Source of the DNA: Chloroflexota bacterium
GTDB taxonomy: Bacteria > Chloroflexota > Anaerolineae > Promineifilales > Promineifilaceae
Length of the DNA stretch: 55,620 nt
Direction of reading: 5' to 3'
Assembly: GCA_018004935.1 (NCBI GenBank)
Contig: JAGNBF010000035.1
Coordinates: forward strand, 9,335-64,954
Under the pieces are notes generated by a model. That model saw nothing but the letters and a program-made list of their open reading frames with translations, made no database searches and was not told the DNA's origin. The translations under genes and the position numbers were made by a program. The stretch's first letter is position 1. Every line of letters begins with the position of its first letter. This document shows positions 1 through 55,620 of the stretch, piece by piece.

Positions 1-1690
1 TGGCGGGACGGGCATGGCACGATTGGCAGTCGGTGAGGCCGCTGTGGTTAAAGGTGGCATCCCAATTGTTGGTGGTATGGCAGGTGGAACATTGTCCCTG
101 GTAATGGTTGGCGGGACGGGCATGGCAGGATTGGCAGTCGGTGAGGCCGCTGTGGTTAAAGGTGGCATCCCAATTGTTGGTGGTATGGCAGGTGGAACAT
201 TGCCCCTGGTAATGGTTGGCGGGGCGGGCATGGCAGGATTGGCAGTCGGTGAGGCCGCTGTGGTTAAAGGTGGCATCGGCCCAGTTGGTGGTGTTGTGGC
301 AGGTGGAACATTGCCCCTGGTAATGGTTGGCGGGGCGGGCATGGCAGGATTGGCAGTCGGTGAGGCCGCTGTGATTAAAGGTGGCATCGGCCCAGTTGGT
401 GGTGTTGTGGCAGGTGGAACATTGCCCCTGGTAATGGTTGGCAGGACGGGCATGGCAGGATTGGCAGTCGGTGAGGCCGCTGTGGTTAAAGGTGACATCG
501 GCCCAGTTAGTGGTGTTGTGGCAAGTAGAGCATTGTCCGGCAAAATGGTTGGCTGGTTTGTTGTTGAGGTGGCAGGATTGGCAATCCGTGAAGCCGTTGT
601 GGTTAAAGGTGGCTTGTGCCCAGTCTACCGTGTTATGGCAGGCGGAACATTGACCGGCGAAATGGTTGATCGGTTTGTCGGGGGCGTGGCAGGATTGGCA
701 GTCAGCGAAGCCGGTATGGTTGAAGGTGACAATGGCCCAGTCGTCAGTGTTGAGGTGACAGGAAGCGCATTCACCCTCGTAATGGTCTACGGGTTTATCT
801 TCCAGGTGACAGGATGTACATTGACTTACGCCTTGATGGTTGAAGGTTGCACTGAGCCAGTCATTGGTGTTGGTGTGGCAGGCGACACATTCACCTTCGA
901 AGTGATCTATGGGTTTATCTTCTATGTGGCAAGAGGTGCATTCAGTAACGCCAATGTGGTTGAACTGGTAGGGTTCCCAACTGGTGGTGTTGTGACATTC
1001 GGTGCAGTCACCGGGAAAATGTTCGGGTGGTGGTGCTTCGTGGCAACTTTCACATTCGGTGGGGGTATTTTCGTATTGGTTGTTGCTATGACAGGATTGG
1101 CACTCAACGAGTTCGTGGCCGCCTGTGAGGGGGTAGAAGTTGTGGTCTATGTCTTGGTTGAGGAAGGGGATGCCCACAGGGCCAATGGCGGATGCCCCAT
1201 TGTTGCCGGTAATCTGGGCGATGGTGGCCGTGTCACCGGCTAACAGGAGGGTTATCTGTTGGCTGAGGGCGGCGATTTCTGGGTGTTGGCGTAGGTTTAG
1301 GGGGAGATTAGCCAATGCCGTTTGGGCGTTGAGGAGAAGTTCCTGTAAGCGGCCGCTGAGTCGTACTTGATCGGCTGGGTCAGCATGGGGGATCGCCCGG
1401 AGGGCCTGTTCTAAGGCGGTGTAGATGGCGGTCGCGGCCGCGAGCTGGTGTACTTCATCTTCCACTGCAAGAAGATCCTCTATGCGCCGTTGCACCAGAT
1501 CAAGCAGGCGGTCGGCTCGCCGGGTGGAATCACCGATAAAGCGCACGTGGATTTGTTCAGCCCATTGTTGCCAGGGGTACTGGGTATCACCGGGAACAAA
1601 GGGGTGGGTTTCGGCCAAAAAGATGATACTGCCGGTGAGGACAACAAAAGCGATGATACCTAATGTGAGAAGAACCAGTAAACGGCGCAT
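1..1690 (-). CDS. Giant tandem-repeat multihaem c-type cytochrome, C-terminus beyond window
   Basis: The reading frame starts at ATG 1690 after a GGAAAG Shine-Dalgarno and is still open at base 1. The protein begins with one membrane segment or uncleaved signal (residues about 4-25, MRRLLVLLTLGIIAFVVL). A region of about 165 residues without haems follows, and then repeats of about 36 residues, each with two CxxCH haem sites. Typical motifs are CSTCH, CQSCH and FNHSGLTDC. I count 20 CxxCH sites before the window edge. It is probably a membrane-anchored, extracytoplasmic electron conduit. The repeat pattern resembles cytochrome c3/c7-type chains. It sits downstream of a 12-haem cytochrome gene on the same strand, so joint expression is likely. 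Full length and haem total are unknown. Confidence 0.9.
   Translation of the reverse strand, partial: MRRLLVLLTLGIIAFVVLTGSIIFLAETHPFVPGDTQYPWQQWAEQIHVRFIGDSTRRADRLLDLVQRRIEDLLAVEDEVHQLAAATAIYTALEQALRAIPHADPADQVRLSGRLQELLLNAQTALANLPLNLRQHPEIAALSQQITLLLAGDTATIAQITGNNGASAIGPVGIPFLNQDIDHNFYPLTGGHELVECQSCHSNNQYENTPTECESCHEAPPPEHFPGDCTECHNTTSWEPYQFNHIGVTECTSCHIEDKPIDHFEGECVACHTNTNDWLSATFNHQGVSQCTSCHLEDKPVDHYEGECASCHLNTDDWAIVTFNHTGFADCQSCHAPDKPINHFAGQCSACHNTVDWAQATFNHNGFTDCQSCHLNNKPANHFAGQCSTCHNTTNWADVTFNHSGLTDCQSCHARPANHYQGQCSTCHNTTNWADATFNHSGLTDCQSCHARPANHYQGQCSTCHNTTNWADATFNHSGLTDCQSCHARPANHYQGQCSTCHTTNNWDATFNHSGLTDCQSCHARPANHYQGQCSTCHTTNNWDATFNHSGLTDCQSCHARPA
11..560 (-). repeat. Near-identical 108/111-bp tandem repeats in the cytochrome gene
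   Basis: Successive units start near 11, 119, 227, 338 and 449, giving spacings of 108, 108, 111 and 111 bases (36 or 37 codons). Each encodes one two-haem module. DNA identity between neighbours is very high here and decays toward the 5' part of the gene (higher coordinates). This suggests recent unit duplication near the middle or 3' end and a repeat number that could vary between strains. Confidence 0.9.
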
Positions 1691-1939
1691 GATAACTTTC
1701 CAGGAATTAGATTGCTTGATGTAATTGTTATAGATGTGGTGGTACGGGCGACCCTTGTGGTTATTAGGTGTTACGGTTATCTGTGGGTAAAAGGGTAGAC
1801 ACAAAGCTGGTCCGTATTACCAATCATTTTCTGAAAATCTATAGAGTTAAGTCGTAGGTAGCATAAAAAAGTAACGGCCAGAGTAAGAATTATGGAACCC
1901 ACGCCAGAATCTCATCCCGAAGCATAATTGGGGGCGGTT

Positions 1940-2392
1940 TTATTGCCAGCCCAAAAGCAGGGTGAGGATGAGCATAATAATGACGGCGGTTATGTGGTAA
2001 TAGGAGGTATGTGCTTGCCTGAAAGAGGCAGGGGTAGACATACTGGTTATTTGAGGGGGGAGGGGTGACAGTTCGCGGCCGCAACCGGGGCAAGATGAGG
2101 CTCCGGGCAGGCACTCCATTTCACAGGTAGGGCAGTCAAAACAGTCTTCTAGAGTTACCGGGGCGGTTATTTCGGCCAGGGGGGTGGGCGGGATGGCAAC
2201 TTTCTGGCTGATGAAAAAGGCCAGGGATACCAGGAGTACCCCGGTGACGGTGATGAAGATGGGGGTAGAAAGGATGGATGCGGCCGCGGTTAGCCCCAGC
2301 GCCATGATCCCCATTACCAGAATACGCCCATATCCATCCACCTTCTGTATGGCCCACTGTTTGGGTGCGGTCACTGACAGGTTAATCATCAT
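1940..2392 (-). CDS. Small membrane protein with zinc-ribbon motif
   Basis: The 150-residue protein has two hydrophobic segments (about 22-38 and 42-62), then a four-cysteine cluster containing CFDCPTCEMEC and CPGCGREL that looks like a zinc ribbon, and a last hydrophobic segment at the C-terminus. The start at 2392 is chosen because it overlaps the stop codon of the upstream 12-haem cytochrome gene (stop at 2382). This is the usual sign of translational coupling. The frame stays open upstream of this point, but that part only shadows the cytochrome gene. Function is not recognised. Position between two multihaem genes suggests a role in assembling or anchoring that system; this is inference. 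Confidence 0.7.
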   Translation of the reverse strand: MMINLSVTAPKQWAIQKVDGYGRILVMGIMALGLTAAASILSTPIFITVTGVLLVSLAFFISQKVAIPPTPLAEITAPVTLEDCFDCPTCEMECLPGASSCPGCGRELSPLPPQITSMSTPASFRQAHTSYYHITAVIIMLILTLLLGWQ

Positions 2393-3428
2393 CGTTATCT
2401 CCTTCCCGCCCTTCGGCTTCATCTTCCTGGCCTGTGGGGTGGCATTCGACACAATCTGCATAATCGGTGATACCTTCTTCGACATGCACTTCGCGCATTT
2501 CCTCGGCGGGATGGGCGTGGCAATTGGTGCAGGTGTAGGTAACATAATTTTGGTTGTGGCAGGTCTCACAGGGAATTTCTCCTTCTTCGCCATGATCCAG
2601 GGGGAAGGAGTGAGCCAGGAGTTGCGCTGGTGCCCAGGCGGTGGTGCTGTGGCAAAGTTCGCATTGTAAGCCAAATTGCCCGGCATGGATGGCCGGTTCT
2701 TCATGGCAATTGGCACAAGTGCGGGGGGTTGTCTCAAATTGTTGGTTGACATGGCAACTTTTGCAGGTGGTTGCTTCATGTGCCCCATCCAAGACAAAAA
2801 TCAGGTTGTGATCAAAGTCGCGTGTTTCGGCCTGCCCCTGGTGGCATTCCAGGCAAGTGGGGCCGAAAAGGTCTACGTGTTCCACCATGAACGGGGTATC
2901 GGCCTGGGTGTGGCAAGTCTGGCAATCTACGGCTTCGATAGTGTAAACGGCTCCCTTATGACAATCATCGCAGGTCATTTCGCTCCCATCAAAATCTGTC
3001 TGGTGAGTCATCAGGCTGAATTTGGTGAGGCGATCATGATCAAACAGATTGAGAGACATGCGGGTAATTTTGGCGTCGCGCCCGGCATGATCGGTGTGGC
3101 AAGTCTGACAGCGCTGGGCGTCTACCAGATGGCCGTGTAAGCCGTTGCCGGTTTGTCGCTGTTCGGAGATGACGGTGTGACATTGTTCGCACCGGTCGGC
3201 AGTGATGCCCTGCCAGGCGGCATGGCACAAGGTACATTCTTGTTCAAAGGCCGCGTGGGAAGGGAAATCGGCGAGTGGGGTTTGTCGCGGCCGCGCTTCT
3301 GTCAGTGGCCCGGGGTTAAAAGGGATACCACCCCGCAAAAAGAGGATGACGACGAGAAACACAACAAATAAGATGGATGTACCACAACCAAAGCCAGAGA
3401 AAAGGGGGTGAGCGCGTTGAGTGTGCAT
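2382..3428 (-). CDS. 12-haem c-type cytochrome, membrane anchored
   Basis: The 348-residue protein has one N-terminal hydrophobic segment (about 14-33, ILFVVFLVVILFL) and twelve CxxCH motifs: CTLCH, CEQCH, CQTCH, CDDCH, CQTCH, CLECH, CKSCH, CANCH, CELCH, CETCH, CTNCH and CVECH. The tail is very acidic and ends in four Asp/Asn residues. Extra histidines between the motifs could serve as distal haem ligands. It is likely an extracytoplasmic electron carrier and first gene of a minus-strand cluster with the zinc-ribbon protein and the giant repeat cytochrome. I see no strong Shine-Dalgarno before ATG 3428, so the exact start is less sure. Confidence 0.88.
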   Translation of the reverse strand: MHTQRAHPLFSGFGCGTSILFVVFLVVILFLRGGIPFNPGPLTEARPRQTPLADFPSHAAFEQECTLCHAAWQGITADRCEQCHTVISEQRQTGNGLHGHLVDAQRCQTCHTDHAGRDAKITRMSLNLFDHDRLTKFSLMTHQTDFDGSEMTCDDCHKGAVYTIEAVDCQTCHTQADTPFMVEHVDLFGPTCLECHQGQAETRDFDHNLIFVLDGAHEATTCKSCHVNQQFETTPRTCANCHEEPAIHAGQFGLQCELCHSTTAWAPAQLLAHSFPLDHGEEGEIPCETCHNQNYVTYTCTNCHAHPAEEMREVHVEEGITDYADCVECHPTGQEDEAEGREGDNDDD

Positions 3429-3727
3429 AGAATGTTGCTGGTTAGTTAAAGTTTAGGATTTACAGGATTGCTCAAGCTGGTCTCCTGACTGTACTCGCTG
3501 GGCTTTGGTGGGAACACCGACCACAGCACCTAAGTCCTAAGTTTTCATTCCTTTACGTTACTTCTTAGAAGCTATAGTCGGTAGAGGTACAGGAAAAGTT
3601 ATGGGGCTAAAAGAAATGGCGGCGGGGTTCAAAAGTCGGCAGGCAAACGGTGCTTAATGAGCGTCTAAAAATAAGTTGGGTGGTATGGTCTCCTGACCGC
3701 GCCACCTAACTTAATCTCGAGCAAACC
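3429..3727. repeat. Intergenic repeats with hairpin-family copies
   Basis: No gene is visible. Two copies of the GGTCTCCTGAC hairpin element occur, one near 3478-3500 and a better one at 3676-3732 ending in a degenerate CAAACCCTA terminus. The remainder is unassigned. Confidence 0.6.
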
Positions 3728-4681
3728 CTACATCTTACGCTGATCTTCACCTTGGCCCATACGGAGCATGAGGCGCAGGCGTGACCAGAGGCGTTTGCGG
3801 ATGATGAGACGCGGCCGCCACAAAACCCCTTTGAAGGCTCGCCACAGATGCCAAAAATAGGTAGTTCGGGTGAGAGAGTGGGGTGCAGTGGCTATTTCGG
3901 GGGTATAGCCGAGTTGGTTCATGGCGGTGAAACAATACCCCTCTATCTGGCGGATTTCGTCGGGGGTGAGACTGTGCCGCCATTTGTGCAGGGATGCCGG
4001 TTGCGGGGGATGAGCCGCCAGAATCGCGGCCGCGGCCTGTTCCAGACCCGGCTGAATGAAGTGAAGAATGGTTTGCAGGGTGGGGAGTGGCTCCTGAACT
4101 AATGTTTCATAGACAACAGGCAGAACCCGGTTGCCCAGGCTGGTGGTTAGTTGCTGGCTAAGGGTCAGGTGGGTATGCCAATAACCTGCTACCAGTTCGG
4201 GCGTAGTTTGCCACATGATTTTTTGGGAAGCGGCCACGGCCCGTGGATCGCGGTAAAGCAGAATGAGACGAGCTTCTGGCCAAACGGGGTTAAGCCAGTT
4301 CATGTACTCGGCCCGGATGAGTTTGTCGCCCCAAAGGGGTTTTTGGGGATAGGCGAGGGTGTAAACGTGGTGGATCCAGGTGGCATAAGGCACGCGGCCG
4401 CACCACAATTCGTATAGTTCTGATTGGTGGCGGCGTAGAGTGGCGATAAGGGCCATATTGCGGATATTTTCAGCTTCGGCTGTTACCAATTCGTCCAGGA
4501 AGCGGTTGAAACGGGGCAGGGTGGTTTGAGTGGGTAGAGCTTCGTAGAGGGCCAGCCCTTCTTTGAGCATTCGGGATTCATAGGTGAGGTGAATGGGCGC
4601 GGCCGCGTTGAGGAGCGTGAGCAGGTACGTTGTGCCGCTTCGGGCCATACCACATAGGAAGAGAGGCGAAGAGGAGGTCAT
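3728..4681 (-). CDS. Sulfotransferase family protein
   Basis: The 317-residue protein has the PAPS-binding features of cytosolic-type sulfotransferases. A 5'-phosphosulfate loop near the start reads FLCGMARSGTTYLL, and a 3'-phosphate region reads LILLYRDPRAVAASQ (about residues 155-170). It would move sulfate from PAPS to a hydroxyl or amine; the acceptor is unknown. The frame is open for 45 more codons upstream, but that part is made of heptamer repeats and a hairpin, so I place the start at ATG 4681 just before the conserved loop. There is no strong Shine-Dalgarno. A HIP octamer occurs five times in or near the gene. Confidence 0.8.
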   Translation of the reverse strand: MTSSSPLFLCGMARSGTTYLLTLLNAAAPIHLTYESRMLKEGLALYEALPTQTTLPRFNRFLDELVTAEAENIRNMALIATLRRHQSELYELWCGRVPYATWIHHVYTLAYPQKPLWGDKLIRAEYMNWLNPVWPEARLILLYRDPRAVAASQKIMWQTTPELVAGYWHTHLTLSQQLTTSLGNRVLPVVYETLVQEPLPTLQTILHFIQPGLEQAAAAILAAHPPQPASLHKWRHSLTPDEIRQIEGYCFTAMNQLGYTPEIATAPHSLTRTTYFWHLWRAFKGVLWRPRLIIRKRLWSRLRLMLRMGQGEDQRKM

Positions 4682-4683
4682 AA

Positions 4684-4832
4684 GGGAATGGTGAATGGTG
4701 AATGGTGAATGGTGAGTCCACTGAAAAAAGGTCAAAACAGTTAAAAGCCCGGTTTCTTTTTCTCTGGAAGCGACGGTTAAATGAGTCAGAAACCGGGCTT
4801 TTTGCAGTAGACTCAATAGTGAGTGGTGAATG
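4684..4832. repeat. Heptamer repeat plus long inverted repeat upstream of the sulfotransferase
   Basis: Four tandem units of GAATGGT lie at about 4686-4714, next to the sulfotransferase start. At 4740-4803 the sequence AAAAGCCCGGTTTCT pairs with AGAAACCGGGCTTTTT, forming a long-loop hairpin ending in a T run. It could terminate purC transcription (purC reads toward it). Related AAACC(C/A)GGTTT repeats occur at 14198-14237 and 42077-42137. Confidence 0.65.
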
Positions 4833-4834
4833 AT

Positions 4835-5791
4835 TTATTGCCTACTATGGCTTAACGCCTGACGAATACGTGCGGCCGCGGGCTGTTCTCCAGGTGTAAA
4901 TTTCGTGCCGGTCAGCCGCTCATAGGCTGAAATATACCGGGCCGCAACCTGGGCAATGAACTCGTGGGGCATAGTGGGCGGTGTCCCGTCGCCCCGGTAG
5001 CCCTGAGCGGCGTACCACTTACGCAAAAACTCCTTGTCGAAGTTTTCTGGCTCCTCCCCACCAGGCTGATAGGTGTTGGCGATCCAGTAACGGCTGGAAT
5101 CGGGGGTGTGAATTTCGTCAATGAGGGTGAGTTGGCCGTTGATGAGGCCCATTTCGTATTTGGTGTCTACCAGGATGAGGCCAGCCTGCCGGGCGATGTG
5201 TTGACCACGGAGAAAAAGGGCGATTGCGGCCGCGTGTACCTGTGCCCACAATTCTTCACTCATCAGACCACGCTCTAAAATTTCCGCTTCCGTCAGCCGT
5301 TCATCGTGCCCCCCTTTTTCGGCTTTTGTGGTGGGGGTGATGATAGGGTAGGGGAGGGAGTCGTTTTTGTGCAGACCATCGGGCAGGGAAATGCCGTAGG
5401 GTTGGCGGTCGCCCTGGTTGTAGAGATACCAGAGAGATGTTTTAGTCACCCCAGTGATGTAACCCCGAACGACGATTTCTACGGGCAGGGGCGCGGCCGC
5501 GGCCGCGATTGTCACGTTTGGATCAGGTACACCAAGCACATGGTTCGCCAGAATGTCTTTGGTTTGTTCAAACCACCAGGCACTCAACTGGTTGAGCACC
5601 TGCCCTTTGTACGGGATCAGCCCTAACACCCGGTCAAAAGCGGAGATACGATCCGTCGTGATGAGGATGTATTGATCCCCCTGCCGGTAAATATCCCGTA
5701 CCTTGCCTTCCATTTTCTCGCCCAATCCGGGCACATCCACACCACTAAGGGCTGTGGGAATCGCTTGTAATAGTTCGTCGTGGGTTAGCAT
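4835..5791 (-). CDS. purC: Phosphoribosylaminoimidazole-succinocarboxamide synthase
   Basis: SAICAR synthase joins aspartate to CAIR using ATP in purine synthesis. The 318-residue length fits the longer bacterial/eukaryotic-type PurC. Recognisable blocks are EGKVRDIY near the start, TTDRISAFD, VVRGYITG, LVDTKYEMG and IDEIHTPDSSRYW. A run of five alanines at about residues 96-100 is encoded by two overlapping GCGGCCGC octamers. It stands alone here; the other purine gene in the window, purL, is 8 kb away on the same strand. The start is ATG 5791 with GAGAAGG-like sequence upstream. Confidence 0.95.
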   Translation of the reverse strand: MLTHDELLQAIPTALSGVDVPGLGEKMEGKVRDIYRQGDQYILITTDRISAFDRVLGLIPYKGQVLNQLSAWWFEQTKDILANHVLGVPDPNVTIAAAAAPLPVEIVVRGYITGVTKTSLWYLYNQGDRQPYGISLPDGLHKNDSLPYPIITPTTKAEKGGHDERLTEAEILERGLMSEELWAQVHAAAIALFLRGQHIARQAGLILVDTKYEMGLINGQLTLIDEIHTPDSSRYWIANTYQPGGEEPENFDKEFLRKWYAAQGYRGDGTPPTMPHEFIAQVAARYISAYERLTGTKFTPGEQPAAARIRQALSHSRQ

Positions 5792-6192
5792 ATTAACCTT
5801 CTCGGATCGCAGGGGGATGAGTTTTCAGTCTGAGCTTAGAACTTGAGTTTAGAGTTCAGAGCCAGAGCTAGAGGGTTTTCCAGAGTAATTTCCTCTTGCT
5901 CTCTCCTCTCGCTCTAAATTTCAGTTAGAACCTACGCGCTGTGGCCAGTGTCCCCACCGAGCCACACCGAGCACCGTCAGGAGACCGGCTCGAGCAACCC
6001 CGTAAGTCCTGAGCTTACTCAATCTGTTGTCGCAAATAAAATGTCATTGTATGACCGGGGTAAGTATACCAAACTTATTCCAGTTTCTTTGGGGACATCA
6101 TTTATGTAAATAAATAATGCTAAATTTGGGATAAAGAAGCCACCTACACAAACTTCCAGGCTAACAATGACCAAAAAAGTACCATAATACTA
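5792..6192. repeat. Repeat-rich intergenic region
   Basis: No gene. It holds an element at 5826-5935 rich in GAGTTTAGAGC/GCTCTAAA (second copy at 45056-45133), a copy of the GTCAGGAGACCGG hairpin near 5970-5990, and a GTCATTGTATGACCGGGG palindrome at about 6043-6060 that recurs at 6758 and 18150. Confidence 0.6.
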
Positions 6193-6220
6193 TTGTTTGT
6201 GTGAAATTGTCCGCTACAAT
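6193..6220 (+). promoter_or_regulatory. Promoter of first Flp pilin gene
   Basis: TTGTTT at 6193-6198 and TACAAT at 6215-6220 are separated by 16 bases. The second pilin gene has the same arrangement, which supports it. Confidence 0.6.
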
Positions 6221-6275
6221 AGTGAACATATCAGCAATTTGCTGTTTCTCATATATCCAACAAGGAAAAATAATC

Positions 6276-6428
6276 ATGTTATACTTACGCAAAGAACAAG
6301 GTCAAGGTTTGGTTGAGTACGCTCTGGTGCTCGTGTTGGTCTCCATCGTCGTCATCGCTATTCTGGCTTTGCTCGGCCCCCAGATTGGTATCGTCTTCAG
6401 CCAAATTCGTAACACCCTGGCTGGTTAA
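6276..6428 (+). CDS. Flp/Fap-type pilin, copy 1
   Basis: This 50-residue type IVb pilin precursor has a short basic leader MLYLRKEQGQG. The processing motif after it is G-LVEYALV, with the glutamate-tyrosine pair typical of Flp pilins, and one hydrophobic helix (about 14-45) follows. A prepilin peptidase would cut after the glycine. The ATG at 6276 follows AAGGA by about nine bases; the frame is open further upstream, but that part is not pilin-like. The protein is identical to the second copy 730 bases downstream. No Tad secretion genes lie in this window, so the export machinery must be elsewhere. Confidence 0.9.
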   Translation: MLYLRKEQGQGLVEYALVLVLVSIVVIAILALLGPQIGIVFSQIRNTLAG

Positions 6429-6446
6429 GAATCAACTTTTTATCAC

Positions 6447-6484
6447 AAAAAAAGACCTGCCCGAGAGGGCAGGTCTTTTTTTTT
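6447..6484 (+). terminator. Intrinsic terminator of pilin copy 1
   Basis: A stem AGACCTGCCC / GGGCAGGTCT with loop GAGA is flanked by an A run and a T run, so it may work in both directions. It differs from the copy-2 terminator by a paired change that keeps the stem. Confidence 0.92.
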
Positions 6485-6506
6485 ACCTTCCCTTACCTTT
6501 TCTCTA

Positions 6507-6800
6507 CTGCCAAAGGGCATAATCTGACATTTTCCCAGAGGGTGGCGGTTTAGGTCATTCAATCGTCGCCACACGCTTAATCATCATGGTGGGAATGGGG
6601 CCATGTACTTGTGCTCGGTCTCCTGATCCGTCTATCCGAGGCGGCCCCCACCCCCAGAGCGGGGAACTATTTCTGGTGCGGTTTGGCAGGCGGACGCCCG
6701 CCAAACCGCACCGTTGGTCTTCCGCCCAGGCTTACCCCAGCAGTTGCCACAAACCAAATGTCACTTTGTGACTGTGATGAGTATCAATAAAGTGGGGGGA
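6507..6800. repeat. Upstream repeat shared with the radical SAM locus
   Basis: This stretch starts with AAAGGGCATAATCTGACA and ends with GTCACTTTGTGAC and a GAGTAT stretch. The same end blocks occur at 18022-18180 upstream of the radical SAM gene. Between them lie a GGTCTCCTGATCCG fragment and an inverted repeat GTGCGGTTTGGC / GCCAAACCGCAC (about 6677-6710). No coding capacity is seen. Confidence 0.6.
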
Positions 6801-6925
6801 TGTTGGTTAAGTTTGTCGAACCCAACCGCCTGCGACTGGCTCGAGTAACCCCGTAAGTCCTATGATAAAAATATCATTTGTAAAGGCGAGGAGATCAGAA
6901 TACTGTTAAAGGGACTAGAATACTA

Positions 6926-6953
6926 TTGTGTTTATCAAGTTACTCGCTAAAAT
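6926..6953 (+). promoter_or_regulatory. Promoter of second Flp pilin gene
   Basis: TTGTGT at 6926-6931 and TAAAAT at 6948-6953 have a 16-base spacer, matching the promoter of copy 1 in position and spacing. Confidence 0.55.
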
Positions 6954-7008
6954 AGTGAGCATATCAACGATTTACTGTTTTTCATCTATCCAACAAGGAA
7001 AAATAATC

Positions 7009-7161
7009 ATGTTATACTTACGCAAAGAACAAGGTCAAGGTTTGGTTGAGTACGCTCTGGTGCTCGTGTTGGTCTCCATCGTCGTCATCGCTATTCTGGC
7101 TTTGCTCGGCCCCCAGATTGGTATCGTCTTCAGCCAAATTCGTAATACCCTGGCTGGTTAA
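7009..7161 (+). CDS. Flp/Fap-type pilin, copy 2
   Basis: The 50 residues are identical to copy 1, including the G-LVEYALV processing site. Its DNA differs from copy 1 at only one codon near the end (AACACC versus AATACC). About 80 bases upstream, including promoter, AAGGAAAAAT Shine-Dalgarno and leader, are also related. Each copy is therefore a complete transcription unit, pointing to duplication of the unit rather than an operon. A high demand for major pilin, or differential use of the two promoters, would explain keeping both; this is inference. Confidence 0.9.
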   Translation: MLYLRKEQGQGLVEYALVLVLVSIVVIAILALLGPQIGIVFSQIRNTLAG

Positions 7162-7180
7162 GAATCAACTTTTTATCACA

Positions 7181-7218
7181 AAAAAAGACCTACCCGAGAG
7201 GGTAGGTCTTTTTTTTTA
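7181..7218 (+). terminator. Intrinsic terminator of pilin copy 2
   Basis: Stem AGACCTACCC / GGGTAGGTCT, loop GAGA, A run before and T run after. One base pair has changed from G-C in copy 1 to A-T here. Confidence 0.92.
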
Positions 7219-7257
7219 TCGTAAATTTTTAGGTCTATGGAAAAAGGACTGCAACGA

Positions 7258-7345
7258 CTAAGGGTTCGCTCGTAAACAACTTTGGAGTTTGCTGTGGCCG
7301 GTCTCCTGACCGCGCCACCCAACTTAATTCCAAGTGAACCCTAAG
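7258..7345 (+). repeat. MITE-like element A with terminal inverted repeats
   Basis: The 88-base element starts CTAAGGGTTCGCTC and ends GTGAACCCTAAG, which are inverted copies. Inside is the hairpin GTGGC-CGGTC-TCCT-GACCG-C-GCCAC. The best second full copy is 45252-45340. Single hairpins or single ends occur at about 3676, 7372, 17945, 19485, 34966, 42012 and 53305. The 7346-7590 remainder has one more hairpin copy (7372-7411) and no gene. Confidence 0.75.
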
Positions 7346-7590
7346 TAATTGTCCAGGAATAATTTCCCCATTTGCTGTGGCCGATCTCCTGACCGTGTCA
7401 CCCAAGTTATTTTTAAATGCTCACTAAACTGGTTGTTTTCAACAAGCTCAGGCAACGCCAGTCACCCCCTGTATAGAGACGTGCTTTTAAGAAAAGAGGG
7501 TCTTTGAAATTTCGTGAGCGCACGGTACTGGATGGGCTGGCACAAGGCCAGCCCCTACCCAAAATCATTATCTTGCGGTCTATCGTTACA

Positions 7591-8262
7591 TCATGCCACA
7601 GTACCCAGTTGTATGAAGAGATCTAGCAAAGTGAATTCGGCTAAAGAAGATATTGTGTGATCCGCGGCCGCATCCTTGTTATGTTTTGTCAGGTCATTGG
7701 GTACGTATAATGTGTACAGTCCGGCGGCTTTTGCGGCCGCGACCCCATTCCGGGAATCCTCAATGGCAATAGCCTCATTTGGTTGAATCCCCAGACGGGC
7801 CAGGGCCGTTTGGTAGACTGCCGGGTTGGGTTTGGGCTGATGTCCGGCATCATCCCGGCCTACAATAATGGGAAAGTGAGAGAGTAGCCCCAGCCGACTG
7901 AGGTTATCTTTGACCCAGGCGTGTTGGGAACTAGAGGCGATGGCCAGGGAAAGGGGATGGGCTTTTGCGGCCGCGAGCCATGTTTGCACCCCAGGTTGTA
8001 CCGGTTGCGCCTGAATCAACTCCAGGTGTCGTTGTTCCACCCGGCGTACTCGCACTGGTGCCACTGTTCCCACCTGTTTTTCTAGATGAGCCAATGGATC
8101 GAACCCGTTGATGGTTCCAATTGAATTGACCCAAAGATCGAACGGTAATTCCAGAGCGAATTCTTGATATAACTCCTGCCAGGAAAGAAACTCCGGCATC
8201 TCTGTATCCAAAATCGTACCATCAAAATCAAAGATAATTGCTTTTAAGTTGTATTTTTCCAT
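7591..8262 (-). CDS. HAD-superfamily hydrolase, phosphoglucomutase/phosphatase-like
   Basis: The 223-residue protein is a subfamily I HAD phosphatase. Motif I is IIFDFDGTILDTE (aspartate nucleophile near residue 12), motif II is the serine pair in AIASSSQHA, and motif III/IV are KPNPAVY and AIEDSRNGVAAAKAAG. The helical cap between residues 20 and 90 fits beta-phosphoglucomutase or sugar-phosphatase relatives. Substrate cannot be told from sequence. It is transcribed alone, with repeat-filled DNA on both sides, and has three HIP octamers. Confidence 0.88.
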   Translation of the reverse strand: MEKYNLKAIIFDFDGTILDTEMPEFLSWQELYQEFALELPFDLWVNSIGTINGFDPLAHLEKQVGTVAPVRVRRVEQRHLELIQAQPVQPGVQTWLAAAKAHPLSLAIASSSQHAWVKDNLSRLGLLSHFPIIVGRDDAGHQPKPNPAVYQTALARLGIQPNEAIAIEDSRNGVAAAKAAGLYTLYVPNDLTKHNKDAAADHTISSLAEFTLLDLFIQLGTVA

Positions 8263-8329
8263 AAACAGATGTGCTCCTCAGCTACGTAGGCGTTTACCAA
8301 ATCGCCTTACATATTAGAGTTTATCGGTA

Positions 8330-8422
8330 ACAATCTTCCGAAGGTTTATGTCAACTAACTGCTCAAAGGTACAAACCTTCGGAAGGTTTCCAAATGCTAT
8401 TGCCGATAATATCTATTGTTAA
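8330..8422. repeat. AACCTTCCGAAGG-containing repeat
   Basis: Two inverted occurrences of CTTCCGAAGGTTT are followed by TTCCAAATGCTATTGCCGAT. The same block, also followed by GATAATGTCTATT, recurs at 53448-53495. It lies upstream of the HAD gene in a gene-free stretch (8263-9072). Confidence 0.6.
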
Positions 8423-8552
8423 ACACCATGTACCGACTTTTGCACCATGCCGGGAAAATATTTTCCTGATGCAATGGCTATATTTTGCCGGGCTGGCTTC
8501 ACGGTAGTTACACAGACAGCCCATCCATCTGTGCTAAAATATAGATCTTTAG

Positions 8553-8662
8553 AGGTTCTTGGGGAATTCAGGGGGTTGATAGCAGATGTAGGGGTGGCCT
8601 TGTGCCTGCTCCGTGTGGGTAACTACAAGGGTTGCCCGTACCCCACGAAGCCCCAAAGAACC
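8553..8662 (+). repeat. Dispersed element C, copy 1
   Basis: About 105 bases with consensus parts GAATTCAGGGGGTTGA, GGCCTTGTGCCTGC, CACAAGGGTTGCCCGTAC and CCCACGAA. The middle can fold because the GGGCAACC/GGTTGCCC parts are inverted. Other copies are at 35086-35168 (partial), 45146-45252, 47359-47474 and 49326-49435. No protein is predicted. Confidence 0.8.
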
Positions 8663-8674
8663 TCCTACGAAAAT

Positions 8675-8771
8675 GTAGGGCGATTTTGTAAATCGCCCAG
8701 GGGACGATTTACAAAATCGTCCTACAAATTTTCATCCCTCTTGGTGCGCCGTAAGCTCATGGGGAACTCTT
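8675..8771 (-). repeat. Dispersed element D (GATTTTGTAAATCG hairpin)
   Basis: GTAGGGCGATTTTGTAAATC and its inverted copy form a strong hairpin at 8675-8725. It is followed by a conserved tail reading CATCCCTCTTGGTGCGCC and GGGGAACTC. In inverted orientation the same parts occur twice before the peptidase gene at 55270-55504. Confidence 0.75.
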
Positions 8772-9072
8772 TAGAAAATGATTGGGGCAGAGGCAGGCAC
8801 AAGGCCAACCCCACAACCAAAATATTTTCTTTAAAAACGAGTCGTTGTGTCTTCTCAATAATGCAGGGTAGCCGTGGGCTGAGCTTGTCGAAGCCCGGAT
8901 GAACCCCACAAAATCCCCAAGAGCCAAAAACTATAGTAGCACGCTTGCGTATACCCAAAAAATGGGTCACAACATAGATGTATGGCTCTGCTGATTGGTT
9001 GCACCATACCTATACCTGATTCAATCGAACTTTTGACCAGAGGTAACCCAACATAAGAACACGTAACCGCCA

Positions 9073-9714
9073 ATGACGACCCCTACCAAACCCATCCGCG
9101 TGGTTTTAATTGATGATCACCGGCAACTACATGAAATTGTGGCCGCTATCCTCAGAACTGTGCCTGATATTAATCTGGTGGGGCAGGGCGCTAATGGCAA
9201 CGATGCCCTTAACCTGTGTCAGGAACTGGCACCTGATGTGGTGTTGATGGATGTGCTGATGCCCGTGATGAATGGTATCGAAGCTACCCGACTTATTCAT
9301 GAACGGTTTCCTCAGATTAAGGTGTTGGTTCTTTCCAGTTATCAAGATCACGAAAGTGTCTACTCTATGCTCCGTAATGGAGCCGTGGGGTATCTAATCA
9401 AAGGCGCACTTTCCCAAGACCTGGTTTATACCATTCGCACGACCTACCAGGGGCAGGCTGTTTTTTCCCCCGAAGTTGCTTCCCGCCTCATAAATCCCCC
9501 CCCAACAGATACGCTCCAACGTTTTCACCTTACCGATAGGGAATTGGAGGTGTTGGTGCTGATGGCTGAAGGGTTGACAGTGGCTCAGATAGCGCAAAAA
9601 CTGTTTATTAGTCAATCCACGGTCAAGTTTCATACGACCAATATTTTGAGCAAATTAGGTGTTCAGACCCGCTCTGAGGCCTTGATTTTTGCCGCGAAAA
9701 ATAATCTGGTTTAG
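9073..9714 (+). CDS. Response regulator, NarL/LuxR family
   Basis: The 213-residue protein has a receiver domain (1-125) with acidic pair VLIDDH, phospho-acceptor Asp60 in VVLMDVLMP, a serine in VLVLSSYQD and the conserved lysine in GYLIKGAL. A GerE/LuxR helix-turn-helix (about 148-210) contains LTDRELEVLVLMAEG and ISQSTVKFHTTNILSKLGV. It should bind DNA after phosphorylation by a partner kinase. No kinase gene is adjacent; the nearest is the hybrid-free kinase 900 bases downstream on the same strand, a possible partner. Target genes are unknown. Base use is normal for the region. Confidence 0.93.
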   Translation: MTTPTKPIRVVLIDDHRQLHEIVAAILRTVPDINLVGQGANGNDALNLCQELAPDVVLMDVLMPVMNGIEATRLIHERFPQIKVLVLSSYQDHESVYSMLRNGAVGYLIKGALSQDLVYTIRTTYQGQAVFSPEVASRLINPPPTDTLQRFHLTDRELEVLVLMAEGLTVAQIAQKLFISQSTVKFHTTNILSKLGVQTRSEALIFAAKNNLV

Positions 9715-10275
9715 GCACTACGCGCCAACAGCGACAAAAAATTGTTGCGAGAGTAAAACAACTTTTGTTGTTAAAAAAACAGTCAGGTAATAGGGTTTCC
9801 CCCACCCCTAACCCCGCCCCCAGGGGCGGGGAACTTTTCTAAGGGGCATTTTTCGGGGCGAATGCCCTGAAAAATGCCCCATTGGAATTCCCCCCTTCCC
9901 GAGGGAATCGGCAGGGGGGATGGGGTCAATGAATGCGTTACCCGATTAAAAATTTAATGAACAAAGGGGCGGGGAACTTTTTCCTGTGCGAGTTATCGAA
10001 CGCGGCCGCGCTCGATAACCCGCACGCCTGGTGTTTTCCCCTTCCCGTCGGAAATCGCCGGGGGATAGGCGAATCAACTCATTACCCGATTAATCATTTG
10101 ATCAACAATAGCTGTTTAATGAGCGGGCACAAAGCCTGTCCCTCCCGCAAATCATTGTCTTGAAGTGTATAGTACCGGTGTCTCCCTGTCTAAACAGACA
10201 GGGGGTTAGGGGGTTTACCTCTCTGAATTGCCAGTTACTCCCAGAGGGGCGTTGTTTTACAATTTGACCGGAAAT
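9715..10275. other. Repeat-rich region without a gene
   Basis: It contains a GGGGCGGGGAAC element (9797-9835), a strong hairpin GGGGCATTTTTC / GAAAAATGCCCC (about 9842-9880), and two related blocks with TTACCCGATTAA (9939 and 10080). A short hairpin CCCTGTCTAAACAGACAGGG lies near 10184-10203. One HIP octamer lies in the inverted repeat around 10003. No convincing reading frame was found. Confidence 0.55.
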
Positions 10276-10435
10276 GGTAAGCGTTTAGTTATCCCGCCCG
10301 GCGGTCAAACCGCTGGGCTAAACATACCAGACCCTGCGGGCTAATATCCCAGGCCAGCGGCCTTTGTAACCATGGCCCGGTCGTTTTACGTCCGGGCGGG
10401 TCTGGCGGATGGATTTATATGACTGAACGTTTACC
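10276..10435 (+). repeat. MITE-like element B, copy 1
   Basis: About 160 bases with ends GGTAAGCGTTTAGTTA and TGACTGAACGTTTACC that are inverted repeats of each other. It has internal stems built from CCCGGCGGTCAAACCGCTGGG, a GGCCAGCGGCC core and CCCGGTCGTTTTAC. Other copies are at 28226-28383 (inverted), 34541-34691 and 45343-45486. Fragments occur at 35018-35255 and 53411-53450. No transposase gene is present in the window. Confidence 0.82.
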
Positions 10436-10619
10436 AGAAATGTAACTATTCAACGGAGATTCACGGAGAAAATCCAGGCTTTTCTTAAAACTCTGTGTAT
10501 CTCTGTGCCCTTCTTTTTTGGTTCTGGCTTGTCCAGGTTAGGGTCTGGACGCTTACACAAAGGGCCAAGAATAATTGCTCTGTCTGTTCTGCGGCCGCAA
10601 TCCGCTTCTCTTGATACCT

Positions 10620-12467
10620 ATGAAACTACAAAATCCCCTCACCCGCCTGTGGCAGTTCCTGGTTAGGCCTCATCCCTCTATCACCGACATTCAACAAAGA
10701 CGTCAGTCACGCCTGTTAGCTGGTTTGATGTCTGGTTTACTTCTCTCCAGCTTCCCGGCTTCTATTGCCCTCATTGCCCGCGACGAGGGGGTTGTCTCCG
10801 AAACAGTCAGCGCCTTGTGGGTGGCTCAGCTTATCACCCTGGTATTTTATGCGTTGAACCGTGGCGGTTATTACCAACTTAGCTCCTTCCTTTTTGTGGG
10901 ATTCAACTTTACCCTTACCTATCTGATGCCGGTGATGACGCAGGATCCCAGTTGGCTCTGGTTTACCATCATGGTTTTGATCCTGAGTGCCATGCTTCTC
11001 CCCGAGTGGGGCACGGTTTTACTGTTTGTCTTAGGTTTTATGGGGCATCTTGTCATGGCGCAGTTGTACCCCTTTAGTTCTACCTTTTCTAATTTTACGA
11101 CAACCACAGTTTATGGCGTGACAACTCCCCTCATCCTGGTTTTTATGAGTCATCGGGTGCGGCTGGAACGGGAGCGTCAAGCTGAGTTGCAAGCGGCTAA
11201 TCAGGCTCTACAACGCTCAGAAGCGGAGTTGGAGCAACGGGTTATTGCGCGTACCCGTGATCTAAAAGTAGCCGCTGATGTTGCTCGTCAGATTACCACG
11301 GTGTTGGATTTGGAGCAGTTGTTGCCAGATCTGGTGGAGCATACCAAGAATGGGTTTGATTTGTACTTTGTTTCGGTTTATCTGTTTCACCCAGAGAGCC
11401 AACAACTGGTAATGGCGACTGGTACGGGAGAGGCGGGCCGCCAGATGAAGGCCGAGGGGCAAGCCTTTTATCTGGATGCGACCCCCAGCCTGGTAGCCAA
11501 AGCCGCCCGTGAACGGCATCATGTGATAATTAATAGTGTGAGCCAATCTACTGCTTATTTCCGCAACCCGCACTTATTAGAAACCCAGTCGGAAGCGGTT
11601 TTTCCGATGGTGGTAGGGGATGAATTGATTGGGGTGTTGGGCTTACAGTCCCGGCAGATAAACCGTTTTCAGGAAGCAGATGTGGCTATCCTCTCTACCC
11701 TGGCGGAGCAGATTGCCATAGCCGTGAAGAATGCTCAGTTGTATGCGGTGCAAGTGTACGCGGCCGCGGAGCTACGCAAAGCCGATCAAATCAAAACCCG
11801 CTTCCTCGCCAGCATGAGCCACGAACTGCGCACACCGCTCAACGCCATCTTGAACTTCAATGAGATGATCGCTATGGAAATGGCTGGCCCTGTCACCCCC
11901 GACCAAAAAGGGATGTTGGACCATTCGTTAGCCAGTGCTCACCATCTATTGCACCTGATCAACGATATTTTAGACATCAGCAAAATCCAGGCGGATCGGC
12001 TTACCTTATTTGTTGAAGATGACATCAACATTCAGCAGGAAATTCATAAAGTTATCAGCATGACCCAAAACCTGTTTCAGGAAAAGCCTGTACAACTGGT
12101 GCAAGATATTGATGAGAATTTACCCCTGATTTCTGGTGACCGCCGCCGCATCCGTCAGATTCTGCTCAATTTGCTGTCCAATGCCATCAAGTTTACTGAC
12201 AGAGGAACTGTTACTTTGAGTGCCAAAAATCAGGATGATAAGGTTTTATTCGCCATCACGGATACTGGTCCAGGAATTCCTTTAGAGGCGCATGAGACGA
12301 TTTTTGAACCCTTTGTTCAGGCCAGTGAAGGTATCAAACACGCTGAAGGAACGGGCTTAGGTCTGCCTATTACGAAGAGTCTGGTCGAAGCTCATCATGG
12401 TCGTATCTGGTTGGAGAGTGAAGTGGGTGAAGGATCCGCTTTTTATGTGATTTTGCCCTGTAAATGA
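10620..12467 (+). CDS. Membrane sensor histidine kinase with GAF domain
   Basis: The 615-residue protein starts with about six hydrophobic segments (residues 30-195), then a coiled coil ending in VIARTRDL, a GAF domain (about 210-370), a HisKA dimerisation domain with phospho-histidine in FLASMSHELRTPLNAIL, and an ATPase domain with N box LLNLLSNAIKFT, DTGPGIP and GTGLGLPITKSL. It autophosphorylates in response to an unknown signal. The ATG at 10620 is preferred over an upstream TTG at 10575. The receiver-only protein 90 bases downstream is the likely partner. Confidence 0.93.
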   Translation: MKLQNPLTRLWQFLVRPHPSITDIQQRRQSRLLAGLMSGLLLSSFPASIALIARDEGVVSETVSALWVAQLITLVFYALNRGGYYQLSSFLFVGFNFTLTYLMPVMTQDPSWLWFTIMVLILSAMLLPEWGTVLLFVLGFMGHLVMAQLYPFSSTFSNFTTTTVYGVTTPLILVFMSHRVRLERERQAELQAANQALQRSEAELEQRVIARTRDLKVAADVARQITTVLDLEQLLPDLVEHTKNGFDLYFVSVYLFHPESQQLVMATGTGEAGRQMKAEGQAFYLDATPSLVAKAARERHHVIINSVSQSTAYFRNPHLLETQSEAVFPMVVGDELIGVLGLQSRQINRFQEADVAILSTLAEQIAIAVKNAQLYAVQVYAAAELRKADQIKTRFLASMSHELRTPLNAILNFNEMIAMEMAGPVTPDQKGMLDHSLASAHHLLHLINDILDISKIQADRLTLFVEDDINIQQEIHKVISMTQNLFQEKPVQLVQDIDENLPLISGDRRRIRQILLNLLSNAIKFTDRGTVTLSAKNQDDKVLFAITDTGPGIPLEAHETIFEPFVQASEGIKHAEGTGLGLPITKSLVEAHHGRIWLESEVGEGSAFYVILPCK

Positions 12468-12558
12468 GAGGGCGGCGTGTCGCGTTAGAACCCGAGTGGA
12501 CAAGTCTGGAGAAGCCGTCTCTCTTGTTCTCATCCTATAGATAATGAGGTTTGAAGTT

Positions 12559-12969
12559 ATGGAAACCCTGACAGGAAAACGAATTGTTGTTGTTGAAGAT
12601 AATGTTATTAACCTGGCGGTATTTGCCACCACCCTACGACAACATGGGGTGACGGTTATTCAAGACGCCTGGAGTATGGATACAATAGAGCTTTTGGTAC
12701 GCAATTTACCCATTGACCTGATTGTTATGGATATTATGTTGCGCCATGGTGTCAGTGGCTATGACATTTTTGACCAGATAAAAAAGCACCCCAAACTGGA
12801 ACATATTCCCGTGGTGGCGGTTAGTTCGCTGGACCCTGAGTCGGAAATTCCCAAAGCCAAAGCCAAAGGGTTTGCTGGTTTTATCAGCAAACCCATCAGC
12901 CATGTGGAGTTCCCCCAACATATCCTGGCGGCCATGAATGGGGAGAAGGTGTGGGTGTTTAGCCGGTAG
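12559..12969 (+). CDS. Single-domain response regulator (receiver only)
   Basis: The 136-residue protein is a CheY-like receiver without an output domain. It has VVVEDN near residue 10, phospho-acceptor Asp58 in LIVMDIML, a serine in VVAVSSLDP and lysine in GFISKPI. GAGG nine bases before ATG 12559 decides the start over an in-frame codon five residues upstream. It lies just after the GAF histidine kinase and probably takes phosphate from it, either as final output through protein contact or as part of a relay. Confidence 0.9.
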   Translation: METLTGKRIVVVEDNVINLAVFATTLRQHGVTVIQDAWSMDTIELLVRNLPIDLIVMDIMLRHGVSGYDIFDQIKKHPKLEHIPVVAVSSLDPESEIPKAKAKGFAGFISKPISHVEFPQHILAAMNGEKVWVFSR

Positions 12970-12988
12970 GGGAATGGGGTGGGGTGTA

Positions 12989-13076
12989 GGTGTATTGGTA
13001 TATTGGTGTATTAATACACCAATATACCAATACACCAATACACCAATATACCAATATACCAATATACCAATATACC
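12989..13076. terminator. Perfect palindrome and octamer array between convergent genes
   Basis: A 22-to-24 base perfect inverted repeat with no loop (12989-13036, arms TGTATTGGTATATTGGTGTATT) is followed by five octamers of the type CCAATATA up to 13076. It fills the whole space between the stop of the receiver gene and the stop of purL, so it probably ends transcription from both sides, although there is no clear T run. Confidence 0.6.
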
Positions 13077-13077
13077 C

Positions 13078-16000
13078 CTAACCTTTCACCGCCCTTACCC
13101 CACTCTCAAACAGCCTCAGCCCCAACATCCCCCCTTCACCTCTGCGCCAGCGGGGGTGTTGCCAGGGGAAAATGTGGTTTTCGGGGTGGGGCATGAGACC
13201 CATGACGTTGCCTGTGGGATTACATAGGGCGGCGATGTTGAGGAGTGAGCCGTTGGGGTTGGCGGGATATTCAGCCGGGGAGCCGTCCGGGTTGGTGTAG
13301 GTGAGGGGGATAAGGTGTTGGGATTGGATCGCGGCCGCGAACCCCGCATCATTCACCGCCACCCGGCCTTCCCCATGCGCCACCGGGCAGTACACCATCT
13401 CCTCTAACCCCTGCGTAAACAAACACGGACTGGCCGTATCCGCCTGCAAATACACCCAGCGGCACTCGAAATGGGCGGAAGCGTTGTAGGTGAGGGTAAC
13501 GGCGCGGGGGGGGATGGGGAGATGGGAGAATTGTGAATTGTGAATTGTGGATTGTGAATTGTGAACTGGAGACTGGTCACTGATAACTAGAGACTGGTCA
13601 CTACTCACTGCTAACTGCTCACTGCTAACTCCCCACTCCCCACTCCCCACTCCCGGCAACAACCCCGCCTTCACCAACGTCTGAAACCCATTGCAGATGC
13701 CTAACACGGGGCGGCCGCTGGCTACAAACCGTTGAATCCGTTCGCCGAAGCGGTGGCGCAAATCCATTGCCCAGAGGACACCTGCCCCCAGATCATCGCC
13801 GTAAGAGAACCCCCCCGGCACGATGAGCATGTGATAATCGCTGAAATGCCGCTCCCCGGCCAAAAGCTGGTTGATATGTACAATTTCCGGTTTCCCCCCG
13901 GCTAATTCACAGGCCAGCGCGGCGTCGTGGTCCCGGTTGGTGCCGTTGGCGTGGAGGATGAGGATGCGGGGAGATTGGGAGATTGAGAGATTGGGGAATG
14001 GTGAATGGTGAATGGTGGATGGTGAATGGTGAATTGAAGATTGGAGACTAAAGACCGTTGCCTGTTCACTACTCACTGCCAAATGCCCCCGCCACGCCTG
14101 CTCCAACTCTGCCGGGGTAGTTTGGATGAGGGGTTGGGTGTGGAGTTGGATGGTGAATGAAGAGGGGGTGACGTGACCAACGCGGCCGCAAGGCACACCA
14201 GAAACCCGGTTTTTCAGCAAAAACCGGGTTTCTTCTGTCTCACCACGTAGCATCGCCTCAAACGCGGCCGCGTCCCCAACCTTCACTTCCAGCACCAACC
14301 GCCCCTGCGATTCCCCAAACAACAATTCGTCCGGGCTGAGGCTGTCTTGTTGTGGGGCCTGGGCCAGATCCACGTGTATCCCCAACTCCCCCGCCAGACT
14401 CATCTCCGCCAGGGCCACCGCCAGCCCCCCTTCTGAGCAGTCATGGGCCGATTGCACCAGCCCGGCGCGGATGGCCTGATGCAGAGCGCGATAATACGTT
14501 GGTGCATCAGGAACCGGTTGCGGCACGATGCCGCCATCTAATCCATGTTGTTGAGCAAAGAGGGTTCCACCCAACTCCGGTTTCGTTTCTCCCAAGACAT
14601 AGAGCAGATTGCCCGCCGCCTTCAAATCCATTGTGACTGTGCGGTTCACATCGGGCACGATGCCCAGGGCGGAGATGAGCAGTGTGCCGGGAATGGCGTG
14701 TTTTTGCCCGTCCGCGCCGGTGTATTCGTTGTTGAGGCTGTCCTTGCCGGAGATGAACGGGGCCTGATAGGCCAACGCCGCGTCGTAACACCCCTGCGTA
14801 CAGCGCACCAACGCCCCCAACCGGTCGGGTAAATTGGGATTGCCCCAGCAGAAGTTGTCCAAAATGGCGATCTGATCCGGGTCAGTGCCTACCGCCACGG
14901 CATTTCGCACCGCCTCATCCACCGCCGCCCAGGCCATGGCGTAAGGGTCAATTTCGCCGTAGGTGGGGCAGAGACCGTTGGCGAGGGTGACGGCTTTCAT
15001 GGTGAATGGTGAATGGTGAATGGTGAATTGTGAATTTTGGGGGACGAGCACGGTGGCGTCGCCGGGGCCGTGATTGCGTGTGCCGACGAGGGGTTTCGCG
15101 GCCGCGCCCCCCTGTATCTCGTGGTCATACTTGCGGATGGTGTCCTCTTTGCTCCGCACGTTGTGGTGGGCCAGCAGACGGGTCAACATCTCCGTGTAAT
15201 TGGGCGGGGCAAACCAGTTCAGGGCCGAGCGGTATTGGGGCACAGGTTGCCATTCGGCTTTGAGGTGGCGTTGCGGGATACCCTCATGCAAAAAATGGGC
15301 GTCCAGGTCGCCGACCAGTTTATCACCGTAATGGATGGTAACGCGGCCGCTACCATCAAACGTCCCCAGTTGAATCGCTTCCACATCCTGCCCGGCACAT
15401 AGCTCCTGCAAACGGGGCCACTTCTCCGCCGGAACCGCCAGCACCATCCGTTCCTGCGCTTCACTCAGCCACATCTCCCAGGGGCGCAAACCGGGGTACT
15501 TCAGGGTGATGGCCTGCAATTGCACCTGTGCCCCCGTCTCCTTGCCCATCTCCCCCACCGCCGAGGAAAAACCCCCTGCGCCGCAATCGGTGATGGCGTT
15601 GTAGAGCCGTTCGTCCCGCGCCCGCAGGATCACCTCTTGCACCTGTTTTTCCATGATCGGGTTGCCGATTTGTACCGCTGTACCTGCAATTTCACTCGTG
15701 GTCACGTCCATTTCCATGCTAGAAAACGTCGCCCCACGCAGACCATCACGCCCGGTGCGGCCGCCGAGGGCCACAATCAAATCCCCCACCTGCACCTGCG
15801 TCGGGTTGGAATCACGGGGCAAGAGGCCCAGACAGCCGCAGTAAACGAGCGGATTGGCGGTGTATCCCTCGTGGTAGGCGATACTGCCGTTGACGGTGGG
15901 AATGCCCATTTTGTTGCCGTAATCTTCGATGCCGTGAATCACCCCATCGGCGATGCGGCGCGGGTGTAGCACCCCTTCCGGCAGGCGGTCGTGGGGCAAA

Positions 16001-17055
16001 TCGGGCGGGCCGAAGCAGAGGATGTCGGTGTTGGCGATGGGGCGGGCCGAGACACCCAGCACGTCGCGCACGACGCCGCCCACGCCGGTGTTGGCCCCGC
16101 CAAATGGCTCCAGAGCTGACGGGTGGTTGTGGGTTTCCACCTTGAACGCCAGATCGAACTGCTCATCGAAAGCAATGATGCCCGCATTGTCCACGAAGGC
16201 GGAGCGCACCCACGGTTTGTTGATCGTCTCGGTGGCCTGGCGGATGAGGCTTTTCAGCAGGCCGTTGATGCGCTGTGGGGTGGGGGGAGTGAGTTGGCCG
16301 GGTTGTGGCCCCAGGTAATCAATCGTGGCGCGGAACGTTTTGTGGACACAATGTTCGCTCCAGGTTTGGGCCAGCATCTCCAACTCGGTGTCGGTGGGGT
16401 CGCGCCCTTCGTCCTGGAAGTAGCGTTGGATGGCCTGCATTTCGGCCAAATCCAAAGCCAGACGCCGCTCTTTGCTGATGATTAGCAGGTGGTCGTCGTC
16501 TTGTTTGCCCAAGGGCACAATTTCCACGGTGTTGTCACCTTCTTGGGCGGCGAAGAAGGGTGGGGTGATGGGTTGGTTGATACTGGTACGTTGTATGACC
16601 GGGTTGGCGAATAGTTCGTTAGCCAGTTGGTGGCGTGCGGCCGCGGCCAAATCCCCCTCTAACACAAATCGTTCCCCGGTGGCCGCCTGCTCCAGCTCAA
16701 CAATGCCCAACAAATGGGCCGCTCGTACCAAATTTTCGGCCGGTGGGTCGGTGACGCCGGGGAGGAGGGTGGTTTCAATGGCGAATGGTGAATGGTGAAT
16801 GGTGAATGGTGAATTCTCAATCGTAAATCGTAAATCGTAAATCGTAAATTCTTCCGTGACGGGATCGGCGATGAGTTCCTGGGCCAACCTCTGCACATCG
16901 TCCTGGGTAAGGTTGCCTTGCAGGAAGATGAGGCGGGTGGGGTGGCAGGTGGTGAGGCCGGTGAGGCCGAGTTGGTGGGCGGAATGGACGAGGGCGCGGC
17001 CGCGGCCCATCTCATGTTCGGCGCGGGGTGTGATTTCCAGGCGGAAAATAGGCAT
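13078..17055 (-). CDS. purL: Phosphoribosylformylglycinamidine synthase, fused PurS-PurL-PurQ
   Basis: The 1325-residue enzyme turns FGAR, glutamine and ATP into FGAM in purine synthesis. Two PurS-like segments (1-66 and 92-160) precede a PurL body, with ETHNHPSALEPFGG and HDCSEGGLAVALAE in its two halves. A PurQ glutaminase follows from about 1027, with GGFSYGDDLGAG, nucleophile Cys in LGICNGFQ, and MPHPENH. Five stretches without counterpart in the family, at about residues 67-91, 674-686, 940-952, 999-1026 and 1134-1177, are translated short repeats, mostly at domain boundaries. Apart from these the frame is intact and all key motifs are present, so the gene is probably functional. It follows a small membrane protein gene by 18 bases. 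Confidence 0.93.
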   Translation of the reverse strand: MPIFRLEITPRAEHEMGRGRALVHSAHQLGLTGLTTCHPTRLIFLQGNLTQDDVQRLAQELIADPVTEEFTIYDLRFTIENSPFTIHHSPFAIETTLLPGVTDPPAENLVRAAHLLGIVELEQAATGERFVLEGDLAAAARHQLANELFANPVIQRTSINQPITPPFFAAQEGDNTVEIVPLGKQDDDHLLIISKERRLALDLAEMQAIQRYFQDEGRDPTDTELEMLAQTWSEHCVHKTFRATIDYLGPQPGQLTPPTPQRINGLLKSLIRQATETINKPWVRSAFVDNAGIIAFDEQFDLAFKVETHNHPSALEPFGGANTGVGGVVRDVLGVSARPIANTDILCFGPPDLPHDRLPEGVLHPRRIADGVIHGIEDYGNKMGIPTVNGSIAYHEGYTANPLVYCGCLGLLPRDSNPTQVQVGDLIVALGGRTGRDGLRGATFSSMEMDVTTSEIAGTAVQIGNPIMEKQVQEVILRARDERLYNAITDCGAGGFSSAVGEMGKETGAQVQLQAITLKYPGLRPWEMWLSEAQERMVLAVPAEKWPRLQELCAGQDVEAIQLGTFDGSGRVTIHYGDKLVGDLDAHFLHEGIPQRHLKAEWQPVPQYRSALNWFAPPNYTEMLTRLLAHHNVRSKEDTIRKYDHEIQGGAAAKPLVGTRNHGPGDATVLVPQNSQFTIHHSPFTMKAVTLANGLCPTYGEIDPYAMAWAAVDEAVRNAVAVGTDPDQIAILDNFCWGNPNLPDRLGALVRCTQGCYDAALAYQAPFISGKDSLNNEYTGADGQKHAIPGTLLISALGIVPDVNRTVTMDLKAAGNLLYVLGETKPELGGTLFAQQHGLDGGIVPQPVPDAPTYYRALHQAIRAGLVQSAHDCSEGGLAVALAEMSLAGELGIHVDLAQAPQQDSLSPDELLFGESQGRLVLEVKVGDAAAFEAMLRGETEETRFLLKNRVSGVPCGRVGHVTPSSFTIQLHTQPLIQTTPAELEQAWRGHLAVSSEQATVFSLQSSIHHSPSTIHHSPFPNLSISQSPRILILHANGTNRDHDAALACELAGGKPEIVHINQLLAGERHFSDYHMLIVPGGFSYGDDLGAGVLWAMDLRHRFGERIQRFVASGRPVLGICNGFQTLVKAGLLPGVGSGEWGVSSEQLAVSSDQSLVISDQSPVHNSQSTIHNSQFSHLPIPPRAVTLTYNASAHFECRWVYLQADTASPCLFTQGLEEMVYCPVAHGEGRVAVNDAGFAAAIQSQHLIPLTYTNPDGSPAEYPANPNGSLLNIAALCNPTGNVMGLMPHPENHIFPWQHPRWRRGEGGMLGLRLFESGVRAVKG
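13525..13655 (-). repeat. In-frame heptamer repeats inside the PurQ domain of purL
   Basis: Units of the types GAATTGT, CTGGTCA and ACTGCTA alternate. Translated they give peptides such as HNSQSTIHNSQ and SSEQLAVSSDQ, lying between KAGLLPG and PPRAVTL. Length keeps the frame. Confidence 0.85.
13976..14060 (-). repeat. In-frame heptamer repeats at the PurL-PurQ junction
   Basis: Units GGAGATT and GAATGGT/GGATGGT are read as SIHHSPSTIHHSPF and NLSISQSP just before the first strand of the PurQ domain (RILILH). Confidence 0.85.
14198..14237 (-). repeat. AAACCCGGTTTTT inverted repeat inside purL
   Basis: AGAAACCCGGTTTTT and AAAAACCGGGTTTCT form a hairpin within the gene and are read as RFLLKNRVSG. 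Related inverted repeats are intergenic at 4740-4803 and 42077-42137. Confidence 0.8.
15000..15036 (-). repeat. In-frame heptamer repeat between the two PurL halves
   Basis: Four units of GGTGAAT-type are read as SQFTIHHSPF directly before MKAVTLANGLCPTYG, the start of the second half of PurL. Confidence 0.85.
16783..16856 (-). repeat. In-frame heptamer repeats between the two PurS-like domains
   Basis: Four GAATGGT units followed by four AATCGTA units are read as FTIYDLRFTIENSPF and TIHHSPF. They join the two PurS-like segments without changing frame. Confidence 0.85.
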
Positions 17056-17073
17056 AAGGCAGATCCCTCACTG

Positions 17074-17352
17074 TTAAACTTCAACAAATCCATAGATTAC
17101 AAACAAAAATCCCATAACCCAGAGGGGAAACGCCAGCCAGCCCCCATTTTGGGGAGCTAACCAGCGTCCCCAAAATCTAGCCGTTTTTTGTGTGCGATAG
17201 CGCAAAGTGATATCTATCAGTAACATCAAAATACCAGCGACAACGGTCATTACCGTTTTGTCATCCCCTTGCCCGGCGATGAGGCCAATGACATACCCCA
17301 AGCCAAAACTCACAGCAGTAATGATAAGACCAAGAATGTTAAGTCGGAACAT
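17074..17352 (-). CDS. Small membrane protein
   Basis: The 92-residue protein has two hydrophobic segments at about 6-26 and 35-49, a basic middle (RYRTQKTARFWGRW) and a third hydrophobic segment at the C-terminus. A strong Shine-Dalgarno, AAGGAGA seven bases before ATG, supports it as a real gene. It lies 18 bases before purL on the same strand and is probably in the same transcript. I do not recognise the family. A link to purine synthesis would be guesswork. Confidence 0.75.
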   Translation of the reverse strand: MFRLNILGLIITAVSFGLGYVIGLIAGQGDDKTVMTVVAGILMLLIDITLRYRTQKTARFWGRWLAPQNGGWLAFPLWVMGFLFVIYGFVEV

Positions 17353-17683
17353 GAATTGTGTCTCCTTTTGACTGATGAGTATGCAATCATCTGGACAAAT
17401 CGAGCCGATTATAGCGCAGAATTCCCTTGTTTTGTCTCCATGACGTTCAGCATTAAGGAGAGATGCCCTTTATCACTATAATGACTGACTAAATTGTTTT
17501 ATTGTATCTATTGCCATTGTTGCCAATGGTTCAGGTATTCGTCTTCATGCTTCATCTTCCCCAGGAAACCATATAAATAGGCTTGACCAACAGGAATGGA
17601 AAGCTGGGCACTTGTAGAAAGGTTGGATGACGCTGGGAAAGTCAGCGCTTCGCACCTGGTCTTATAGGCAAAGGAGTTAGTTT
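17353..17683. other. Divergent intergenic region
   Basis: The stretch separates the minus-strand purL unit from the small plus-strand gene. Apart from the two Shine-Dalgarno sites at its ends, I see no strong repeat or structured element. Confidence 0.4.
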
Positions 17684-17911
17684 ATGTCAGCAACACAATG
17701 GGTAACGGTTAAAAGTAAATTTTGTGAACTCATTCAACAAGAGGCAGAACTGCAAGAACTCCGTGTTTACACCGAAAACGATTTTCTTGATCAGACCAGC
17801 TATCGGGTACTGGCTGAGCGATGTACAGTGGATGTAGCGTGTAATCTGGCTGGCTGTTCTTGCAAATGGGCGTATACCAATCCCACCATGGATCAGATGG
17901 AATTGCCCTGA
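17684..17911 (+). CDS. Small cysteine-rich protein of unknown function
   Basis: The 75-residue protein has a clear Shine-Dalgarno (AAAGGAG, eight bases before ATG) and five cysteines, one near residue 13 and four grouped near the end in CTVDVACNLAGCSCKW. The cluster could bind zinc or an iron-sulfur centre. The first half is probably helical with many Glu/Gln residues. No family is recognised. It stands alone, followed by repeat DNA. Confidence 0.65.
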   Translation: MSATQWVTVKSKFCELIQQEAELQELRVYTENDFLDQTSYRVLAERCTVDVACNLAGCSCKWAYTNPTMDQMELP

Positions 17912-17944
17912 GTTTCAGAACGACCTAAGTTAGTAACTGTCCAA

Positions 17945-18182
17945 AAATGACCTGGGTGGCTCGGTCTCTCGACTGTGCCACCGTGTGTCCCCCATCGTGC
18001 CGCCATCCCCGCAACTATACTGCCAAAGGGCATAATCTGACATTTTCCCGCCATGTTGCCATGTCACCACGTCGGGTATATCCGAGGCCACCCCTGGCCC
18101 GCCCCGGTGGGTCTTTAACCCAACTACCCAGGCTATGGCCGCAAACAAACAGTCACTTTATGACCGGGGTAAGTATATCTCC
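17945..18182. repeat. Intergenic repeats and palindrome upstream of the radical SAM gene
   Basis: A hairpin of family A type (GGTGGC-T-CGGTC ... GACTG-T-GCCACC, 17953-17980) comes first. Then follow the block AAAGGGCATAATCTGACA (18026) and GTCACTTTATGACCGGGG (18150), both shared with the pilin upstream regions. No gene is visible in 17912-18219. Confidence 0.65.
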
Positions 18183-18184
18183 TA

Positions 18185-18213
18185 TTGTGATGACTGAACT
18201 TATGTTCTATAAT
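18185..18213 (+). promoter_or_regulatory. Promoter, probably giving a leaderless mRNA
   Basis: TTGTGA at 18185-18190, a 17-base spacer and a perfect TATAAT at 18208-18213. Only six bases separate the -10 box from ATG 18220, so transcription should start at or next to the start codon. Confidence 0.7.
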
Positions 18214-18219
18214 TGATCC

Positions 18220-19401
18220 ATGGATACTGTGCTCAAATTGCAGGATATAGCCCTCAATATGCACCTGGAACCGGCTGAGGAAGTGCAAACCATGCCCACG
18301 GTTGCTCCATGTGGCCAGGTAGTGCCCAGAGAGCGTCAACCACAAAAAGAGTTAGGGATTTTCCATGCGGCCGCGGGCGGACGTACCGTCCCCATCCTCA
18401 AAACAATGCTCACAACCGCCTGTGAGCGTAACTGCAACTACTGCCCTTTTCGTGCAGGACGCAACAGCTACCGCCGCACAACTGTCAAACCAGAAGAAAT
18501 GGCCAAAGTTACCATGGATATGGCCCGTGCGGGCCTTATTCGTGGACTATTCCTGAGTTCCGGCATCATCGGGGGAGGGAGCAAGACCCAAGATCGTCTC
18601 ATCCAAACAATAGAACTCCTGCGCCACAAATATGGGTTTCGTGGCTATATTCACTTAAAGATTATGCCCGGAGCCGAACAAGCCCAGGTAGAACGGGCGG
18701 CGCAATTGGCTGACCGACTCTCCATCAATCTGGAAGCACCCAATGATAAACGTCTTCACCTCTTGGCTCCCATGAAACAATTTGGCGAAGAATTGGTGCG
18801 GCCACTCCAATGGGTTCAACATCTGCGAACCAGCCAAAATCCTGACCAGACCTGGAACGGCAAATGGCCTTCCACCGTTACCCAGTTCGTGGTCGGAGCA
18901 GTGGGGGAGTCGGATGTTGAGATTCTCAGTACCTCAGAGCACCTTTACCACCATGAGCGGCTTACCCGCACCTACTTCTCCGCTTTCAGCCCCATCGCAG
19001 ACACCCCTTTGGAGAATGTCGCGGCCGCGTCCCCTCTCCGCGAGCACCGTCTATACCAGGCATCCTTCCTCTTCCGCGATTACGGCTTCACCCTGGAAGA
19101 AATGCCTTTCAACAATGAAGGATTCCTCCCCCTGGACGAAGATCCTAAACTGGCCTGGGCTAAACTTAACCTGTTTGAGTCACCCGTGGAATTAAATCGG
19201 GCCTCACGAGATGAATTACTCCGAGTTCCCGGCATCGGCCCCAAGAGTGCCGCAACCATCATCACGGCGCGGCGCAAAGGGACCCTTCGCGACTTGCGAG
19301 ATCTGCAACAAATCGGGGTGCGAACCGGACGGCTGGAAAATTATGTGACGTTGGCTGGTTCGCGGCCGCGCCGCCTCATCCAAACAAGTTTCAACATTTG
19401 A
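18220..19401 (+). CDS. Radical SAM protein with helix-hairpin-helix, putative DNA modification/repair
   Basis: The 393-residue protein has the radical SAM cysteine triad CERNCNYC (Cys68, 72, 75), binding a 4Fe-4S cluster that splits S-adenosylmethionine. The C-terminal helix-hairpin-helix ELLRVPGIGPKSAATII (about 335-352) suggests contact with DNA. This pairing defines a family predicted to act in DNA modification or repair, usually beside a uracil-DNA glycosylase-like gene; no such partner is present here. There is no Shine-Dalgarno, in keeping with the leaderless promoter directly upstream. It contains three HIP octamers and runs alone. Confidence 0.9.
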   Translation: MDTVLKLQDIALNMHLEPAEEVQTMPTVAPCGQVVPRERQPQKELGIFHAAAGGRTVPILKTMLTTACERNCNYCPFRAGRNSYRRTTVKPEEMAKVTMDMARAGLIRGLFLSSGIIGGGSKTQDRLIQTIELLRHKYGFRGYIHLKIMPGAEQAQVERAAQLADRLSINLEAPNDKRLHLLAPMKQFGEELVRPLQWVQHLRTSQNPDQTWNGKWPSTVTQFVVGAVGESDVEILSTSEHLYHHERLTRTYFSAFSPIADTPLENVAAASPLREHRLYQASFLFRDYGFTLEEMPFNNEGFLPLDEDPKLAWAKLNLFESPVELNRASRDELLRVPGIGPKSAATIITARRKGTLRDLRDLQQIGVRTGRLENYVTLAGSRPRRLIQTSFNI

Positions 19402-19484
19402 GTTTATTGAAAAGGTAACTACTAAGCCGTTACCCGAGCTTGTCGAAAACAACACGGGACATTGACAAGCTCAGCCCTCGAGAG

Positions 19485-19543
19485 CTTTTGCTGTGACCGG
19501 TCTCCTGGCCGCGCCACCCAACTTAATCTTGAGCGAACCCTAA
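19485..19543 (+). repeat. Element A copy, left end missing
   Basis: GTGACCGGTCTCCTGGCCGCGCCAC hairpin region with right end GAGCGAACCCTAAG. A GAGCTTGTCGA repeat lies just before it at about 19436. Confidence 0.7.
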
Positions 19544-19612
19544 GACATTTCTGCCTTTCCATGATCGCCTAAAATCCGTGGCTTATTTTAGTCCCCATTC
19601 AACAGGTGAAAT

Positions 19613-20524
19613 ATGAACCTAACCCCAGAAAAGTTTGCTCAAGCTGAAACCTTCATTCGTGGCCATGGTCGAGAATTAGAGCAACGATTATTTGATTTTC
19701 ATTTTAAAGGCGGTACGGCTGAGGCCGTACTGACCGCACTGAAGGTGTATCAAAATGAGGATGGTGGTTTTGGTCACGCGCTGGAACCAGATTTCCGCTT
19801 ACCCGCGTCTTCGCCAATGGCTACATCAGTGGCTTTTCAAGTGATGGACGAAGTGAACGCGGCCGCGGATCATCCCCTTGTCCAGAGCGGTATCCACTAC
19901 CTGCTCACCACCTATCAAAAAGAAGAGGGATACTGGCCCAAAACCTTCGCCGATGTCAACGATCATCCCCACGCTCCTTGGTGGCATGTCTGGACCGATA
20001 CTCCGCCCACTGAAGAAGAGTGGCCTAACCCCACCATCGAGCTGATCGGTGTTCTATATCGGTATGACACCCTCGTCCCTGCCGACTTCCTCACCCAGGT
20101 AACAGAACGAGCCTATCAAAACATACATCACCTGGCTCATATCGAAGATCGGTACAATGTACTTTGTTGGCTACGTGCTCTGGCCGCTCTCCCACTCCTC
20201 TTACGAACCCCTGCCGAAGCCAAAATCCGTCAAACCTATACCAACTGGTACCCCTTTAGCCCCGATAAACTTCATGAGCTAAACTTGTTAATGTTTGCGC
20301 CTACACCAGATTCTTTATTAGGGGAAATGTATGGAGAGGAATTGCGGCCGCAATTGGATACCCTCATTCAATCACAAAGTGGGGATGGTAGTTGGTCTCC
20401 AGCCTGGACTTGGGGGCAATATGATGAAGTGTGGCAGGTAGCCCATAAGGATTGGCAAGGGCATATTACTCTGGAAAACCTGAAAATCTTAGCCGCTTAT
20501 AACAGGCTCCACGAACGAACTTAA
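19613..20524 (+). CDS. Protein with prenyltransferase/terpenoid-cyclase-like toroid repeats
   Basis: The 303-residue protein contains the Q-x-x-D-G-x-W/F-type motifs of alpha/alpha toroid folds: YQNEDGGFGHALEPDF near residue 46 and QSQSGDGSWSPAW near 260, plus YLLTTYQKEEGYW between. Squalene cyclases and prenyltransferase beta subunits share this fold, but the catalytic DxDD of cyclases is not seen. I therefore call only the fold. It is cytosolic by composition and has no signal peptide. It is the last gene before the rRNA operon and is probably transcribed alone. Confidence 0.75.
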   Translation: MNLTPEKFAQAETFIRGHGRELEQRLFDFHFKGGTAEAVLTALKVYQNEDGGFGHALEPDFRLPASSPMATSVAFQVMDEVNAAADHPLVQSGIHYLLTTYQKEEGYWPKTFADVNDHPHAPWWHVWTDTPPTEEEWPNPTIELIGVLYRYDTLVPADFLTQVTERAYQNIHHLAHIEDRYNVLCWLRALAALPLLLRTPAEAKIRQTYTNWYPFSPDKLHELNLLMFAPTPDSLLGEMYGEELRPQLDTLIQSQSGDGSWSPAWTWGQYDEVWQVAHKDWQGHITLENLKILAAYNRLHERT

Positions 20525-20554
20525 GAACTGCGAAAAATTCCCGTAAAAAAGGTC

Positions 20555-20583
20555 TTGACAGGAAACACGAAAACATATATTAT
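20555..20583 (+). promoter_or_regulatory. Candidate distal rRNA promoter
   Basis: TTGACA at 20555-20560, 17-base spacer, TATTAT at 20578-20583. It lies about 270 bases before the 16S gene. Confidence 0.5.
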
Positions 20584-20711
20584 TCCTCTTCGCTACGCCT
20601 GACACGGCAAAGCGACTTAAAAACAGGATAACAACAGGCAGAAAACTATAGCCTATACTTTTTAAAAAAATCGTCACTTTAAACAAAAGAAAACGAATTT
20701 TAAAAAAGTAT

Positions 20712-20739
20712 TTGACAAAGAAAAAAAGTGTGCTATACT
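20712..20739 (+). promoter_or_regulatory. Main rRNA operon promoter
   Basis: Perfect TTGACA at 20712-20717 and TATACT at 20734-20739 with a 16-base spacer, in AT-rich DNA about 115 bases before the 16S gene. Confidence 0.8.
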
Positions 20740-20854
20740 TCTGAACTTGTGACCTGCGGACTTTAACAACTAAAAAGTGGTAAAAATAGATAATTTCTTG
20801 GGCCTCAATTTCTAAGAAAAAGTAGTCCGTAAAACTACGGATATCAAATCTTCT

Positions 20855-22354
<1,500 letters not shown>

Positions 22355-22444
22355 TACAGAGTTTTGACGAGCCGCGAGGCTAGTCGAACGGGTTCAAGAA
22401 AACTATTTTTGCCACTTTTTAGTTGTTAAGGTTTGGGTAGACAA

Positions 22445-22518
22445 GGGCCTGTAGCTCAGCTGGTTAGAGCGTTCCTCTGATAAGGGAGAGGTCGTTGGTT
22501 CGAGTCCAACCAGGCCCA
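22445..22518 (+). tRNA. tRNA-Ile (GAT)
   Basis: Acceptor GGGCCTG pairs with CAGGCCC, the anticodon loop is CTGATAA, and the T arm is GGTTCGAGTCC. It lies in the usual place in the 16S-23S spacer. The CCA end is not encoded. Confidence 0.96.
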
Positions 22519-22530
22519 TCTCTCAATTTA

Positions 22531-22606
22531 GGGGATGTAGCTCAGTTGGGAGAGCGCCGCCTTTGCACGGCGGAAGTCAGGAGTTCGAGTCTCCTCATCT
22601 CCACCA
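22531..22606 (+). tRNA. tRNA-Ala (TGC)
   Basis: Acceptor GGGGATG pairs with CATCTCC (one G-T pair), the anticodon is TGC in TTTGCAC, and CCA is encoded. It is 12 bases from tRNA-Ile. The rest of the spacer to 22925 shows no further gene. Confidence 0.96.
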
Positions 22607-22925
22607 ATGTCATTAACAGTCGTACGAGAAGGATAGCCGTCAGTGCAATTACTTCCCCCTTAGATACAATAATTTTTGGTACGAGTGCCCTCTTTTGAGC
22701 TTGGCAACGTGCCAGGCTTTTTTGTTGTAGGGGAAACTGGTTTCTTGGGAAGTTGGCCTGTGTTTCTTACTTCCAGGTAAGCAATACAGGCTAGTGTCCT
22801 GGGATATTAACTAGTACACTGGATTTCAGCTTTGTCTGAAAGTACGTTAAAAACTGAATGAAGTATATGTAACGCGATGCATATATACACGTAATAAGAA
22901 TTCCAAATTCTCCGTATCATGTGTG

Positions 22926-25866
<2,941 letters not shown>

Positions 25867-25963
25867 TACGGAGAACTTGGCATTCTTGTTATGATGTAAT
25901 GCGTATATATACTTTGTTTAGTGTAACGGCCTTTTAGGCAACGTTAATAGTTATAAAGAAGGT

Positions 25964-26083
<120 letters not shown>

Positions 26084-26109
26084 ACCTTTTTTTATTTTCT
26101 GGCTTTTTT

Positions 26110-26151
26110 AGCGGGCACGAGATAACGCGAGTTATTTTGTGCCCGCTTTTT
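26110..26151 (+). terminator. rRNA operon terminator
   Basis: Stem AGCGGGCAC / GTGCCCGCT with an inner ATAAC/GTTAT stem, followed by five T. Confidence 0.9.
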
Positions 26152-26188
26152 GTTTGGCGTAGTGGTGGTATTGGGATGGGGTGGAATT

Positions 26189-27439
26189 TTGCTAAAAGAG
26201 TATGGATTGTTGTTGCGGGGGAATGCAGATTATCGCTATTTGTGGTTAGCGGCGGTGATCAGTAATTTAGGGGATTGGTTTAATTTGCTGGCCGCGGCCG
26301 CGTTTATTTCTCGTTTGGATGGTACAGGTAAAGCGTTCAGTTTTTTGTTGTTGGCCCGTTTTTTGCCGTTGTTTGTGTTTACGCCCATTAGTGGGGTATT
26401 GGCTGACCGCTTTGATCGCCGTTATTTGATGATTGTGGCTGATGTGATGCGTGCTGTAACGGTGACTGGTTTTTTGTTGGTGCGTACGGAACAGCATATA
26501 TGGTTGTTTTATGTCCTTACAATAATTCAATTTGCTTTGAGTGCTTTGTTTACACCGGCGCGGACTGCTGTGCTCTCTAATGTAGTGGCTCCAAAGGATT
26601 TGGTGGCGGCGAACGGATTGGATGGACTTACATGGAGTACGATGTTGTTTGTGGGGGCGTTGTTGGGTGGTGTGGCCGCGGCCGCGCTAGGGACTTCTGC
26701 TGCTTTTCTCCTGGATGCGCTAACATTTTTGTTGTCGGCCTGGTTTGTGGGGCGGATTAGTCAGGGGGGCGGAAGGCAACTGCGTGAGGTTGGCAATCGT
26801 CAGCAGAAGGTTCGTTTTGTAGACGGGATGCGTTATTTGTGGAGTGTGCCGTTTATTTTGGTGCTTGTGTTGGTCAAAGCGGGTGGTTCATTGGTGTGGG
26901 GGGCAATTAATGTGTTGGAAATTCCTTTGGCGGAGCAAATTTTTCCGTTGGGGGATGATGGTACGTTGACGTTGGCGTTGATTTATGCGGTTGCGGGTTT
27001 GGGGACAGGGTTTGGACCGTTGTTTGTGCGACGATGGTTAGGGGATGCTTCTCATCGGGTGCTGTGGGGAATTAGTTTGGGGTTTGTGTTAATGATGGTG
27101 GGGATTGTGGGGTTAGGTGTGGCCGCTAACCTGCCGCTTGTTTTTTTGTTTACGTTAATCCGCACGGTGGGGGGTGGGGTTATCTGGGTGTTTTCGGGGG
27201 CGTTGTTACAACAGATGGTGCCGAATGAGGTCCGGGGGCGCGTTTTTGCGTTTGAATTTGCCGCTCTTACACTCACTCAATCTATTTCGACGTTATGGGC
27301 GGGGGTGGCCCAGGATGATTTGGGGTGGGGGGTGCAGAGTGCTATTTTGAACATGGGTTTGGTGGCGGCCGCGATGGCTCTGTTGTGGTTTTTATTTCAT
27401 GCGTATATGGGGTCGCGGCCGCGAGTGGGAAATTTTTAA
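26189..27439 (+). CDS. Major facilitator superfamily transporter
   Basis: The protein of about 416 residues has around twelve hydrophobic segments and the MFS loop 2-3 signature GVLADRFDRRYLM. The opening YRYLWLAAVISNLGDWF and PARTAVLSNVV resemble the MFS_3/enterobactin-exporter and macrolide-efflux group, so it is probably a drug or small-molecule exporter. The start is uncertain: the frame is open from 26150, inside the rRNA terminator, and has no ATG; I chose TTG 26189 shortly after GGGGTGGA. GTG 26162 is an alternative. Four HIP octamers give Ala-Ala-Ala or Arg-Pro-Arg. Confidence 0.85.
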   Translation: MLKEYGLLLRGNADYRYLWLAAVISNLGDWFNLLAAAAFISRLDGTGKAFSFLLLARFLPLFVFTPISGVLADRFDRRYLMIVADVMRAVTVTGFLLVRTEQHIWLFYVLTIIQFALSALFTPARTAVLSNVVAPKDLVAANGLDGLTWSTMLFVGALLGGVAAAALGTSAAFLLDALTFLLSAWFVGRISQGGGRQLREVGNRQQKVRFVDGMRYLWSVPFILVLVLVKAGGSLVWGAINVLEIPLAEQIFPLGDDGTLTLALIYAVAGLGTGFGPLFVRRWLGDASHRVLWGISLGFVLMMVGIVGLGVAANLPLVFLFTLIRTVGGGVIWVFSGALLQQMVPNEVRGRVFAFEFAALTLTQSISTLWAGVAQDDLGWGVQSAILNMGLVAAAMALLWFLFHAYMGSRPRVGNF

Positions 27440-27537
27440 GTGGGTGAAAATAGTGGTCTATGGGGTAGCTCTGGCACCCTATTGGGTTGTATTAGCAAAT
27501 TGGGAAAGAGACTGATTGAGGTTCGCGGCCGCATTCT

Positions 27538-28194
27538 TTATCTCTGCCCTTCCCATTCCGCAAAAAATTGAGTCAAAAATTGCTCCATGAAGGCGTGGCG
27601 CTCTTCAGCCAGGTGGCGGGCGGCAGGCGTGTTCATGCGTTCTTTGAGTAAGAGCAGTTTTTCGTAAAAATGATTGATGGTAGGGGCCTGACTGTTCTGG
27701 TAGGCGGAAAAACTGTGATGTTCTGTAGGATGAATGGCTGGATCGTAGAGAAGTCGCCCCTTGTGACCGCCATAGGCAAAAGCTCGTGCAATGCCAATGG
27801 CCCCAATAGCATCCAGGCGATCGGCATCCTGAACAATCATGCCTTCTCGTGTGCGCATTGGAGTAGAGACGCCGCTTCCTTTGAATGATAGGTCAGCGAT
27901 AATTTCGCTTATGTGACTGATGGTGTTTTCCGCCACTCCCAGCGGAGTCAACCAGGCCCGGGCCAGGCGTGGGCCAACAGTGGTATCCCCGTGATGAAAT
28001 TTGTGGTCGCCAATATCGTGCAATAGTGCCGCTAACTCAACGACAAAGGTGTCTATATTTTCTTGACGGCATAGTGACCGGGCATTTTGGTACACCCGAT
28101 AGATGTGCCACCAATCATGGCCACTACCTTCACCACTGAGTTTCTCTTTTACATACTGTTCTGTTTGTGCGAGAATTTCTGCCTGGTTGATCAT
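27538..28194 (-). CDS. HD-domain phosphohydrolase
   Basis: The 218-residue protein has the metal-binding pattern of HD hydrolases: HDWWHIYRV (about residues 28-36), ALLHDIGDHKF (HD pair about 55) and IVQDADRLDAIGAIGIARAF (later aspartate). It resembles the YedJ/PF01966 group of uncertain substrate, often a nucleotide phosphohydrolase. ATG 28194 with GAGG seven bases before is favoured over TTG 28209. It is convergent with the MFS gene and is preceded by a MITE-like element. Confidence 0.88.
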   Translation of the reverse strand: MINQAEILAQTEQYVKEKLSGEGSGHDWWHIYRVYQNARSLCRQENIDTFVVELAALLHDIGDHKFHHGDTTVGPRLARAWLTPLGVAENTISHISEIIADLSFKGSGVSTPMRTREGMIVQDADRLDAIGAIGIARAFAYGGHKGRLLYDPAIHPTEHHSFSAYQNSQAPTINHFYEKLLLLKERMNTPAARHLAEERHAFMEQFLTQFFAEWEGQR

Positions 28195-28225
28195 GTTACC
28201 TCTACCCAATTCCTAACCTGGACAA

Positions 28226-28383
28226 GTAAGCGTTCAGTCATATAAATTCATCCACCAGACCTGCTCGGTCGTAAAACGACCGGGCTATGGTTACAAAGGC
28301 CGCTGGCCTGGGGTTTTAGCTCGCAGGGCTTCGTATGGTTAGCCCGATGGTCAAACCACCGGGCGGGATAACTGAATGCTTAC
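28226..28383 (-). repeat. MITE-like element B, inverted copy
   Basis: Ends GTAAGCGTTCAGTCATATA and TAACTGAATGCTTAC, inner GGTCGTAAAACGACC hairpin and GGCCGCTGGCC. It fills most of the space between the HD gene and the asparaginase gene (28195-28527). Confidence 0.82.
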
Positions 28384-28527
28384 CCGGGACAAGCCAGAAC
28401 TAATAAGGTTTTTGCCATGAATGTCACGAATTATCACAAATGAGAAAATAATTCGTGTCCTTTATGGTTGAATAGCCTGGAAAGACCAGGCAATGTCTTG
28501 GATTGCATTGTATAAGGAATACCTGCG

Positions 28528-29550
28528 ATGCCCAAACCACGTGTTTTTATTGCCTATACTGGGGGAACTATTGGCATGAAAAAATCGCCCGAGGGTTTTG
28601 TGCCTGCTCCAGGGTATCTGGCACAGCGGATGGAAGCGATGCCGGAATTTCAGCGGGATGAGATGCCGGATTATACCATTCAGGAGTATGCGCCTTTATT
28701 GGATTCGTCGAATATGTCGCCGGTGGAGTGGGGGAAGATAGCGGGGGATGTGGTACGGCATTATGATGATTATGATGGGTTTATCATTATACATGGCACT
28801 GACACGATGGCTTACACAGCGTCGGCGTTGTCGTTTATGTTGGAGAGTTTAGGGAAGCCGGTCATTTTGACCGGATCGCAGATTCCACTGGTTGAGGTGC
28901 GTAGTGATGCGCGAGAAAATTTGATTACGGCGATGATGTTGGCGGCCCGGTTTGAGGTTCCCGAGGTGTGCATTTATATGAATGGGCGACTTCTGCGGGG
29001 TAATCGGGCGCAGAAGGTGAACGCGATGGGGTTTGATGCTTTTGATTCGCCTAACTTTCCGGCGTTGGGGCAGGTGGGGGTGCAGATTGAGGTTAATTGG
29101 CCGTTGGTTTTACCGGCTTCACCTTTTCCTTGCCGTTGGCAGGCCGTGCGGCCGCAAATCAGCCTGGCCTGTCTTCGTTTGATTCCCGGCATTACGGCCG
29201 CATTTGTGCGACGATTGCTGGAGCCACCGTTGCAGGGGTTAGTATTGGAAACGTATGGGGCGGGTAATGCTCCTAGTGATAATGCTGAGTTACTCCGCGC
29301 TCTGGCAGAGGCCAATGAACGGGGTATGGTAATTGTGAATTGTACACAATGTAGGCGGGGAAATGTGGATATGGCTGGTTATGCTACTGGTCATGCTCTG
29401 AAACAGGTAGGTGTACTCAGTGGTTATGATATGACCGCGGAAGCGGCCGTGACTAAACTATATTATTTGTTGAGTCATGATTGGAAAACTGATCGGGTAA
29501 AACGGCTCATGGAGAGTGATTTGCGCGGTGAATTGACGCGGCCGCAGTAA
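28528..29550 (+). CDS. ansA: L-asparaginase, type I
   Basis: The 340-residue enzyme hydrolyses asparagine to aspartate and ammonia. The first catalytic threonine lies in AYTGGTIGM (residues 9-17) and the second in IIHGTDTMAYTASAL (about 88-102). RSDARENLI and GFDAFDSPNFP also match the cytosolic AnsA type, and there is no signal peptide. AAGGAAT ten bases before the ATG gives a plausible ribosome site. It is followed after a few bases by a carA remnant on the other strand. Confidence 0.95.
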   Translation: MPKPRVFIAYTGGTIGMKKSPEGFVPAPGYLAQRMEAMPEFQRDEMPDYTIQEYAPLLDSSNMSPVEWGKIAGDVVRHYDDYDGFIIIHGTDTMAYTASALSFMLESLGKPVILTGSQIPLVEVRSDARENLITAMMLAARFEVPEVCIYMNGRLLRGNRAQKVNAMGFDAFDSPNFPALGQVGVQIEVNWPLVLPASPFPCRWQAVRPQISLACLRLIPGITAAFVRRLLEPPLQGLVLETYGAGNAPSDNAELLRALAEANERGMVIVNCTQCRRGNVDMAGYATGHALKQVGVLSGYDMTAEAAVTKLYYLLSHDWKTDRVKRLMESDLRGELTRPQ

Positions 29551-29555
29551 TGGGG

Positions 29556-29804
29556 TTAGTTGCCGATATTGCTCTGCATCAGGCTGATAAATTGATCAAA
29601 TAACGCATCCAAGTCATGAGGTCCTGGGGAACTTTCCGGGTGGTATTGGACGAAAAAAGCGTGATGGCGGGGTGCGATGAGACCCTCACAGCAGTTGTCG
29701 TTTAGATTGATGTGAGAGACGGTGACATCGGCGGCCAGGGTGTTGGCATTTACGGCGAAACCGTGATTGTGGCTGGAGATTTGTACGTGTTGCGTCTTTA
29801 CTCG
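29556..29804 (-). pseudogene. carA: C-terminal remnant of carbamoyl-phosphate synthase small chain
   Basis: About 82 codons on the minus strand match the last fifth of CarA: VQISSHNHGFAV, HINLNDNCCEGL and the catalytic QYHPESSPGPHD, ending in a normal stop (TAA at 29558-29556). A stop codon lies directly upstream at 29805-29807. The DNA beyond (29805-29835) reads as a CTCGCTAACTCGC-type short repeat, so the first 300 codons are missing. CarA is normally about 380 residues. This is a truncated gene, probably a product of rearrangement at a repeat; an intact carA should be elsewhere. Confidence 0.8.
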
Positions 29805-29831
29805 CTAACTCGCAGACACGCCAACTCGCCG

Positions 29832-30266
29832 CTACGAATAAGGGCCAGCATACACTGGTTCTAACGTTTCGGTCTGGGATTCGAGTTTGAGGAGTGCGGT
29901 GCTCAGGGTGTCAAAAATGGGATGGGAATCGGTTTGCCATTGGGCGTGGGTTATGATTGTACCCTGGCTGTTGGTTAAGGAAAGCTGGATGAGGGTTTCG
30001 TCGGGGATGCCGGGGCGGAGGGGTAGGGAGAGGGCGGCAAAATCGTGGTGGATGAAGAGGGCGAAGAGGGTTTGGGTCGCGGCCGCGTCCATCTGCCACA
30101 CATACCGCCGTTCCCACATGCCCCGTCCCACCAACCGGGCCACCACCTGCCCCGTTCCGGAGACGGTGATGATGCGGCCGCCCCATAACCCTTGTAAAGC
30201 GTGGAGTTGGAGCGCGGCCGCGGGCCACTCAGTTTGTTGTCCTAAAAATTGTTCTGTTTGGTTCAT
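29832..30266 (-). CDS. Hypothetical protein
   Basis: The 144-residue protein starts at ATG 30266 with AGGA and good spacing. A frame open farther upstream runs into direct-repeat DNA and is not counted. It has no membrane segment or signal. The pattern of alternating strands (GGRIITVSGTGQVVARLV, RRYVWQMD, IQLSLTNSQGTIITHAQW) suggests a beta-rich small domain. No family is recognised. Three HIP octamers are inside. Its 3' end touches the short repeat that truncates the carA remnant. Confidence 0.65.
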   Translation of the reverse strand: MNQTEQFLGQQTEWPAAALQLHALQGLWGGRIITVSGTGQVVARLVGRGMWERRYVWQMDAAATQTLFALFIHHDFAALSLPLRPGIPDETLIQLSLTNSQGTIITHAQWQTDSHPIFDTLSTALLKLESQTETLEPVYAGPYS

Positions 30267-30287
30267 TCTCATTCCTGCCAAATATCC

Positions 30288-30525
30288 GGGCGGGATTTTA
30301 TTGTATCTGAAATGGGGGAATCGGGTCACAACAGCGAATTTGAGGAAGGAACGAATTTTTGCTATGGTTTCCCAAGTTTCTTGCTTCCACCAGTTTGATT
30401 TATCTTCGGCCTGGCTAACTTTCCTGGCGGGATTTTATTGTATCGGAGATGTGGAAATCGGGTTATAACAGCGAATTTGAGGAAGGAACGAATTTTTGCT
30501 ATGGTTTCCCAAGTTTCTTGCTTCC
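30288..30525 (+). repeat. Direct repeat of about 103 bases, two copies
   Basis: Copies at 30288-30391 and 30424-30525 share GGCGGGATTTTATTGTATC, AACAGCGAATTTGAGG, AAGGAACGAATTTTTGC and TATGGTTTCCCAAGTTTC with few changes. A short inverted version lies past the next gene at 31355-31391. Confidence 0.88.
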
Positions 30526-30543
30526 ATTGGTATAAATAAGGAT

Positions 30544-31338
30544 ATGACAAGTCAGATTATTCACAAAGAATTGAGTTATGAGGTGCGTGGGGTTCTTCTG
30601 GATGTCTATAACCAGATGGGACCTATGTTACCAGAGAAGTTTTATCAGCAAGCTGTTGCTATTGGGTTAGAAAAGAAAGGGATTCGTTGTGAGACCGAAA
30701 AAGGGTTCTCGGTAATGTACCAAGGCGTTCTGGTTGGGCAGTATTACGTAGATTGTTGGGTTGAAGAAGGCAAAATGTTGCTTGAACTCAAAGTAGCTCC
30801 AGAGATTACGCCATTACACCGGGCACAGGCCCTTTCTTACCTGAAAGTGACACAGGCAGATTTAGCGATTATCGCCAATTATGGGGCATCTTCCTTGATG
30901 GATGAACGATTGCCCAATTATTTGCAAGGTAAGAAACCCACCTTTACTCTACCACGATCAACCATGTTAGATGTTCCTTACCCGGAACTTCATCATCAAA
31001 TTATTCAGGCTCTCTATCGCGTCCATTTTGACTTGGGGCCGGGCTTCCTTCATCAAGTCTATCGGCGGGCGACCATGGTGGATTTGCGCCAACATTCAAT
31101 ACCCTTTGCCTATCTTCAAGAGATGCCGGTATATTTTCAAGGGGTGCATCTGGGAAATCATGCTTCACGACTGATTTTGGTAGCGCAAAAGATATTGTTG
31201 GCGACGATAGCTGTTCAAGGGATTGATGGCGCGTTGAAAACAAATCTACGAGCAAAACTACGCCGTCTTAGACTTCCCATTGCCTTACTAGCAAATTTTG
31301 GGCGAGAGGAATTAGAACTCGCACTTGTCAGACCTTAA
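30544..31338 (+). CDS. Two-domain GxxExxY protein
   Basis: The 264-residue protein has two GxxExxY-type domains in tandem. The first (about 1-125) has MGPMLPEKFYQQAVAIGL, YYVDCWVEEGKMLLELKV and ALSYLKVT, the PD-(D/E)XK-like core with conserved Asp/Glu/Lys. The second (about 135-264) has LGPGFLHQVYRRA but has lost the D...ExK part, so it is probably not catalytic. Usual members are single domains of about 125 residues. ATG 30544 follows AAGGA. Function of the family is unknown. Repeats on both sides suggest the gene arrived as a unit. Confidence 0.85.
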   Translation: MTSQIIHKELSYEVRGVLLDVYNQMGPMLPEKFYQQAVAIGLEKKGIRCETEKGFSVMYQGVLVGQYYVDCWVEEGKMLLELKVAPEITPLHRAQALSYLKVTQADLAIIANYGASSLMDERLPNYLQGKKPTFTLPRSTMLDVPYPELHHQIIQALYRVHFDLGPGFLHQVYRRATMVDLRQHSIPFAYLQEMPVYFQGVHLGNHASRLILVAQKILLATIAVQGIDGALKTNLRAKLRRLRLPIALLANFGREELELALVRP

Positions 31339-31354
31339 ATATACTTAACACGTG

Positions 31355-31391
31355 TTATTCGTTCCTTCCTAAAATTCGTTGTTGTAACCGC
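31355..31391 (-). repeat. Inverted partial copy of the upstream direct repeat
   Basis: GTTATTCGTTCCTTCCTAAAATTCG is close to the reverse of CGAATTTGAGGAAGGAACGAAT at 30341-30362 and 30473-30494, so the GxxExxY gene sits between inverted repeats. Confidence 0.7.
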
Positions 31392-32210
31392 ATGGCTAAC
31401 TCCGCCCTCCAACCCCTCTCCACCGCCCAAGAGCGCACCCGCCGCCTGAGAGATGATCTGGCCCAGGCGCAACAGGCTTTGCTGGACACCGAAGCCCAAT
31501 TAGGTGAAAAGCAAGGCGTCGTCAACGCTTTTCGGATGCAGTGCCGTTTGAAGATTGGGGGACTGGTAGATTTAGTCTTGCATCTACGGGCAGAGAAGCA
31601 GTTGTATCTGACCCGCTTGCGCTTGCTGCAACAGGCTGAGGAGTTAGGCATCCCGTATGACGAGGCTGATCCGTTTTGGCAGGCGCAGGAGCAGGTGGAA
31701 TTGGATGAGGATGAGGAACTGTTACTACCCCATTTGCCAGAGACACCGAGGGACGACGCGGCCGCGAAGCGCATCTATCGCCAGTTAGCCCGCCGTTTCC
31801 ACCCCGACCTCTCCGCCAGCCATGTGGAGCAGGCGTACCGCACCGCACTCATGGCCGCCATCAACAACGCCTACGCCGCCCGTGACGTGCAAACCCTCCG
31901 CGACTTAGCCGACGAACTTGATCCGACCGAATTGGCTGAACTGGCCGCCATCGAAACCCGCCAGGAACGGCGTATGAGAGAGCGGCTGATGAACTTGAAA
32001 CGCCGCCGCCGCAAGGCTCTAAAACAGTTAGACGCACTGCTCAAAGATAGCACGACCATCCTCTGTTACAAGGCCCAGGCCTTAGAAGCGGCAGGGCGCA
32101 CCTGGTGGGATGAGATTCGGGTGGATTTAGAGCGGGAAATACGCGGCCGCGAAGCTGAGGTGGCCGAAATAAAAGCACAGGTAGAGCAGGTCGAAGCCCA
32201 GCGGTTATGA
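31392..32210 (+). CDS. J-domain protein with coiled coils
   Basis: The 272-residue protein has a helical N-terminal part (about 1-60) rich in Gln/Glu and Arg, likely a coiled coil. A J-domain-like segment follows with KRIYRQLARRFHPDLSA (about 125-141), including the HPD triad that stimulates DnaK ATPase. A basic helical part (RRRRKALKQL) and a final coiled coil complete it. It lacks the zinc and substrate domains of DnaJ, so it is a specialised co-chaperone or adaptor. No close Shine-Dalgarno is seen. The stop overlaps the next, convergent gene by six bases. Confidence 0.75.
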   Translation: MANSALQPLSTAQERTRRLRDDLAQAQQALLDTEAQLGEKQGVVNAFRMQCRLKIGGLVDLVLHLRAEKQLYLTRLRLLQQAEELGIPYDEADPFWQAQEQVELDEDEELLLPHLPETPRDDAAAKRIYRQLARRFHPDLSASHVEQAYRTALMAAINNAYAARDVQTLRDLADELDPTELAELAAIETRQERRMRERLMNLKRRRRKALKQLDALLKDSTTILCYKAQALEAAGRTWWDEIRVDLEREIRGREAEVAEIKAQVEQVEAQRL

Positions 32211-32693
32211 TAGATTGACAGACGACCCGTTAGCTTCTTTCATTTTTGCACACATACTTTTTAATGTAAGTAACGCCATATTGAATTTATCAAAAACGTG
32301 CAGTTTTAGAAGCTGTTCGTTACTAGAAGACGCTATTATTCCCACCCACCCCTGTATGGACGCTATAGGATGTCGAGATTCCACAACGAAGGTTTCTAAC
32401 ATCTCCATTGAAGCGAATTGAGATTGGTTATCTAGTTCAATGCTTTTTTTCAGTAAGTTGGCTCGGTATTCATTCAGGTAATTTCTTGTCCCATCTTGAA
32501 GCTGAATGAGCAGCTCCGCATCTTGAACGAGTTTCAATAAGCGGTCTGTTTTTTCTCCAGATTCATTTAAACCTGTTCGTAAACCATCTGACTGTCTTTG
32601 TAATAAAGCTACGAGACTCTCTATTTCTTGAATAAAATGCTTTGCGATCATTTGTGGTGGTGATGATGAGGAGAATTGATACAAGTCTGTCAT
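32205..32693 (-). CDS. Hypothetical helical protein with HisKA-like segment
   Basis: The 162-residue protein is mostly helical. One segment, VVESRHPIASIQGWVGII (about residues 108-125), resembles the phospho-accepting H box of histidine kinases (HxxxxSIxG), but there is no ATPase domain. It could be a dimerisation/phosphotransfer module or simply a helical scaffold. ATG 32693 is chosen over an open upstream extension; GAGAAAG lies before it. Low GC and no HIP octamer set it apart from its neighbours, so horizontal origin is possible. Confidence 0.65.
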   Translation of the reverse strand: MTDLYQFSSSSPPQMIAKHFIQEIESLVALLQRQSDGLRTGLNESGEKTDRLLKLVQDAELLIQLQDGTRNYLNEYRANLLKKSIELDNQSQFASMEMLETFVVESRHPIASIQGWVGIIASSSNEQLLKLHVFDKFNMALLTLKSMCAKMKEANGSSVNLS

Positions 32694-32782
32694 TTTCTTT
32701 CTCTGTATAGTCAATCGGCCTATCGGACATCTAGCCAACATCCTTTTGCGATAACAGTTACCTCTCCTTACCTTGATTTAAG

Positions 32783-33274
32783 TTACTCTACTCCGACAAT
32801 CTGACTGCGCCGCTCCATGAGGACGGTGTCACGCCAGCGGCCGCGATGCTGAGCAATTTTTTCGCGGCGGCCCAGGATACGGAAGCCGCATTGTTCGTGA
32901 ATAGCAATACTGGCATGATTTTCCGGGAAGATGCTGGCCTGGAGCGTCCAGATGCCCATCTCTTCCGAAGCGTGGACGAGAGCCTGGAGCAATTTTTTGC
33001 CCACCCCTTGCCCCCGCACCGCGGCCGCGACATACACGCTTACCTCGCACACCCCCGCATACACGGCCCGCGCCGAAACCGAACTAAGGGCGGCCCACCC
33101 GACCACCTGATCATCTAAATGGGCGACGAGACGGGGTTGCGGCCGCGTTTTGCTATCCCACGCATCCCACTCCGGCACCTGTGTCTCAAACGTGGCATTC
33201 CCCGTCTCGATTCCTTCCTGGTAAATCCGCTGTACATCTGGCCAATTTTCAACGTGAAACTGTGAAATGTTCAT
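32783..33274 (-). CDS. GNAT N-acetyltransferase, phosphinothricin acetyltransferase-like
   Basis: The 163-residue enzyme has the acetyl-CoA loop YVAAAVRGQGVGKKLLQALV (R/Q-x-x-G-x-G/A, about 84-103). NATFETQVPEWDAWD near the start and IFPENHASIAIHEQCGFRILG near the end follow the Pat/YncA subfamily, which acetylates amino-acid-like toxins or methionine sulfoximine. Substrate remains open. ATG 33274 with AGGA eleven bases before is preferred to a longer start. Three HIP octamers are present. Confidence 0.9.
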   Translation of the reverse strand: MNISQFHVENWPDVQRIYQEGIETGNATFETQVPEWDAWDSKTRPQPRLVAHLDDQVVGWAALSSVSARAVYAGVCEVSVYVAAAVRGQGVGKKLLQALVHASEEMGIWTLQASIFPENHASIAIHEQCGFRILGRREKIAQHRGRWRDTVLMERRSQIVGVE

Positions 33275-33437
33275 TTGTTTTGTTCCTATCTTCCTAAACA
33301 AGCGTTTTTCCAACAAAGATTTTAGCTACTCGATGAGTGGGGTAGGGGTGAGGATTACCGGTAAGATGACTATTTCTTTCTCCATGCTTGACAGTAATCC
33401 GAATTTGACCCCGATTTGACCCCGCAAAAAACCCTTA

Positions 33438-33465
33438 TTGACACCGTCTGTTTTCCTGCTACAAT
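33438..33465 (+). promoter_or_regulatory. Promoter of the OppB-type permease gene
   Basis: Perfect TTGACA at 33438-33443 and TACAAT at 33460-33465 with a 16-base spacer, about 70 bases before ATG 33535. Confidence 0.7.
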
Positions 33466-33534
33466 CAAAATATCGTTGCCATGTTCAGTAAGAGTAAGCC
33501 CATACTCTGATATTTCCCCCTGATGAGGTAAATC

Positions 33535-34524
33535 ATGATTACTTACATTATTCGGCGTGTGCTGATTTCCATTCCGGTTCTGTTTTTTGTCGTATTAGCC
33601 ACATTCTTACTAATACATGCCGTACCAGGTGGCCCTTTTGATAATGTGGGAACACGCCCCATGCCCCCAACGGTGAGAGAACGTTTGGAAAATCGGTATG
33701 GGCTAAACGATCCATTGCCCCAGCAATTTTTCCGTTATATGAGTAACCTTCTGCAAGGGGATTTGGGTCCGTTGTTTGATTCACCCAGTCGGGATGTTAA
33801 TGATATTGTGCGTGAATCCTTTCCCATTTCAATTCAATTAGGGTTGATGGCGTTACTTGTTGGGTTTGGAATGGGTATACCGGCCGGGATCATTGCTGCT
33901 TTACGCCATAATTCATTAATTGATTATACCGCGACCTTTTTGGCTGTTTTAAGTGCGTCTATCCCTAATCTTGTTCTGGGTCCTGTTTTAATTTTGCTAT
34001 TTGGGGTCTATTTGCGTTGGTTTGATTTTCCCGGCTGGGGATCAGAACCTCCTTATGTGTTGGGTTTCTTGCCTAAGTTTACAGAAATGTTTGGGGATGG
34101 GGCACGTTATTTTGAACTGGCTATAATGCCTGTGCTTGCGTTAGGGGCAGGGTTCGCGGCCGCAATTGCGCGTCTCACCCGTGCCGGTCTACTAGAGGTA
34201 TTAGGTTCTGACTATGTTCGTACGGCTTATTCAAAAGGGTTAAAGTCCATTACCGTGATTGTTATTCATGCTTTGAAGAATTCACTTATACCAGTAGCAA
34301 CCATTTTAGGCCCATTGCTGGCGGGAGCTGTGACCGGGTCTTTGATTACGGAAAACATTTTTGCTATTAATGGCTTAGGGCGACAGTTTGTAGCCAGCAT
34401 CGCCCAACGGGAATATTTCTTGCTGACCAGCCTTACACTTATCTTTGCCATTTTGCTCATTATCGGTAATCTGCTTGTGGATATTATTTATGCATGGTTA
34501 GATCCTCGTATTCGTTTTGATTAG
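33535..34524 (+). CDS. ABC transporter permease, DppB/OppB family
   Basis: The 329-residue protein starts MITYIIRRVLISIPVLF, typical of OppB-type peptide permeases, and has about six membrane segments. The EAA loop region reads YVRTAYSKGLKSITVIVIHALKNSLIP, split here as YVRTAYSKGLK and HALKNSLIP. It would form a channel with an OppC-type partner for peptides, nickel or sugars. No binding protein, second permease or ATPase gene is adjacent, and a terminator lies 180 bases after it, so the partner subunits must be elsewhere. It has its own promoter and one HIP octamer. Confidence 0.92.
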   Translation: MITYIIRRVLISIPVLFFVVLATFLLIHAVPGGPFDNVGTRPMPPTVRERLENRYGLNDPLPQQFFRYMSNLLQGDLGPLFDSPSRDVNDIVRESFPISIQLGLMALLVGFGMGIPAGIIAALRHNSLIDYTATFLAVLSASIPNLVLGPVLILLFGVYLRWFDFPGWGSEPPYVLGFLPKFTEMFGDGARYFELAIMPVLALGAGFAAAIARLTRAGLLEVLGSDYVRTAYSKGLKSITVIVIHALKNSLIPVATILGPLLAGAVTGSLITENIFAINGLGRQFVASIAQREYFLLTSLTLIFAILLIIGNLLVDIIYAWLDPRIRFD

Positions 34525-34540
34525 CCAGGGTGTGTTTACA

Positions 34541-34691
34541 GGTAAGCGTTCAGTTACCCCGCCCGGCGGTTTAACCGCCGGGTTAAATAGACGAAGCCCT
34601 ACGGGGTAAAACGCCAGACCAACGGCCTTTAGCCCGGTCGTTTTGCGATGGGGCGGGCTGGCGAATGAATTCACTCAGCTGAACGGTTGCG
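34541..34691 (+). repeat. MITE-like element B, copy 3
   Basis: Starts GGTAAGCGTTCAGTTACC, ends CAGCTGAACGGTTGC; the stems GCCCGGCGGTTTAACCGCCGGG and GCCCGGTCG/CGATGGGGC are present. It lies between the permease stop and its terminator. Confidence 0.8.
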
Positions 34692-34703
34692 TTTACAGCA
34701 GGG

Positions 34704-34753
34704 AAAGAGCGCATTTTCATTGATTTTGTCAATGAAAATGCGCTCTTTTTTTG
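34704..34753 (+). terminator. Intrinsic terminator after the permease gene
   Basis: Nineteen-base stem AAAGAGCGCATTTTCATTG / CAATGAAAATGCGCTCTTT with a short loop and T run. The 34754-35271 region after it holds one HIP octamer, an element A fragment (34966-35015), a piece of element B (35018-35250) interrupted by element C (35086-35168), and no gene. Confidence 0.88.
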
Positions 34754-35085
34754 TTTGCGGTATTGCGGCCGCAACCTTTGTGCCGTACTTTGCCGTTCTA
34801 AAACCGGTCAGCCGTGGCTCCTTTGCTTGAAAAGACAACCAGCAAGTTATGGTTTTTGGGTATGTTGTTTTGCGGTGGATGACTATCCGAATAATATGAT
34901 TAGTGTTTTATTTTGGTTTTTGTTTTTTGTGTATCACTATCCGAATAGAAAGAAAACCTGAGTGACGCGGTCAGGAGACCTGCCCAGCAAACTCAAGAGT
35001 TATTCGTGGGCGAACCCTCGTGTAAATTCATCCGCCAGCCCGCACAGTCGTAAAACGAACCAGGCTGTAGCTATAGACCTTAAGA

Positions 35086-35168
35086 TAATGATTTTGAGTA
35101 GGGGCTGGCCTTGTGCCTGCCATCCACTGGGGCAACCACAAGGGTTGCCCGTACAGTCAAAATCTTTT
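35086..35168 (+). repeat. Dispersed element C inserted in a fragment of element B
   Basis: GGGCTGGCCTTGTGCCTGCC and CACAAGGGTTGCCCGTAC mark element C. Element B pieces flank it: CCGCCAGCCCGCACAGTCGT on the left and GGCCGTTGGTCTGGC with GGCTTCGT on the right. One short repeat therefore appears to have entered another. Confidence 0.65.
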
Positions 35169-35271
35169 TCTTAAAAGCTATACAAAGGCCGTTGGTCTGG
35201 CATTGTGCCTATAGGGCTTCGTTCCAGTGAGCTTGGCGGTTTGACCGTCAGGTGGGGGGGGGTACATGGGC

Positions 35272-35306
35272 AAAAAAAAAGGTGAGCGGTCTGCTCACCT
35301 TTTTTA
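35272..35306. terminator. Bidirectional terminator of the cytochrome operon
   Basis: A run, stem AGGTGAGC / GCTCACCT, then T run. It lies 40 bases past the stop of the last gene of the minus-strand operon. Confidence 0.88.
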
Positions 35307-35347
35307 TTTGTATACCCTCAGTTATTACTGATGGTGATAACAGTTAT

Positions 35348-37600
35348 TTATTCTGCGGCCGCGGGGACAACCGGGCGGGTCATGGTACTGGTGTCTGCAC
35401 CCAGGTCGGTCAAACCGTCATACAGGAGTTGCAAGACATACATACCATTGTGAGCAAACGCACCTGTATCCTTGGTCACATACTGGTAATTGTATGCGGC
35501 CCGGAGTAAGCGCGGTGTCCAGGTGCTGTACCGACCATCGTTGTTGATCTCTTCCGGATCAGCTACACCATTACCATTTGCGTCCGCAAAATAGTAAGGA
35601 TAGGCCGTTGGGGAGTAGAGAATACCGGTGCCGACGGTTTCTGCGGCATAGAGCTGCATGGCGGCATACAACTGCTCTTTCATTGTAGCGATTTCCAGAG
35701 CAATACCTTCTGTCGTGTCTCCGTCACCATCATAGTCAATGGTGTTTTCCTCGAAGCGAATATTCATCAGGTCTGCTTCGGAAGCCACGTTTTCATGGCA
35801 ATCGGCACATTCTTCAACCTGTACTTCCAGGGCATGAGTGTCATGGCATTCGTTACAACTATTAAACGCCCCCACATGCTCATTGCGTCCGAAGTAGGTC
35901 TGACCTTCATATTCATATGCACCCTTTGCTTCTGTACCAAACAGCGTGGCTCCGGCGGCAAAGTAGTGGATGTTTAGGAAGCGTAACGATTCAGACACTT
36001 CATCGTCCGGCAGTTCACCGATCAGGCGGTTGACGCTGGCGGTAGATTCCCGACCCTGATGACAGGAGATACACAGATTGCTGTCCAGATCATCTTCGGG
36101 GTTTGTCAGCTTGGCTCCGCTGGGGAAGGGCACGGTTGCTACTTCATAGCGGGTGAAGGTGGTCAGGTCATTGTGGCAGGTGGCACAGTTCAAACCGCCG
36201 GAAGCGGGTTGATTAATGGCGACGCCCTGCGTCACAAAGAGGGGCAGACCAGCGGCAGAGTGACAACGACTACACGTGCCGGGCACAACGCCACCATCTT
36301 CTTCACCATCCCAATGACGGAACGCTTCTTCGGAAGCCGCAAAGTGGCCGCGATCCAGACGGTTGGCATTGGTGATGTCAACCGGGGTGGTCATACCGGC
36401 ATTCAGGTTTTCGATAGAATCGTACAGTAATTGGATGATGTATTTGCCACCGTGCGCAAACCGACCGGGGTCCTTGAGGGAAACCTGGTAGTTGTACGCC
36501 GCTTTGGCCAGGCGAGGTGTCCAGGTATTGAACTGGTTGTCGCCGTTGACTTCGGCTTCATCGGTTACGCCATCGCCGTTGGTGTCCAGGAAGAAGTAGG
36601 GGTAAGCATGTTCATCATAAACAATACCCGCCCCGGTCGCTTCAGTGGCATAGGCTTGCATTGCCTGATAAAGCATGTCACGCAGACCTTCGATTTCAAA
36701 GAAAATTCCTTCTTCCATGTCACCATCGCCATCATAATCAACCAGGGAGCCAACCATGCGGATGTCTACCAAATCTTCGGCGTCTTCCACGCCTTCATGG
36801 CAGACAACACATTCGTCAAGTTGGACTTCCAGGGTATGAGGATCATGACAATCCACACAGGCATTGTACGGTTCAACATGGTCGAAACGAGCATCGTAGG
36901 CGTTGCCAGGATATTCGTAGCCGCCCATGACTGAGGTGCCATATTGGGTAGCCGCGGCCGCGAAGTAGTGAATATTGGTAAAGCCCAGATCTTCACTTAC
37001 TACGTCTTCGTCCGCTTCTGTGAGGCCAGCATTGACGATGGAGTCATTAACCTGCACTGTGGATGCCCGTCCCTGATGGCACTGAATACAGCGTGCTTCT
37101 GGCCCTAACCCGGTGAGTGTGGCTCCAGAGGGGAATACCGCACTATCCAGGTGTGAGGCCGCTTCGTTGTGACAGGCCACACATTCAACGGTTGAGCCAA
37201 TGGGTGCGGCCGCGTTCACAACACCAGCTTCACTGCCATCGGCTCCCAGGAAATCCTGGAAACCGGGTGTGCTATGGCATTTCGCGCACCGGTCCGGCAC
37301 TTCAGCCGGGTCTTCTTCATTCCAATGCACAAACGCTTCTGCGCTGGCATCAGCATGAGCTGAGGATGCCCACTGCTCTTCATACGGTACAGAAGGTCCC
37401 GCTGGTACTTCTGGCGCAACCTCCACAACCCGGGTAACTTCGACCGTTTCCGTAATCGTTTCGCCCGGAACTTCCACTTCCACTTCCACAACTCGAGTCA
37501 CTTCTACTGTTTCTGGTTCCTGTGAACAGGCTACTAAAGCCCATGAAAACAATAGAAGCAACCCCCCTAGCAAATAGGGCTTTATTCTCAGACGCTTCAT
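35348..37600 (-). CDS. Decahaem c-type cytochrome lipoprotein with internal duplication
   Basis: The 750-residue protein has a lipoprotein signal (lipobox LVAC, Cys25) and a Glu/Val-rich spacer (EVEVEVPGE), then two homologous halves (about 70-420 and 420-740). Each half has five CxxCH sites: CAKCH, CVACH, CIQCH, CVDCH, CVVCH and CSRCH, CATCH, CISCH, CNECH, CADCH. Each half also holds DYDGDGD and an EF-hand-like loop (DTNGDGVTDEAE, DANGNGVADPEE) that may bind calcium. It is the last gene of an operon with a cytochrome b and two other multihaem proteins. GGAGG precedes the ATG. A cell-surface electron-transfer end point is inferred. Confidence 0.92.
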   Translation of the reverse strand: MKRLRIKPYLLGGLLLLFSWALVACSQEPETVEVTRVVEVEVEVPGETITETVEVTRVVEVAPEVPAGPSVPYEEQWASSAHADASAEAFVHWNEEDPAEVPDRCAKCHSTPGFQDFLGADGSEAGVVNAAAPIGSTVECVACHNEAASHLDSAVFPSGATLTGLGPEARCIQCHQGRASTVQVNDSIVNAGLTEADEDVVSEDLGFTNIHYFAAAATQYGTSVMGGYEYPGNAYDARFDHVEPYNACVDCHDPHTLEVQLDECVVCHEGVEDAEDLVDIRMVGSLVDYDGDGDMEEGIFFEIEGLRDMLYQAMQAYATEATGAGIVYDEHAYPYFFLDTNGDGVTDEAEVNGDNQFNTWTPRLAKAAYNYQVSLKDPGRFAHGGKYIIQLLYDSIENLNAGMTTPVDITNANRLDRGHFAASEEAFRHWDGEEDGGVVPGTCSRCHSAAGLPLFVTQGVAINQPASGGLNCATCHNDLTTFTRYEVATVPFPSGAKLTNPEDDLDSNLCISCHQGRESTASVNRLIGELPDDEVSESLRFLNIHYFAAGATLFGTEAKGAYEYEGQTYFGRNEHVGAFNSCNECHDTHALEVQVEECADCHENVASEADLMNIRFEENTIDYDGDGDTTEGIALEIATMKEQLYAAMQLYAAETVGTGILYSPTAYPYYFADANGNGVADPEEINNDGRYSTWTPRLLRAAYNYQYVTKDTGAFAHNGMYVLQLLYDGLTDLGADTSTMTRPVVPAAAE

Positions 37601-37682
37601 TATTTTCCTCCATACTTATCGGGATTAGTCAAAACCATAGATATCGTTCGGTCCGATAAATGCAATTTTTTGAACGATGGCG

Positions 37683-38552
37683 CTATGGGACTAAGGTTCC
37701 CGCTGGGACAAAAATTTCACGTGTTACCCGAGGAACTGTAGTAATAGCCGTCTCTTCAAATGTAATAGCCCAAATCACAACAGCTACCACCACGAGGCTC
37801 ACAATAACAGTGGCCACAATAAAAACGCGTAAGCGTTTTTGTAAAACGGGAAGTTCCAATTCAGGCCAGGGTCGTTCTCCCGCTTCCAGCCGCTCCAATT
37901 CCAGGGCATGTTCTTCTTCCATCTGGTGGCGAGGGAGATTGCCGGTAAACATACTGGGATTAAAATGTTTAATATGTACGTTGTACATGTGCCAGAGAAT
38001 GATCGCCAGCACCGCCAGTAGGGCTTCACCCCCGTGAGCCGCTTTGGCCGCTGGAATAAGTTGGCCGGGAAATACTGATGAAAAAGCGATAGGGTTCCAC
38101 ATGATAAACCCGGTAATCGCCATAACGAGTGTTCCCCAAATGACGGCCCAGTATTCAAATTTCTCCCCAAAATTAAATTTCCGCATTTTAGGATGCGATT
38201 CGCTCCATCCCAGGTTATACCGAATTGTGTCCAGCATATCCTGCAAATCTTTTTTGTCGGGAATCATTTGCATCCATTCATGTTTCACGAAGAAACGATA
38301 TGCGGAGGTCAAGAGATGGTAGACGGAGCCAAAAACCAGAATAACGGCCGCTACGCGATGAATTAAGCGTGTCTGCTCAATACCACCCATGACGTTAATC
38401 ATCCATTCACCGACAGCAATGGCGGCATATTTTTGGGCCAATCCGGTTATTCCCAAAATGGTGAACGAGGTCATCAAGATAAAGTGCTCGATGCGTGCAC
38501 CCAGGCGAAAGCGTGGATAGACTTTTGCGGGTTGGGGCATTGTTTTTTCCAT
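37683..38552 (-). CDS. Membrane cytochrome b (cyt b561 / formate dehydrogenase gamma type)
   Basis: The 289-residue protein has four or five membrane segments with histidines that could bind two b haems: RIEHFILM, IHRVAAVILVFGSVYHLL and HGGEALLAVLAIILWHMYNVHIKH, split here as HGGEALLAVLA and HMYNVHIKH. A further membrane anchor lies near the C-terminus (about 245-270). Such subunits oxidise quinols and pass electrons to attached c-type cytochromes. ATG 38552 follows AAGGGGAAAT, eight bases after the stop of the 14-haem gene, so the genes are coupled. A frame open further upstream only shadows that gene. Confidence 0.9.
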   Translation of the reverse strand: MEKTMPQPAKVYPRFRLGARIEHFILMTSFTILGITGLAQKYAAIAVGEWMINVMGGIEQTRLIHRVAAVILVFGSVYHLLTSAYRFFVKHEWMQMIPDKKDLQDMLDTIRYNLGWSESHPKMRKFNFGEKFEYWAVIWGTLVMAITGFIMWNPIAFSSVFPGQLIPAAKAAHGGEALLAVLAIILWHMYNVHIKHFNPSMFTGNLPRHQMEEEHALELERLEAGERPWPELELPVLQKRLRVFIVATVIVSLVVVAVVIWAITFEETAITTVPRVTREIFVPAGTLVP

Positions 38553-38560
38553 ATTTCCCC

Positions 38561-40201
38561 TTAACGACGGCGAATGACACGCCGATAAATATCTGTCAGT
38601 ACCAGGAAGCCAAAGAAAGCCAGCGTGCCGGGAATGACAAGCCAATAGAAACTGTTGACCATGTAGACCAGGCTGTTGTTTTGCAAGGATGGCCGGAAAT
38701 GGCTTGTCCAGGCGTTGGGGAAGTTTTCTGAGGCGTCAGGATGACATTGCTGGCAGGTAACTAAGAGGTTGTTTTTAATGCCTGCGTCAGGGTCATCAGG
38801 TTCTTTGATGTTGTGTACACCGTGGCAGTCATAACAGACTGCTTTATTGGTTTCGACGGTGGGGTCTTGGTGTTCAAAGAGGGTGACGGTGGTGCCATGA
38901 AAATCAGAGACGTAAGTGGTGAACACATCGGTACTGATTTCGTATTTGTTCATTAACTCGTTGTCGGCGTGACAACTGGCACATAGTTCAGGAGAGCGGA
39001 CGCGGAATTGGGCGGTAGTGGGGTCGTTGATGTTATGAACACCATGACAGTTAATGCAGGTGGGTACGTCTTCGTTACCTTCACTGATGAGGGCCTCACC
39101 GTGGACGCTGGCGGCATATTCATCAAAGATAGTGCTATGACATTGGCGACAAGTTTGGGAAATACGTTCACGCGGTTCAGCGGGTGGGGGGGTATCATGT
39201 GCCCCATGGCAGTCGGTGCACATAGCGGCTTCCAGTTTGCCTTCTTCTAACGCGGCCGCATGGACACTGTCTTGGGCTTGATCGTATTTGGGTTGATGAC
39301 ATTCCCCACAGGCCGGATATTTTTCTAGACTATAGGCACGCAGATTCTCGGCCGTGATGGGTTCATGGGGGAAGCGGTAATCCTCATGACAATCTACACA
39401 GTCCAGAGGTTGCCATTCGTTGCCTTCACCATGCACGGAGTGAGCCAGTGTGTCAGCCGTAACGGTGAGGTCTAATATTTCCTCGCTGGGTAGGGTGAGG
39501 GCCAGATTTTCCAGACTATGGCAGGAGGCACAGTAGGTGTTGGTGGGGGCCGTGGTGGTGAATAACCCGTTTTGGATGACCTGGATTAATTCAGCGCGGC
39601 CGCGGACGCCTACCTCATTGCTTTCATGGCAAGCTACGCAGGTTTCCACCCCTATTCCTTCAGACCATGTCTCTTTGGCCTGTACATTATGAGCCGAATG
39701 GCAAGATACACAATTAGCTACAGGATCACCCTCAATGCCCTCATGGCTGGTAAGGTGTGTATCCTGATGACAGCGTTCACAGGTGGCCTGGGCTTGGGTT
39801 AGTTGATAAGAAAGCAGATCCGGGGCTTCTACCGGTTGATGAGGGTATTGGTATTGGTTTGGGGCGTGGCAAGAAGTACAGGCCAGATCGGCATCGCTGT
39901 GTTGACTATGGACAGATGTGTCTAGTTCAGCCAGGTTGATCTGTACTGATAAAGTTTCTCCAGAGGGAAACGTGATGACGCTGGTGGTCTCACTATGACA
40001 GAGGCGGCAGGCCGTGTCATCACTCGTTTGGGTGGTGTTCTCGGCCTGACCGGTTGATGTATAAAGGGTAAGTGGATCTGATTGGTTCGCGGCCGCGGCA
40101 TTGGGCACGTCAGCCAACATAAACCATACCAGCCCTGACAGAATACAGAAGGCGGGAATGAGTAAACCCAGGCGTAAGGGATGGTGATTTCCGTCAGACA
40201 C
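38561..40201 (-). CDS. 14-haem c-type cytochrome with two membrane anchors
   Basis: The start is GTG 40201, placed five bases after a strong GGAGG; an upstream open frame overlaps the preceding gene and is rejected. The 546-residue protein has an N-terminal hydrophobic segment (LLIPAFCILSGLVWFML), fourteen CxxCH sites and a C-terminal membrane segment (LVIPGTLAFFGFLVL) ending in arginines. Repeated CxxCHGVHN motifs and many separate histidines fit bis-histidine haems. The adjacent cytochrome b gene suggests a quinol-oxidising complex in which this protein receives the electrons on the outer face. Confidence 0.92.
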   Translation of the reverse strand: MSDGNHHPLRLGLLIPAFCILSGLVWFMLADVPNAAAANQSDPLTLYTSTGQAENTTQTSDDTACRLCHSETTSVITFPSGETLSVQINLAELDTSVHSQHSDADLACTSCHAPNQYQYPHQPVEAPDLLSYQLTQAQATCERCHQDTHLTSHEGIEGDPVANCVSCHSAHNVQAKETWSEGIGVETCVACHESNEVGVRGRAELIQVIQNGLFTTTAPTNTYCASCHSLENLALTLPSEEILDLTVTADTLAHSVHGEGNEWQPLDCVDCHEDYRFPHEPITAENLRAYSLEKYPACGECHQPKYDQAQDSVHAAALEEGKLEAAMCTDCHGAHDTPPPAEPRERISQTCRQCHSTIFDEYAASVHGEALISEGNEDVPTCINCHGVHNINDPTTAQFRVRSPELCASCHADNELMNKYEISTDVFTTYVSDFHGTTVTLFEHQDPTVETNKAVCYDCHGVHNIKEPDDPDAGIKNNLLVTCQQCHPDASENFPNAWTSHFRPSLQNNSLVYMVNSFYWLVIPGTLAFFGFLVLTDIYRRVIRRR

Positions 40202-40211
40202 CTTCTCCTCC

Positions 40212-41498
40212 TTAAGGTGTTGGCGTGGCTGTTGCGTCCGCCGTCGGTTCGGGTTCAGCCGTTGCCAGAGGCGGGGTAGCATGGTAGTTGATCGCTGTCT
40301 GGAGTAGTTCTTCATCCGTTTTGGGGAAGCCCAACCCATCCGGGCGATGGCAGGTGCGGCAGGCGTAATCCAATGATATTTGGGACAATGCGACCGTACC
40401 GTCTTCATTAAATTGACCTACTTGTGTGGGGTCAATGGCTACCATGTGGGTGCGAATATCACCGGTGAAAGTGGCGGGATCACCAACCGCACTACTAATT
40501 AGCTGAGGCATGTGACACTGCACACATTCAATTGTGAGAGACAGGTGTACTTCGTTATTTTGGTTTTCAGCCTGTTTAAAGTGACAATTTTCGCAGGTGG
40601 TGCGGGTGGTGGGTTGATTGGCTTCCCGGAGTTGCACGACACCGGCATGAGGATCGTGGCACACGACGCAATCAATGACGACGTGTTTGCTTTGGAAAAG
40701 CTCTTCATATTGTTCGTGATGTTGAATGAAACCGTTAGCGGCGTTGACTTCGGTGAACTCACCCCGCACATGACATTCTCCACACGCGGCCGCATCCCGT
40801 TCTATTTCCATGTTATAAGCCAGAGGGTGGTTAGCGTGTAAACTCCCAGGACCATGACACTCTTCACACTGTACACCAGCAAATGCCCATGTACCCACAA
40901 TGCCCGGCATTTCATCCTGGTGGCCCCGAGGGCTATAACCAGTGGTATGACAGGCACCGCAATCATAGGATAAGTTTGCCTCACCTGCGTGATAACCAAC
41001 CCAGTCGGCGTTCGTATTCAATTCTTCGTTGGCCAGGTTGTACTGGGTCGTTGCATTTTCATCGGCACCGGTGATGATATAGCCCTGCAAATCCATAAAA
41101 CGGGCTTTCCAATTGTAGCCACCAATGACGTAGCTAATTTGATCCCAGGAGTAACCATCCGGTGGGGATGGTACTTCACTGAATGGGTAGTCAGGGGGTT
41201 CCCCATTCACTACCTGGTTGAGTTTCCAGGGATGACCACTCTGCATGAAGACGTTGTATAGGTCTTCATGACATTCAGCGCAGGTTTCACTGCCCACAAA
41301 AGCGGGGAGTTCGTAACTGACACCATCTTGACCTGAAGCACCTGGAGCACCGGTTTCACCAGGAACGCCATCAGGGCCGGGTGGCCCTTGCTCACCTTGG
41401 GGACCCGCTGGTCCTATTGGCCCCGGTTGTTCGATACAGGCTGTGAGAAAAAGGATGGCCGTAACAAAGGCCACTATAGTCATGATAGTTCGCCGCAT
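40212..41498 (-). CDS. Octahaem cytochrome lipoprotein with collagen-like segment
   Basis: The 428-residue protein has lipobox LTAC (Cys about 21) and then eleven Gly-X-Y triplets (GPIGPAGPQGEQGPPGPDG and more). A cytochrome region follows with eight CxxCH sites: CAECH, CGACH, CEECH, CGECH, CVVCH, CENCH, CVQCH and CRTCH. The C-terminus is a Thr/Pro/Ala-rich tail. The start at ATG 41498 follows GGAGGG by eight bases. It is the first gene of the operon, and its stop lies ten bases before the GTG of the 14-haem gene. The collagen-like part may form a trimeric stalk lifting the haem domain off the membrane; this is inference. Confidence 0.92.
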   Translation of the reverse strand: MRRTIMTIVAFVTAILFLTACIEQPGPIGPAGPQGEQGPPGPDGVPGETGAPGASGQDGVSYELPAFVGSETCAECHEDLYNVFMQSGHPWKLNQVVNGEPPDYPFSEVPSPPDGYSWDQISYVIGGYNWKARFMDLQGYIITGADENATTQYNLANEELNTNADWVGYHAGEANLSYDCGACHTTGYSPRGHQDEMPGIVGTWAFAGVQCEECHGPGSLHANHPLAYNMEIERDAAACGECHVRGEFTEVNAANGFIQHHEQYEELFQSKHVVIDCVVCHDPHAGVVQLREANQPTTRTTCENCHFKQAENQNNEVHLSLTIECVQCHMPQLISSAVGDPATFTGDIRTHMVAIDPTQVGQFNEDGTVALSQISLDYACRTCHRPDGLGFPKTDEELLQTAINYHATPPLATAEPEPTADATATPTP

Positions 41499-41553
41499 GA
41501 GCGCTACCCTCCAATGAACTTCTATCAATGCACGGGTGACAACGAGTGACGCA

Positions 41554-41559
41554 ATTATA
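41554..41559 (-). promoter_or_regulatory. Probable -10 box of the cytochrome operon
   Basis: Perfect TATAAT on the minus strand about 55 bases before ATG 41498. No good -35 box is seen, which may mean activator control. Confidence 0.45.
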
Positions 41560-41912
41560 CAAAATTTAATGATTTTGGCATACTATTTCACCCTTTTCGA
41601 TTCTCTCCCAAGTGTTTAGCACATTATCATCTCGATTTCTATACTTGAAAGGAGAAATTTCGTGTTTTACCCTATGTGAATCCTCGTTTGTTGCTACCTT
41701 GTATAGAGTAAGTCAAATGTATGCAGTAATTCACCTATATTAATTAATTGATAATTAGTTGCGGGTGATATTTGTCATCTTTTTCTGATGAGTTACTCAT
41801 GTCTTGCCTTAACATGGTACCTTTTGACCTTTTTTCAGTGTCGAAACCCACCACCTTCGACAGGTTCAGGCCCCGTTTTCTCCGCTATATTGAGAAGAGA
41901 GAGTGGAAATAT

Positions 41913-41953
41913 AAAAAGCCCGACTAGAGATAAGTTCACTAGTCGGGCTTTTG
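41913..41953. terminator. Bidirectional hairpin terminator
   Basis: AAAAAGCCCGACTAG and CTAGTCGGGCTTTT form the stem. It lies in the 666-base gap between the malic enzyme gene and the cytochrome operon, both on the minus strand; it follows the malic enzyme stop in that direction. Confidence 0.75.
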
Positions 41954-42076
41954 GCTGTTTATGCTCAGCAAGAGTAACTACTTTCTTTTCGAGGGTTGAT
42001 CTGCGACCGCTGGTGGCGCGGTCAGGAGACCGGCCGGTTCACTGGTTCTCCGGGTAGTTGGCTAGTACATCGTGGC

Positions 42077-42137
42077 GAAAATAGAAACCAGGTTTTACAT
42101 CGAATTCCGAGCACAGGAGAAAAACCTGGTTTCTAAA
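42077..42137. repeat. AGAAACCAGGTTTT inverted repeat
   Basis: AGAAACCAGGTTTT and AAAACCTGGTTTCT flank a 30-base loop, 30 bases past the malic enzyme stop. It is related to the inverted repeats at 4740 and 14198. An element A hairpin (GGTGGCGCGGTCAGGAGACC) lies next to it at 42012. Confidence 0.65.
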
Positions 42138-42164
42138 CTGGCTAGAGATTTACGCCCAGGTGTA

Positions 42165-43907
<1,743 letters not shown>

Positions 43908-44062
43908 TCAGACGAGGTGAGGAAAGGAATAAATAGCACCTAAGACAGGTGATGTTTGTCAGGGGTTGAGCTTGGGTAAAGAGGACGGGTGAGGTTCATG
44001 GGCATGGGCTATAATCTTTTTCGGTTCTATTTTTCAAGGGACGCACAATTAAGGAGTAATCA

Positions 44063-44944
44063 ATGAAAATAGGTTTGCAAATACCCAGTTTTTCCTGGCC
44101 TGGCGGCGCGGCCGCAATCGCGCCCACGCTCAAACAGATCGCCCAAACGGCTGACCAGGGTGGTTTTCACAGCATTTGGGTGATGGATCATTTCTTCCAA
44201 CTGGCGATGATCGGTAAAGCCGAGGAACCGATGTTGGAAGGGTATAGTGCCCTGACTTATCTGGCGGCGGTGACAGAGCAGGTAAAGTTAGGGACACTGG
44301 TGACAGGGGTGATTTATCGCCAACCCGCCTTCCTGGTGAAACAAGTGACCAATTTGGATGTGCTGAGTCGCGGCCGCGCCTATTTTGGGGTCGGGGCGGC
44401 CTGGTATGATCGGGAAGCCTACGGTTTAGGTTTCCCCTTTCCCCCGGTCAAAACCCGTTTTGAATGGTTAGAAGAGACACTACAAATTGCCCTCCAGATG
44501 TGGCAAGGCGAAGGGAAAGCCTACGATGGGCAACATTTCCATCTGGCTGAGGCCATCTGTAGCCCATTGCCCGTGAGCCAACCCCATCCCCCCATTATGA
44601 TTGGCGGCATGGGGGAGCAGAAAACCCTGCGCCTGGTCGCAAAATATGCCAATGCCTGTAACCTGTTTGTGTGGGCAGGGGTGGATGTGCTCAAGGCAAA
44701 GTTGGCAGTATTAGAACAGCATTGTCAGGATGTGGGGCGTGCCTATGATGACATTGAACGCACCTCATTAGCCACCGCATACCTGGCTCCGGGCCAGATG
44801 ACGGCAGATGATGTGATCCATACCTGCCGTGAGTTGGCTGGGGCGGGGATTCAGCACGCCATCTTTAATATGCCCAATGTTCATGAGATTACCCCACTGG
44901 AAATATTTGCCCAGGAAATCATCCCGGCGGTGGCTGAGTTTTAG
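44063..44944 (+). CDS. LLM-class oxidoreductase, probably F420-dependent
   Basis: The 293-residue protein is a luciferase-like TIM barrel: MKIGLQIPSFSWPGG, SIWVMDHFFQL, LGTLVTGVIYRQPAFLVK, LDVLSRGRAYFGVGAAWYDRE and PPIMIGGMGEQKTLRL match the F420-dependent subfamily common in Actinobacteria and Chloroflexota. It would reduce or oxidise an unknown substrate with F420 or FMN. A strong AAGGAG lies eight bases before ATG. It has a TATAAT at 44010-44015 upstream. Transcription is monocistronic. Confidence 0.92.
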   Translation: MKIGLQIPSFSWPGGAAAIAPTLKQIAQTADQGGFHSIWVMDHFFQLAMIGKAEEPMLEGYSALTYLAAVTEQVKLGTLVTGVIYRQPAFLVKQVTNLDVLSRGRAYFGVGAAWYDREAYGLGFPFPPVKTRFEWLEETLQIALQMWQGEGKAYDGQHFHLAEAICSPLPVSQPHPPIMIGGMGEQKTLRLVAKYANACNLFVWAGVDVLKAKLAVLEQHCQDVGRAYDDIERTSLATAYLAPGQMTADDVIHTCRELAGAGIQHAIFNMPNVHEITPLEIFAQEIIPAVAEF

Positions 44945-44953
44945 CGGCGACAG

Positions 44954-45050
44954 TAAGGGTTCGTAAAAATATAACTTCCCGGTTTAGACCTGACAGGTTT
45001 CCGAAAACCTGTCAGGTCTTGACGGAACTTAATCTTTTACAGACCCTAAG
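44954..45050 (+). repeat. Element A relative with a different internal hairpin
   Basis: The ends TAAGGGTTCGTAAA and TTTACAGACCCTAAG are inverted repeats like those of element A, but the middle is a perfect 15-base stem AGACCTGACAGGTTT with loop CCGA (44986-45019). This looks like one pair of ends carrying two kinds of cargo. Confidence 0.7.
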
Positions 45051-45055
45051 TACTG

Positions 45056-45133
45056 GAGTTTAGAGCTAGAGGGGAGAGCAAGAGGTCATTACACTGGGAA
45101 AACCTCTCGCTCTAGCTCTGAACTCTAAACACA
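45056..45133. repeat. GAGTTTAGAGCTAGAGG inverted repeat
   Basis: GTTTAGAGCTAGAGG and CCTCTCGCTCTAGCTCTGAAC with CTCTAAAC form an imperfect long hairpin. A related sequence lies at 5826-5935 before purC. Confidence 0.6.
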
Positions 45134-45145
45134 AGTAAGTATTGG

Positions 45146-45252
45146 CTTTTTGAGAATTCAGGGGGTTGACACCAGATGTACGGGCTGGCCTTGTGCCTGC
45201 CCAGTATGGGCAACCACAAGGGTTGCCCGTACCCCACGAAATCTCGAAGACC
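45146..45252 (+). repeat. Dispersed element C, copy 3
   Basis: GAATTCAGGGGGTTGACACC to CCCGTACCCCACGAAATC, nearly identical to the copy at 49326-49435. Confidence 0.8.
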
Positions 45253-45340
45253 CTAAGGAATCGCTCGCAAATAACTTTGGAGTTTGCTGTGGCCGGTCTC
45301 CTGACCGAGCCACCCAACTTAATTTTGAGCGAACCCTAAG
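45252..45340 (+). repeat. MITE-like element A, second full copy
   Basis: CTAAGGAATCGCTC to GAGCGAACCCTAAG, with inner hairpin GTGGC-CGGTC-TCCT-GACCG-A-GCCAC. It closely matches 7258-7345. Confidence 0.78.
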
Positions 45341-45342
45341 TA

Positions 45343-45486
45343 TTCAGTTACTCCGCCCGGCGGTCAAACCGCCGGGCTAAACCTACGGAGTTTTGCGGGC
45401 TAAAAGCCCAGGCCAGCGGCCTTTGTAAAAAATAGCCCGGTCGTAAAACGACCGGGCAGATGAATTAATTCAACTGAACAGTTACG
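45343..45486 (+). repeat. MITE-like element B, copy 4
   Basis: ATTCAGTTACTCCGCCCGG to CAACTGAACAGTTAC, with stems GCCCGGCGGTCAAACCGCCG and CCCGGTCGTAAAACGACCGG. Elements C, A and B stand side by side in this gap (44945-45555). Confidence 0.8.
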
Positions 45487-45555
45487 GAACGGATGAAAGA
45501 CGACCTCTGGAAAACCTGTTGATGTAACCCGACTGAACGTTCACACGGCGACAGA

Positions 45556-46473
45556 ATGAATATGAATCTTGCCATCGAAACAGGCGGACTATCTAAAAAT
45601 TATGGCCCGGTGCGAGCCGTAGATTCTGTCTCTCTGCGAGTGGGGCAGGGGGAAATCTACGGCTTCCTGGGGCTGAATGGGGCCGGTAAAACGACGACCA
45701 TCCGCGCCTTGTTGGGCATGATTCGCCCGACGCAGGGTATGGTCAAGTTGCTGGGGCAGGTGGTTGGCCCCAATGGACGTGGCCCCTGGAGCCGAGTGGG
45801 GCATATGGTGGAAAGCCCCTCGGCTTATCCAGAACTCACTGTGCGGGAAAATCTGGAGATTGCCCGCCGCCTGCATGGGATTGGTGATCGTCAGGCCACG
45901 AACCGGGTTATTGAACAACTCCATATCGGTGTGTATGCGGAGCGGATGGCGGGCACCCTTTCGACCGGTAACCGGCAACGGCTAGGGTTGGCTCGTGCCT
46001 TGCTACACCGACCAGAGTTGATCATTCTGGATGAACCGGCCAATGGGTTGGACCCGGCGGGGGTGGTGGAGATTCGGGAACTGTTGGTGAATCTGGCCCG
46101 TGAGCAGGGGGTGACGGTGTTTATGTCTAGCCACATTTTGACGGAAGTGGATCGGCTGGCGACGCGCATCGGCATTATTCATCAGGGGCGACTCATTCAG
46201 GAGTTCGCGGCCGCGCAGTTGGAGACGTTACGCGCCCGGCGGCTGGTTATCAAGACCCATCAGCCAGATACGGCGCAAACGGTTTTAGCCCAGGCTGGTT
46301 TTACCATGACCAGGGCTGAAGATACGTTGATTTTGCTGGAAGCGCAGGCCGTTGAGTCGCCAGAAAGGATAGCGACATTATTGGTGAACGCGGCCGCGCC
46401 GCCCACCTATCTCGCCGTAGAGCAAGAAGACCTGGAAGCGTATTTTCTGCGGCTCACGAGTGGGAACTCATAG
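45556..46473 (+). CDS. ABC transporter ATP-binding protein
   Basis: The 305-residue ATPase has Walker A GLNGAGKTTT (about 38-47), signature LSTGNRQRLGLARALLHRP (variant of LSGGQ), Walker B LIILDEPANGLDP and switch His in FMSSHILTE. The layout is that of BcrA/NatA-type exporters of lantibiotics, bacitracin or sodium. The C-terminal 80 residues are the usual extension. It is paired with the ABC-2 permease gene 83 bases downstream. Two HIP octamers give Ala-Ala-Ala. Confidence 0.94.
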   Translation: MNMNLAIETGGLSKNYGPVRAVDSVSLRVGQGEIYGFLGLNGAGKTTTIRALLGMIRPTQGMVKLLGQVVGPNGRGPWSRVGHMVESPSAYPELTVRENLEIARRLHGIGDRQATNRVIEQLHIGVYAERMAGTLSTGNRQRLGLARALLHRPELIILDEPANGLDPAGVVEIRELLVNLAREQGVTVFMSSHILTEVDRLATRIGIIHQGRLIQEFAAAQLETLRARRLVIKTHQPDTAQTVLAQAGFTMTRAEDTLILLEAQAVESPERIATLLVNAAAPPTYLAVEQEDLEAYFLRLTSGNS

Positions 46474-46555
46474 GAACTCCGGGAACTGGTGGGAACTCAG
46501 GATGGAATCCGTGTCCACTGGTGTAAATCCGTGTACTAAAAATGAAAAGGGAAAG

Positions 46556-47344
46556 ATGAACTATTTTGCGGCCGCGTTCTGGGCAGAAGCATTAAAAGCC
46601 CGTCGTTCTAAAGTCACCCTGCTCACCGGGCTGGGGTTTTCCCTGCTACCGTTGGTGGGTGGGCTGTTTATGGTCATTCTCAAAAACCCCGAACAGGCGA
46701 AATCCCTTGGGCTGATCGGGGCGAAGGCGCAGTTGGCCGCTGGGGTAGCCGATTGGCCGACTCTGTTCCTCATGCTCCGGCAGGGCGGGGCGATTGGTGG
46801 CGGCGTGATATTCGCCATGATCACCGCCTGGGTATTTGGCCGCGAATTTTCGGATCATACGGCCAAGGAGTTGTTGGCCCTGCCCACACCGCGTGAAGCC
46901 ATTGTTGGGGCGAAATTTCTCCTGCTGGTTTTGTGGATTCTGCTCCTGACGCTCTGGATTGTCGGCTTGGAACTGGGGATTGGCTGGCTGGTGGATATTC
47001 CTGGCTGGTCGGCGCAGTTGGCCTGGACGACGTTTGGGGCGTTGCTGATGGTTGCCCTGCTCAACTTTATGATGATGCCCTTTGTGGCCTTCATCGCCAG
47101 TTTGGGGCGTGGCTATTTGCCGCCGTTGGGTTGGACCTTCTTGACGGTGGCGTTGGCCCAGATTGCGGTGGTGTTGGGGTGGGGGGAGTGGTTTCCCTGG
47201 GCTGTGCCGGCATTGTACAGCGGTATGGCCGGGCCGGATGCGGGTTTGTTGGGGATAGGGAGTTTTGGGGTGGTCGCGGCCGCGTTTCTCATAGGCAGTT
47301 CTGCCACCTTCATCTGGTGGCGTCAGGCAGATCAGGCGCGGTAA
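46556..47344 (+). CDS. ABC-2 type permease
   Basis: The 262-residue membrane protein has six hydrophobic segments and opens with FWAEALKARRSKVTLLTGLG, typical of BcrB/NatB-like permeases. FGREFSDHTAKELLALPTPR is the conserved cytoplasmic loop. It should form the channel for the ATPase encoded directly upstream; cargo unknown. ATG 46556 with AAAGGGAAAG just before is chosen; an earlier open frame overlapping the ATPase gene is not needed. Confidence 0.92.
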   Translation: MNYFAAAFWAEALKARRSKVTLLTGLGFSLLPLVGGLFMVILKNPEQAKSLGLIGAKAQLAAGVADWPTLFLMLRQGGAIGGGVIFAMITAWVFGREFSDHTAKELLALPTPREAIVGAKFLLLVLWILLLTLWIVGLELGIGWLVDIPGWSAQLAWTTFGALLMVALLNFMMMPFVAFIASLGRGYLPPLGWTFLTVALAQIAVVLGWGEWFPWAVPALYSGMAGPDAGLLGIGSFGVVAAAFLIGSSATFIWWRQADQAR

Positions 47345-47358
47345 ATGGGCTGGGCCTT

Positions 47359-47474
47359 CGGGATTTCAGGGGTTTGACACCATCTGTAGGGGCAACCCTT
47401 GTGGTTGTCCTCGACGGGGCAGGCACAAGGCCAGCCCCAACATGTAGCCACACCCCGCGAATTCCGAAAGAACC
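47359..47474 (+). repeat. Dispersed element C, copy 4
   Basis: GGGATTTCAGGGGTTTGACA to CCCCGCGAATTCC; here the middle is inverted relative to other copies (GGCAGGCACAAGGCCAGCC after GGGGCAACCCTTGTGG). Confidence 0.7.
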
Positions 47475-47488
47475 AGAGGGCTTTGCCC

Positions 47489-47518
47489 TTGTTCTTATCA
47501 GAACAAAAGAGCTATAAT
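47489..47518 (+). promoter_or_regulatory. Promoter, probably giving a leaderless mRNA
   Basis: TTGTTC at 47489-47494, 18-base spacer, perfect TATAAT at 47513-47518, six bases before ATG 47525. The geometry is the same as before the radical SAM gene. Confidence 0.65.
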
Positions 47519-47524
47519 TCACCC

Positions 47525-48067
47525 ATGTCACAACAACTCATCGCCTTCCTGCGGGCCATCAATGTGGGTGGTCATACGGTCAAAATGGATCGCCTGCGCG
47601 ACTTGTTCGGGCAGATGGGTTTTGCCCATGTCGAAACCTTTATCGCCAGTGGCAACGTCATCTTCACCACACCGGACACGGATTTTTCTGCTCTGGAGCA
47701 AAAAATAGAATTAACCTTGCGCGAAATGTTGGGGTACGAAGTCGCCACGTTTATTCGCACCCCGGCAGAACTTGTGGCTATTGGGCATTCCGAGCCGTTT
47801 CCACTGGCAGACCTGCAAACTGAAGGCCATGGGTTATATGTGGCGTTTGTCAAAACGGACCCGCCCCCCCCGGCTGAGGCCAGGTTGCAAGGGTTTACGA
47901 CGGCGATAGATGCGTTTCAGGTTCGCGGCCGCGAAATCTATTGGCTCTGTCGTACAAAATCGAGCGAATCCACCTTCTCCGGGGCCATCCTGGAAAAATC
48001 CCTCGGCCAGTCCGCCACCCTGCGTAACATCACCACCATCAAAAAACTGGCCGCCAAGTATGGTTAA
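47525..48067 (+). CDS. DUF1697 family protein
   Basis: The 180-residue protein matches DUF1697: [17 protein letters not shown] at the start, [13 protein letters not shown] (about 35-47) and a C-terminal [17 protein letters not shown]. The biochemical function of the family is unknown. The ATG at 47525 lies directly after a -10 box, so the message is probably leaderless. It begins a series of three short genes with the YjbR-like and YdeI-like genes. Confidence 0.93.
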
Positions 48068-48122
48068 GACGCGTTCCGTCTACTCAACACCCAATACACC
48101 AAGAACCAATAACCAATACACC

Positions 48123-48470
48123 ATGCCCGATCCCCTCACCCGCATCCGCCGCATTTGCCTCGCCTTGCCAGAAACCAGCGAACGGCTCTCCCACGGCGAA
48201 CCAACCTATTTTGTGCATAAAAAAGTATTCGTCATGTTCGCCAACAATCATCACCACGATGGGCATGTGGCCGTGTGGCTTCCTGTGTCACCCGGTCTGC
48301 AAGAGGTGTTGATCGCCTCAGCCCCAGAGAAATATTTCAAACCGCCCTATGTGGGGGTGCGGGGGTGGGTGGGTATCGAATTGGCGGCTGTCAACGATGA
48401 AGAACTCACAACCCACATCCGCGAAGCCTGGCGACTCATTGCCCCGCAGAAGGTGCAGGCGTTGTTATGA
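48123..48470 (+). CDS. MmcQ/YjbR-like protein
   Basis: The 115-residue protein has [20 protein letters not shown] near the start, [17 protein letters not shown] and [17 protein letters not shown], which are typical of the double-wing MmcQ/YjbR fold, thought to bind DNA or nucleotides. Function is not established. The sequence before the start contains CCAATA-type short repeats (48088-48122). It sits 55 bases after the DUF1697 gene. Confidence 0.9.
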
Positions 48471-48505
48471 GTGGCAACTCGCAACTCGAAACTCAAGGTA
48501 CACCA

Positions 48506-49093
48506 ATGAATGAAACCACACCTATTCTCTTTTTTGCCACGCCGCCGGAGTGGCGACAATGGTTAGCGGAAAACCATGACAAAATGACCGAGTTGTGGGT
48601 TGGTTATTACAAAAAGGGAACGGGGAAACCGAGTATCACCTGGCCGGAGTCGGTGGCGGAAGCGTTGTGTTATGGCTGGATTGACGGCTTGCGGAAAACG
48701 ATTGACGATACCAGCTACAAAATCCGTTTTACCCCCCGCCGGACGGATAGTAACTGGAGTGCGGTCAATGTGAAGATGGTGGCGGAGCTGACGGCTGAAG
48801 GGCGAATGGAACCGGCGGGCATACGCGCTTTTGCGGCCCGCAAACCGGATAAAACGGGCATTTATTCGTATGAACAGGAACGACCGACACTGGATGAAGC
48901 TTTTTTGGCTGTGTTGCAGGCGAACCCGGCGGCCTGGGCTTTTTTCCAGGCGCAACCGGCCGGGTATCAACGGGCGGTAGGCCATTGGGTGATGGAAGCG
49001 AAACGGGAAGAGACCCGGATGAAGCGGCTGGCGACGTTGATTGAGGATTCGAGCCGCGGCCGCACTGTGGCCTCCTTCACCCGCCCGAGATAG
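48506..49093 (+). CDS. YdeI/OmpD-associated family protein
   Basis: The 195-residue protein carries LWVGYYKKGTGKPSITWPES, ALCYGWIDGLRKTIDDTSY and IRFTPRRTDSNWS, the hallmarks of the YdeI/OmpD-associated family that has been linked to bacteriocin protection in enterobacteria. The role in this organism is unknown. ATG 48506 is preceded by AAGG with seven-base spacing and is preferred over the ATG at 48467 that overlaps the preceding gene. It ends the three-gene series. Confidence 0.92.
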   Translation: MNETTPILFFATPPEWRQWLAENHDKMTELWVGYYKKGTGKPSITWPESVAEALCYGWIDGLRKTIDDTSYKIRFTPRRTDSNWSAVNVKMVAELTAEGRMEPAGIRAFAARKPDKTGIYSYEQERPTLDEAFLAVLQANPAAWAFFQAQPAGYQRAVGHWVMEAKREETRMKRLATLIEDSSRGRTVASFTRPR

Positions 49094-49698
49094 AACTCAC
49101 AGCCGTTACCTACCATTCCCGAACCGAATGATCTGACATCGTTATTCGCTCGTCTCGTTTTACGAAAGTAGGGCGTATGTTTTTGTGACAAGTCTCACCC
49201 TTTTGACGCACACCCTATTGTTACTCCCCTCTTTATTTCCTCTATTTCCAGGTGTATAATGCCCATATTCTTAGCTAATTTCTATTTGGGATGGGTTTCT
49301 TCGTTTCGATTATTGTGACTTTCTTGGCTTTTGGGGAATTCAGGGGGTAACACCATATGTACGGGCTGGCCTTGTGCCTGCCCCGTGTGGGGCAACCACA
49401 AGGGTTGTCCGTACCCCACGAAACCCCGAAGACCCACTTTCTTTTTTCCGTAAGTATAAAAATTGTTTTCGACGCCAGACACGAACGGGACATAGCGAAT
49501 CTGTGGGGAAGGCAGAGTTGGTGACCCTTCATTGAGATGTACTCGTTGAGTTTCCCAGTTCTTTTAGTTGGTCTGTTTTTTTGCCCTATTCGTCTCATCA
49601 TCGCGGCCGCGGGGCGTGTCGCCACATCTCTATTCTTAGCCACCTGACCCGCCACTGGTCGCTACCATCCATCGTGGAGCGGTTAAAGGATGGACGCG
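49094..49698. repeat. Intergenic region with element C copy 5
   Basis: Element C lies at 49326-49435. A -10-like TATAAT occurs at 49255-49260. One HIP octamer is at about 49603. No gene is visible. Confidence 0.65.
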
Positions 49699-50943
49699 AT
49701 GAGTAAAAATGGGGTTATTCCCCTGGCTGAACTATTTAACCTTGATAAAAACTCCCTTCCATACAGCAAAAAAATATCATTAACCTGGTGGCAACAATGT
49801 CTGGCCCTTTGGTTACTCCTGGGAACTTTGCTGACCATCACCGCATTTCTGGGGGCGAACATCCTCGAAGCCGGAGATGGCATTCCTGCCAATCTGACCG
49901 TTTCGGCAGATAAAATACCTGGTATCTGGGGGCGCTGGGATGCCGGGCATTATCTGGCGATTGCCACATCTGGTTACGCGGCTACCCTGCCCCAAAATAC
50001 ATTGGGGTTTTTCCCGCTTTACCCCCTTCTGATGCAGGCCCTTTCCCGACTTACGGGACTAAACCTGGCGCTGTCGGGCATGGTTATTGCCCAGGTTAGT
50101 TATCTGGTGGCGATTTTATTGTTTTACCGGTTGGCCAGGCTTATCCATGATGATCATGGTTATGCCTGGCGTAGCACGTTGTTTTTGACCCTGTTTCCGA
50201 CGGCGTTTTTTTATCTGGCCCTGTATGCTGAATCTCTCTACCTGGCCCTGGCTATTTTGACAGTGTATCTGTTATTGCGGCCGCGACCCCATTACGGCTG
50301 GTCGGGTGTTGCCTGTGGGTTGGCCTCATTGGCCCGCCCGGTGGGGTGGCTGTTTAACCTGGTGTTCCTGGCCGAATTTGCCCGCCGCCGCGTCTGGCAG
50401 TGGCGGCTGTTACTACTCTTGGGGTTGGGGCTGTTTATGTCTGTAGCCGGGGTGGGTTTGTATGTTGTTTATACCTACACCCTCACTGGCTCCTGGTTGG
50501 CGATTCCTGATTGTCAGGCGCTGTGGCAGAGGCAATGGCAACTCCCCTGGTTGACCTACGGGCAAAGTGTACGTTACCTGATTGAGGGTAATGGCCTGAC
50601 AGGCGATTGGTTTTTGGCGGCCATCAATGGGGTAGACCTGGCGGTGACGACGGTGGCTCTGGGACTGACGGCCGCGGCCGCGTACCAGGCTTATCATCAC
50701 CGCTACCCCTGGAGCCTGGTTCTTTACCTGGTGGTTTCTCTCCTGTTTCTCCTGGCGCAACGTGGCCCCAGCGTCGTTCCTTGTTGGGGCATGTCCCGCT
50801 GGATTGGCTCCCTGTTCCCTCTCTTTCTGGTTCTGGGTAATACCACCAGGAGTCACCTCTGGCAGAAGATTGTCCTGGTGCTTTCTGCCGGTCTATTACT
50901 GGGGGCTACGGCCTGGTGGACGAGTGGGCGTTGGGTAGGGTAG
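49699..50943 (+). CDS. PIG-V-like mannosyltransferase, membrane glycosyltransferase
   Basis: The 414-residue protein has about ten membrane segments. Motifs of the PIG-V/COG5542 group are present: WGRWDAGHYLAIATSGY (about 85-101) with the DAGHY acid/His pair, GFFPLYPLLMQ and FPTAFFYLALYAESLYLAL. It would transfer a sugar from a lipid-linked donor on the outer face of the membrane. ATG 49699 is favoured because AAAGG sits eight bases before it; ATG 49690 is also in frame. It is seven bases before the next gene and so likely cotranscribed. Confidence 0.88.
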   Translation: MSKNGVIPLAELFNLDKNSLPYSKKISLTWWQQCLALWLLLGTLLTITAFLGANILEAGDGIPANLTVSADKIPGIWGRWDAGHYLAIATSGYAATLPQNTLGFFPLYPLLMQALSRLTGLNLALSGMVIAQVSYLVAILLFYRLARLIHDDHGYAWRSTLFLTLFPTAFFYLALYAESLYLALAILTVYLLLRPRPHYGWSGVACGLASLARPVGWLFNLVFLAEFARRRVWQWRLLLLLGLGLFMSVAGVGLYVVYTYTLTGSWLAIPDCQALWQRQWQLPWLTYGQSVRYLIEGNGLTGDWFLAAINGVDLAVTTVALGLTAAAAYQAYHHRYPWSLVLYLVVSLLFLLAQRGPSVVPCWGMSRWIGSLFPLFLVLGNTTRSHLWQKIVLVLSAGLLLGATAWWTSGRWVG

Positions 50944-50949
50944 GACAAT

Positions 50950-52938
50950 ATGATGAAACTGACTCGACGACAATTTTTGGCGGGCGCGGCCGCGTCCGGT
51001 CTGGTTGCCTTACCGGGGTTGTATGGTTATCACCTGTTCCGCCGGGTGCAGGGGGAATCTCCACCCTTGGTTTCGCCCTATGTTACCCTGCCCATCACCG
51101 CTACCCCCCAGAACGGTGTGCCCATCCTGCTCCTGGTAGATGAAAAAGCTGTTAACCCGTTTGGCCTTTATCTGGCTGAGATTTTGTGGGCGGAAGGGAT
51201 AAATAGTTTTCAGATAGCCCCCCTTTCCATCCTGGAGCAACCTGATTGGGATCAGTTTGATCTGATTTTGTTGCCTGAAACTTGGCTAAGCACGGCCCAG
51301 GTAGAACGGCTAGAACGGTTTGTAAGGGGAGGGGGCGGACTGGTAGCTTTGCGGCCGCCCACCAGCCTGGCCCCTTTGTTGGGTTTACAACCCTTTTCCG
51401 GGACGGCAGAGGGTGGCTATTGGCACGTTGCCGCTGAACACTCCCTCAGCCAGGGGGCGCGACCAGAAGCGTTACAATTTCATGGCCCGGCGGATCATTA
51501 TCACCTGGCTGGGGCCGAGGTTGTGGCCTGGATCACCGATGCCGAGGCTTATACCACGAGCCTCCCGGCGGTAACTCTTCATCAGGTTGGGGAAGGATTC
51601 GCGGCCGCGTGGAGTTTTGATCCGGTGCGGAGTGTCATTTACACCCGCCAGGGCAATCCCATCTGGGGGGAACAGCCCCCATCCCCAGAAACCCATTTTC
51701 GCCCGCCGGATATGTTTGCCGATTGGTTAGACATGGCGCGTATTGCCATTCCCCAGGCCGATGAATTACAACGCCTGTTGGTGAACCTGCTCATGACGAT
51801 GAATCAGACGAAGCGCCCTCTGCCCCGACTCTGGTATTTGCCGGGAATGGCGCAAACTATCCTGGTTGCTACCTGCGATGCCCATCAGGATCCTATGACT
51901 TCTATCGAAGCCGTTCTAACTCGTGTGGAAGCGGTGGGGGGTCAGGCCTCGGTTTATTATTTGCCCCCCCTCTACGCCGAAAGCCGACGCCTTTCCCAAC
52001 TGGCCCGCTGGCAAATGGCGGCCCTGAATCTGATGGAATCGGCCTATTTGCCGTCACCGGAGCAGGTAGCCGTGTGGCGCGGCCGCGGTCATGAGTTCAC
52101 GCTTCACCCTCAGGTAGATACTGGCCTGGAGGCCGGATGGGCGCAATACTGGGAAAGTTTTACCGGCCTGGATTATGGTCCCCTTTCTCCTACCACACGC
52201 ACCCACGGAGTGCGCTGGCAACCCTGGGTAGAGACGGCACGGCACCAGGCCTCTTGTGGCCTGCGGCTAAACCTGGATTTTTACCATTATGGTTACACCT
52301 TGCGGCATGAAAATGGGGAATGGGGTTATGGTTACTTTACCGGTAGTGGGCGGCCTATGCGGTTTGTAGATGAGCAGGGCCGACTCTTCACCCTTTATCA
52401 GCAATTAACTCACCTGGCGGATGATCATTTGTTGAAGATGGTGTGGGGGGATGTGGTTGGGCTACCCGCCGAAGAGGCGGTGTGGGTAGCGCAAACGTTG
52501 ATGCGGCAGAGTCTTGAGGGGACCCATAGTGCTATCACGGCTATTTTTCATGCCGATATGTTCCGGGAGGGGGGAACGTGGGCCAGGGATGAGGCTATCT
52601 GGTTGGAAGGGACGTTAGAGTACGCGGCCGCGCACCATATCCCCATCTGGTCGGCAGAAAAATGGCTCCGTTTCACCGAGCAACGGAACCATACTCAACT
52701 GGTGTCAGTGGTCTGGGATCCGGCTACCCGGTGGCTTCGCTTCCACCTGACCGTGCCCCCCATCGCTGAGGAAAGCCTGACTGTTCTGGTACCGGCTACT
52801 CACGGTGAATCCCATCTGGCGGAGGTGTGGGTGGATGAGCAAGTGATCAGGGTGGAGTCGCAGATCGTTGGCGGGCGGGCGTATGGGGCTGTTGTTGTGG
52901 GGGCTGGCTCCTACCGCATTGAAGCCCGGTATGGGTAG
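50950..52938 (+). CDS. Tat-exported protein with glutaminase-like and deacetylase-like parts
   Basis: The 662-residue protein has a twin-arginine signal, LTRRQFLAGAAASGL. A segment at about 55-240 has an alpha/beta fold like trehalose utilisation or GATase-like domains (ILLLVDEKAVNPFGLYLAE, FVRGGGGLVALRPP). A second part from about 300 (ILVATCDAHQDPMTSIEAV, FTLHPQVDTG, AIFHADMFREGGTW) resembles polysaccharide-deacetylase-like barrels with metal-binding Asp and His residues. It may act on an envelope polysaccharide together with the mannosyltransferase seven bases upstream. Substrate is not known; six HIP octamers are present. Confidence 0.78.
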   Translation: MMKLTRRQFLAGAAASGLVALPGLYGYHLFRRVQGESPPLVSPYVTLPITATPQNGVPILLLVDEKAVNPFGLYLAEILWAEGINSFQIAPLSILEQPDWDQFDLILLPETWLSTAQVERLERFVRGGGGLVALRPPTSLAPLLGLQPFSGTAEGGYWHVAAEHSLSQGARPEALQFHGPADHYHLAGAEVVAWITDAEAYTTSLPAVTLHQVGEGFAAAWSFDPVRSVIYTRQGNPIWGEQPPSPETHFRPPDMFADWLDMARIAIPQADELQRLLVNLLMTMNQTKRPLPRLWYLPGMAQTILVATCDAHQDPMTSIEAVLTRVEAVGGQASVYYLPPLYAESRRLSQLARWQMAALNLMESAYLPSPEQVAVWRGRGHEFTLHPQVDTGLEAGWAQYWESFTGLDYGPLSPTTRTHGVRWQPWVETARHQASCGLRLNLDFYHYGYTLRHENGEWGYGYFTGSGRPMRFVDEQGRLFTLYQQLTHLADDHLLKMVWGDVVGLPAEEAVWVAQTLMRQSLEGTHSAITAIFHADMFREGGTWARDEAIWLEGTLEYAAAHHIPIWSAEKWLRFTEQRNHTQLVSVVWDPATRWLRFHLTVPPIAEESLTVLVPATHGESHLAEVWVDEQVIRVESQIVGGRAYGAVVVGAGSYRIEARYG

Positions 52939-53575
52939 AAAATTTCTGTAGTCAGCTCCGCTGGGGAAGGTGGCCGCGTTGTCAGGTGTTGGCGGCGGGT
53001 GGGGTGGGGGTGTCCATCTATCTGCTGGATTATGTCAATATAAAATCGTGCAAAGACGCAGGGCGTAGGGAAGGCCATGAATACATTATGGAGTGGATTT
53101 TGATTTTAAATTTTGTTGTTTATAGTTATGCGAAATACATAGTGTAATCTTTGGGCGGGCGCTCACCCAAAAAAACTCCCCGCCCCTGGGGCGGGGTGGG
53201 GGGTGGGGGAACTCCACGGGGGATGGGTTCAATTCAAAATGAGAATGGCTGACCTGCTCCTCATGTTAGGGTGTGTGTCACTTTTGTGGCTATGAAGTGG
53301 CACGGTCGGGAGACAGGCCACAGCGATTCTCTGGTCATCCACAGATTTGACGCACACCCGTCACGTTATTGAGCAAACAGACAATTCTGGCTATACTTCG
53401 CGGCCGCAAGCGTAAGCGTTCAGTTATTCCGTCCGGTAGTCACACCGCCCTTCGGAAGGTTTCCAAATGCTATGGCCGATAATGTCTATTCTCTGACATT
53501 GCACAATGTGAGAGGCAAACGACCTGATTCAACCCTTCGCGTTTACACCAGAGTTTAGTTACCCCCATCCCGCCC
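52939..53575. repeat. Repeat-rich intergenic region
   Basis: It contains a GGGGCGGGG/AACTCCCCGCCCC element (53168-53215), an element A-like hairpin GTGGCACGGTCGGGAGACAG (53305), the left half of element B (53411-53450) joined to the CTTCGGAAGG repeat (53448-53495), and one HIP octamer (53400). No gene is visible. Confidence 0.6.
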
Positions 53576-55168
53576 ATGTCTCAAAACGCCGATCTCCTTA
53601 TTACCAATGCCCATATTCTAACGATGGACCGTTCGCGGCCGCAGGCTCAAGCCATCGCCCTCTACCATGATCGTATTGCCTTTGTGGGAAGTAATGAAGA
53701 AGCCCGCAGTTGGGGGGCTGGTCGTGTGATTGATGCACAGGGCTGTACCTTGTTACCGGGTCTCATTGACAGTCATTTTCACCTGGAGGCTGGTTCACTC
53801 CATCTGGCCGATTTGCAACTGTCTGGAGTCACAACCCTTACTGAACTGGGGCTACAGGTACAAACATACGCGGCCGCGCATCCGCACAAAGCCGCCTTAT
53901 TAGGTTTCCAGTTACCTTACCTGGTGCCAGCCCCTACCCGCCAGGATCTAGACGCCTGGGTACAGGATCGCCCCCTGCTGATTTTTGCTTATGACATGCA
54001 CACGGCCTGGGCCAACACGTCGGCCTTAACGTTGGCGGGAGTGTTACGCGGCCGCGCCGTCGGTTCGGCCAGTGAAATTGTCATGGCGGCAGATGGGACA
54101 GCAACGGGCGAACTGCGCGAAAATGAAGCGATGGACCCGGTGTACTATCGTATTGTGCCCGAGCCAGGCGAAACGGAACGGCTAGATTTAATCCGCCTGG
54201 GGTTGAAAGATGCGGCCGCGCAGGGTCTCACCAGCATCCACAATATGGATGGCGATATTCTGCAAATTGCTCGTTATGCCACCCTCAACACGTTGGGCCA
54301 CCTCAGTTTGCGCGTCTACGTGCCTTATAGTGTCACCCCCAAATCCAGCCCAGAAGATCTGATTGAAGCTGTAGCCATGCGCGACAATTATCGCAATCAG
54401 ATGGTCCGCAGTGGGGCGGTAAAATTTTTTATGGATGGCGTCATTGAATCGTATACCGGTTTGCTCCTACAGGCGTATGCCGATCGCCCTGATTGTCTGG
54501 GGGATGCCCTGTACAGTGAAGAGCATTTTGCCCATATGGCAACCGAGGCAGATCGGTTGGGGTTACAGATTTTTGTGCATGTGATAGGGGATGGGGCGGT
54601 GCGACGGGCATTGGCGGGGTTCGCGGCCGCGCAAACCATAAATGGCCCTCGTGATAGTCGTCATCGCCTGGAACACATCGAACTCATTGCCCCCAGCGAC
54701 ATTCCCCGCCTGACGCAACTGGGTGTCCTGGCTTCCGTGCAACCGCTCCATGCTCCCCAGCACGCCGATGGCCTGGATGTGTGGCCCCAACGAGTAGGGC
54801 CAGATCGCTGGCGACATAGTTTTGCCTGGCAAACCCTACGCCGTGCTGGCATCCATCTGGCTTTTGGTAGCGATTGGCCCGTCGTTAGCCAAAACCCCTT
54901 CCTGGGCATACACGCCGCCCTCAACCGACAGCCCTGGCAACCTGGCGACCCGGATCAGCGGCAAACCCTTATGGACACCCTGGCCGCCTACACCCGCGAC
55001 GCCGCCTACGCCGAGTTTCAGGAACACCAAAAAGGGCAACTTCGCCCTGGTTTCTTGGCCGATTGTGTGCTACTCGACCACGATTTGCTGGCAACCCCCC
55101 ACGAAGAAATCGCCACCGTCAAACCTGTTCTCACCATTTGTGATGGACGGGTGGTGTTTGAGGCGTAA
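53576..55168 (+). CDS. Amidohydrolase family 3 (YtcJ-like) protein
   Basis: The 530-residue metal hydrolase has the HxH site in GLIDSHFHLEAGS (about 63-75), a probable metal-ligating lysine region VKFFMDGVIES, later ligands in IFVHVIGDGAVRRAL and SRHRLEHIEL, and the aspartate in LAFGSDWPVVSQNP. The family (YtcJ, N-substituted formamide deformylase relatives) cleaves C-N bonds, with varied substrates. It is cytosolic, without signal. Five HIP octamers occur within it, giving Ala-Ala-Ala or Gly-Arg-Ala at non-catalytic places. No clear Shine-Dalgarno is visible. Confidence 0.93.
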   Translation: MSQNADLLITNAHILTMDRSRPQAQAIALYHDRIAFVGSNEEARSWGAGRVIDAQGCTLLPGLIDSHFHLEAGSLHLADLQLSGVTTLTELGLQVQTYAAAHPHKAALLGFQLPYLVPAPTRQDLDAWVQDRPLLIFAYDMHTAWANTSALTLAGVLRGRAVGSASEIVMAADGTATGELRENEAMDPVYYRIVPEPGETERLDLIRLGLKDAAAQGLTSIHNMDGDILQIARYATLNTLGHLSLRVYVPYSVTPKSSPEDLIEAVAMRDNYRNQMVRSGAVKFFMDGVIESYTGLLLQAYADRPDCLGDALYSEEHFAHMATEADRLGLQIFVHVIGDGAVRRALAGFAAAQTINGPRDSRHRLEHIELIAPSDIPRLTQLGVLASVQPLHAPQHADGLDVWPQRVGPDRWRHSFAWQTLRRAGIHLAFGSDWPVVSQNPFLGIHAALNRQPWQPGDPDQRQTLMDTLAAYTRDAAYAEFQEHQKGQLRPGFLADCVLLDHDLLATPHEEIATVKPVLTICDGRVVFEA

Positions 55169-55269
55169 CGTGTAGGAACTGAATGGGCCATTCGTCGCCA
55201 GCCGCCCAAGATGGGGAGAAATGGTGAGCGGCGAGTGGGAACTCACAACCTGAAACTCGAAACTTATTT

Positions 55270-55504
55270 TCTCAGGAGTTCCCCATGAGCCAACGGCACA
55301 CCAAGAGGGATGAAAATGACGCCACAACTTTTCATTCTTATCCGTGTTCATTCCTATCCGTGTTTTTTTAATCAGTGGCTATTTTCGTAGGAGTTCCCCA
55401 TGTGCCAACGGCACACCAAGAGGGATGAAAATCTGTAGGACGATTTTGTAAATCGTCCACCGGGCGATTTACAAAATCGCCCTACATTTTCGTAGGAGTT
55501 TTCT
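55270..55504 (+). repeat. Element D copies forming the leader of the peptidase gene
   Basis: Two copies of AGGAGTTCCCCATG with CAACGGCACACCAAGAGGG and GATGAAAAT lie at 55274-55316 and 55390-55434. A strong hairpin GTAGGACGATTTTGTAAATC follows at 55435-55485. A third AGGAGTT, at 55494-55500, is the ribosome site of the peptidase gene. Confidence 0.75.
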
Positions 55505-55620
55505 ATGCCCCGTGCCCGTTTGCGTGATCTTGGTATCAACATCGGTACATTACCCACCGGCAAATACAACGCCATCACCGATGTCCCTGGCGTATTGGTC
55601 GGCCATACCACCCTCATTTA
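55505..55620 (+). CDS. P1-family (DmpA-like) aminopeptidase, N-terminal part
   Basis: Only 38 codons are in the window. The start after AGGAGTTTTCT reads RARLRDLGINIGTLPTGKY and then NAITDVPGVLVGHTTL, which matches the N-terminus of the DmpA/BapA family of L-aminopeptidase/D-esterase enzymes (N-terminal nucleophile fold, self-processing). The C-terminal part with the nucleophile lies beyond the window, so activity cannot be judged. Confidence 0.85.
   Translation, partial: MPRARLRDLGINIGTLPTGKYNAITDVPGVLVGHTTLI

Follow-up and report, generated by a model that had tools for sequence, protein, structure and literature searches.

A membrane-anchored multihaem array as the probable outward arm of a porin-less, PCC3-like electron-transfer cassette in one-membrane Anaerolineae

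Analysis of a 55,620-nucleotide stretch from a member of the Chloroflexota (Anaerolineae, Promineifilaceae; genome of 7.98 Mb in 229 contigs), hereafter the window (positions 9335-64954 of contig JAGNBF010000035.1, abbreviated C172), identified at its very start a gene encoding a long tandem array of two-haem modules. The features of this protein and its conserved gene neighborhood suggest that the membrane-anchored multihaem array is probably the outward arm of a five-part, porin-less, PCC3-like electron-transfer cassette of the one-membrane Anaerolineae. An NAD(P)H-type FAD oxidoreductase and a 2[4Fe-4S] ferredoxin inside the cell, and/or quinol, would exchange electrons with a membrane dihaem cytochrome b, which would pass them to a 12-haem cytochrome. 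The latter would relay them to the array, which could conduct them across the cell wall to a mineral or partner outside the cell. The redox partners, direction of flow, surface exposure and location, and stacking of the haems in this scheme are what we infer from gene content, motifs, module structure, repeat homogenisation and cassette conservation.

The N-terminal part of the array gene lies on the minus strand at 1..1690 of the window, with an ATG at 1690 and a frame that stays open to window base 2 over 563 codons, its product beginning with MRRLLVLL... (MRRLLVLLTLGIIAFVVLTG). It contains 20 CxxCH motifs, whereas 1000 trials with shuffled residues averaged 0.23 and yielded at most 3, and Tandem Repeats Finder recovered 6.6 copies of a 111-bp unit at positions 1-741. 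Plus-strand ORFs across the array (up to 413 aa) are antisense to the repeat and were rejected as unsupported. The window edge can be ruled out as a natural end of the gene, as it is the border of an assembly gap of 100 N at C172:9235-9334, immediately preceding the window start. The last 66 bases before this gap are identical to the first 66 after it, which is what an assembly broken by a repeat should give. Beyond the gap the same reading frame pattern continues on the minus strand through 10 more CxxCH motifs to a TAA at C172:8669-8671, the protein ending in ...CSQCHDTNDWDD. Thus, the earlier note, which had proposed a tandem-repeat multihaem cytochrome with at least 20 haems on the basis of the two-haem modules before the edge, was borne out, and no premature stop or frameshift of the kind it had flagged was found beyond the gap, the gap bases excepted. 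A minimal join at the 66-bp overlap keeps the frame and yields a protein of 729 aa with 29 CxxCH motifs (3 followed by 13 modules of 2), the haem number of the array being 29 + 2n, where n is set by the gap and 29 is a lower bound.

The protein is typified by a predicted membrane-spanning N-terminal helix (residues 1-28; 1607..1690, minus strand), which is also present in the AlphaFold model (helix 2-28, pLDDT 75-91), followed by a helical haem-free domain (residues 32-161; 1208..1597, minus strand; modeled helices at 39-161). The start of this domain is DUF5667-like, with a match to PF18915 that is below the cut-off (E=0.0017) and a stronger one in a relative (L057, E=9.8e-8). In the closest relative, a 23-haem protein of 'Anaerolineae bacterium isolate CH7' (L040/L074), the helical domain that separates the anchor from the haems is largely absent, and hence seems dispensable. 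C-terminal to it are the first three haem sites (residues 183-242; 965..1144, minus strand), which are c7/c3-like according to the motif count and Pfam profiles of the whole protein. The remainder of the minimal join comprises 13 modules with the pattern F(N/S)H-CxxCH-H-CxxCH-W, each with exactly two CxxCH motifs and four His. Modules 1-4 (491..964, minus strand) are diverged and, like module 13, 39-40 aa long, whereas modules 5-12, of which 5-8 and part of 9 lie in the window (2..490, minus strand), are 36-37 aa long. The haem region has 29 CxxCH motifs and exactly 29 other His, so that two His ligands are possible for each haem with none to spare, and residue counting thus indicates that the array cytochrome is probably all-bis-histidine.

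Sequence profile analysis recovered hits above the gathering cut-off to the Cytochrom_CIII (PF02085; 43.7 vs 22.9 bits) and Cytochrome_C7 (PF14522; 41.5 vs 24.8 bits) families. The nanowire_3heme model (TIGR04257, threshold >40 bits) had no match in the array at E<=1, in contrast to 66.5 for a Novosphingobium array (L075), and a phmmer search against the PDB recovered only weak matches, to small multihaem proteins. The AlphaFold model of the haem domain is of low confidence (pLDDT 57.6, pTM 0.29). The counts of CxxCH motifs and His, the hydrophobic N-terminal helix and the presence in the genome of cytochrome c assembly genes (PF01578) together characterize the predicted product as a multihaem c-type cytochrome.

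The distinctive feature of the array is its packing density. At its tightest, over 10 haems, it uses 18.0 residues per haem, and 18.6 across its whole length, which is the lowest value among about 85 multihaem proteins measured. Anaerolineae arrays of the compact type fall at 18-20 residues per haem; the remaining proteins of the set, among them the 12-haem partner and the arrays from Proteobacteria and Bacteroidota, need about 21 or more. These figures are CxxCH-to-CxxCH spans and are like-for-like only within the set of about 85 proteins, so that comparison with whole proteins is approximate: the whole minimal array protein (729 aa) has 25 residues per haem, whole PCC3 proteins 22-39 (PMC5566968), and Burkholderiales proteins 22.4-23.4 (PMC7399161). 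Confinement of the compact module to a single family was discarded, as a class-wide search found compact arrays beyond it.

Array-related sequence is present in 25 of the 52 genomes of the family, and the family arrays that were read have 12 to 42 haems; elsewhere in the class, another family reaches 44. When named genomes were scanned with a two-member array alignment, related arrays were recovered from Proteobacteria, Nitrospira, Bacteroidota, Calditrichota and Acidobacteriota, with haem counts reaching 67 and 79. Published cytochromes reach 112 motifs in Paludibaculum (PMC11495043) and 113 haems in Ca. Methanoperedens (PMC7082337), and the suggestion that the protein in the window could be among the longer haem wires is thus not supported. 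A frame with 79 CxxCH motifs and a three-haem repeat in a Candidatus Solibacter MAG (L085:3170-9214; 2015 aa, start not set) has as neighbors a gene with 23 CxxCH motifs and a cytochrome b of the PCC3 type. Haem arrays repeatedly meet contig ends or gaps (L054, L055, L072, L073, L166, L167, L168 and the gap bordering the window), which implies that short-read haem counts are probably lower bounds.

Comparison of the modules at the DNA level provides considerable clues regarding the history of the array. Modules 5-9 are 93-99% identical to each other as against 60-80% to the earlier modules. Across the minimal join, modules 5-10 share 90-99% identity and modules 11 and 12 96%, while modules 1-4 and 13 share 52-80% with all others. 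Neighboring young modules differ silently at 1-4 codons and by 0-2 amino acids. This central near-identity with mostly silent changes indicates that the middle of the array is youngest and that each module has been kept intact by selection. Three other genera possess the same array, each with a private central sequence: central modules match their own siblings at 0.95-0.99 (0.96-0.99 for modules 5-12 of the array analyzed here) and those of other genera at no more than 0.81, whereas module 13 is closer to the last module of another genus (0.72) than to its own siblings (0.65). The pattern is apparently one of repeated lineage-specific expansion or homogenisation between fixed end modules, and the separate central homogenisation in the other genera supports expansion by duplication. 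The contention of the earlier note that the units toward the edge are almost identical and those nearer the start diverged is thus upheld, as is growth of the array by tandem duplication, given the near-identical central modules, their silent differences, the species-specific homogenisation and the positionally conserved last module. Array length would shift by whole two-haem modules, most simply via unequal exchange in mid-array.

It is quite possible, even if not the account we favor, that this expansion is neutral, with slippage or unequal crossing-over altering module number, and thereby length, without adaptive effect. The youngest copies lie centrally with old ones flanking them, which any tandem array would show, and related arrays vary widely in haem count (12-44). 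However, the mostly silent changes between young modules point to purifying selection on each module, both CxxCH motifs being kept in 13 of 13. Such selection argues for a function of the module and not for module number; neutral expansion bears on the cause of length variation and does not conflict with the array being an electron conduit.

The conserved cassette comprises the 12-haem cytochrome, the haem array, the dihaem cytochrome b, the ferredoxin and the FAD oxidoreductase. The 12-haem cytochrome (2382..3428, minus strand), which possesses an N-terminal membrane helix, is the upstream partner of the array, and the pair is conserved in relatives. Between the two cytochrome genes a reading frame (1940..2392, minus strand; start not certain) encodes a small protein, probably of the membrane, that has a zinc-ribbon-like CxxC...CxxC segment. 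Downstream of the array, outside the window, are genes for a 269-aa membrane protein (C172:7223-8032) that its motifs identify as the putative dihaem cytochrome b, a 114-aa ferredoxin with two 4Fe-4S clusters (C172:6869-7213), a small Haem_bd protein (C172:6230-6715) and a 476-aa FAD/NAD(P) oxidoreductase of the ferredoxin/NAD reductase group (C172:4553-5983). Genes for the cytochrome b, a c9/c12/c18 cytochrome, the FeS and FAD proteins and the array occur together in many of the family's genomes, as well as in further families of the class. More distant Chloroflexota have a shorter cassette of FeS, FAD and cytochrome b genes with one or two cytochromes of 13-30 haems, and the compact array hence looks like an addition in Anaerolineae.

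The cassette is set among purine genes, with a purC-like gene upstream and purE- and purK-like genes downstream (L003 (C172) 239-4516; window 4835-5791), these names being given from sequence rather than from a family search. A second multihaem cluster occurs at 35348-41528 of the window on the minus strand, and encodes an 8-CxxCH lipoprotein-like protein, a 14-CxxCH protein with a C-terminal membrane helix, a membrane protein resembling cytochrome b (37683-38645) and a 10-CxxCH protein that is internally repeated two-fold. In addition, 7-bp tandem repeats with related units (GAATGGT, TGGTGAA, ATGGTGA, AATGGTG) form several short arrays, scattered through the window at 4686, 13528, 13992, 14999, 16777 and 16819.

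The 269-aa membrane protein has no Pfam family, and a fold search with its model recovered no match below E 0.001; its identity as a cytochrome b hence rests on motifs. These are WLSFH-13-H at 72, SGFLG at 112 and WHTAH-13-H at 240, which correspond to the SGXXG and two WX3HX13H motifs of the PCC3 inner-membrane protein, itself a predicted dihaem cytochrome b (He et al. 2017, PMC5566968). The two WX3HX13H motifs and SGXXG are present in 23 of 23 cytochrome b sequences checked, including that beside the array; homologs occur beside arrays across the family and class, with about 23-32% identity in other phyla. No beta-barrel porin was recognized on inspection of the ORFs of C172:1-14500, and the cassette is hence described as PCC3-like rather than as a PCC3. 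Omp85 had no match in the genome as against matches in 7 of 14 control genomes, so that nothing points to an outer membrane in need of a porin, which fits a predicted one-membrane envelope.

The same set of proteins may support electron flow in either direction. Import by the cassette from Fe(II), a partner cell or a cathode, feeding the FAD/FeS pair to reduce NAD(P), appears unlikely as its function. PCC3 is found in a few Fe(II) oxidizers, for which the published model runs inward from an external donor (PMC5566968), and the affiliation of the FAD protein with the ferredoxin/NAD reductase group would also suit uptake. Nevertheless, the iron oxidizers with PCC3 are few, the direction in them is unproven, and Ardenticatena maritima, a filamentous Chloroflexota isolate, gives current in both directions. 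A distinctly unlikely reading is that the array is a charge store, i.e. a haem capacitor in the cell wall space whose length sets capacity rather than reach. Charge storage is a possible role compatible with the many haems: numerous equivalent haems in near-identical modules would share similar potentials, and such a role has been suggested for very large cytochromes (PMC11495043, PMC7399161). However, the array is constantly paired in many genomes with a cytochrome b of the inner membrane and another multihaem cytochrome, an arrangement that resembles a directed chain, and storage and conduction are in any case not mutually exclusive. Finally, it is very improbable that the near-identical copies or their number are an assembly artefact, a worry the earlier note had raised on which the bordering gap with its overlapping flanks and the stopping of four other arrays (L054, L055, L072, L073) at contig edges might bear, as the copies carry distinct SNPs and differ in length (36 or 37 aa), and other assemblies hold uninterrupted arrays of near-identical modules with 23-44 haems.

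Electron export in walled bacteria that lack an outer membrane is poorly understood. If the array is indeed the outward arm of such a cassette, its parts in Anaerolineae can be named: a cytochrome b of the quinone type, a cytochrome acting as relay, and a haem arm that can be extended. The repeats also constitute a natural experiment, as the haem chain gains or loses whole modules with the rest similar, making conduction versus length directly measurable, and the 36-residue module offers a small repetitive unit for designed haem wires. More tentatively, and with considerable doubt, the array might define a distinct haem-wire architecture, in which a compact, self-ligated, 36-residue two-haem module tiles at 18 residues per haem on a membrane anchor. 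It would then form a length-adjustable, porin-less counterpart of PCC3 spanning the one-membrane Anaerolineae wall, with a module number that evolves fast enough to differ between strains.

Long haem chains are already known; it is the compact, porin-less version that is little described. In known cytochrome filaments the haem rise is roughly 0.7-0.8 nm per haem, and 29 haems stacked at such a rise would span about 20 nm. The OmcS, OmcE and OmcZ filaments are polymers of small multihaem subunits, whereas the array is one long polypeptide. What they share is the idea of a haem chain that moves electrons over distance (see also PMC9473688). The class III cytochrome c and c7 proteins (PF02085, PF14522) share with it the CxxCH motifs, distal His and short repeats, but the unit of the array has two haems per 36-40 residues and is repeated at least 13 times. 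The giant cytochromes of Ca. Methanoperedens (PMC7082337) and Paludibaculum (PMC11495043) likewise carry very many CxxCH motifs in one protein, but have far more haems and other hosts, and that of Ca. Methanoperedens is, unlike the array, an S-layer fusion (PMC7082337). Also comparable are the large cytochromes of Anaerolineales and Burkholderiales (PMC7399161, Figs 4-5), whose haem number similarly differs between relatives. The sections of that paper considered here report that the number varies, mainly by pairs or multiples, between close relatives within the Chloroflexi and Burkholderiales, and term this variation little explored; the cassette, the cytochrome b link for Chloroflexota and the module-level homogenisation go beyond the description in those sections. 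The cassette further resembles PCC3 (PMC5566968), which also pairs a motif-bearing inner-membrane protein with two large multihaem cytochromes, of which the larger is repetitive and very rich in haems. However, PCC3 has a porin, where the array cassette has none that was recognized, and the PCC3 median of 21 (PMC5566968) exceeds the 12 haems of the smaller cassette cytochrome. The cassette also adds FeS and FAD genes, and its array is membrane-anchored and, in an approximate comparison, more compact, at about 18 residues per haem as against about 23 in PCC3.
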